IMG/VR virus record: IMGVR_UViG_3300034072_000488
Location: 1-31,198 of that record
DNA from: a virus
DNA length: 31,198 bases
Strand: one strand, 5' to 3'
Shown here: positions 1-31,198 of the stretch, piece by piece
Position numbering within the stretch: position 1 is the stretch's first letter
Layout: every line of letters begins with the position of its first letter
The notes under the pieces: generated by a model
Databases searched by the model: none
Seen by the model: the letters and a program-made list of their open reading frames with translations, nothing else
What the model was told of the DNA's origin: nothing
Made by a program: the position numbers and the translations under genes

Positions 1-27
1 GTTGCCGTGTCGCCCGTTTTCCGTCAT
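1..27 (-). CDS. Partial ORF running off the left edge
   Basis: Only nine codons, starting at the ATG at 27, lie inside the window. The ATG is preceded at close spacing by a very strong purine-rich ribosome-binding site (GGGGAGGTCAG), which is the main reason to list it. An in-frame ATG also occurs at 69. If the two ends of the window are contiguous in a circular genome, the reading frame would hit TAA after about 17 codons, just before the methyltransferase gene at the right edge. It could therefore be a very short leader, or the beginning of a gene not present here. No function can be given. Confidence 0.3.
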
Positions 28-31
28 CTGA

Positions 32-49
32 CCTCCCCTCCCCCATCCC
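32..49 (-). other. Polypurine (G-rich) tract
   Basis: Read on the minus strand this is an 18-base run of only A and G, with G runs of 3, 5, 4 and 2. It includes the ribosome-binding site of the partial ORF at the left edge. It lies in the short non-coding stretch (28-100) between the HNH gene and the window end. It could simply be an over-strong Shine-Dalgarno sequence. A role as a structural or packaging element is speculative. Confidence 0.35.
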
Positions 50-100
50 GGTCGGGCATCGTCGAGCATAGACTCACACGTGAGGCTGTCTGGCGTTGCG

Positions 101-433
101 TCATCGCTGCTGACCTCCACGACGTGCGTTGCAGGAGCGGTGAGCGGGTGCGAGCGGTGAGTCAAGTTGTCCGGGGAACACGTGGTCGGCCTGCCACGGA
201 TCCCCCAGCCGTGCGTGGTCCCCGCAGAGCCAACAGCGTGTGAGCGGGTCGGCGGTCCATTCGGTGCGGAGTTGTTTGCTGATGCGTCGGTAGTTCGGGT
301 CGGTGTGGTGTGGGCGGTGCCGTGGTGGGGTGGGTCGACCGGTCCGGTAGGTGCGGGCACGCCGGGTTGTGCAGCCCGGGCAGCGCGAGTTGTTGTCGGT
401 TAGTTGTCCGCAGTCGAGGCAGGCACGCTTCAT
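101..433 (-). CDS. HNH endonuclease with N-terminal zinc ribbon
   Basis: The product is 110 residues. Residues 1-25 carry a zinc ribbon (C5-C8 and C18-C21). The C-terminal half is an HNH nuclease core: a CWLC zinc knuckle near 67-70, the DH pair at 83-84, and a final H98/N102 followed by basic residues. HNH proteins beside terminase genes in HK97-like phages support DNA packaging by nicking or cleaving with the terminase, and that is the likely role. The ATG overlaps the stop of the preceding microprotein (ATGA), which fixes the start. The region between residues 22 and 55 is rich in Arg, Pro and His and probably binds DNA. The gene is at the left edge and the terminase at the right edge, so the neighbours fit if the genome is circular or permuted. 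Confidence 0.85.
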   Translation of the reverse strand: MKRACLDCGQLTDNNSRCPGCTTRRARTYRTGRPTPPRHRPHHTDPNYRRISKQLRTEWTADPLTRCWLCGDHARLGDPWQADHVFPGQLDSPLAPAHRSCNARRGGQQR

Positions 434-522
434 CGGTTGCGCCATCCGCAGTGTGGGCAGCGACGCTGGTTGTGGTGGTGTCCGCAGTTGTCGCATTCGG
501 TGTCTGGGGAGCTCGGGCTCAT
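430..522 (-). CDS. 30-residue zinc-ribbon microprotein
   Basis: A 30-codon ORF fits exactly between its neighbours. Its ATG overlaps the TGA of the PAPS-reductase-like gene, and its own TGA overlaps the ATG of the HNH gene, each as ATGA. It encodes a single zinc ribbon, C10-x2-C13 ... C22-x2-C25, with a CPHCG knuckle. The spacing closely matches the ribbon at the N-terminus of the downstream HNH protein, so the two may come from a duplication. The perfect two-sided coupling and the four cysteines make it a likely gene despite its size. A protein- or nucleic-acid-binding role is possible but unknown. Confidence 0.65.
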   Translation of the reverse strand: MSPSSPDTECDNCGHHHNQRRCPHCGWRNR

Positions 523-1334
523 AGTCCGCACATGCCTTCGCATTCCATGTCGAACAGGGTGCCTTGCCCTCTCTCTTCTTCGCTGCGAATGTCGACTTGT
601 GCAAGTGGGATGCGCGCCGGGTGCAGGAATGCTTCTGATGGTGCGAGTAGTTGTCCGATGCGTCCCGTGCGCAGCTGGTTGTCGAAGTCGACTGCGTCAG
701 CCCAGTCGTCGGGATCATCTCGGATGGCGCGCCATTCCTTGTTGGAGTGGTAGGGGCAGCCGATGCAGGATGAGCGTGGTGGTGCCGGGTATCCGTGTTC
801 GGTATTCCATCGGATGCAGTCGGCTCGTCTGATGCGCCGGTCCACGAGTGGGTACTCGTTCCGGATCCATGAGAACGCTGGATCCTTCATGCGTTGGGTT
901 TCGTCCCATGAGATGCCGATGACGGTGGTGATGCGATGCTCCTTGCATCGTTGTCCGGGTGCGAGTCCTGCGAGTTCTCGTTGCTTCTGCATGAGCGGTT
1001 TGATCTTGTACTCGCTGGTGCATTGGCGACGACCGATCGCTGGTTCACCTTTCTGATTCCGGATGTGGACAGGCATGGATGCGAATCGGTGTGCAGGGTT
1101 CAGCGCGTCGTCGCGGATGTTGCCGTTGGACACGATGTGGAGCGGGATGCCAGCGGTGTCGCATTCGGCTTTGAGCGTCTCGAGATGTGTGTAGACCGCT
1201 CGTGGTTCCCATCCGGTGTCGGAGAAGATTGCGTGATCGACCATCGGGAGTTCTCCGTGGATGATCATGCGGAGCAGCGTGGTGGATTGCACGCCGGCTC
1301 CGAGCGACAGGATTCTGATGGGGTAGTTGGTCAT
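519..1334 (-). CDS. PAPS reductase-like ATP pyrophosphatase
   Basis: The product is 271 residues of the adenine nucleotide alpha-hydrolase (PP-loop) superfamily, in the branch usually annotated as phage phosphoadenosine phosphosulfate reductase. The ATP-binding loop is at residues 9-19 (LSLGAGVQSTT), with FSDTGWEP at 37-44. Cysteines follow at C105 (RRQCTSEYKI), C190/C193 (SSCIGCPYHS) and C265/C269 near the end. Such cysteine pairs occur in sulphur-transfer and Fe-S enzymes, including relatives that thiolate tRNA or DNA. Real sulphate assimilation is unlikely with no partner genes here, and nucleic acid or nucleotide modification is a reasonable alternative. The ATG at 1334 is chosen because GAGG lies just upstream. 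A longer in-frame extension would run back into the primase tail and looks artificial. Confidence 0.75.
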   Translation of the reverse strand: MTNYPIRILSLGAGVQSTTLLRMIIHGELPMVDHAIFSDTGWEPRAVYTHLETLKAECDTAGIPLHIVSNGNIRDDALNPAHRFASMPVHIRNQKGEPAIGRRQCTSEYKIKPLMQKQRELAGLAPGQRCKEHRITTVIGISWDETQRMKDPAFSWIRNEYPLVDRRIRRADCIRWNTEHGYPAPPRSSCIGCPYHSNKEWRAIRDDPDDWADAVDFDNQLRTGRIGQLLAPSEAFLHPARIPLAQVDIRSEEERGQGTLFDMECEGMCGL

Positions 1335-1356
1335 GCCGGGTTCCTCTTTCGTCAGT

Positions 1357-3324
1357 CTAGAACAGATCGAATTTGGGGTCGCTGGTGGGTGGTGTCGGTT
1401 CTGAGCCGCTCTTAGAGAGCGGCTCTGAACCGCTGTCACTCGGAGATTCGTTCCGGAGCGTGCCGGAGTCCGTTCCGCTCGCATCGTCCCTGCTAGATGA
1501 CGGTTTTGGTTTCCTGTTCCGCTGCGTGCCGGAATGCGTTCCGGAGGAACCGGAAAAACCCGTTCCGCTGCCCGTTCCGCAATCCTGAGCACCGTCATCC
1601 ACAGGGTTATCCACAGGTTGTGGGAGTCGGAACCGGTCGGTGTCGAACGGATCCAGATGACGTTCTTTGCGCATCTGTACCGCTGCACGCAGACGTTCGT
1701 TGGATGCCTTCACGCCGGCTGCTCGCAGCGCAGCACCAGCCTTCGCGACGGTCGTGTCGATCGCCACGTCGAGCTCGTCGAGCTGCTCTGCGAGCGGTGC
1801 GGTCCCATCCGGGTACTGCTTGCGTGGCGAGATCTGGTAGCTGATCGTGTCGTCGAGCTCGACCCGGGAGATCTCTACTTTCTCGGGTGCCCATGTGATG
1901 CGGGAGTGGGTGCGGGTCAGCACGACACCGTTCTGTGCTCGGGACAGTCGGAACACTACGTCCACGTCGTCGTTCTTCGCAGACGATCCTCGCTGTCCTT
2001 TGTCGAGATCTTTGCCGGAGTGGTCGGTGCGGAGGCATGCGATGCCGTGATGCTTGAGCACCTGCCCGGTGTGCCGGTAGAAGTGTCTGACGGTGTCTGC
2101 GTCGTTCTCGTCGCCTGCGACGGCACGACCGAACGTGTCCACGATGACTGCGCGCACTCCGAGCTCGAGTGCGAGCGACACCACATGCTCCGCACCTTCA
2201 GCGGTGTCCAATGGTGGGATGGATGGCAGCAGCGCATAGTGCAGCCGGGACAGATCGTCGGACGGTCCGTATCCGAGCTCGGACAGACGCTCATAAAGGT
2301 CGGCTGGGGTCATCTCGTAGTCGAGATACAGGATCGGTTGCGGGTCGATCGGCTGATCGGAATGTGCGAGCGGTGCTTTGCCGGTGGCTGCTGCTGCAGC
2401 GACCGCCAACACGACAGTGGATTTGCCTGCCTTCGCTGGCGCGTACAACGCGATCGTTCTGCCTTCGGGGATCAATGGCCACGCCACCCAGCTCTCATCG
2501 TGATGCGACTGGGTCCAGAACTCTTGCCAGTTGACGAGATGTGCGAGCTCTGCGGATCCGCTCACACGATCGGCGGGCTGTCCGGGTGTCCACGGTCGCA
2601 GCTGCTCGAGCTGGTGTCCACGGTTCAAATGGTCGGACACGTCCTTGCCCTCGAGCGGGAGCCACACGTCGTGCGGGATGCCACGAGCCTCAAGTAGCTG
2701 CGAGATGTGGGTGGCGTGGGCGCGTCCGGGTTCGTCGTCGTCTGCGATGACGTGCACCCGGACAGCACCGTCCAATAGGTCTGCCATCTGATCGGTGAAC
2801 TTGCCTGCACCACCCGAATTGCATGTCGCAGCGTGCCCGAGCCGGTGCAGCCGATCTGCGTCTTTCTCTCCCTCGACGATGTAGACGAGCTGTCCGTTGT
2901 TGATGGCATGCCGGATTTGTGGGAGCCGATACAGGGTGCGGTCGACTCCGCCGAGCCCGTTGATCCATTCACCGGTTGCCGGGTCGAACCGTTGCTGCCA
3001 GAACTTTTTGTCCGGTGTCCGGATCACCCGGTACAGCGGACGACCTTCAGCTGTTTCGTACAGGTAGCTGACAGGCTCGTGTGCAGCGGTGGTTGCGGGT
3101 GTGAGGTCGGTCCAGCGGATGTCGAGTGCTGCGAGGACCGAGTCGGCGGTGCAGCCTGCGAAGCAGTGCAGCACGATCTGTTGCCGGTCGCCTCTTGAGA
3201 CGGTGAGGGACGGGTTGCGGTCGTCGTGTGCCGGGCATTGTGCCTGTATTTGGTCGGCGCGTCGTGTGACTCGGGTGACTCGGTTCCGTAGGGCAGTCTC
3301 GATCTGATCGAGCGGATCGTTCAT
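1357..3324 (-). CDS. Bifunctional primase-helicase (CHC2, TOPRIM and RecA-like domains)
   Basis: The 655-residue protein has the layout of phage replicative primase-helicases. An N-terminal CHC2-type zinc motif lies at C30, H33, C54 and C58. A TOPRIM domain carries E151 (IVEGEKD) and the acidic D195-D197 cluster (IADDDEPG), which coordinate metal for primer synthesis. A RecA/RepA-like ATPase follows, with Walker A at 295-303 (APAKAGKST), LDYE at 334-337 and Walker B at 394-397 (VIVD). Residues 580-650 form a Ser/Gly/Thr-rich, probably disordered tail with repeated SGT and GSEP units. It would prime and unwind phage DNA for the host polymerase. The start ATG overlaps the whiB stop as ATGA. With no DNA polymerase in the window, this is probably the core replication gene. 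Confidence 0.85.
   Translation of the reverse strand: MNDPLDQIETALRNRVTRVTRRADQIQAQCPAHDDRNPSLTVSRGDRQQIVLHCFAGCTADSVLAALDIRWTDLTPATTAAHEPVSYLYETAEGRPLYRVIRTPDKKFWQQRFDPATGEWINGLGGVDRTLYRLPQIRHAINNGQLVYIVEGEKDADRLHRLGHAATCNSGGAGKFTDQMADLLDGAVRVHVIADDDEPGRAHATHISQLLEARGIPHDVWLPLEGKDVSDHLNRGHQLEQLRPWTPGQPADRVSGSAELAHLVNWQEFWTQSHHDESWVAWPLIPEGRTIALYAPAKAGKSTVVLAVAAAAATGKAPLAHSDQPIDPQPILYLDYEMTPADLYERLSELGYGPSDDLSRLHYALLPSIPPLDTAEGAEHVVSLALELGVRAVIVDTFGRAVAGDENDADTVRHFYRHTGQVLKHHGIACLRTDHSGKDLDKGQRGSSAKNDDVDVVFRLSRAQNGVVLTRTHSRITWAPEKVEISRVELDDTISYQISPRKQYPDGTAPLAEQLDELDVAIDTTVAKAGAALRAAGVKASNERLRAAVQMRKERHLDPFDTDRFRLPQPVDNPVDDGAQDCGTGSGTGFSGSSGTHSGTQRNRKPKPSSSRDDASGTDSGTLRNESPSDSGSEPLSKSGSEPTPPTSDPKFDLF
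1397..1431 (-). repeat. Inverted repeat inside the 3' end of the primase gene
   Basis: The 16-base arms at 1397-1412 and 1416-1431 pair as 10 bp, one T-T mismatch and 5 bp, with a three-base loop. The repeat encodes the duplicated Gly-Ser-Glu-Pro units of the low-complexity tail. Such a stable hairpin about 40-75 bases before the stop could affect ribosome or polymerase progress, or it may simply result from the duplicated coding unit. Confidence 0.6.
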
Positions 3325-3734
3325 CGGTTCGGTGGGTTCTTTCTGTTGCGGTAGTTCGCTGCACGTTGCCGTTCATGTTCCCGGTGCGCTATCCGACACT
3401 GGTTGCATGGCTCAAGTCCTCGTCGCAGCTCTGCTTGATATCCGCCGTTGGTGCCGTGACGGATCGGTGACAGCACAGCGTCCCTGCGGAGCTGGGAACG
3501 ATAGTTGCGTCGTTCCCGACCGGACATGCCTCCCCAAATGCCAACCAAATTGGGAATCTTGAGTGCGTAGTCAAGGCATTCTTGTCGGACCGGGCATTCG
3601 GCACAGATCCGTTTCACAGCGTGCACCGCGTCTCCCCGGTTCGGGAAGAACATGTCGGTCGGTTTGTCTCGGCAGGCTGCGTACTGTTTCCAGCTCTCGT
3701 CCTGCTCGTAGAAGGTGGGTGTCAGGTCGCTCAT
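3321..3734 (-). CDS. whiB: WhiB-family iron-sulphur transcription factor with extra C-terminal Cys module
   Basis: The 137-residue protein has the four WhiB cysteines C21, C44, C47 and C53 (RICAECPVRQEC), which bind a 4Fe-4S cluster, and the GIWGG turn at 65-69 followed by a basic DNA-binding segment. In actinobacteria WhiB proteins bind the primary sigma factor and change promoter choice, so this is a candidate early regulator of host or phage transcription. Residues 93-130 add a second module, HGTNGGYQ followed by CNQC and RIAHRE, which reappears as a separate small protein at 7828-8016. No clear Shine-Dalgarno sequence precedes the ATG. A strong hairpin ends nine bases upstream, suggesting post-transcriptional or operator control. 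Confidence 0.9.
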   Translation of the reverse strand: MSDLTPTFYEQDESWKQYAACRDKPTDMFFPNRGDAVHAVKRICAECPVRQECLDYALKIPNLVGIWGGMSGRERRNYRSQLRRDAVLSPIRHGTNGGYQAELRRGLEPCNQCRIAHREHERQRAANYRNRKNPPNR

Positions 3735-3743
3735 GGTGGGGTC

Positions 3744-3796
3744 GGTGCGGATGCCGACAGCATCGTTTGCCGTGCGTCGCTGCCGGCATCCGCACC
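3744..3796 (-). promoter_or_regulatory. Strong hairpin directly upstream of whiB
   Basis: A perfect 13-bp inverted repeat (3744-3756 with 3784-3796) is continued, after one mismatch, by four further pairs (3758-3761 with 3779-3782). It fills the space between the small basic protein gene and the whiB ATG. There is no T-run after it, so it is a poor intrinsic terminator. It may be an RNA-processing site, a translation control element, or an operator for a dimeric regulator such as WhiB itself. Confidence 0.5.
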
Positions 3797-3799
3797 CGG

Positions 3800-3979
3800 T
3801 CAGTCGACGCTCAGCGTGACGCGTCGTCGAGCGGAACGGAACCTCGGTCCGTCATGGGTGCGCAGCTGATGTCCGTAGGGGAGCCGGGTCCGGTTCTTCC
3901 CGGCTTTGGTGCCGGGCACCTTCTCACCGTTGCGGAACCGGTATCCCCACCGCTGGCTGGAGCCCTTCTTGCCAGCCAT
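3800..3979 (-). CDS. Small basic protein of unknown function
   Basis: A 59-residue, strongly basic protein (about a quarter Lys/Arg) begins with MAGKKGSSQRWGYRF and ends with an Arg-rich stretch. The ATG lies two bases after the stop of the SSB-like gene, as expected for a coupled gene, and the reading frame stays open to a TGA at 3800. The charge suggests nucleic acid binding, perhaps with the replication proteins beside it, but no family was recognised. Confidence 0.65.
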   Translation of the reverse strand: MAGKKGSSQRWGYRFRNGEKVPGTKAGKNRTRLPYGHQLRTHDGPRFRSARRRVTLSVD

Positions 3980-3981
3980 GA

Positions 3982-4398
3982 TCAGAAGTCGTCGATCTCG
4001 ACTGACGGCTTCGGAGCCGGCTCCACCTTCGCCTTGTACAGCTTGGCGGGCGCGTACCCTTTCCGTGCCTCACCGAGCTCGTGGTGCTTCACGGTGATCT
4101 TCGGACGATCCGATGGCTTCAGACCGGCTGCAGCCATCGCCTCCTTCAACGCCTTCACCATGTTGCCACGCACCCACAGTGACGTGTCAGCGACACCGTC
4201 ACCCGTCGTGTCGAGCTGGAACACCCACACGTACTTCGGGGAGCCGTCGTCCCACGTGACAGCGGTCCCGTCGGGTCGCCTGTCGTCGAGCTTGGTGCCG
4301 TCGAGGATCTGACCCGACACGGTTGCGCCGAGCTCGCTGAACTTGAACGCCGGGAGCGACTGTCCGCCACCACCGAGGAAATCATCCATCTCATTCAC
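3982..4398 (-). CDS. SSB-like single-stranded DNA-binding protein
   Basis: The 138-residue protein has a beta-rich core with the look of an OB fold (residues 25-110). It ends with a Pro-rich linker and the acidic tail VEIDDF, the kind of C-terminal tip by which single-stranded DNA-binding proteins recruit partners. It lies directly after the RecB-like exonuclease gene and close to the primase gene, which fits a role in protecting single strands in replication or recombination. Sequence motifs alone do not prove the family. An ATG three codons downstream (4389) is an alternative start. Confidence 0.6.
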   Translation of the reverse strand: MNEMDDFLGGGGQSLPAFKFSELGATVSGQILDGTKLDDRRPDGTAVTWDDGSPKYVWVFQLDTTGDGVADTSLWVRGNMVKALKEAMAAAGLKPSDRPKITVKHHELGEARKGYAPAKLYKAKVEPAPKPSVEIDDF

Positions 4399-4402
4399 TG
4401 TT

Positions 4403-5860
4403 TCATGCCTCCTGTTTCAAGGTTGTGCCGAGCCCGCAGAGTTCTCTGAGCTGCCCGGCTTGGATGTCGCTGCACACTCCGAGTGCAGCTCCGAACGGCA
4501 ACGATGCCATGCGGACTGAGTCGTCGTCAAGGACGACTGAGAGTAGTTCCCGAACCTGCGATTCGGTGAGTTTCTGTTCCACCATGTATCGCAGCACCCA
4601 TGCGAGATGGACACGTCGAGCGGTCGGTGTCTCTCCGACCCGGATCGGCAGGTTCGCTTCGTGCGCTTCCCGCACCCAGCCAGACAGTTGCTTCGCGACG
4701 CGAGGCTTCAACCCGGTGAACCACTCGCGCAGCTCGCTCGCTTCACCGGGCAGCAGCGGACCTTCCTCCGGGTCGTTGGACACCGGCACCGGCTTCGGAG
4801 CGGGTTCGGGTGCAGGCTGCGTGACGACTGGTCGGTTCGCTGGGAACGGCAGCTCAAGGTCCGTCTCCAGTGCGTCGATGATCGGTATGAGAGCGACGAT
4901 GTGGTCGTAGTCGTACCGGTCGATCTTCTTCGGTGGCGGGATGTGCCCGGGCCAGCGCATCGCGAGCATCTGCGGGTTGCTGTCGCGCACCGCTGCGATG
5001 CGTTGACGGATCCACCGGTCCTCAGCCACGAGATCGACACCGGCTGCACCGTCGATCGGGTGCAACAGTTTCAGGTTCCGTGACTGTCGGACCGTCATGG
5101 CGAGCTCGACCAGTGCGGGATCAAGTTTCAGACCGTACAGCTGGCAGACACCGCTGCCGGGCTGGACATGGATGATGATCGCCCGATCCTGAGCGACAGC
5201 CGGCATCGGCAACCGCTGATCCTCCGATCCGTCAGCTGCCGCACCCTGCTTGTATAACGCGTCAGCGGTCGCATAGATGGCGAGCTGGATCGCGAACCCG
5301 ACCGAACCGTACTGCACGCTCGAACCCGTCTTGATGTCCGCGATCACGAGATCCCCGGTGGCCTGTTCGTGCAGCAGCAGATCGAATGTGCCTGCGACCT
5401 TGTGAGTGTCGTTGACGACGATCTGTTCGTTCATGCCGTCGACAGGTTGCAGACCTTCAAGCTCGAGCATTCGGTGCACAGCGGTCACGTCGTCGACGTG
5501 AGCTGCAGGTGGCACATAGTCCGGGTCGGTCCATGATCGCTCCAGAATGGAATGCAGCGCAGTACCGAGATCCCTGCGAACCGTCGCACCACCAGCCTCT
5601 TTCGCTTTCTCGCACAGCCGGTTCAGAGCCTTGTTGTCGTCGCGCAGATCGTCAACTTGTGCGAGCAGATCGGGTCGCTGTGCGAGCCCGATCGCAGTCA
5701 TCCGTTCTGCCCACGACATCAACGCAGACGTGTCATCCAGCGTCTTCGCGATGGTGGTTGCCCGGGTGTACCCGACCGGTTTCCCGCCATCGGGTGGCAC
5801 CACCAAATATCTGCCCCACCGATCACGTCGCGTCGGGTCGCTGCTCATCATGTCATCCAT
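4403..5860 (-). CDS. RecB/Cas4-like PD-(D/E)XK exonuclease
   Basis: Starting at 5860, the protein has 485 residues. The nuclease core shows the RecB-family order: H103 (GTALHSILE), D160 (AGTFDLL), D175 and K177 (VIADIKTG), and the Q192/Y196 motif (IQLAIYA). These residues bind metal and cut DNA in Cas4, AddB and phage exonucleases. Residues 340-375 are a Pro/Glu-rich linker, and the last 110 residues form a separate helical domain of unknown role. With the adjacent SSB-like protein it probably forms a phage recombination/replication pair. No annealase was recognised. The start shares an ATGGATGA overlap with the upstream gene, and a longer in-frame extension is less likely. Confidence 0.8.
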   Translation of the reverse strand: MDDMMSSDPTRRDRWGRYLVVPPDGGKPVGYTRATTIAKTLDDTSALMSWAERMTAIGLAQRPDLLAQVDDLRDDNKALNRLCEKAKEAGGATVRRDLGTALHSILERSWTDPDYVPPAAHVDDVTAVHRMLELEGLQPVDGMNEQIVVNDTHKVAGTFDLLLHEQATGDLVIADIKTGSSVQYGSVGFAIQLAIYATADALYKQGAAADGSEDQRLPMPAVAQDRAIIIHVQPGSGVCQLYGLKLDPALVELAMTVRQSRNLKLLHPIDGAAGVDLVAEDRWIRQRIAAVRDSNPQMLAMRWPGHIPPPKKIDRYDYDHIVALIPIIDALETDLELPFPANRPVVTQPAPEPAPKPVPVSNDPEEGPLLPGEASELREWFTGLKPRVAKQLSGWVREAHEANLPIRVGETPTARRVHLAWVLRYMVEQKLTESQVRELLSVVLDDDSVRMASLPFGAALGVCSDIQAGQLRELCGLGTTLKQEA

Positions 5861-6035
5861 CGGATGTCTCCTTGTCCGGGCATTCGCGGTGATGACAGTT
5901 CGCTTCACCGGGTCGGCTGACGTGCAGATCACAGTCAGCGTGTTCGCAGCGTTGCCACCAGTTGCCGTGACTGTCCGTCAGGTATCGGGGTGAATGTTGC
6001 GGTGGGTCGATTCGTCGCCACAGGTGGTCAGGCAC
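5853..6035 (-). CDS. Small Cys/His-rich protein
   Basis: The 60-residue protein starts at a GTG that overlaps the preceding stop by eight bases (GTGCCTGA). The C-terminal half has C30, C35, C47 and C52 with several histidines (QRCEHADCDLH and CHHRECP), suggesting a small zinc-binding fold. It is translationally coupled on both sides. The function is unknown; it belongs to a run of tiny Cys-rich proteins. Confidence 0.65.
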   Translation of the reverse strand: MPDHLWRRIDPPQHSPRYLTDSHGNWWQRCEHADCDLHVSRPGEANCHHRECPDKETSDG

Positions 6036-6162
6036 GTGCGTCCTCCTGTCTGCGACGCAACCAGCACATCTCGCACAGGTATCTGCGTGCACCGTCAGCG
6101 GTGACGAGCGGGTTGAGGTACGCATCCCGCCATTCACAGTCCTGACATTTCCGTCTCTTCAT
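6028..6162 (-). CDS. Small zinc-ribbon protein
   Basis: The 44-residue protein has two knuckles, CQDC at residues 6-9 and CEMC at 30-33, with basic flanks. A good AAGGAGG ribosome-binding site and an ATGA overlap with the previous gene fix the start at 6162. It probably binds one zinc. The partner and function are unknown. Confidence 0.7.
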   Translation of the reverse strand: MKRRKCQDCEWRDAYLNPLVTADGARRYLCEMCWLRRRQEDARA

Positions 6163-6290
6163 TTCTCTGCCTCCTTCATGGTTTTCCCGCCACCCGTGTG
6201 CCGGGAACATACTGGTGCAACGCTCGGTGTGATCAACAACGTGATCTTCTGCCCGCAGCTCGGACACAGCCAGATCGATGCACGCCTCAC
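6159..6290 (-). CDS. Small zinc-binding protein
   Basis: The 43-residue protein starts at GTG 6290 in a GTGA overlap with the membrane protein gene upstream. It carries CPSCGQK at residues 9-15 and a later C/H pair (VCSRHTG), consistent with a zinc ribbon. The longer in-frame upstream extension has no coding character and overlaps the membrane protein gene, so it is rejected. Confidence 0.6.
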   Translation of the reverse strand: MRRASIWLCPSCGQKITLLITPSVAPVCSRHTGGGKTMKEAEK

Positions 6291-6457
6291 AACCCGCTCC
6301 GTTGCCGATCGGACAGCTGGACACCGAGCACGAGCCCGAACCACACGATTCCGAGCCTCCACTCGTACCACGTCATGTGCACCACCGGTCCGAACCCGAC
6401 CAGCCACAACACGACCCGCTCGAACAGTGGACGCTGCGACAGCTCAACTCTTGCCAT
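6287..6457 (-). CDS. Small membrane protein
   Basis: The 56-residue protein has a ribosome-binding site (GAGGGAG) four bases before the ATG. It overlaps the end of the coiled-coil gene upstream and is followed by a GTGA overlap. Two hydrophobic stretches (VVLWLVGFGPVVHM and LGIVWFGLVLGVQL), separated by a short polar turn, suggest a two-helix hairpin in the membrane. It is in the early unit rather than the lysis cassette, so it may act on the host membrane or assist the neighbouring secreted lysozyme-like protein. Function unknown. Confidence 0.65.
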   Translation of the reverse strand: MARVELSQRPLFERVVLWLVGFGPVVHMTWYEWRLGIVWFGLVLGVQLSDRQRSGL

Positions 6458-6908
6458 AGCTCTCCCTCATCATCGCTTCCCACCGTTGCTGCTCTGCACG
6501 CAACCCGACCATCTGCGCCTCCGCAGCGTCCCGTTGCAACAGCAGATGGTCGACACGTCGAGCCAACGCCAGAATCAGCTCATCGGCCTTCGTCTGCAGA
6601 TCACGCACACGTGACTCCCACACCTCGTCGCACGAGCCACACGTCTCGCCGGCATCCGCTTCACCGCTGTCAACAGCAGCCACGCTGCCAGAGCAACAAC
6701 GGCAACCACCGCCAGATCCTCGGTCATCAGCATCTCCTTCCGTTCGGTGCGTCAGCCGTTCTCTGCGGACCGGAGTCCACGATCCGAACAGGCTGCTGCG
6801 CACATCGACAATCACATCACACGCCCGAACATGGTGCCCGAGGATCAGCACACGGATCTGTGCACCGTCAGGCAGATCGTCCGGTAACCCGATCACTGTC
6901 TGACTCAC
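6444..6908 (-). CDS. Hypothetical protein with C-terminal coiled coil
   Basis: From the GTG at 6908 (GTGA overlap with the lysozyme-like gene) the frame encodes 154 residues. Residues 1-45 look like an ordinary folded segment. Residues 55-95 are a Gly/Cys/Asp-rich run that may be a non-coding crossing of the nested membrane ORF. From about residue 98 to the end it is an amphipathic coiled coil (RVRDLQTKADELILALARR). The stretch could be one protein, or two genes in the same frame separated by the nested ORF, the second starting at an internal GTG near the coiled coil. Nothing identifies its function. Confidence 0.5.
   Translation of the reverse strand: MSQTVIGLPDDLPDGAQIRVLILGHHVRACDVIVDVRSSLFGSWTPVRRERLTHRTEGDADDRGSGGGCRCCSGSVAAVDSGEADAGETCGSCDEVWESRVRDLQTKADELILALARRVDHLLLQRDAAEAQMVGLRAEQQRWEAMMRESYGKS
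6575..6727 (-). CDS. Nested small membrane protein in another frame
   Basis: A 50-residue ORF lies wholly inside the preceding frame. It has a good AAGGAG ribosome-binding site six bases before its ATG, which marks it as possibly real. Residues 5-22 form a clear transmembrane helix (LAVVAVVALAAWLLLTAV), followed by an Arg-rich tail with a few cysteines, an N-out/C-in type pattern. The part of the host frame that it crosses has odd Gly/Cys-rich composition, which favours this frame locally. Function unknown. Confidence 0.5.
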   Translation of the reverse strand: MTEDLAVVAVVALAAWLLLTAVKRMPARRVARATRCGSHVCVICRRRPMS

Positions 6909-7483
6909 GACAGTTCCTTCCACACCCGGCACCAGTGCTTGCCGGGCTGGGACATGTGCCACGGTGAGAATCCGCACAGGAATGCCGGATCGTCATCTGC
7001 CCGGTCGAACAGCACCTTCGCCAACGCGAGATTCGCTGCAGGCTCGAGCAGATCGTCCGGGGTGAACCCGAGCCCGCTGATCCACCCGCCGTGCACCGAC
7101 CATTGCAGCTGTGTGAGCCCGTAGCTGCCGTCACCGATCACGTCGGGCAGGCAGCGCGACTCGCGCCACATGATCCAGTCGAGCGTGGCGAGGATCGCCG
7201 GGTCGGCTGGCCAGCCGGCACCGACAGCGACGGTCCACCATTCCGGGCAGCGTGCCGTGCCGGGCACGAGCGTCGTCGTGGTCGTGGTGACGCGCACGAC
7301 CTCAGCGGTTGTGGACACCGGCACCGCGGATGTGGACACAACAGTCGTCGTCGTGGTCGGCGGTCGGTACACGGTGTCGATCGGGATGATCGGGATCGGC
7401 TGCGCGTACTCGATGTCGTCACCGGGTGCGATGGCGAGCAGACCGGCTGCGATGGTGAGCGCAATCCCGGTGCGCATGATCAT
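6905..7483 (-). CDS. Secreted lysozyme-like (transglycosylase) protein
   Basis: Starting at 7483 (ATGA overlap) the protein has 192 residues. Residues 3-20 are a hydrophobic signal peptide or membrane anchor. Residues 41-73 form a Thr/Val-rich linker typical of actinobacterial exported proteins. A lysozyme-like domain follows, with the catalytic-type Glu at E108 (MWRES) and the substrate-binding GSYGLTQLQ motif at 119-127, plus cysteines at 79, 111, 170 and 185 that could form disulphides. It would cleave the glycan strands of peptidoglycan outside the membrane. Its place in the early unit, far from the amidase and holin, is unusual. It may aid entry, lysis or superinfection exclusion. Confidence 0.75.
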   Translation of the reverse strand: MIMRTGIALTIAAGLLAIAPGDDIEYAQPIPIIPIDTVYRPPTTTTTVVSTSAVPVSTTAEVVRVTTTTTTLVPGTARCPEWWTVAVGAGWPADPAILATLDWIMWRESRCLPDVIGDGSYGLTQLQWSVHGGWISGLGFTPDDLLEPAANLALAKVLFDRADDDPAFLCGFSPWHMSQPGKHWCRVWKELS

Positions 7484-7746
7484 CCGTTTGCTCCGAGGAA
7501 CTTGCCGACCCGCTCCCAGTGCTTCCGCAGGTAGTGCAGCACGAGCTGGAAGTCGTCGTCGCTGAACTTGGTGGTGTCGTATTCGTTGCCGTCGCAGTCG
7601 GTCCAGATCGTGCCGTCGGTCAGCGGGTTGCTGGTCCGCTTGTGGAACGCCACGCTGGAGCCGTCGACACCGAGCCTCCACACCAGCATGCGAGCGATGC
7701 TGGACGCTGGCTGCTTCTCCAGCCGTGATGGGTTCTTCGTGTTCAT
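7480..7746 (-). CDS. Hypothetical protein
   Basis: The 88-residue acidic-to-neutral protein has no recognised domain. It contains a middle segment with DGTIWTDCDGNEYDTT and a helical C-terminus (LVLHYLRKHWERVG). The ATG at 7746 has AAGGAG about 11 bases upstream and overlaps the TGA of a 15-codon ORF. It ends in an ATGA overlap with the lysozyme-like gene. The upstream hairpins and short ORF suggest its expression may be controlled in the leader. Confidence 0.65.
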   Translation of the reverse strand: MNTKNPSRLEKQPASSIARMLVWRLGVDGSSVAFHKRTSNPLTDGTIWTDCDGNEYDTTKFSDDDFQLVLHYLRKHWERVGKFLGANG

Positions 7747-7790
7747 GGGCAGTGGTTCTCCTTCTTGTAGTTGGGGATCATGTTGTACAT
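7743..7790 (-). CDS. Possible 15-residue leader peptide
   Basis: A 15-codon ORF (MYNMIPNYKKENHCP) starts inside a hairpin, and its TGA overlaps the next gene's ATG as ATGA. The ribosome-binding site is weak. It could be a leader that couples translation to the downstream gene, or chance. Confidence 0.35.
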   Translation of the reverse strand: MYNMIPNYKKENHCP

Positions 7791-7835
7791 CGGTCCGACA
7801 CCCGATGCAAGAGAATCTTGAGATTCTCTATCGGG
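7788..7835 (-). promoter_or_regulatory. Mutually exclusive hairpins between two early genes
   Basis: The first hairpin pairs 7801-7806 with 7830-7835 (6 bp). Inside it, after a three-base bulge, 7810-7817 pairs perfectly with 7822-7829 (8 bp, four-base loop). The second pairs 7788-7793 with 7802-7807. Both use the same bases near 7802-7806, so they cannot form together, which is the layout of an attenuator. The first overlaps the stop codon of the upstream gene, and the second holds the ATG of the 15-codon ORF. No T-run follows either. Confidence 0.45.
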
Positions 7836-8016
7836 CTCGGTCCTTGCGACGATCCTCACGATGCGCCACCCGACACTCATCACAGACCGGCACACCGAAC
7901 CTGCGGTGCTGCTGATAGCCACGATCTGTGCCGTGCACGATCATCTCGTCAAAGTCCACGTCCTCGAGCGGGAGCAGCGGACCCGACCAGCGACACAGTT
8001 CAGCGATCGGCACCAT
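7828..8016 (-). CDS. Small HGT/CxxC-motif protein
   Basis: The 62-residue protein ends in a module, HGTDRGYQ then CDEC and RVAHRE, that aligns without gaps to the C-terminal extension of the WhiB protein at 3321-3734 (15 of 27 positions identical by eye). The two cysteines and the His suggest a half zinc site completed by the upstream His or by dimerisation. The basic C-terminus suggests nucleic acid contact. Similar short HGT/CxxC proteins are common in actinophages, without a known function. The ATG at 8016 gives a 17-base overlap with the resolvase gene; a GTG one codon downstream is possible. Confidence 0.65.
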   Translation of the reverse strand: MVPIAELCRWSGPLLPLEDVDFDEMIVHGTDRGYQQHRRFGVPVCDECRVAHREDRRKDRAR

Positions 8017-8356
8017 CGGCAGACAACGCGAGCTCGAGCAGCTCCACGAACCGCTCACCATCCATCACACAGTAGAACCGGGCACCGTCAGTCACGCCAC
8101 GAGGCTTCACAGCGACACACCCGAACCGGGCACCATCGTTGGCCATCTCCACGTCGAGCTCGCGCAGCCAGCCCGGCAAATCCAGTTTCGCACCTGACTT
8201 CACCTCGATCACCGAGTCAGGGACACCGGACACGTCGCCACGGTCCAGCACACCGTTCAACCGTCGACGCTCTGCCATCGGGAACCGGGTGCGGAGAAAC
8301 TCGACGAATTGGTTTTCGGCGGTGCGACCCTTCGCTTTGATGCTCGCCGGCTTCAC
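8000..8356 (-). CDS. Resolvase-like PD-(D/E)XK nuclease
   Basis: From GTG 8356 (GTGA overlap) the protein has 118 residues. E16 lies in an N-terminal helix (AENQFVEFLR). A core of GVPDSVIEVKSG around residues 46-57 gives the D-x(n)-E-x-K metal site. This resembles the archaeal-type Holliday junction resolvase and VRR-like nuclease families, which cut branched DNA or remove replication intermediates before packaging. A general restriction-like nuclease cannot be excluded. An in-frame GTG at 8383 would add nine residues. Confidence 0.65.
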   Translation of the reverse strand: MKPASIKAKGRTAENQFVEFLRTRFPMAERRRLNGVLDRGDVSGVPDSVIEVKSGAKLDLPGWLRELDVEMANDGARFGCVAVKPRGVTDGARFYCVMDGERFVELLELALSADGADR

Positions 8357-8514
8357 GACCGAGAACCGATCACCCGGTCGCACTCAGCGACGATCGCCTC
8401 CAACGACTCGCGGTGCAGAATGTCGAGATCGGCTTCACGCATCGCTTCCAATAGGTTCAGCACGACTCGACGCGTCTGCATCGGTGAGCTGTTCTTCACA
8501 TACATGTGATCCAC
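8353..8514 (-). CDS. Small hypothetical protein
   Basis: A GTG at 8514 follows a perfect GGAGGAGG ribosome-binding site and gives a 53-residue, mostly helical protein (RRVVLNLLEAMREADLD). The in-frame ATG at 8505 is an alternative with poorer spacing. It ends in a GTGA overlap with the resolvase-like gene. Function unknown. Confidence 0.6.
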   Translation of the reverse strand: MDHMYVKNSSPMQTRRVVLNLLEAMREADLDILHRESLEAIVAECDRVIGSRS

Positions 8515-8680
8515 GGATCCTCCTCCTCTGGAACGGCAGCACGCTGCCGGGACGGTCGACTGTAGTTGGCATGAGAGCCGGCTGTGTCGCACGGTGTGCT
8601 ACGCAACGGTGCGCTGGGTGCAGATAGGCGACATCGGACAGGAACAGCCTGTGACAGAGTAGACAGCGGACAGCAGCCAT
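8435..8680 (-). CDS. Small Cys/His protein, possible zinc ribbon
   Basis: An 81-residue ORF starts at an ATG that overlaps the cytosine methyltransferase stop (TGATG). Its first 30 residues have CLLC and then HPAHRC and VAH, a plausible zinc site. The last 27 codons overlap the next gene in another frame and have weak coding character. The true product may be real only in its first part, or the overlap may be genuine. Confidence 0.5.
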   Translation of the reverse strand: MAAVRCLLCHRLFLSDVAYLHPAHRCVAHRATQPALMPTTVDRPGSVLPFQRRRIRGSHVCEEQLTDADASSRAEPIGSDA

Positions 8681-9780
8681 CAGCTCGGCTCCATCGTCGC
8701 AGCCAAATGCTTCGCCACCCAGCGCGCTACCGGAGCCACGACACCGTTACCACACATCTTGTACCGGACACTGTCACTGTTCGTCTTGCCGTCTGCCCGA
8801 TGCAACGTGTGATCGTCTGGCCAACCCATCAATCGCTCACACTCGACTGGGGTGAGTCTGCGGACTGCGAGGTCTGGTTGGACGACTGCGGGTGGTGATG
8901 GGATGCCGACACCGGATCCGACACGGACGGTGGGTGACAGGTTGTCGAGTGGTGTGACGCTGTGACTGCCGCCTTCTGCGACGAACCCGATTGGTTGAGT
9001 AATGAGATCACCGTGATCTTTGTAGTCGCGAGCAGCAAGACATGCGCCGGTGTCGTCATCGGCCCATTCTCTTGAACTGACGCGCCGAAAAGTGCCTACG
9101 CCTGTGTCGTATCCACCGATCGAGTTGAGAGCGAAGCCAATGCCCGATGCAGCGTCTCCGGCAGAGTCTTGCCTCGCCTCGTGGCTCTCCGAAGGATTCC
9201 TTGCGCTGCTCGAGGCGACAGGAAATAGCGGGTCGGGACATCGCCCGGCGACTGCAGGATTGAAATTAGACGCGATGAACACACGTCTCCGTCGCTGGGG
9301 CACTCCGAACCATTGTGCATCCAACGTTGCCCATTCGATGACCACCGCCCCTGCCGCGGCCAGCTCGTCAACGACGCGTGCCATTGCAGATCCTCCGTCG
9401 GCGTTGAGGAGTCCTGCGACGTTCTCAGCGACAGCCCAAGTTGGATACCGTCCATTGGTTGCTTGCCTCATTTCTGTGATGATGCGTACCGCTTCAAAGA
9501 ACAGGTGTGATCGTTGTCCATCGAGTCCGGCGCGTTTCCCGGCGACCGACAGATCCTGACATGGGAACCCATAGGTCACGACATCAACCGGTGGCAGCTC
9601 AAAACCTGACACGTCTGACACGTCGGACCAGCGAGGCACCTGTGGCCAACGGTGCGCCAGCGTCTGCTGACAGTGCGGATCCCACTCCACTTGGAACCGG
9701 CACTCGTAGCCTGCCGATTCGAAACCAAGATCAAAGCCTCCGACACCTGCGAACAGCGAACCAAACGTCAAACCGGTCAC
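8680..9780 (-). CDS. dcm: DNA (cytosine-5) methyltransferase
   Basis: The 366-residue protein has the ordered C5-methyltransferase motifs: I (FAGVGGFDLGFE, AdoMet binding), IV (GFPCQDLS with the catalytic Cys), VI (ENVAGL), VIII (QRRRRVFI) and X (MCGNGVVAPVA). It would add methyl groups to cytosine in a short recognition sequence set by the variable region between VIII and IX. There is no cognate restriction enzyme beside it, so shielding phage DNA from host restriction is the likely purpose. The start is a GTG in a GTGA overlap with the upstream gene. Confidence 0.9.
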   Translation of the reverse strand: MTGLTFGSLFAGVGGFDLGFESAGYECRFQVEWDPHCQQTLAHRWPQVPRWSDVSDVSGFELPPVDVVTYGFPCQDLSVAGKRAGLDGQRSHLFFEAVRIITEMRQATNGRYPTWAVAENVAGLLNADGGSAMARVVDELAAAGAVVIEWATLDAQWFGVPQRRRRVFIASNFNPAVAGRCPDPLFPVASSSARNPSESHEARQDSAGDAASGIGFALNSIGGYDTGVGTFRRVSSREWADDDTGACLAARDYKDHGDLITQPIGFVAEGGSHSVTPLDNLSPTVRVGSGVGIPSPPAVVQPDLAVRRLTPVECERLMGWPDDHTLHRADGKTNSDSVRYKMCGNGVVAPVARWVAKHLAATMEPS

Positions 9781-10010
9781 GATGCGCTGTCCAGATAGTC
9801 CAGCACGGCCTGCAGCTGGGTGCGCTCATCGTCAAGCGACACAGCCCACTCGTCAGTCGCCTTCAGCACATCCGGTCTGCGCACATACAACTCACCAAGA
9901 ACGAACTGCAGCAGATCGTGTCCGAGGTCGTCGCTGCGCAGCATGGCCAGCAGCCGGTCATCGGGCAGATCAGCGATCGCTGCCCGCAAATCACCGAACG
10001 GATCCGTCAC
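9777..10010 (-). CDS. Small acidic hypothetical protein
   Basis: From GTG 10010 (GTGA overlap) it encodes 77 residues, acidic and mainly helical, with a DDRLLAMLRSDDLGHDLLQF helix and a C-terminal LQAVLDYLD. No domain was recognised. It precedes the cytosine methyltransferase with a GTGA overlap, so the two are co-translated. Small acidic early phage proteins often act as inhibitors, but nothing here shows that. Confidence 0.6.
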   Translation of the reverse strand: MTDPFGDLRAAIADLPDDRLLAMLRSDDLGHDLLQFVLGELYVRRPDVLKATDEWAVSLDDERTQLQAVLDYLDSAS

Positions 10011-10213
10011 GACACACGCTCCGGATTCGCGAGCATCCATGCCTTCGCGTCGCGCAGCGTGAAGAACCACTCACCGAGCGTGTCGGTGAAGTGATCGTGT
10101 GCGCACACGTAGCGGACGTACCAGCCGTCACGGTCGGTGTGCCCGTCCACGCACACTTCCACGTCGGTGCAGTCGTGGCTGCAGCCGAGGAACTCGAACC
10201 GACCAGCGGTCAT
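10007..10213 (-). CDS. Small hypothetical protein
   Basis: The 68-residue protein starts at an ATG with GCGAGG six bases upstream. An in-frame ATG at 10237 would add eight residues and overlap the previous gene. It has several Cys/His positions (CSHDCTDVEVCVDGH and CAHDHF) and a C-terminal FTLRDAKAWM helix. Unknown function. Confidence 0.55.
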   Translation of the reverse strand: MTAGRFEFLGCSHDCTDVEVCVDGHTDRDGWYVRYVCAHDHFTDTLGEWFFTLRDAKAWMLANPERVS

Positions 10214-10226
10214 TGCGGGCCTCGCT

Positions 10227-10508
10227 TCACGGCTCATCTTCCCATGTAATGGGTTCATCTGGATGGAACAGATAGGCGTATGCGAGAGATTCGTTAGGCT
10301 CGCCGAACCAGCCCCGCATATCCTCGCTGAAGTAGGCATACAGATCGTCGGGGAAGGTGCTCATGGCTCGATGATTAGCGAGGGCGGTTCGTGCCCATTT
10401 CTGCGCCTCGTCCCTGCGGTCATTGCCATCAAACTTCGCTGAGTCAACGAAGAATGTTGCATCCTCCTCATAGCGGACGATTTCCACCGTGACTGTAGTG
10501 GTGCTCAT
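10227..10508 (-). CDS. Hypothetical protein
   Basis: From ATG 10508 (ATGA overlap) it encodes 93 acidic residues, with a Thr/Val-rich beta start (STTTVTVEIV) and an aromatic, acidic C-terminal half (DDLYAYFSEDMRGWFGEP). No family was recognised. It is the second gene of the early unit. Confidence 0.6.
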   Translation of the reverse strand: MSTTTVTVEIVRYEEDATFFVDSAKFDGNDRRDEAQKWARTALANHRAMSTFPDDLYAYFSEDMRGWFGEPNESLAYAYLFHPDEPITWEDEP

Positions 10509-10726
10509 TTGGCGACCACCGCAGGAGTATTCGGTCCGACGATCGTCATAGGCCAGAATCCGCCGTTGGCGGTGACCGCCCACACGAGCTTGCCCTTGTA
10601 GAACTTGGTCTGCGTGACGAGCGCGGGCTCGGTGAAGGTGACGTTGCCAAGGCTGATGACGATGTCTCCGTCGGTCAGTTCGGCAGCGGTGATCGTGGTG
10701 GTCTGGATGGCAGTGGTTGTGTTCAT
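10505..10726 (-). CDS. Hypothetical protein, first gene of the early unit
   Basis: The 73-residue protein is beta-rich with many Thr and Val (TTTITAAELTDGDIVISLG) and could form a small SH3-like or beta-barrel fold. Its ATG lies six bases after the -10 element of the promoter at 10733-10761, so it is probably translated from a leaderless transcript. Function unknown; first-gene position suggests early expression. Confidence 0.65.
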   Translation of the reverse strand: MNTTTAIQTTTITAAELTDGDIVISLGNVTFTEPALVTQTKFYKGKLVWAVTANGGFWPMTIVGPNTPAVVAK

Positions 10727-10732
10727 GACACT

Positions 10733-10761
10733 GTTCTACCTCCGCCGAACCACAGAGTCAA
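10733..10761 (-). promoter_or_regulatory. Sigma-70-type promoter, probably leaderless
   Basis: The -35 element TTGACT (10761-10756) and -10 element TAGAAC (10738-10733) are separated by exactly 17 bases. The predicted start of transcription falls on or beside the A of the ATG at 10726, so the mRNA would have no 5' leader, an arrangement common in actinobacteria. It follows the end of the lysis genes and would drive the early/replication unit to the left. Confidence 0.6.
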
Positions 10762-10791
10762 GAACTTTCTCAGATTATTTCTGTCGGGGGA

Positions 10792-10846
10792 TGTGGGTGC
10801 CGATCGGCAGCAACTGGGAGGCTCAGCCCGCCAACCGGCACCCACA
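10792..10846 (-). terminator. Inverted repeat after the metallophosphoesterase gene
   Basis: The perfect 11-bp arms 10792-10802 and 10836-10846 are separated by 33 bases. They lie just past the stop of the last lysis-end gene and upstream of the early promoter. There is no T-run, so it may be an RNA-structured boundary or a factor-assisted terminator between the two transcription units. Confidence 0.45.
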
Positions 10847-10856
10847 GCCACACAGA

Positions 10857-11858
10857 TTAGTCAAGCCACACCAAATAGCCTGCCGTCACCCGACCCGCCT
10901 CAGGGTCAACGAAATGCAAACGCTGGGAAGGCTTCCCGGTCGCAGCCACAAACTCGGCCGCATACGCATTCTCCGACTCCGGGCTGCCGGTCACGTAGAT
11001 CTGGCCACCGTTCGCCATCGTCAACGTCATCGGTGTGTGGAAGTGCCCGAGATACGCATCTTGGAATGACGGCACCACACCCGAACCCCACTGGTTGCAT
11101 TTGCGGAGGATCCCGAATGCTGGAGTGTTCCCACCGAAGCTCTTGATCTCGTCACCGTGCACGAGCAGAGCCCGATAGGCACCGATCTCCACGATCTGGA
11201 ACCAGTCCGCAGATGTAGTCCACGACACTCGAGGATCATCCGCATATCGCTGCCCAGCGATCTGATACGCGAACCTGTCCACGTTGTCGGAGCCGGGCAC
11301 CTCGCCACGTCTCCCGAGCCGACCGTGGTTCCCGTACTCGCACGTCACCGAAACCGACTCGAACCCAGTCAACATCCGATCCACAAAGTCCTGCATCAGC
11401 TGCGCACACGTGAACAATTGCTCGAACAGATGCGCCTCGACCTCGAATGCCTGCCCGGGGAACACGGTGACGCCTTCCACCATGTCGCCACCGAACATGA
11501 CATGCACGTCCTTCACCGGATGATCGGCACGCTGAATGTCGGTGAGATGCAACACCTTGTCTGCGAACCGCATGATGCGTTCACGACACAGATCAATGGA
11601 GTAGCCGGGTGTGTGTTTGCCGAGCTGCCAGTCCGTGGCATGAACCAACGCCACCTCGGCACCCTTCCGGCGAGGATCCTTCGGTGCCTTCGACGGCAGT
11701 TTCGTTGGTGACACCGCCATCGCTGCGTCACGTGCCGCCCGATACACCGCCTCCACAAGGTCATCGGTTTTCGACTGGGCGCGTCGTGTGGCCCGCTGCT
11801 GTCGTGCCAACGCTTGCCGTAGTTCGTCCACTTCGGACGACAGGTCGAACTCATCCAC
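10857..11858 (-). CDS. Calcineurin-like metallophosphoesterase
   Basis: The 333-residue protein begins with a short coiled coil (residues 5-45). The metal-binding motifs of the metallophosphoesterase family follow in order: ATDWQLG, GGDMVEG, GNHGR, VHGDE and GHFH. Relatives include SbcD/Mre11 nucleases and various phosphodiesterases. The substrate here cannot be told, though DNA end processing or nucleotide hydrolysis is possible. A GTG at 11858 with GGAGG seven bases upstream is the start, in a GTGGATGA overlap with the putative DNA-binding gene. Its place after the lysis genes, paired with that small protein, is unusual. Confidence 0.8.
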   Translation of the reverse strand: MDEFDLSSEVDELRQALARQQRATRRAQSKTDDLVEAVYRAARDAAMAVSPTKLPSKAPKDPRRKGAEVALVHATDWQLGKHTPGYSIDLCRERIMRFADKVLHLTDIQRADHPVKDVHVMFGGDMVEGVTVFPGQAFEVEAHLFEQLFTCAQLMQDFVDRMLTGFESVSVTCEYGNHGRLGRRGEVPGSDNVDRFAYQIAGQRYADDPRVSWTTSADWFQIVEIGAYRALLVHGDEIKSFGGNTPAFGILRKCNQWGSGVVPSFQDAYLGHFHTPMTLTMANGGQIYVTGSPESENAYAAEFVAATGKPSQRLHFVDPEAGRVTAGYLVWLD

Positions 11859-12078
11859 GGTTCTTCCTCCACTTCTGGATGGCGTCCGCTGACACCGGGA
11901 AACCCCAACGTGTCACGACACGGGCAATCGCCGCAGACGAATACGACACGTCATTCAACACCTCAGTCAACCGGGCGTGACGTTCCGGATCGGTCTCCGC
12001 TAACTCGTCCAACGCCATCTCAATCTTGGGGCGAGGGAACGACGGCGTGTTCTCGGCATCAAACTCATCGGTCGCCAT
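11851..12078 (-). CDS. Small putative helix-turn-helix protein
   Basis: From ATG 12078 (GGAGG eight bases upstream) it encodes 75 residues. The C-terminal half reads like a helix-turn-helix with a basic end (SSAAIARVVTRWGF and ADAIQKWRKNRG). The N-terminus is acidic. It is coupled to the metallophosphoesterase gene. It might direct that enzyme to DNA or act as a regulator; both are inferences. Confidence 0.55.
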   Translation of the reverse strand: MATDEFDAENTPSFPRPKIEMALDELAETDPERHARLTEVLNDVSYSSAAIARVVTRWGFPVSADAIQKWRKNRG

Positions 12079-12105
12079 GACGGTGACCTCCAATGGCAGT
12101 CAGGT

Positions 12106-12306
12106 TCAGTCGTGACGACCGAAACGGGAATCTGTCGGATCCAACCATGTGATGATCAACGGGAGGACAGCGGCAACACCGGCTGCGAGATAGGTGCGCA
12201 CATCGGCCCAATCCACCGAGAACACGTCACCGCCGTCGACCAGAAACAGGGACAGGACGGTGGCGGCAAACACCTTCACCCACGACTTCACCATCTCGAC
12301 GTTCAT
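12106..12306 (-). CDS. Holin-like membrane protein
   Basis: The 66-residue protein has two transmembrane helices (around residues 10-22 and 37-55), separated by a short acidic loop, and ends with the DPTDSRFGRHD motif often seen in actinophage holins. It would form the membrane lesion that lets the amidase reach peptidoglycan. It follows another small membrane protein and the amidase, completing a lysis cassette. The start is in an ATGA overlap. Confidence 0.75.
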   Translation of the reverse strand: MNVEMVKSWVKVFAATVLSLFLVDGGDVFSVDWADVRTYLAAGVAAVLPLIITWLDPTDSRFGRHD

Positions 12307-12503
12307 CGGTGCGCCTCATGATCGGTGATGTGGTCGTGCAACCGGTCATCAATCTTGTCGACCTTCCGGTCGATGCCTTTCAACAGTTGGAAGTTCGTGT
12401 TGTGGTCACGGTTGTTCTGTCGACGCATCCGTTCAATGAGGACGGCGAGGATGCCGCCCGGTGCGAGGATCGCCAACAGGACAGCCAACGTCTGATCGTT
12501 CAC
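12303..12503 (-). CDS. Small membrane protein of the lysis cassette
   Basis: From GTG 12503 (GTGA overlap with the amidase) it encodes 66 residues. The N-terminus is one transmembrane helix (LAVLLAILAPGGILAVLI), followed by a charged, coiled-coil-like tail (LLKGIDRKVDKIDDRLHDH). This layout resembles second holins/antiholins or small phage membrane proteins beside holins. The longer in-frame upstream start overlaps the amidase extensively and is rejected. Confidence 0.7.
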   Translation of the reverse strand: MNDQTLAVLLAILAPGGILAVLIERMRRQNNRDHNTNFQLLKGIDRKVDKIDDRLHDHITDHEAHR

Positions 12504-13330
12504 GACGCGACCGCCTGCACATCGACAAGGATGTCGCACCCGGCGAACGTGTACACGTTGATCGTGCCATCACCGTTGACCGGCACCCACGACGTGTTGC
12601 AAATCGTCTGTCGTGTCTCGTAGTTGACGTTGCTGACATCGGGCATCGGTCCGTCGCCCCACACAGTGACGAACCCGTCACCGCTGGCGTTCACGACTGT
12701 GACGTTGACGAACACCGCAGCATTCTTTCCGACCTGCACTCGACGTGTTTCACCGGCCTTGAACGGGCCACCCTGTTTCCGTGAGTCGTAGACGCGTGTG
12801 GGTGGGTTGATGATGCGCATGGTGAGATCCTCGGGGACAGGTTCAAACGTTCTGTTCTTGATCTGATTGTAGATGCCGTCACCGGGGCATCGGGTTGATG
12901 CAATGTCACGATGACCGATGACCGGTGTGTTCTGATCTGTCTGTTCACGCACCCACGCCACCAACCGTCGGATCGTGGCAACCATCGCCGGGTTGCATTC
13001 GTCCTGCCAGTCGACCAACGCGAGGATCACCCATGTGGTGTCGTTGTATCCGATGTTCGCTGCGGGCATGTAGTCGGTGCCTCGGATCTCCCACGACACA
13101 CCTTGCTGGTCGACCGCCACCGAATATCCGAGGCTGTACCCGCGACGGTCCACATACGACTTCTGCATGTTGCGCAAATATTGGGCGGTGTCCGACATCG
13201 CCCGCCTGTCAGCCGTGTAATGCACCACGACCCGATCCACGTCCAACCAGCGCACCGCACGACTCTTCGTATGCTGCGCCACCGTGTACCCGGGAGCCTC
13301 CCAGTCGGCCCGTGAACGATCAAACATCAC
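12500..13330 (-). CDS. Endolysin, N-acetylmuramoyl-L-alanine amidase
   Basis: The 276-residue protein has an N-terminal amidase_2/PGRP-type domain (about residues 25-155) with the zinc ligands H in VVHYTADR, H in GHRDI and C in RCPG. It cleaves the bond between muramic acid and L-alanine. Residues 165-276 form a beta-rich domain (VYDSR, VFVNVTVVNASG, GDGFVTVWGDG and DVSNVNYET) closely like repeats on secreted actinobacterial surface proteins, probably a cell-wall-binding domain borrowed from the host lineage. It has no signal peptide, so it needs the holin. Start by GTGA overlap; the ATG three bases in is equally possible. Confidence 0.85.
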   Translation of the reverse strand: MMFDRSRADWEAPGYTVAQHTKSRAVRWLDVDRVVVHYTADRRAMSDTAQYLRNMQKSYVDRRGYSLGYSVAVDQQGVSWEIRGTDYMPAANIGYNDTTWVILALVDWQDECNPAMVATIRRLVAWVREQTDQNTPVIGHRDIASTRCPGDGIYNQIKNRTFEPVPEDLTMRIINPPTRVYDSRKQGGPFKAGETRRVQVGKNAAVFVNVTVVNASGDGFVTVWGDGPMPDVSNVNYETRQTICNTSWVPVNGDGTINVYTFAGCDILVDVQAVAS

Positions 13331-13794
13331 GACGGGCCGATGTCCTCAACCAAAAGAAAAGCAGGGTTATCAGCGGCGCGAAAAAGGTTGATCGTTCCGG
13401 TGTTCGATATAGCGGTGCCAACAATGACTGTTGAGCCAGCAGTCAAAGTGTTCACAGCGACCGCGATGCAAGTGTTAGCGACCTGTGTCGCACCGCTGTT
13501 CTGCACCTGCGCTTGGCGATACATCGTGCCTGACGCGTTCGTCAGACGAATACGCATAAATGTGTAGTTGCCAGCACCTGCAGGCGTTTGCAAAGCAGGT
13601 TCGTAGTAGGTAATCCGATACAACCGACCCGCGACCGCAGTAAAACTCGCGGTTGTCAACTGAATGTCCTCAGTAGTGTCCGCCGTTCCATTCGTGGTTG
13701 AAGAAACACGCACAATCTCGCCACCGGGTAGCGCGTTCATCTCCGCAGCCGTGAGGACGGCGCCCGCTGTGAAACTTCCGGGTGCAGCCATCAT
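13327..13794 (-). CDS. Tail appendage protein
   Basis: The 155-residue, beta-rich protein begins with a segment common in phage tail fibre and appendage proteins (FTAGAVLTAAEMNAL) and ends with FLLVEDIGPS. It carries no enzymatic motif. It lies between the second tail appendage gene and the amidase, the usual place for receptor-binding proteins. The base composition is visibly richer in A/T than that of the flanking genes, suggesting exchange. The ATG at 13791 is an alternative start. Confidence 0.65.
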   Translation of the reverse strand: MMAAPGSFTAGAVLTAAEMNALPGGEIVRVSSTTNGTADTTEDIQLTTASFTAVAGRLYRITYYEPALQTPAGAGNYTFMRIRLTNASGTMYRQAQVQNSGATQVANTCIAVAVNTLTAGSTVIVGTAISNTGTINLFRAADNPAFLLVEDIGPS

Positions 13795-13853
13795 TCACCG
13801 TCCTGTTCAACACCCAACACCGACACCACCGGATCACACATCACATCACCCAT
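13791..13853 (-). CDS. Possible 20-residue microprotein between tail genes
   Basis: A 20-codon ORF starts within the last codons of the upstream tail gene and ends in an ATGA overlap with the next gene. It fills the only gap here (13795-13845). It may be a coupling leader or chance. Confidence 0.25.
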   Translation of the reverse strand: MGDVMCDPVVSVLGVEQDGE

Positions 13854-14502
13854 TGTTGTACCCATACACCCTGATCGTGCCACCCGTCATCGTGCCCGTG
13901 CTCAACGTCAAAGTGAAATCGGTGTACGCAGTCGCGACGGAATGAAAACCGGAATACAAAGTTGATACTGAGCCTACAAGCCCGCGCGTGTCGTTGAAGT
14001 CGCCACGAATCGTTGTTACTTTCGCCACCGCCGGGCCGATCAACTCACATGTCACAGACAACACATCAGTATTGATACGTCCCATGTACCAATACGCAGC
14101 ATTGTCTTGACCGTTTGTGGCGCGATCAACCCCATCGTAACGCGCATCTTGAAAACCATTGTAATAGCCGGTGCTTGACGCCCCGAGGGTCATGCGCACT
14201 TCAGCGGTTGTTGAGCCTGCCCCACCGAAAACGATGATCTTGTACGCGTCATAGGTAGACGAGAACGCACCATTTACCGTCACCGACGACACACCCGACC
14301 CGATGGTCACCGCACCGTTCGTGCCCACAGTGCCGTTCGTCGCACTCGTCGGTTTCACCAACACCAACCCGGCGTGAGCCTGCATCGCCTCCACCGCATC
14401 ATTGATGTTCGCGTGCTGGGCAGCGTGCGACGGTGAGTCGAGTGTGTCACCGCTCGTCGGGTTCGTGAACGTGTCCCGTGAACCGGGCCAATTAGTCGCC
14501 AT
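13846..14502 (-). CDS. Minor tail / tail fibre protein
   Basis: The 218-residue protein has an N-terminal helix that pairs with the tail tip (SPSHAAQHANINDAVEAMQAH), then a Ser/Thr/Gly-rich beta domain that ends in TIRVYGYNNG. The N-terminal pattern is common in actinophage minor tail proteins. It likely belongs to the receptor-binding tail tip. Seven bases separate the upstream stop from its ATG, and GAGGA is the ribosome-binding site. Confidence 0.65.
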   Translation of the reverse strand: MATNWPGSRDTFTNPTSGDTLDSPSHAAQHANINDAVEAMQAHAGLVLVKPTSATNGTVGTNGAVTIGSGVSSVTVNGAFSSTYDAYKIIVFGGAGSTTAEVRMTLGASSTGYYNGFQDARYDGVDRATNGQDNAAYWYMGRINTDVLSVTCELIGPAVAKVTTIRGDFNDTRGLVGSVSTLYSGFHSVATAYTDFTLTLSTGTMTGGTIRVYGYNNG

Positions 14503-14508
14503 GAGTCC

Positions 14509-16413
14509 TCATCCTAGTTTGTTGCTGTCCAACACACCATATGTGCCATCGTCCAAGATCATCAACGGACCGTTCGTGTTGACCGGACCGGGTGCCAAAT
14601 ACAGTGACACATCCCACGACTGTGGCGTCACCCTGTGCGAGATGCCTTGCACCCGCACAGCCCGCCACAACGCCGAACCCACACCCGTCGGAGTCAACGA
14701 CACGGTCACGTCGTCTGACAGGTCGAGTGCTGCGACGACCGGCACGATCCCTGCCGGGTCACGACGCACGTTCACATCCAACCGGGTGACACGTGTCCGA
14801 GGATCCTTCGCACGCGCCAACAACGTGTCACCGATTGACTGGGCCACCGTCGCGTCGTCCACCAACCGGGCATCAATGGTTTGCGACGCTTGACCGTACG
14901 CAGCCACCGACCCTGCATCGGTTGATGTGGTGGACCCGTTCGCATAGGTCACGATCACGTTGTTCCGGATCGCGTCCACCGTGTGCGCATCCACCGTCAC
15001 ATTCGCAAACGGCAAATCCGTCCCCGCATCATCAAACAAACCGACGACCTGCACCGCCTCCGCTGTCGTCCGTGAACGGAACTCCACATCCCCTTCACGG
15101 TTCACAAACAACGAACCCTGTTCGGCGTTGTCGACCTGCGTGGTGTAATCCTTCGCCACAGCATCAACAACCCGATATCCGCCAACCGGCTGCACACCTG
15201 TCTCGATGTCACGCAACGCTGTCGGCCATGACGCATCATCCAACAACCGTTCCAATCGGACAGATGACAACTCGCCAGCGAACGGCGCGACACCAGTGAA
15301 ATACAAAGCGTCAAGATCCGGGGTGCCCGAGAACCACGCCACATGACTCACCGGGGAACCAGACAACGAGAACGCTCCACCGACAGCGACAAGCGCACCA
15401 GAACCATCGATGGTTTCAGCCCACACACTGCGACCATCGATCGACAAATCAAACACCTTGTACGCCTTCGACGCGTCAACAGTTAGCACAACGAAATGCG
15501 GTCCCGGTGAAATGTTCAATGATCGGGACTCCTCGTAATCCCACGCGTTTGCGCCGATCTCAATGTGAACCCGCATATCAGATGCAGCGTTGCCGCTTCT
15601 CAACGTCATATTCACGAATCGCACCGCAGCCTGACGGTACGCAAGGAACACCTCGTCTTGAAGATCAACCCAAAAACATGTGACCCGTGGCATGGAAGAG
15701 AAGAAACCGGTGGTCAACAGTGTCGAGATGCTGAACCCGCCGTCCAACATCGTGGTGAATGTCACCGGATACAAACTGTCGAACGCACTATTTGACCCGG
15801 TCCATGATTCTGTTTGATTCGTGAACGTGGCCGGGATCACCAGCGGTGTCGCTGTCGGACCAGATGTTTCCTGTAACGGGTAATACAACGTCGGTGACTG
15901 GGCTACCACATCGGTCTGATACGACGACGGCGCAATCGAACGTTGCAGGATTGTGTTGCCCAGCAGTCGATTCGCGTCAATCGCTGCCACGGACGCGACC
16001 GCGTCCGTGTTCGACTGGTTGTAGATGGTGGGCCAGCCTTGCACAAACCCGTAAAACATGGTGTACGTCACGCCCGAGTAGGTGGCTTGCACCCGGACCG
16101 GCACCATCGGATTCAACTGTCCGAAATACGGACCCGACGTGTACTCCGGGTCGAACCGTCGGTCACGGTTGTCAAGCGCAATAGAGACAGTGCCGGGACC
16201 GTAGGTGGTGAACTCGGAGTTGCGCCCACGGTTGATGTCAAACCCGCGCACATACGGTGTGACCGATTCCCACGACGGGTCATCATCCAACGGTTCATAC
16301 CCGAACGCCATCTCCACCGCAAACGAGACACCATCGAACTGGGTCGGCAACCCTTGATAGGTGAGCGACGACTGGTCATAGGTGACCGTTGACTGGTCGT
16401 ATGTGGTGGTCAC
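14509..16413 (-). CDS. Minor tail / baseplate hub protein with LamG-like insert
   Basis: The 634-residue protein starts with a repeated TYDQS(T/S) stretch. The next about 110 residues resemble the hub of siphovirus tail tips (TVSIALDNRDRRFDPE). Roughly residues 185-385 look like a concanavalin/LamG-type carbohydrate-binding domain inserted in the hub (SPTLYYPLQETSG ... LSSVRLERLLDD). The hub resumes afterwards. It follows the tape measure gene, the expected place for distal tail and hub proteins. The GTG start shares a GTGA overlap with the tape measure gene. Confidence 0.7.
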   Translation of the reverse strand: MTTTYDQSTVTYDQSSLTYQGLPTQFDGVSFAVEMAFGYEPLDDDPSWESVTPYVRGFDINRGRNSEFTTYGPGTVSIALDNRDRRFDPEYTSGPYFGQLNPMVPVRVQATYSGVTYTMFYGFVQGWPTIYNQSNTDAVASVAAIDANRLLGNTILQRSIAPSSYQTDVVAQSPTLYYPLQETSGPTATPLVIPATFTNQTESWTGSNSAFDSLYPVTFTTMLDGGFSISTLLTTGFFSSMPRVTCFWVDLQDEVFLAYRQAAVRFVNMTLRSGNAASDMRVHIEIGANAWDYEESRSLNISPGPHFVVLTVDASKAYKVFDLSIDGRSVWAETIDGSGALVAVGGAFSLSGSPVSHVAWFSGTPDLDALYFTGVAPFAGELSSVRLERLLDDASWPTALRDIETGVQPVGGYRVVDAVAKDYTTQVDNAEQGSLFVNREGDVEFRSRTTAEAVQVVGLFDDAGTDLPFANVTVDAHTVDAIRNNVIVTYANGSTTSTDAGSVAAYGQASQTIDARLVDDATVAQSIGDTLLARAKDPRTRVTRLDVNVRRDPAGIVPVVAALDLSDDVTVSLTPTGVGSALWRAVRVQGISHRVTPQSWDVSLYLAPGPVNTNGPLMILDDGTYGVLDSNKLG

Positions 16414-18344
16414 GATCCCACCAGCGACGCAGACAGACGGGCACCGCCAGCTGCCGCATACTCGTTCAACACCTGCACGATCTGACGACCCACCTGCACA
16501 CCGTCAGCACCCACACCGGCATTCACCGTCACATTCACGTTCGTGCCGAGGTTCCCCGCTTTGTCAAGCGGGACGATCAGCTCCGGTCCAGCTTCACCCA
16601 CAAGTCCGAGCGTCGGACCTTTCACCAGCCCACCATCAGCGAACGGAATGATGCGATCCAGCACGCCACCGATCTGCCCGATCGGATTCAGCCGTTCAGC
16701 GAACCCTCCCAACCTGCCTAAACCGCCAGCACCCTCACCAGTGAACCCGCCAATGAAATCGCTCGCAGCCTCCTTCCCGAGCTGCTTGAACAGTCCACCG
16801 ACAGCATCCACCAACGCGTCATAGATACCCTTCAATGCGCGCAGTATCCCGGGCACAAACTCGGTCGCGAACGCTGTCCCGAACTTTTCCACAGCAGACT
16901 GCGCAGCCGACTTCGTAGCCTCACCTGTCTCCTCGCTCTCCAACCACGTCCACAACCAGTCAGCGAGCTGCGAAGCCTTCTCCTCGAGCAGCGGACCGGC
17001 ATCGTTCGCGAACCAGTCACCGAGCGACGACAGCCATTTGCCTGCTGCAGCGATCGCATCCGTCGCATCCGTCGCAATCCACTCCACAAGTGCGCCAGCA
17101 AGCTCAGACGCTTTGTCTGCCAGCCACGGGTACGCAGAGTCCGTCACCCAACGACCGACAGCTCTCACCCATTCCCACAATTTGCTCAACGCTGGACCGA
17201 CCTGCGGGCTGATCCAATCAATCAACGCCTGCCCGAGCTCCTTCGCTTTCTCGACGAGGAACGGCAACCCCGTGTCCAGAAACCATCTGCCCACGTCACC
17301 AGCCCAGTCACCGAGCTGATCCAACGCCGGCTTCACCCTCGGCGCGATCCAGTCAATCAACGCCTGCCCGAGCTCGCCAGCCTTCTCCAACAGGAACGGC
17401 AACCCGACCTTCAGGAACCATTCGCCAGCTGTCTCAGCAAACGACACGAGAGCACCCAACACCTGCGGAGTTGCCTCAGCGATCTTGTCACCGACAAACC
17501 GGAGAACACCACCGAGCCCGTCCTCCTCAAACACGTCGACCAGCGTCTCGATCGCTGGCACCACAGTGTCCAACACGAACCCGGTCAGCCGTTCAAATGC
17601 TGGCAGCAGAGCCATACCGATCCGCTCAGTGATCTGAGAGAACGCCACACGGATGATGTCTGACGCGTTCGCAGTCGCCTCCGCAGTCCCACCGACCTGT
17701 TTCTCGATCGCAGACAGAATCAGATCCTGCGCCTCAAGTGACTTGCCGGATTCGACCAGTGTCTCAATCAGCTCCTTCTCCTGTTCGGTGAACGTCACAC
17801 CAGAACGCGCCAGAGCCGAGATCCCCTTGATCGGGTCGTTGAGAGCCTTGCCGAGCTGCTTTGACGCGTCGGTCACACCACCGAACCCGGCAGCAGATAG
17901 ATCGATCGCAGCCTGCGTCGCACGATCAAACACGCCACCGGTCACGTCGGCAGTCTCAGCGACCTCACCGAACGTGAGCAGAAGAGCTTGCGCCTCTTTG
18001 ATCGTGTTCTGGTTCACACCAGTCAACCGGGCAGTCTCCTCCGCCAACCCGATCAGCCGATCCGACACCTTCCCAACTTTCGTGCCGAACAGATCCATTG
18101 ATTCAGCGATCTGCTCGATCCGAGCGTTTGAAGTACCTGCAGCCTCAGCAGCGTCAAACGCTGCCTTCGCGAACACGACACCGGCAGCTGCACCTGCAGC
18201 CGTGAACGCTGCACCCAACTTCGCGAGATTCTTGACACCGCCGGAGACGAACGAACCGATCTTGCTGTCAGCCTTGTCCATGCCGGACACGAAATCTTTC
18301 GTGTCAGCATTGACGAGAACGTTGATTACAGAGCGTCCAGCCAT
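16410..18344 (-). CDS. Tail tape measure protein
   Basis: The 644-residue protein is Ala-rich and helical, with an N-terminal phage tape measure segment (DKADSKIGSFVSGG) and a hydrophobic region around residues 40-65. Residues 306-485 are four exact 45-residue repeats, with Trp at 309, 354, 399 and 444. A Gly-rich hinge and a C-terminal beta-like end (LGTNVNVTVNAG) follow. It sets tail length and may channel DNA. The start lies one base after the gp10-like stop. With 644 residues the tail should be of modest length, about 100 nm by the usual residue-to-length rule. Confidence 0.9.
   Translation of the reverse strand: MAGRSVINVLVNADTKDFVSGMDKADSKIGSFVSGGVKNLAKLGAAFTAAGAAAGVVFAKAAFDAAEAAGTSNARIEQIAESMDLFGTKVGKVSDRLIGLAEETARLTGVNQNTIKEAQALLLTFGEVAETADVTGGVFDRATQAAIDLSAAGFGGVTDASKQLGKALNDPIKGISALARSGVTFTEQEKELIETLVESGKSLEAQDLILSAIEKQVGGTAEATANASDIIRVAFSQITERIGMALLPAFERLTGFVLDTVVPAIETLVDVFEEDGLGGVLRFVGDKIAEATPQVLGALVSFAETAGEWFLKVGLPFLLEKAGELGQALIDWIAPRVKPALDQLGDWAGDVGRWFLDTGLPFLVEKAKELGQALIDWISPQVGPALSKLWEWVRAVGRWVTDSAYPWLADKASELAGALVEWIATDATDAIAAAGKWLSSLGDWFANDAGPLLEEKASQLADWLWTWLESEETGEATKSAAQSAVEKFGTAFATEFVPGILRALKGIYDALVDAVGGLFKQLGKEAASDFIGGFTGEGAGGLGRLGGFAERLNPIGQIGGVLDRIIPFADGGLVKGPTLGLVGEAGPELIVPLDKAGNLGTNVNVTVNAGVGADGVQVGRQIVQVLNEYAAAGGARLSASLVGS
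16890..17429 (-). repeat. Four tandem 135-bp repeats in the tape measure gene
   Basis: Four units of 45 codons run through the middle of the tape measure gene. Units one and two keep a 23-base identical stretch (17353-17375 and 17218-17240), showing recent duplication. Units three and four have diverged but keep the Trp spacing. Gain or loss of units would change tail length in 45-residue steps. Confidence 0.8.
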
Positions 18345-18345
18345 C

Positions 18346-18741
18346 TCAATCCAACCCGTACTTCTTGATCAGCGCGTCCAGCTGCCGATCGTAGTGGGTC
18401 AGCACCTCGTACCTGCGTTGATCCAACGCGTCATACAGGAACAGGTTCGGTTCAATGTTGCGGGCAGCCCAACCGAAATGGATCGGACCCGCATATGGCA
18501 CACGCTTGAACCCGGCACGCACACGACCCGACTTCTGAGCACCTGCAGCTCGAATCGAGTCACGCAACTTTCCGCTGACGACCGGCACAAGTCCGAGCGC
18601 ACGATCCCTGACGATTTGCGCAGCCTGTTGGTTCATCACTTTCAGCTCGCCACGAGCAGCCTGCTGATCCATGTCGTCAAGGATCCCTCGGATCCTTTTC
18701 CGGACCTGCTTGTGCCCGTCAATGCGAACCGCTTTCGCCAT
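18346..18741 (-). CDS. HK97 gp10-like tail completion protein
   Basis: The 131-residue basic protein has the HK97 gp10 pattern: an N-terminal helix (QVRKRIRGILDDM), LVPVVSGKLRDSI in the middle, and VPYAGPIHFGW near residue 87. Such proteins join head and tail or complete the tail tube. Here the gene lies after the chaperone rather than before the tail tube, an unusual order. Its ATG overlaps the frameshifted chaperone stop by one base (TAATG). Confidence 0.7.
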   Translation of the reverse strand: MAKAVRIDGHKQVRKRIRGILDDMDQQAARGELKVMNQQAAQIVRDRALGLVPVVSGKLRDSIRAAGAQKSGRVRAGFKRVPYAGPIHFGWAARNIEPNLFLYDALDQRRYEVLTHYDRQLDALIKKYGLD

Positions 18742-19165
18742 TACCGTCGACCCGCCTTCTGCATCGCCTTCTCACGTGCCTTGTCCATGTCTTTCAACGC
18801 TTCGACAATGGCAGACAGCATGAACTGATCTTCCCACAAATGTTGCGGTGCGATCCCTGTGCGAGCAGCGACAACAGCAATCGTGTAGGTCAGACTGTCC
18901 CGTCTAAAGGGACGCTCTTCTCCTCCACGATCTGAACGTCAACGACCTCGTCCAGCCACGAGTCGAACGGCTTCACGCTGTGCCCGGCTGCGTGAACCGC
19001 TTTCCACGCCAACCAGTACATGTGCTCGACACGCTGTTCCTGCTGGAACGCTTTGCCGACACCAATCTTGAAGTGCCGTTCAAACTCGACCTGCACCTTC
19101 GGTGTGACGGTGAACTCTCCGAGCTCGCCAGCGGTCGTGACGACAGCCAACTTCAACCCCATCAT
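18741..19165 (-). CDS. Tail assembly chaperone, frameshifted long form (gpGT-like)
   Basis: The short form (18890-19165) has 91 residues. Slipping back one base at CCCTTTA (18911-18905) joins its first 87 codons to a second frame that stays open for 54 codons, giving a 141-residue product that ends in TAA at 18743-18741. The extension is helical and charged (ALKDMDKAREKAMQK). In siphoviruses the short and long chaperones bind the tape measure protein in a fixed ratio while the tail tube grows. The location, just before the gp10-like and tape measure genes, fits. Confidence 0.8.
18890..19165 (-). CDS. Tail assembly chaperone, short form (gpG-like)
   Basis: The 91-residue protein is made when the ribosome does not slip. 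It has an N-terminal beta segment and a helical middle (VQVEFERHFKIGVGKAF) with MYWLAWKAVHAAGH, followed by an acidic end (SWLDEVVDVQIVEE). This pattern is usual in actinophage chaperones. GGAGG seven bases upstream sets the start; the ATG one codon later is also possible. Confidence 0.75.
   Translation of the reverse strand: MMGLKLAVVTTAGELGEFTVTPKVQVEFERHFKIGVGKAFQQEQRVEHMYWLAWKAVHAAGHSVKPFDSWLDEVVDVQIVEEKSVPLDGTV
18905..18911 (-). promoter_or_regulatory. -1 ribosomal slippery heptamer C CCT TTA
   Basis: The heptamer CCCTTTA fits the X XXY YYZ rule in the frame of the chaperone (Pro-Leu codons CCT TTA) and comes four codons before its stop. After a -1 slip the new frame continues open to the next gene. 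Confidence 0.8.
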
Positions 19166-19196
19166 GGCAGTACCTCCAATTGTGTGCGATCAGCGA

Positions 19197-19604
19197 TCAG
19201 CTGGTCGACGTGGTGACTTCACCCGACACTGGCCACGTGATCGACGCAGTCGCGAGATCACCGACAGCACCGTCGAGCAGTGGCCAGTCATTCACGAGGA
19301 CCGTCATTGACCACAGCGGGTTCGTCGTCGTCGTCGTACCTGCCACAGGCTTGATCGACACGGTGGTCGTCTCGCCAGCCAGCGGAGCGATCGTCGCGTT
19401 CACCTCACCGGCAGCGAAGTCCTCGTGGAACTCGAGCGACACCGAGTGGTCACCGAGCCCACCGACCCGGGTGACAGCGGTCGAACCGAACGCCGTTGTG
19501 GCGACATCCGCGTAGGACAGGGACAGCGTGACGGACGCAATGTGATCAGATAGGTCAATTCCACCCACTGTGATCACCGGATTCGTCAAGACCACTTTGC
19601 TCAT
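19197..19604 (-). CDS. Major tail tube protein
   Basis: The 135-residue protein is beta-rich, with ITVGGIDLSDHIASVTL at the N-terminus and SVSLEFHEDFAAGEVNAT in the middle, typical of small tail tube proteins of actinophages. It would polymerise around the tape measure. It lies directly upstream of the chaperone gene as expected. The start is an ATGA overlap with the preceding small gene. Confidence 0.8.
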   Translation of the reverse strand: MSKVVLTNPVITVGGIDLSDHIASVTLSLSYADVATTAFGSTAVTRVGGLGDHSVSLEFHEDFAAGEVNATIAPLAGETTTVSIKPVAGTTTTTNPLWSMTVLVNDWPLLDGAVGDLATASITWPVSGEVTTSTS

Positions 19605-19792
19605 TCTGATACCTCGTCCTCGAGCTCAACTTCCGCAACCGGATCGGTCCGCTTGCCTGACTTCACCCGGGCAATGTGCCCGGCTGCTTCCAAGTGTGTC
19701 ACATCGCCACCGACCAGATCGTCATCTGACACGATCGAGCCGGGAGCGAAACCGCACACCGTCCTGTGGGAGATTATCCGAAACGTCGCCAT
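19601..19792 (-). CDS. Small head-tail region protein
   Basis: The 63-residue protein has a short beta-rich fold (CGFAPGSIVSDDDL and HLEAAGHIARV) and an acidic C-terminus. Similar short proteins with a G-x-PG turn occur near head and tail joining genes in actinophages. AGGAG five bases upstream supports the ATG. Function unknown. Confidence 0.6.
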   Translation of the reverse strand: MATFRIISHRTVCGFAPGSIVSDDDLVGGDVTHLEAAGHIARVKSGKRTDPVAEVELEDEVSE

Positions 19793-19800
19793 GTCTGCTC

Positions 19801-20208
19801 CTATGCGTGAATCGTGACAGCGAAATCGACTGCCAGATAATACTGGTCACCTTGCGATACCATCCGGACGTTGTCGGCACGCTCCACGATCAACGTCTGG
19901 ACGACACCGCCGAGCGTCCGGTCACCCTCGATCGCTGCACGCACACTTTTCGCACCACCGAAACTCATGTACTCGAACAGCTGCCGTTGTGAGCTGCGAT
20001 CCGACTGGCGACCAACCACCACCGTCGCAGTCCAATTGTGGACAGCGTTCCCACCGGAAAACGCATTCCAATACGCCACCGTGTCGGGGATCACAAACGC
20101 ACACGGTGTCGCCCACGAATCGGGCACGTGGTCAAACACTCGGAGCCCGCTGATCGTCTTGAGTCGAGTCTCCAGACCGTCAGCCTGCTGCTGCAGTGTT
20201 GCTGCCAT
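19801..20208 (-). CDS. Tail terminator-like protein
   Basis: The 135-residue protein has the look of a tail terminator or neck protein: an N-terminal helix (LQQQADGLETRLKTI), a beta sheet with WTATVVVGRQSDRSSQ, and a long helix (FEYMSFGGAKSVRAAI) followed by YYLAVDFAVTIHA. It would cap the tail and join it to the connector. It overlaps the connector gene stop by one base (TGATG). The family assignment is by pattern and place. Confidence 0.6.
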   Translation of the reverse strand: MAATLQQQADGLETRLKTISGLRVFDHVPDSWATPCAFVIPDTVAYWNAFSGGNAVHNWTATVVVGRQSDRSSQRQLFEYMSFGGAKSVRAAIEGDRTLGGVVQTLIVERADNVRMVSQGDQYYLAVDFAVTIHA

Positions 20209-20846
20209 CAGCCGACCAGCACCGGGTCGCGACGGTACGGTGCGAGCAGAGCTGCAGCGACCGGGTGAATCGCTTGACGCAACCGCATGATCCCGATGTC
20301 TCCGAACCCTGCGATGCCGAGCGGAGCGTCCACACTCTTGAAGATCGAAATCGCTTGGATCTGTGCAGCCTGTTCAACCGGATGTGGCAGATAGTCCGTC
20401 GTCGGATCATCGGTGCGCCATCCCCACTTCGCTGTCACCTCAATCACAGCCTGCCCGTACTCGAGTGGCCACTCGCGTGCGTCAATCGCACGGATCTTGG
20501 TGTATGGCCAATTCTGGCCACCGAGCTTCCCGTTCAACGGCTCGAGCTGGTAGTCGGATGCCGACCACGTCGTCTCAAACACGCCGTCACCATCCTCATC
20601 GGTTTTGATGACCAGCCCGCTGGTACTGGAAATGTCGTCAACCTCTAGCAGCCACGGTGTAAGAGCGGTGAACACCCGTGCGGTCGCGGTCGTCTGCGCA
20701 ACGAAATGCCTGTCACAGTACGCCTGCACCGTCTGCGTCGCTGCGTCAGCTGCGAGCGTCAACCGGTTGTCATCCACGGAATCGGATATGCCGAGGATCT
20801 CTTTCAGATCGTCTTCGGTGACAAGTCTGTCGGTGAGATGTGCCAT
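20208..20846 (-). CDS. Head-tail connector protein (gp6-like)
   Basis: The 212-residue protein starts with an all-helical domain typical of HK97 gp6-like adaptors (LVTEDDLKEILGISDS and AADAATQTVQAYCDRHF), followed by a beta-rich segment and a helical tail with a hydrophobic patch. It would bind under the portal to seal the head and receive the tail. The sugar cassette separates it from the capsid gene. The ATG has a GGGAACGG purine stretch just upstream. Confidence 0.7.
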   Translation of the reverse strand: MAHLTDRLVTEDDLKEILGISDSVDDNRLTLAADAATQTVQAYCDRHFVAQTTATARVFTALTPWLLEVDDISSTSGLVIKTDEDGDGVFETTWSASDYQLEPLNGKLGGQNWPYTKIRAIDAREWPLEYGQAVIEVTAKWGWRTDDPTTDYLPHPVEQAAQIQAISIFKSVDAPLGIAGFGDIGIMRLRQAIHPVAAALLAPYRRDPVLVG

Positions 20847-20893
20847 GCCGTTCCCTCGCTGTGCTTCCCGCAGAGCCTACAACGTCGAATAGT

Positions 20894-21760
20894 TCAGCAG
20901 ATGCCTGCCAGAGCCATCCGGATCCCTTCACACACATCAATCTCGGGTTGCCAGAACCGGTTCATCACCGTCGGATCACCAACCCGGTGATGACAGCCAA
21001 CCGGCATGCCACCGTGATGCCGGATCTCCCCTACATAGTCCATCTCCAGCATCGCCAGATGTGCGAGCTGGTTAAAGTCGGTCCCGATCCCGGTGCACAG
21101 ATTCACCGGTTCCCGATAGTCGTGCTCAACGACCGACAGCACCGCGCTCACCACGTCACGGATGTGAATGAAGTCCCGCACCTGTGTGCCGTCTCCCCAC
21201 ACCTCAAACGGATCTTTCCGTTGGGCTGCTCGACGAATGAAACTCGGGAACGGGTAGTCCAAATCTTGGTCGGTGCCGTACCCGGAGAACGGTCTGAACA
21301 CGTAGGTGGCGACACCGGCAGCTCGAGCGTGCTGCGCCAGATACTCACCCGTGAGTTTCGCCCACCCATATGTCATGTCGGGTTCACCGATCTCCCGCAG
21401 ATCGATGTGATCCTCGCGCAACAGTCGCCAGTCGTCGCGCTGCTGCAACCGGATCGGGTAGGCAGCGGATGACGAGAAGTAGACGAGCCGTTCCTGTCCG
21501 GTGGCGACGCACCAGTTGAACATGTCAGCGTCAATTGCGAGATCGGTGGCGACCTGCAACGGTGATCGCTCAATGGTGAGTCGACCGCCGACGATCGCAG
21601 CCAGATGGATCACGAGATCGAACCGGTCGGTGTGCCATTTGCACCAGTCTCGGAAGTCCGGTCCGGACTTGATGTCGACGATCGTGATGTCGGCACCGCG
21701 CAGCTGCCGTTGGAACTCGCGTCCGACGAACCCGTCGCCACCGGTCAACAGCACCTTCAC
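20894..21760 (-). CDS. NAD-dependent nucleotide-sugar epimerase/dehydratase
   Basis: The 288-residue protein is an extended short-chain dehydrogenase. The nucleotide-binding GGDGFVG is at 7-13. The catalytic Ser-Tyr-Lys set appears as SSSAAYP and YGWAKL, and HLAAIVGG follows the second strand. GDP-L-fucose synthases and UDP-glucose epimerases share this plan. It probably makes or alters a nucleotide sugar for the two glycosyltransferases upstream. The GTG start is in a GTGA overlap with the glycosyltransferase. It is the last gene of the sugar cassette, followed by a 47-base gap before the connector. Confidence 0.85.
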   Translation of the reverse strand: MKVLLTGGDGFVGREFQRQLRGADITIVDIKSGPDFRDWCKWHTDRFDLVIHLAAIVGGRLTIERSPLQVATDLAIDADMFNWCVATGQERLVYFSSSAAYPIRLQQRDDWRLLREDHIDLREIGEPDMTYGWAKLTGEYLAQHARAAGVATYVFRPFSGYGTDQDLDYPFPSFIRRAAQRKDPFEVWGDGTQVRDFIHIRDVVSAVLSVVEHDYREPVNLCTGIGTDFNQLAHLAMLEMDYVGEIRHHGGMPVGCHHRVGDPTVMNRFWQPEIDVCEGIRMALAGIC

Positions 21761-22443
21761 GAGATCGCCTTGCTGATCTTCCGCGCGTCACCCGCGAGCC
21801 GTTCCTGCACATACAGATCGAACAGCTGCCGATCGTGCTCGTAGACGTGAGCAGCGTTCGTCGTCTTGTACGTGTCGTCCCAGTCGGCCTTCTTCGCGAT
21901 CGGATGCATGTGCTCGATGATCACACCGTGGTGGTAGCGCAGCGTCCCGAGCTCCTCCCCGAGCTCCTTCCAGAAGTTGTCCAGATACATGTGGAGCAGC
22001 TCGGGTGGTGCCATCCATCCCAATGTGCGCACGATCCGTGCGTCGAGGAATACCTGTGTGGGGAGACGGTGCATCTGCAGCAGATCGTTGCCGTACACGA
22101 TGCCACCCGGTGTCGAGCGCAACGTCTCCAACAGGAACCCGTCCCAGCCGTCGGTGCGAGGACGATGATCGTCACCCATGAACCCGAGGAACGGTGCCCG
22201 ATCCCGGAAATAGAACGCTGCACTGTTCAGAGCCTTGTTCATGGTGCCGACGTTGTCGTTGACGAACAGGGACACACCGTCACGTTCTGCGAGCTCGTGG
22301 TGCAGCTCGAGCGTCGGATCGTCGCTGTCAACGACGAACACGAGCCGTGTGCTGCCGACGCATGTGTCGTCGAACATGTCTGCGAGCTCGAAACATGCTT
22401 GCGGTCTGCCTCGAGTCGGCACCAACACGATCAACTCATCCAT
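21757..22443 (-). CDS. Glycosyltransferase (GT-A type)
   Basis: From ATG 22443 (ATGGATGA overlap) it encodes 228 residues. The start is a typical GT-A sheet and nucleotide-binding turn (ELIVLVPTRGRP), with VFVVDSDDP and FMGDDHRPRTDGW supplying acidic metal-binding residues. It ends in a charged helical tail. It would transfer a sugar from a nucleotide donor. With the epimerase and second glycosyltransferase it forms a capsid/tail or host-surface decoration set. Acceptor unknown. Confidence 0.75.
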   Translation of the reverse strand: MDELIVLVPTRGRPQACFELADMFDDTCVGSTRLVFVVDSDDPTLELHHELAERDGVSLFVNDNVGTMNKALNSAAFYFRDRAPFLGFMGDDHRPRTDGWDGFLLETLRSTPGGIVYGNDLLQMHRLPTQVFLDARIVRTLGWMAPPELLHMYLDNFWKELGEELGTLRYHHGVIIEHMHPIAKKADWDDTYKTTNAAHVYEHDRQLFDLYVQERLAGDARKISKAIS

Positions 22444-23206
22444 CGATCGGCTCCAGTCGGTCAGCGACCCGTTCGTCAAGCCACAGATGCTTCAAATGCG
22501 TCGTCTTCACACCCGAGTCGATGTGCACCGGGATGCCGAGCGCGTTGGCACGCATACAGAACGACAGATCCTCCGAGATCCACGCACCCGATGTCTGATT
22601 CCGAACCGGGGAATACCAGCTCGGACCGTACTCTTCCGCTATCTGCTGGAATACCGATTTGTGGATCAGCACGAACGCCGAGCCGGTCCCGGCACATTGG
22701 AACAGCTGATCCCGAGGGTAGTCACGCACCACCGTGTACCCGGACACCTCGGTGCCATCCGGTGCGGTGCTCTTCATCCAGTCGAACACGGTCGGTGCCG
22801 GCTGCACCAGCATCCCGCCGACACCGTCCGGTCCGACCTCGCGCATCATCCAACACAGCCCGCCAACGATCGGTGCCGTCTCCCGATCAGCCGATCCCAT
22901 CAGCCGATCAACAGCGTTCGCTTCGAATCCCATGTCGGTGTCAATCCACATGAGCCAGTCGACGTGCGCCATCTTCAAGAACTGTTGCACCGTGTCGTTG
23001 CGGGCAGCGACGATCCCGCCAGTCCCATATTTGGTGGCGAGCCACCCGCCACCGATCACCCGCTGCTTGTTCGCCACGTCATACGAGATCAACGCCATCA
23101 AAGACTGATGCCACGAATGTGCCACTTCCATGCCGTGCACGTATGCGATCGCAACCTTGTCCGGTTTGCGTTGTGGCATCGGCTTCGCTTTCCGAGAACC
23201 ACCCAT
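22436..23206 (-). CDS. Glycosyltransferase (GT-A type, DxD)
   Basis: The 256-residue protein has a GT-A-like start (KVAIAYVHGMEV), an SIIVARN-like element (GGIVAARNDTVQQFL) and the metal-binding WIDTDMGF DxD motif near residue 90. A Trp/His-rich region and a helical end follow. It is soluble, with no membrane segment, so the acceptor is likely a phage protein or cytosolic donor-linked sugar. The start overlaps the previous stop by one base (TGATG). Confidence 0.75.
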   Translation of the reverse strand: MGGSRKAKPMPQRKPDKVAIAYVHGMEVAHSWHQSLMALISYDVANKQRVIGGGWLATKYGTGGIVAARNDTVQQFLKMAHVDWLMWIDTDMGFEANAVDRLMGSADRETAPIVGGLCWMMREVGPDGVGGMLVQPAPTVFDWMKSTAPDGTEVSGYTVVRDYPRDQLFQCAGTGSAFVLIHKSVFQQIAEEYGPSWYSPVRNQTSGAWISEDLSFCMRANALGIPVHIDSGVKTTHLKHLWLDERVADRLEPIDG

Positions 23207-23445
23207 CAGTCCACGTTCTTCTTCTGTCGACCCGGACCGCGACGCACCTCACCGGGTACAGCTGTCGCCTGCTCCACCGACCGTCGACCGACCTGCGGTG
23301 AGTCGTCCAGAGCACGGAACAGATCCGGTCGGTGCAACACCATCGGATCGTTCGCCTGCCAGACGACACCTTCGGTCAGCCGGACACGCTGACCATCGGG
23401 TCCAGCGGTCACACACGTCAACGTGGCCACAACATGCTGTGCCAT
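23206..23445 (-). CDS. Small head-region protein
   Basis: The 79-residue protein starts at ATG 23445 with GGAGG eight bases upstream; the GTG at 23454 is closer to the ribosome-binding site and less likely. It has a beta-rich core (VRLTEGVVWQANDPMVL) and a basic, Arg/Gly-rich tail. Similar short proteins with a promiscuous ADDP-like turn follow capsid genes in actinophages and may decorate the capsid. Function unknown. Confidence 0.6.
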   Translation of the reverse strand: MAQHVVATLTCVTAGPDGQRVRLTEGVVWQANDPMVLHRPDLFRALDDSPQVGRRSVEQATAVPGEVRRGPGRQKKNVD

Positions 23446-23478
23446 CGTCTTCACCTCCGTTGGCAGTGTGAGAGCAGT

Positions 23479-23516
23479 GTCGGGTCCGCTGCCACTGCCC
23501 TAACAGCGGACCCGAC
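23479..23516 (-). repeat. Perfect 13-bp inverted repeat
   Basis: Arms 23479-23491 and 23504-23516 are perfectly complementary with a 12-base loop. It lies 36 bases downstream of the terminator hairpin and before the next gene. It may be a second terminator arm, an RNA-stability element or an operator. Confidence 0.6.
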
Positions 23517-23551
23517 GAATTCCTGACGGCAGAATAGCAGCAAACGCGACA

Positions 23552-23579
23552 GAGCCCGGTGGATCACTCCACCGGGCTC
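23552..23579 (-). terminator. Terminator-like hairpin after the major capsid gene
   Basis: Perfect 12-bp GC-rich arms (23552-23563 and 23568-23579) with a four-base loop start 20 bases after the capsid stop. The following sequence is only weakly T-rich, so it may also be a processing or partial terminator that sets high capsid expression apart from the downstream genes. Confidence 0.7.
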
Positions 23580-23599
23580 GATCGCAGACTTGCGTCAGA

Positions 23600-24997
23600 T
23601 CACTGGTTCTGCAGGAGACGGAACCCGAGATCGTTGACCGAGTCGTACCCGTGGCGAGCGTAGGCGAACCAGCCACGCTGACCCGACGGCAGGTTGTTGC
23701 CCGTCGCGAACAGGTGCGGGATCAGCTCGACGCTCATGCCGGCACGCTGCGCCACGAGGAAGTTGCTGAAGTCACCGACCACGAGGATGTTCGCAGCACC
23801 GGTCGTCCCGGTGAACTCCGGAGCGTAGTCGGTGGTCCGGATCGGACGACCGAACAGGGTGCCGATCCCGCCAGCAGCGAGATCCACCGTGTAGTACGCC
23901 GAGTCGGCACCAGCGGAGAACGCACGAATCTCGTTCTCCACGTCGGTGTTCATGATCCACGTCGCGCTCGAGCGGTACCGCTCCGGCAGGCTCTTCCACA
24001 CCTTGAGCAGATCGGCTCCGGTGAACGTGCCATCGGTGGTCACCACGACCTCGACGTTCGTGTTCGCGTCGAGAGCGGTGAAGATACCGGTGGGCTGGCT
24101 GGAGCCGGTGCCGTTGATGGTGCCGTTGGCCACGAGATCGATGTAGCCAGCGTCGAGCAGTCGACGCATCTCAGCAGCGAACGCAGGGTAGTCCTGCCCG
24201 ACCTCGATCGAGTAGGGGATGAACCCGCGAGCGGTGTACACCGGGACCGACGGCTGCGCGAGGGTCGGAGCGTCATCGCTGACCTCGGTGCCCTCACCGT
24301 CGTAGCTCCAGCTGACACCAGCCGAGGAAACACCCTTCCACTCGTCGGTGGTGATGGTGACGACCCGAGCCAGATCCAGCACCGGAGCAGCACCCGCACC
24401 CGACGTGAGGATGATCGACGGGTCGATCAGCACCGGGATGCCGAAACCGCCAGCGGTGTCGGTGCCCTCGCTCATGGCGCGGTACTCGTTGAGCGCACGA
24501 GCCTCTTCGGCGGTGAACGCCGGAGCGGACTGGGTGACACCCTTCATGAACGCGCTGCGGTACGCCTCGGACTCGGTGAGCACCATGCGCTTCGCGATGA
24601 CACCACCGTCGGTGAGAGCGTTGCGGGTGCGGAGCAGAGCCTCCACGTGGTCACCGTTGCGGGCAGCGAGATGCTTGCCGTCACGATCGAGGATCGCGAG
24701 CGCAGCGTCGCGCAGCTCCTGACGACCGGCGCGAGCCACGTCGATGTCGGTGGCGGTGCGCTTCATCACCTGCGGAGCGTCAACGCCGGACGCACGCTCG
24801 ACGACAGCCTCACGAGCTGCAGCGACGCGAGCCTCGCGAGCCTCGAGCTGGTCGAACTCGGCCTTGCGGGCCTCGTGCTCGGTGAGAGCAGCGTCGAGCT
24901 CGAGGTTCTCGTCCTCGGTGATGTCGACCTTGTCGGACAGCTCGACGATGCGGGAGCGCAGCTCCTCGAGCTGCTTGCGGATCTCTTCCTTCTTCAT
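23600..24997 (-). CDS. Major capsid protein (HK97 fold) with N-terminal scaffold domain
   Basis: From ATG 24997 the product has 465 residues. Residues 1-65 are a highly charged coiled coil (RKQLEELRSRIVELSDKV), and up to about residue 165 it forms the delta/scaffold domain that the protease removes. The shell part starts at about residue 170 (YRAMSEGTDTAGGFGIPVLI), and includes a P-domain-like helix and ends with GYDSVNDLGFRLLQ. GGAG six bases upstream and the one-base gap to the protease stop fix the start. A longer in-frame extension overlaps the protease gene and is rejected. Confidence 0.9.
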   Translation of the reverse strand: MKKEEIRKQLEELRSRIVELSDKVDITEDENLELDAALTEHEARKAEFDQLEAREARVAAAREAVVERASGVDAPQVMKRTATDIDVARAGRQELRDAALAILDRDGKHLAARNGDHVEALLRTRNALTDGGVIAKRMVLTESEAYRSAFMKGVTQSAPAFTAEEARALNEYRAMSEGTDTAGGFGIPVLIDPSIILTSGAGAAPVLDLARVVTITTDEWKGVSSAGVSWSYDGEGTEVSDDAPTLAQPSVPVYTARGFIPYSIEVGQDYPAFAAEMRRLLDAGYIDLVANGTINGTGSSQPTGIFTALDANTNVEVVVTTDGTFTGADLLKVWKSLPERYRSSATWIMNTDVENEIRAFSAGADSAYYTVDLAAGGIGTLFGRPIRTTDYAPEFTGTTGAANILVVGDFSNFLVAQRAGMSVELIPHLFATGNNLPSGQRGWFAYARHGYDSVNDLGFRLLQNQ

Positions 24998-24998
24998 G

Positions 24999-26453
24999 TC
25001 ATTCTCCGATTCCTGCGAGCCACATTCGTGCTCGCCTCTGTGATCTGCTGGGGAGTGACAGGTGGCGTGCTGCCGGGCTGTCGTCGCTCTCAGAGTGGAT
25101 CGGGTCCGGGTCCGAGAGAAGTTCTGTTTCGGTGAGCGACTCAACGTCGGTACCTGCCGCGAGTATACGCGCAATTTCTGTCCGAACTTCTGCATCCTGC
25201 AGAGCGCACAGAGCTGCACGACTTCGCACACCGACGCTGGTCTGTTCGTAGGCAGGAAACACGACAGGACCGACCTCGAACAGCTCAACTTCGGAGATGG
25301 TGCGTTCTTCCATGCCGTCGTTGCCTCGACCCCACGTCTCATTGACGATGCGGAACCGGAAACTCATGCCGGTGATGCCACCGTCACGGATCGCGTCACG
25401 GACCGGTTGCACCAGCCAGTTGTCCGACAGACGTGCCTTGACGCGCAGCCCGTGATCGTCCTCGGTGAGTGACGTGATCCTGCCGAGCGGGATGCTGCCG
25501 ATCAGCGGGTGGGTGCCGTGGTCGAATTGCAGCACCGGCATGCGGATGCCGAGGGTGCGTCGGAACGCTCCGGGCGCGATCCGTTCCCGGTAGGTGCCGA
25601 ACATGTCCTCAATGTCGGTCCACTGGTTGAACACTGCGCCATACCCGTCGAGCGTCAGTCCGTCACTGTTCTGCTCGACAGCAAAGTCGAGCTGCCGAAC
25701 CACGTTGTCCTTGTCACGGACGATCGTTGCCGTCATCGCTGCACCTCGTTCTGCCTTGATCTGTTCTGCTTTGCGTTCGAACCAGCTGCGGGCAGGATCG
25801 GGATCGAGCGGGTTGATTCCCCAAAGATAATGTGCGACGGCACCGGCACCGGGCCAATCGTCGTTATCGGCATCACTGTTCTGAGCAGCGTCAAGGTCGA
25901 CAGCGTGACGAGCTGCCCACGCGTTCGCTCGGATCACTTTGTCCTCTGTGATGTCGCCTGCTGCCATCGCTCGAGCCTCACGGATCGTTGAGTCTGCGAG
26001 CCCGTCGCCACCGAACCCGTCGTTGCGCAGCTCGAGTCCACGTGCTGCTGCGTCCCGAATGTAGACAGGCATCTCAAGATCGACCTGTCGTGCTTCGCTG
26101 CGATCAGCGGATGCTGCCTGCCAGCGATCGCAGTAGTAGTCGCCTCGGACGTGCTCTTCCCACAGCTCGCAGAATGCCAGCCGGTTCTCGTCGAGGATGT
26201 CCTCGTTGTAGAACACACAGTTACCGCACGCTCGTCCCTCAGGAACGTCATCGTCGAGAGCGGGACGGTATGCGTCAGGCAAATCACGAACCGCGCGCTC
26301 TCCGCCGACCGGGATGCCTTCCTCGAGGGACAGCGCAACCATCTGATCGATCGCGTCCTGTTTCGTGGCGTGGCATCCCATCACTTCACCGTCCTGTTTC
26401 ACGGTTGCCCAGCCGGAGCAGTCCGGGTTGTCATCCTCGATGAAGTACGGCAT
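24999..26453 (-). CDS. Prohead protease with N-terminal Cys-rich extension
   Basis: The 484-residue protein has three parts. Residues 1-45 (DDNPDCSGWATVKQDG) and a Cys-rich stretch C76-C79 ... C95 ... C108 form an extension; 150-235 is a helical segment (WAARHAVDLDAAQ) often found in actinophage head proteins. From residue 240 on it is an HK97-type prohead protease, with H in LQFDHGTH and S in GITGMSFRF as likely catalytic residues. The ATG at 25736 (GAGG seven bases upstream) could give a separate short protease of 245 residues. The start overlaps the portal stop by one base (TGATG). Confidence 0.8.
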   Translation of the reverse strand: MPYFIEDDNPDCSGWATVKQDGEVMGCHATKQDAIDQMVALSLEEGIPVGGERAVRDLPDAYRPALDDDVPEGRACGNCVFYNEDILDENRLAFCELWEEHVRGDYYCDRWQAASADRSEARQVDLEMPVYIRDAAARGLELRNDGFGGDGLADSTIREARAMAAGDITEDKVIRANAWAARHAVDLDAAQNSDADNDDWPGAGAVAHYLWGINPLDPDPARSWFERKAEQIKAERGAAMTATIVRDKDNVVRQLDFAVEQNSDGLTLDGYGAVFNQWTDIEDMFGTYRERIAPGAFRRTLGIRMPVLQFDHGTHPLIGSIPLGRITSLTEDDHGLRVKARLSDNWLVQPVRDAIRDGGITGMSFRFRIVNETWGRGNDGMEERTISEVELFEVGPVVFPAYEQTSVGVRSRAALCALQDAEVRTEIARILAAGTDVESLTETELLSDPDPIHSESDDSPAARHLSLPSRSQRRARMWLAGIGE

Positions 26454-27742
26454 CAGACCGACACCTCTGCGACAGGCTGCAGCTGCACCGACAGATTCCC
26501 GGTGTGACGTAGCAGAGACATGTCACCAGTCGTCACAGCATCCACCACCGATGTCGGATCGAACCCGCCGTCCACGAGCTGACGCATCGTGGTCGCATCC
26601 TTCGCCCGAATGTCAGCCGAGTCCAACACGTCCTCCTGCAGGAACGGCACATCAGAGTCGTCGTACCACAGTCGAGCAGTCGAGTCCGGTGACATGAGCA
26701 GCTGTCCGAGCGCACCGGCTGCAGCCCGCCACAACGGTCGGATCGTGCCGTCAGCGAACCTGCGTCGGGCAGCGTTGTAGTTCCCTGCGTTCAGAGCCGA
26801 ACCCTGCAAGCCTTCCGAAATGCCGAGGAACGATGCTGGGACACCGGCTGCTGCAGCGATCCGAGTCTCCCCGGCACCCTGCACCGCTTTGAGATTCAGC
26901 TGATCGAAGTTCGCGCCGACAACTTTCACGTCGGCACCGCCACCGAGATACAAAGTTTTGAATGCCCGATCCACACCACGGTGCCCGGCTTCCATCCGCT
27001 GCTTGAACGTCTCGAACGCTTCCTTCGTCACCGATGGATCAAACGACACGACAAGATTCGGTGTCGCAGCGTTCCGCATGAACGAATGCTTGTAGGTGGA
27101 CAGCTCGTCGTCGGCGGTCACGTCGGACAGCACGGTGGTGAGCCATGTGCGACCTCGAAACGCGTGCTTCGGATCGGGCAGAGGCTTGAAATGGCACACC
27201 TCGTCCGGAGTGAACATCGTGAGCTCTTCACCGAGCTCGTCGATCACCGCGTACCCGATCAGCTCGGACCCGTACCGTCGACCGGTGTCCTCTGCGTTCA
27301 CGCTGCCCGTCAGAATGTGGACACGGTCCGGATCGAGCCGGACCAGTTCCTGCCCGGTGCGAGTGTCCCGCCGAACCCAGTAGCTGTTGCCGTACAGATC
27401 TGCGTCGACCAGCATGCGGGACAGCAGATCGCCCGTTGTCGCGTTCGTCCACGGACGCTCGAGCAGTGCGAGCGACGCGTCACCAAACATGCGTCCCGGT
27501 CTGCCACCGCTGAACGGTTGCCACAGGAACCGAACCTCGGAGAACACGAGCATGCGAGCGTGGATCGCTGCAGCGACGATCGGGTTCCGCTGGCCTTGCA
27601 GAGCGGTGAGCTCCTCGACCGACGCGGTCGGAGCGATGTAACGGTGACCTGCGAATGCGAACTCGTCGAACAGTCTCAGATAGTCGTTCCAAGACAGTCC
27701 CGAGTTCCGCACCTCGCTACTGAACAGATTCGCCAATGCCAT
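26453..27742 (-). CDS. Portal protein (HK97 family)
   Basis: From ATG 27742 (GGAG seven bases upstream) the product has 429 residues. It shows the portal pattern: NPIVAAAIHARMLVFSEVRF near the N-terminus, LVRLDPDRV, a helical stem (ETFKQRMEAGHRGVDRAFKTL), and ASFLGISEGLQGS then NYNAARRRFADGTIRPLW. The dodecameric portal is the DNA gate and packaging motor base. It overlaps the small membrane protein gene by 26 bases. A longer in-frame start (27778) is less likely. Confidence 0.88.
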   Translation of the reverse strand: MALANLFSSEVRNSGLSWNDYLRLFDEFAFAGHRYIAPTASVEELTALQGQRNPIVAAAIHARMLVFSEVRFLWQPFSGGRPGRMFGDASLALLERPWTNATTGDLLSRMLVDADLYGNSYWVRRDTRTGQELVRLDPDRVHILTGSVNAEDTGRRYGSELIGYAVIDELGEELTMFTPDEVCHFKPLPDPKHAFRGRTWLTTVLSDVTADDELSTYKHSFMRNAATPNLVVSFDPSVTKEAFETFKQRMEAGHRGVDRAFKTLYLGGGADVKVVGANFDQLNLKAVQGAGETRIAAAAGVPASFLGISEGLQGSALNAGNYNAARRRFADGTIRPLWRAAAGALGQLLMSPDSTARLWYDDSDVPFLQEDVLDSADIRAKDATTMRQLVDGGFDPTSVVDAVTTGDMSLLRHTGNLSVQLQPVAEVSV

Positions 27743-27908
27743 CGCCACGCTCCAGAGCAACACCGAACAGCACCGCACTAACTCCAGCCACGATGAAACC
27801 TGCAGCCACGTTCGCTAGTCCAGCACCTATGGATGCCGAGACTATCCCACATACCTGCAAAGTAACCGCAACCACCGACCGCAGCCGGCTCAGTCGAACA
27901 TTGCCCAT
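27717..27908 (-). CDS. Small two-helix membrane protein
   Basis: The 63-residue protein has two hydrophobic helices (VVAVTLQVCGIVSASIG and ANVAAGFIVAGVSAVLFGVA) joined by a short turn. Small membrane proteins of unknown role are frequent between terminase and portal genes in actinophages. Its ATG lies inside the last codons of the large terminase (19-base overlap) and has GGAG upstream. Confidence 0.65.
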   Translation of the reverse strand: MGNVRLSRLRSVVAVTLQVCGIVSASIGAGLANVAAGFIVAGVSAVLFGVALERGDGIGESVQ

Positions 27909-29380
27909 AGCTCACTCACTCCTTCCGACACTGGCGGTCGGCTCGCACGATCCAACGCCATGACGAGCCCGATCGCTGCGTCAATCTTTCGTTTCGCTTT
28001 CCCTTTGGACAGTCGCCAACCCTCGTTCGTTTGCCGTGGCGCGGCAGACAACACTTGATCGGAGAACACTGGCGACCCGGCGTGCACAAGGTTCCCTGCA
28101 CAGATGATCTCGTAGGCACGCTGGCAGGCTGGCACCATGCGTTGCGAGGACTGCGGGAACTCGACCATCGGCAACCCTTCGTCAGCCAACGCCTGCGCCG
28201 ACCGCTCGAAGAACGCCGGGTCGTAACACATCTCGACACAGTCGAACCGTTGGTGCAGCTCACGGATGTGGTTCTCGACCGCTGCGACATCGATCATGTT
28301 GCCGTCGGGGAGCCAGATCTTTGCGTCAGCGACGAACTTGCCTTCCTCGTCTTTCTGGACAGCGACCACAGCGATCGAGTCGTGCTTCAACGCCATGTCG
28401 ATCCCGACCCATGTCGGTTCGTGAGGGATCAGCTCGACAGCCGGGTCTGCACACGAATCCCACGCGCCGACCGGGAGCCACGACTCGGTTGTGCGAGTCC
28501 ACTGGTTCAACCGGTACCTGCGGAACGCCAACTCTTGTGTCTGGCGGGCTGCGACCTCGAGATCCTCACGGTCCAACAATCCTTCGGACAGGTTCGGGTT
28601 CGCAGCCTGCCAGCCAGCCGGATCATCCACCGTCACATCGTCGTCCGCTGCCCACCAGTAGAACCCGAACGTCGGATCGTCATGCTCACCGGACGCTACC
28701 CGCTGCCCATACTGGAACAGCTCGCCACACAACGAATCCAGATCGTGGCCAGCAGTCGTGATACCGACCACGAGCGGATCAACCCGGGCACCCGAGCCGA
28801 GCGTCAACGCATCCCACAGATCATGGTTCGGTTGCACATGCACCTCGTCGAAAATGACGAGCGACGGGTTCAAGCCTTGCTGCAGTCGTGCGTCAGCGGA
28901 CAACACACGGAACACAGACCCGGTCGGCAAATACTCGATCGCATCCCGATACACACGGCACAGCTCGAGCAGCTCCGGAGCGTTCTGCACCTGCCACTTC
29001 GCCTCACCGAACACGATGCGAGCCTGCTGCCGGTCACCCGCAGCAGCATAAATCTCTGCCTGCTCCAACGACTCCGTCAAATGGTACAACGCCAACGCAG
29101 AACCGAGCAGCGACTTCCCGTTCTTCCGGGCCAAACCGATCAACGCACGCCGATACCTGCGTCGACCATCCGCACGACGCTCCAACAACGCGTCCAACAG
29201 CCACCGCTGCCAGTCAGTGAACGTCAACGGTGCACCAGCGTTCGGACCCTTCGCCACATGCAGCAGCGACTCCGCATAGTCAGCGACGAACCCGCCATCG
29301 GTCACATCGGTGACAGGCTCGGTCGCCCACTTCGGGAGCCACAGATCAGCTCGCACCTTCACGTCGCTCACGGCGGGCAC
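27890..29380 (-). CDS. terL: Large terminase subunit (TerL)
   Basis: The 496-residue protein has an N-terminal ATPase, with the Walker A-like GLARKNGKSLL near 84 and Walker B LVIFDE near 181, and the coupling ITTAG motif. The C-terminal RNase H-like nuclease has an Asp in GIDMALKHDS and one in DAAIGLVMAL. It cuts concatemers and drives DNA into the prohead through the portal. It follows the small terminase in the usual order. The GTG at 29380 follows GGAGGAGG; a GTG three codons downstream is possible. Confidence 0.92.
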   Translation of the reverse strand: MPAVSDVKVRADLWLPKWATEPVTDVTDGGFVADYAESLLHVAKGPNAGAPLTFTDWQRWLLDALLERRADGRRRYRRALIGLARKNGKSLLGSALALYHLTESLEQAEIYAAAGDRQQARIVFGEAKWQVQNAPELLELCRVYRDAIEYLPTGSVFRVLSADARLQQGLNPSLVIFDEVHVQPNHDLWDALTLGSGARVDPLVVGITTAGHDLDSLCGELFQYGQRVASGEHDDPTFGFYWWAADDDVTVDDPAGWQAANPNLSEGLLDREDLEVAARQTQELAFRRYRLNQWTRTTESWLPVGAWDSCADPAVELIPHEPTWVGIDMALKHDSIAVVAVQKDEEGKFVADAKIWLPDGNMIDVAAVENHIRELHQRFDCVEMCYDPAFFERSAQALADEGLPMVEFPQSSQRMVPACQRAYEIICAGNLVHAGSPVFSDQVLSAAPRQTNEGWRLSKGKAKRKIDAAIGLVMALDRASRPPVSEGVSELWAMFD

Positions 29381-29804
29381 GCACCTCCTCCAACGCTGAA
29401 CGCACCTTCACCTCTGCGACACCGAGCCGGGCACGATCAACCGGGCTGAACCCGAGCATCGACAGGTTGTCTGCGATCTCCTTGTCGAGCGCACGCAGCC
29501 CGGCACGATCCCGCCAATCCCCTTCACGCAACACCTGCACACGCAACATCTGACGCTCATCCAGCTGCTCACACACCAACAGCAGCAGCTCTGCGTCAGT
29601 CTCAGCGATCCACGCCCGACCCGACTGCCACGCACGCTCCCACAAGGTGCGACCCGCAGACGACAGCGGACGCGGAGGATCCGGGATCCCGATCGCAGCC
29701 GGCAACAACTCAACCACCGACACCTCCGGCAACGGTCGCCTCCCCGGATTACCGGTGCGACGCTTCTGCTCAGTCGGTTTCGGTTTCCTACCAGTCGTCG
29801 CCAT
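29346..29804 (-). CDS. terS: Small terminase subunit (P27-like)
   Basis: From ATG 29804 the product has 152 residues. The N-terminus is basic (TGRKPKPTEQKRRTGNPGRR), as in P27-family small terminases. Helical segments follow (RTLWERAWQSGRAWI and DAELLLLVCEQLDERQM) and a charged helix ends the protein. It recognises the packaging site and loads the large subunit. The start overlaps the methyltransferase stop (TGATG) with AGGAG five bases upstream. Confidence 0.82.
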   Translation of the reverse strand: MATTGRKPKPTEQKRRTGNPGRRPLPEVSVVELLPAAIGIPDPPRPLSSAGRTLWERAWQSGRAWIAETDAELLLLVCEQLDERQMLRVQVLREGDWRDRAGLRALDKEIADNLSMLGFSPVDRARLGVAEVKVRSALEEVRARRERREGAS

Positions 29805-31147
29805 CACTGCTCCTTACAGAAATCATGTTCGTTGCCGGTCGACTCGGCAACCGGCAACCTGCCAGTCAGATCCTGCCACCTCCGACAGATCACATCCACA
29901 AACTTCGGATCCAACTCCATCAGACGAGCCTTCCGACCCTCGAGCTCGGCAGCGACCAGCGTCGTCCCCGAACCACCGAACGGATCAAACACAACATTGC
30001 CACGCTGCGAACTGTTCCGAACATGACGCTGCACCAGCCCGACCGGCTTCATCGTCGGATGCAAATCAGACACAGCCGGCTTCGCATACTGCTGCACCGT
30101 CGTCTCCAACACCTTCACCGCCAGATCCGAGCCAGACACCACGAACACGTGACCGCCAGCAGTGATCTTCAACCCGTCATCCGTCCACACCGCATCCACC
30201 GTCGGCTCATCAGCGATCGTCGTCTGCTTCCGTCGACCGAACCAATAATGCTTCGCACCCGGCTTCCAGCCGAACAGGATCGGCTCATGCCTCCACTGGT
30301 AATCCGAACGCGACAACGTCATTGAGCTCTTCATCCAGATCAAACAACTCGCCAAATGGAACCCAGCATTCACGAACGCGTTCCCGAACGGCATCCGCTC
30401 CGACTCCGAATGCGCCACATAAATCGAGCCACCCGGACGCAACACCTCAAAACACGACAACATCGCCTGCGAAATCAGATCAGCGAACTCGTCACGATCC
30501 ATGTCGTCATTCAGAATCGCACCAGCCTTCCCGACCACCGCCACGTTGTATGGAGGATCAGTCCACACAAGATCCGCAGACTCGCCCGCCATCAACTTCG
30601 CGACATCCGTCGAACTCGTCGAATCGCCACACATCACCCGATGCTCACCGAGCAGCCACACATCACCCGGAACCGTGATCGACGGAACCGACACCGGCAA
30701 CACATCCAGCCCGTCACCCGGAGTCGGACGATCCACATCAATCTCCGAAATCAGATCCAACACCGACTGCTCATCCCAACCCGCATCCTCGAGCAGCTCC
30801 AGATCCGCAGCACGCACCTCCTCGATCAACGCGAGCAGCGCAGCATCGTCATACGAACCGAGCTCGGCGGTCCGGTTGTCAGCCAGAGCGAACGCCTTCG
30901 CATGCGCATCATCATCGTCAACCCACACCACCGCGATCTCCGACCAGCCGAGCCGGCGCGCAGCCTGCAACGTGTGGTTCCCAGCGATCACCGTCCTATC
31001 GCCACGTCGAGCCACGATCGGCTTCCGCTGACCGAACCGGTCCAGCGACGCAGCCACCGCATCCACATCACCCTTGCGAGGGTTCCCCGGCAACAGCTCA
31101 AGCTCGTCAATCGCAACCGCCAACGGCTGCAAGCCTTCCACAATCAT
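29804..31147 (-). CDS. ParB-like domain fused to an N4/N6 DNA methyltransferase
   Basis: The 447-residue protein starts with a ParB/sulfiredoxin-like domain (residues 10-95, with LLPGNPRKGDVDAVAASL and VIAGNHTLQAARRLG). The methyltransferase follows, with the catalytic DPPY (VWTDPPYN, near 198) before the AdoMet-binding FDPFGGSGTT (near 396), the order of beta-type amino-methyltransferases. It would methylate adenine (N6) or cytosine (N4). Such fusions are common at the start of phage packaging regions. GGAGGAATC precedes the ATG. Only 51 bases lie between it and the right edge, with no clear promoter. Confidence 0.88.
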   Translation of the reverse strand: MIVEGLQPLAVAIDELELLPGNPRKGDVDAVAASLDRFGQRKPIVARRGDRTVIAGNHTLQAARRLGWSEIAVVWVDDDDAHAKAFALADNRTAELGSYDDAALLALIEEVRAADLELLEDAGWDEQSVLDLISEIDVDRPTPGDGLDVLPVSVPSITVPGDVWLLGEHRVMCGDSTSSTDVAKLMAGESADLVWTDPPYNVAVVGKAGAILNDDMDRDEFADLISQAMLSCFEVLRPGGSIYVAHSESERMPFGNAFVNAGFHLASCLIWMKSSMTLSRSDYQWRHEPILFGWKPGAKHYWFGRRKQTTIADEPTVDAVWTDDGLKITAGGHVFVVSGSDLAVKVLETTVQQYAKPAVSDLHPTMKPVGLVQRHVRNSSQRGNVVFDPFGGSGTTLVAAELEGRKARLMELDPKFVDVICRRWQDLTGRLPVAESTGNEHDFCKEQ

Positions 31148-31198
31148 GATTCCTCCAGTTTCAGAAACGCTTTAGTTCCGCGAACGCACGCGTTTACA

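Follow-up and report, generated by a model that had tools for sequence, protein, structure and literature searches.

The three tightly coupled genes that follow the capsid region in the phage sequence analysed here (the window, a linear IMG/VR virus record of 31,198 bases) probably make up the variable section of a locus for virion glycosylation, in which a first glycosyltransferase (GT1) would initiate a glycan on a putative acceptor in the particle and a second (GT2) would extend it. The island is real, conserved and functionally coherent, and is best read as a variant of the virion glycosylation already reported for mycobacteriophage Che8, rather than as a new kind of system. A virion target is favoured because the linkage of GT1 to the capsid gene is nearly fixed, the genes that accompany it are mostly of glycan type and the mycobacteriophages provide a precedent. 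The donor, the acceptor, the order of action and the benefit of the cassette, as proposed below, are those that we infer.

The island and its enzymes

The late genes of the window are all encoded on the minus strand and run from the small terminase, TerL, portal, S78 protease and HK97 capsid genes through a small connector-like gene to GT1, GT2, the epimerase, the head-tail connector/adaptor, the major tail protein and the tail genes. The HK97-fold major capsid protein (23600-24997, minus strand; PF05065, 7e-34; probable start MKKEEI) is the candidate acceptor. The left edge of the insertion site is the small conserved head-tail gene preceding GT1 (23206-23445, minus strand), which matches the head-tail connector family phrog_9538 at 7e-6, starts at ATG 23445 behind GGAGG (the ORF list opens the same gene at GTG 23454) and is kept in phages that have no island. 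The right edge is the head-tail connector (20208-20846, minus strand; PF05135; phrog_442, 1e-17), whose ATG lies 47 nt from the end of the epimerase gene. The original prediction placed the cassette between capsid and connector; its border with the connector is retained here, but on the other side it follows the small connector-like gene and not the capsid gene itself.

The three ORFs are co-directional on the minus strand and coupled as first described: the stop codon of the small gene overlaps the start of GT1 (22436-23206; 256 aa) in TGATG at 23206, the GT1 stop (22436) is overlapped by the ATG of GT2 in ATGGATGA and the GT2 stop overlaps the GTG start of the epimerase in GTGA at 21760. GT2 (21757-22443) has 228 aa when read from ATG 22443, its ORF opening at TTG 22479, and the epimerase (20894-21760) has 288 aa. 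The base composition of the island carries no foreign signature when compared with the window (G+C 0.602 vs 0.607). Elsewhere, the window encodes a PAPS-reductase-like protein (phrog_424; 519-1688), a C5-cytosine methyltransferase (8680-9780) and a ParB/N6-N4 methyltransferase fusion (29804-31147), so that this small phage has two DNA methyltransferases, both outside the island.

The assignment of the products as two GT-A-like glycosyltransferases and an NDP-sugar epimerase was borne out by family, fold and domain searches. GT1 and GT2 had no match in a Pfam search and belong to the PHROG glycosyltransferase families phrog_34859 (4e-20) and phrog_14945 (4.5e-51), respectively. Their AlphaFold2 models are confident (pLDDT 92 each) and a Foldseek structure search returned GT-A enzymes as the top matches of both, from different families: the glycosyltransferase domain of lysyl hydroxylase LH3, viral (STIV) A197, Mnn9 and polypeptide GalNAc-transferases for GT1, and PcManGT, the fucosyltransferase WrtF, chondroitin polymerase and TarS/TarP for GT2. 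With TM-scores of about 0.4-0.68 the relation is distant, and these are matches of modelled folds from which donor and acceptor cannot be read. Across 41 sequences, D89, D91, E212, D213 and H237 of GT1 are invariant and correspond to a DxD metal motif, an acidic ED pair and a C-terminal His.

The third product (PF01370 Epimerase, 3e-33) is an NAD-dependent nucleotide-sugar epimerase/dehydratase of the extended SDR type, with conserved TGxxGxxG, SSS and YxxxK motifs and an intact Ser-Tyr-Lys triad; it is the proposed maker of the donor sugar. Its closest solved relatives are plant GDP-mannose 3,5-epimerase and GDP-L-fucose synthase (9e-20). In these enzymes the Cys of SSxCIYP is catalytic. The window protein has Ala at this position (SSSAAYP), relatives having Ala or Val after SSSA, and 3,5-epimerisation of that kind is therefore unlikely; the enzyme is more likely to be a 4-epimerase, a reductase or a dehydratase.

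No hydrophobic segment was found in any of the three proteins, in agreement with the predicted lack of membrane anchors. The dN/dS values (about 0.1 for GT1, about 0.2 for GT2 and 0.1-0.2 for the epimerase; 0.08-0.23 over all three where estimable) indicate that purifying selection acts on all three genes and, together with the recurrence of the arrangement in dozens of relatives, place the observation beyond chance.

Recurrence, exchange and loss of the island in relatives

Relatives were collected by two scans. Among the 38 loci of a GT1-seeded scan, the capsid gene lies just upstream of GT1 wherever the upstream sequence suffices, with one exception (L029). A capsid-seeded scan, in which GT1 was not presupposed, gave 80 loci, 66 of which had at least 1,200 nt downstream and were counted; GT1 stands behind the capsid and small genes in 64 of the 66, counts that include many close relatives and are not independent. 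The expectation that head regions normally hold head-to-tail genes only fails for this group of phages, in which an island normally occupies this site. A scan of viral contigs with the epimerase alone gave no relatives, its peptide patterns being too specific, and relatives of this gene were reached via the GT1 and GT2 loci.

In bacterial genomes GT1 was found in 14 contigs, behind an HK97 capsid gene in 11 of them. These belong to Spongiactinospora, Amycolatopsis, Streptomyces, Nonomuraea, Acrocarpospora and actinobacterial MAGs, plus one Gemmatimonadetes MAG. Since they are nearly all actinobacterial, the hosts of GT1 phages are mainly actinobacteria, and that of the window virus is probably one too. 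Linkage of GT1 to the capsid and small genes persists down to about 33% identity, and a remote homologue lies one gene behind the capsid gene of MW202496, another phage type. In the cultured relatives of the window capsid, from Gordonia and Mycobacterium phages, the capsid gene, the small gene and the connector follow one another directly, which shows the insertion site in its empty state. Distances of GT1 correlate less well with those of the capsid (r 0.57) than do those of the connector (0.82), so GT1 itself has sometimes been exchanged; a signal of capsid-GT1 coevolution beyond common descent was sought and none was found.

As judged from the compared loci, GT1 is the fixed part of the island and the genes after it are exchanged between phages. 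Second glycosyltransferases behind GT1 number 61 ORFs or domains, and about two dozen of these are GT2-like domains fused to GT1, which suggest sequential action. Further cargo comprises three methyltransferase families, epimerases (20), a TOD1/MUCI70-like glycosyltransferase (12), a 2OG-Fe(II) oxygenase (6) and a multi-pass membrane protein family (10). The nearest relatives (L002-L005; capsid 90%) have a GT1 of 82-85% identity but a differing second glycosyltransferase (27%) and a methyltransferase, and three other loci (L040, L041, L044) have the GT2 and epimerase of the window along with a methyltransferase absent from it. The oxygenase (family k7, PF13640; e.g. L025:9245-10078) could hydroxylate the acceptor residue or a sugar. 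The membrane family (k6; L066, L084, L093, L096, L098, L103, L104, L107, L110 and L128) has 210-297 aa and 4-6 hydrophobic segments and is usually the only partner of GT1; the one member tested had no Pfam or PHROG match. A second variable site was also seen, with about 500 to 1,400 nt extra between the capsid and small genes (L043, L067, L068, L109, L111, L112, L114, L118, L119).

Natural loss of the island is seen in L087 and L089, which have 353 nt between capsid and connector and are nested beside GT1 carriers (support 0.999); a third contig with a near-identical capsid, L090, ends too early to be scored. No GT1 was found elsewhere in these two contigs, which are short. An islandless relative shows that the island genes are dispensable. 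Of 33 conserved Ser/Thr columns of the capsid, L087 and L089 have lost two, the adjacent Thr417 and Thr418, alongside a two-residue deletion. The Thr-Thr codons of the window, in the capsid loop FTG-TT-GAAN, are at 23801-23806 on the minus strand (residues 417-418 counted from 25054, the position being computed from the residue number). GT1 carriers have Thr or Ser at position 418, with a weighted frequency that rounds to 1.00 at two decimals (114 sequences). The cultured islandless phages Babsiella and Sbash also have Thr/Ser in this loop, and the loop separates cultured islandless phages only partly. The pair is accordingly a candidate acceptor that came from a single loss event after many columns had been screened, and is a lead rather than proof. 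The C-termini of capsid and tail tube were considered as acceptors and set aside, as carriers and the islandless lineage do not differ clearly there, except for a capsid end of QNQ/QNT vs QTA.

A hairpin in the leader of the small gene

The leader between the capsid and small genes (23443-23603, minus strand) contains two strong hairpins (z = -5.6) and has no Rfam match. The first (23552-23579, minus strand; GAGCCCGGTGGA-GTGA-TCCACCGGGCTC) is directly behind the capsid stop codon and resembles a terminator without a clear U-run. The second, ahead of the block of small gene and GT1 (23479-23516, minus strand), has a 16-bp stem and the loop GGGCAG (23495-23500). Ten nucleotides downstream of it and just upstream of the Shine-Dalgarno sequence GGAGG (23454-23458), the motif CACTGCC (23462-23468, minus strand) is complementary to the loop. 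GGGCAGT is not over-represented across the whole window.

In relatives, the stem sequence varies freely (52 distinct arms) and the loop and downstream repeats change together, as GGGCAG/CTGCCC, GGGTAG/CTACCC, GGGCGG/CCGCCC, GGGTGGT/ACCACCC, CTCCCGGGA/TCCCGGGAG and others, giving 33 distinct cores. Loop complementarity of at least 6 nt was found in 52 of 74 non-redundant loci, whereas swapping or shuffling the downstream sequence gave 14% and hairpins from elsewhere gave 10%; the hairpin was picked by the same complementarity, which somewhat inflates the count, and a choice by position only gave the same pattern. The loop complement occurs downstream in 68% and upstream in 10%, and a direct copy in 10%. 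The best complementary site overlaps the region from Shine-Dalgarno sequence to start codon in 14 of 49 cases and is just upstream of that region in the other 35. Seven records that lack GT1 (about five lineages) have a hairpin with a complementarity of only 3-4 nt, and in L043, L067 and L068 the element stays with the small gene despite other sequence behind the capsid.

We read the element as a candidate pseudoknot or switch that acts on how the small gene is translated and, through coupling, on GT1. Pairing within the same molecule to the nearest repeat is sterically doubtful, as the stem has about 15 bp and in many cases is separated from this repeat by only 2 nt, and a later repeat or another partner may therefore be meant. 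The hairpin is possibly a new cis-regulatory RNA and could be an undescribed translational control element.

Target of the enzymes and comparison with known systems

In the mechanism that we propose, the epimerase would convert a host nucleotide sugar into the required donor, and GT1, a cytosolic enzyme presumably made alongside the head proteins, would attach the initial sugar to Ser/Thr in a protein of the virion; the major capsid protein is the likeliest substrate and the tail tube a less likely one. GT2 would then lengthen the glycan, which in relatives methyltransferases and other enzymes would complete. Because GT1 is fixed while the following genes are exchanged, such exchange would alter the chemical surface of the particle, as a kind of serotype, with the attachment step kept. 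In their layout, the glycosyltransferase genes and virion genes share a strand, overlap and are conserved in their linkage. The virion target suggested by the original prediction is favoured by the near-obligatory GT1 behind the capsid, by the unrelated glycan enzymes of phage phiPsal1 at the same site and by the loss of the Thr-Thr pair together with the island; on the other side, the islandless relative does without the genes, and the acceptor is putative.

The main rival, which we regard as rather unlikely, is that, late in infection, the enzymes modify wall teichoic acid or some other glycan of the host envelope and so block superinfection or keep progeny from sticking to debris. Such host-surface modification is a usual reading of phage glycosyltransferases in the literature (PMC10202952; PMC7029224), the fold of GT2 resembles the teichoic-acid and O-antigen/capsule transferases TarS, TarP and WrtF, and the ten islands of relatives in which GT1 is accompanied by a predicted multi-pass membrane protein fit envelope chemistry better than a virion target. 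All three window enzymes are soluble, however, and their block has neither a membrane partner nor the membrane flippase GtrA and membrane-anchored GtrB of serotype-converting gtr clusters; this reading would also not explain why the genes are tied, almost without exception, to a single place in the head operon and not to early or lysogeny genes. It is improbable that the enzymes are unconnected to the virion and sit between small gene and connector just because insertions are tolerated there: content is freely exchanged and one lineage is islandless, but the cargo is non-random and mostly of glycan enzymes, nearly every phage of the group has the same first gene and the genes are under purifying selection. 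Glycosylation of a modified base in the phage DNA is very unlikely, since, although phrog_2675, whose annotation is DNA methyltransferase, is a further match of GT2 and the window encodes the C5-cytosine methyltransferase, the latter is not clustered with the glycosyltransferases, a thymidylate-synthase/hydroxymethylase-like gene (PF00303) is absent from the window and from 13 of 14 related records, which may be incomplete, and a search without positive control gave no Tet/JBP match.

With virion glycosylation as the preferred reading, a fuller version can be put forward tentatively, and on balance with some doubt: GT1 would act as a protein O-glycosyltransferase, beginning a glycan on the Thr-rich loop of the HK97 capsid, swapped downstream enzymes would change the coat, and the block would be held in check by a new cis-acting leader hairpin pairing around the next ribosome-binding site. 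Virion glycosylation has been reported for few tailed phages. If our reading is true, a locus in the head operon that combines a fixed glycosyltransferase with partners that can be exchanged would be a common and testable trait of environmental phages and of prophages of culturable actinobacteria, and one that provides a candidate acceptor site and natural pairs with and without the island.

A search of the literature on capsid-adjacent glycosyltransferase loci and on pseudoknots behind capsid genes found nothing closer than the systems compared here. The plant GDP-mannose 3,5-epimerase and GDP-L-fucose synthase share the SDR motifs of the window epimerase and differ in the SSxCIYP Cys, which is Ala in the phage family. 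Streptomyces phages (Stanwilliamsviridae) carry GT2 homologues of about 40-44% identity, likewise in an adjacent glycosyltransferase pair; unlike in the window, the pair lies outside the head module, the donor-sugar gene is a heptose-type nucleotidyltransferase and GT1 has no match.

According to later papers that cite Freeman 2023 (PMC11256854, PMC12619734), mycobacteriophages such as Che8 carry glycans on the C-termini of capsid and tail-tube proteins; PMC13313380 likewise refers to this precedent. On this account, Che8 and its relatives resemble the window in being actinophages with phage-encoded glycosyltransferases and a virion-protein target, which for the window is only proposed. In the F1 phage Maravista, a relative of Che8, the glycosyltransferase genes are placed towards the 3' end of the genome (PMC11256854), whereas those of the window are inside the head operon. 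In the phage collection, GT1 gave three remote matches and no mycobacteriophage was among the matches listed for GT2.

A further close system is that of Pontimonas phage phiPsal1 (MG835450). Its glycosyltransferases, unlike those of the window, were not detected by the GT1 or GT2 profiles, and its glycan enzymes have had no experimental work (PMC6106888). It is similar to the window in genome size and in the order of its head genes, and also has glycan enzymes between capsid and neck genes, in this case a group I glycosyltransferase, a SAM methyltransferase and a GT2-family glycosyltransferase.
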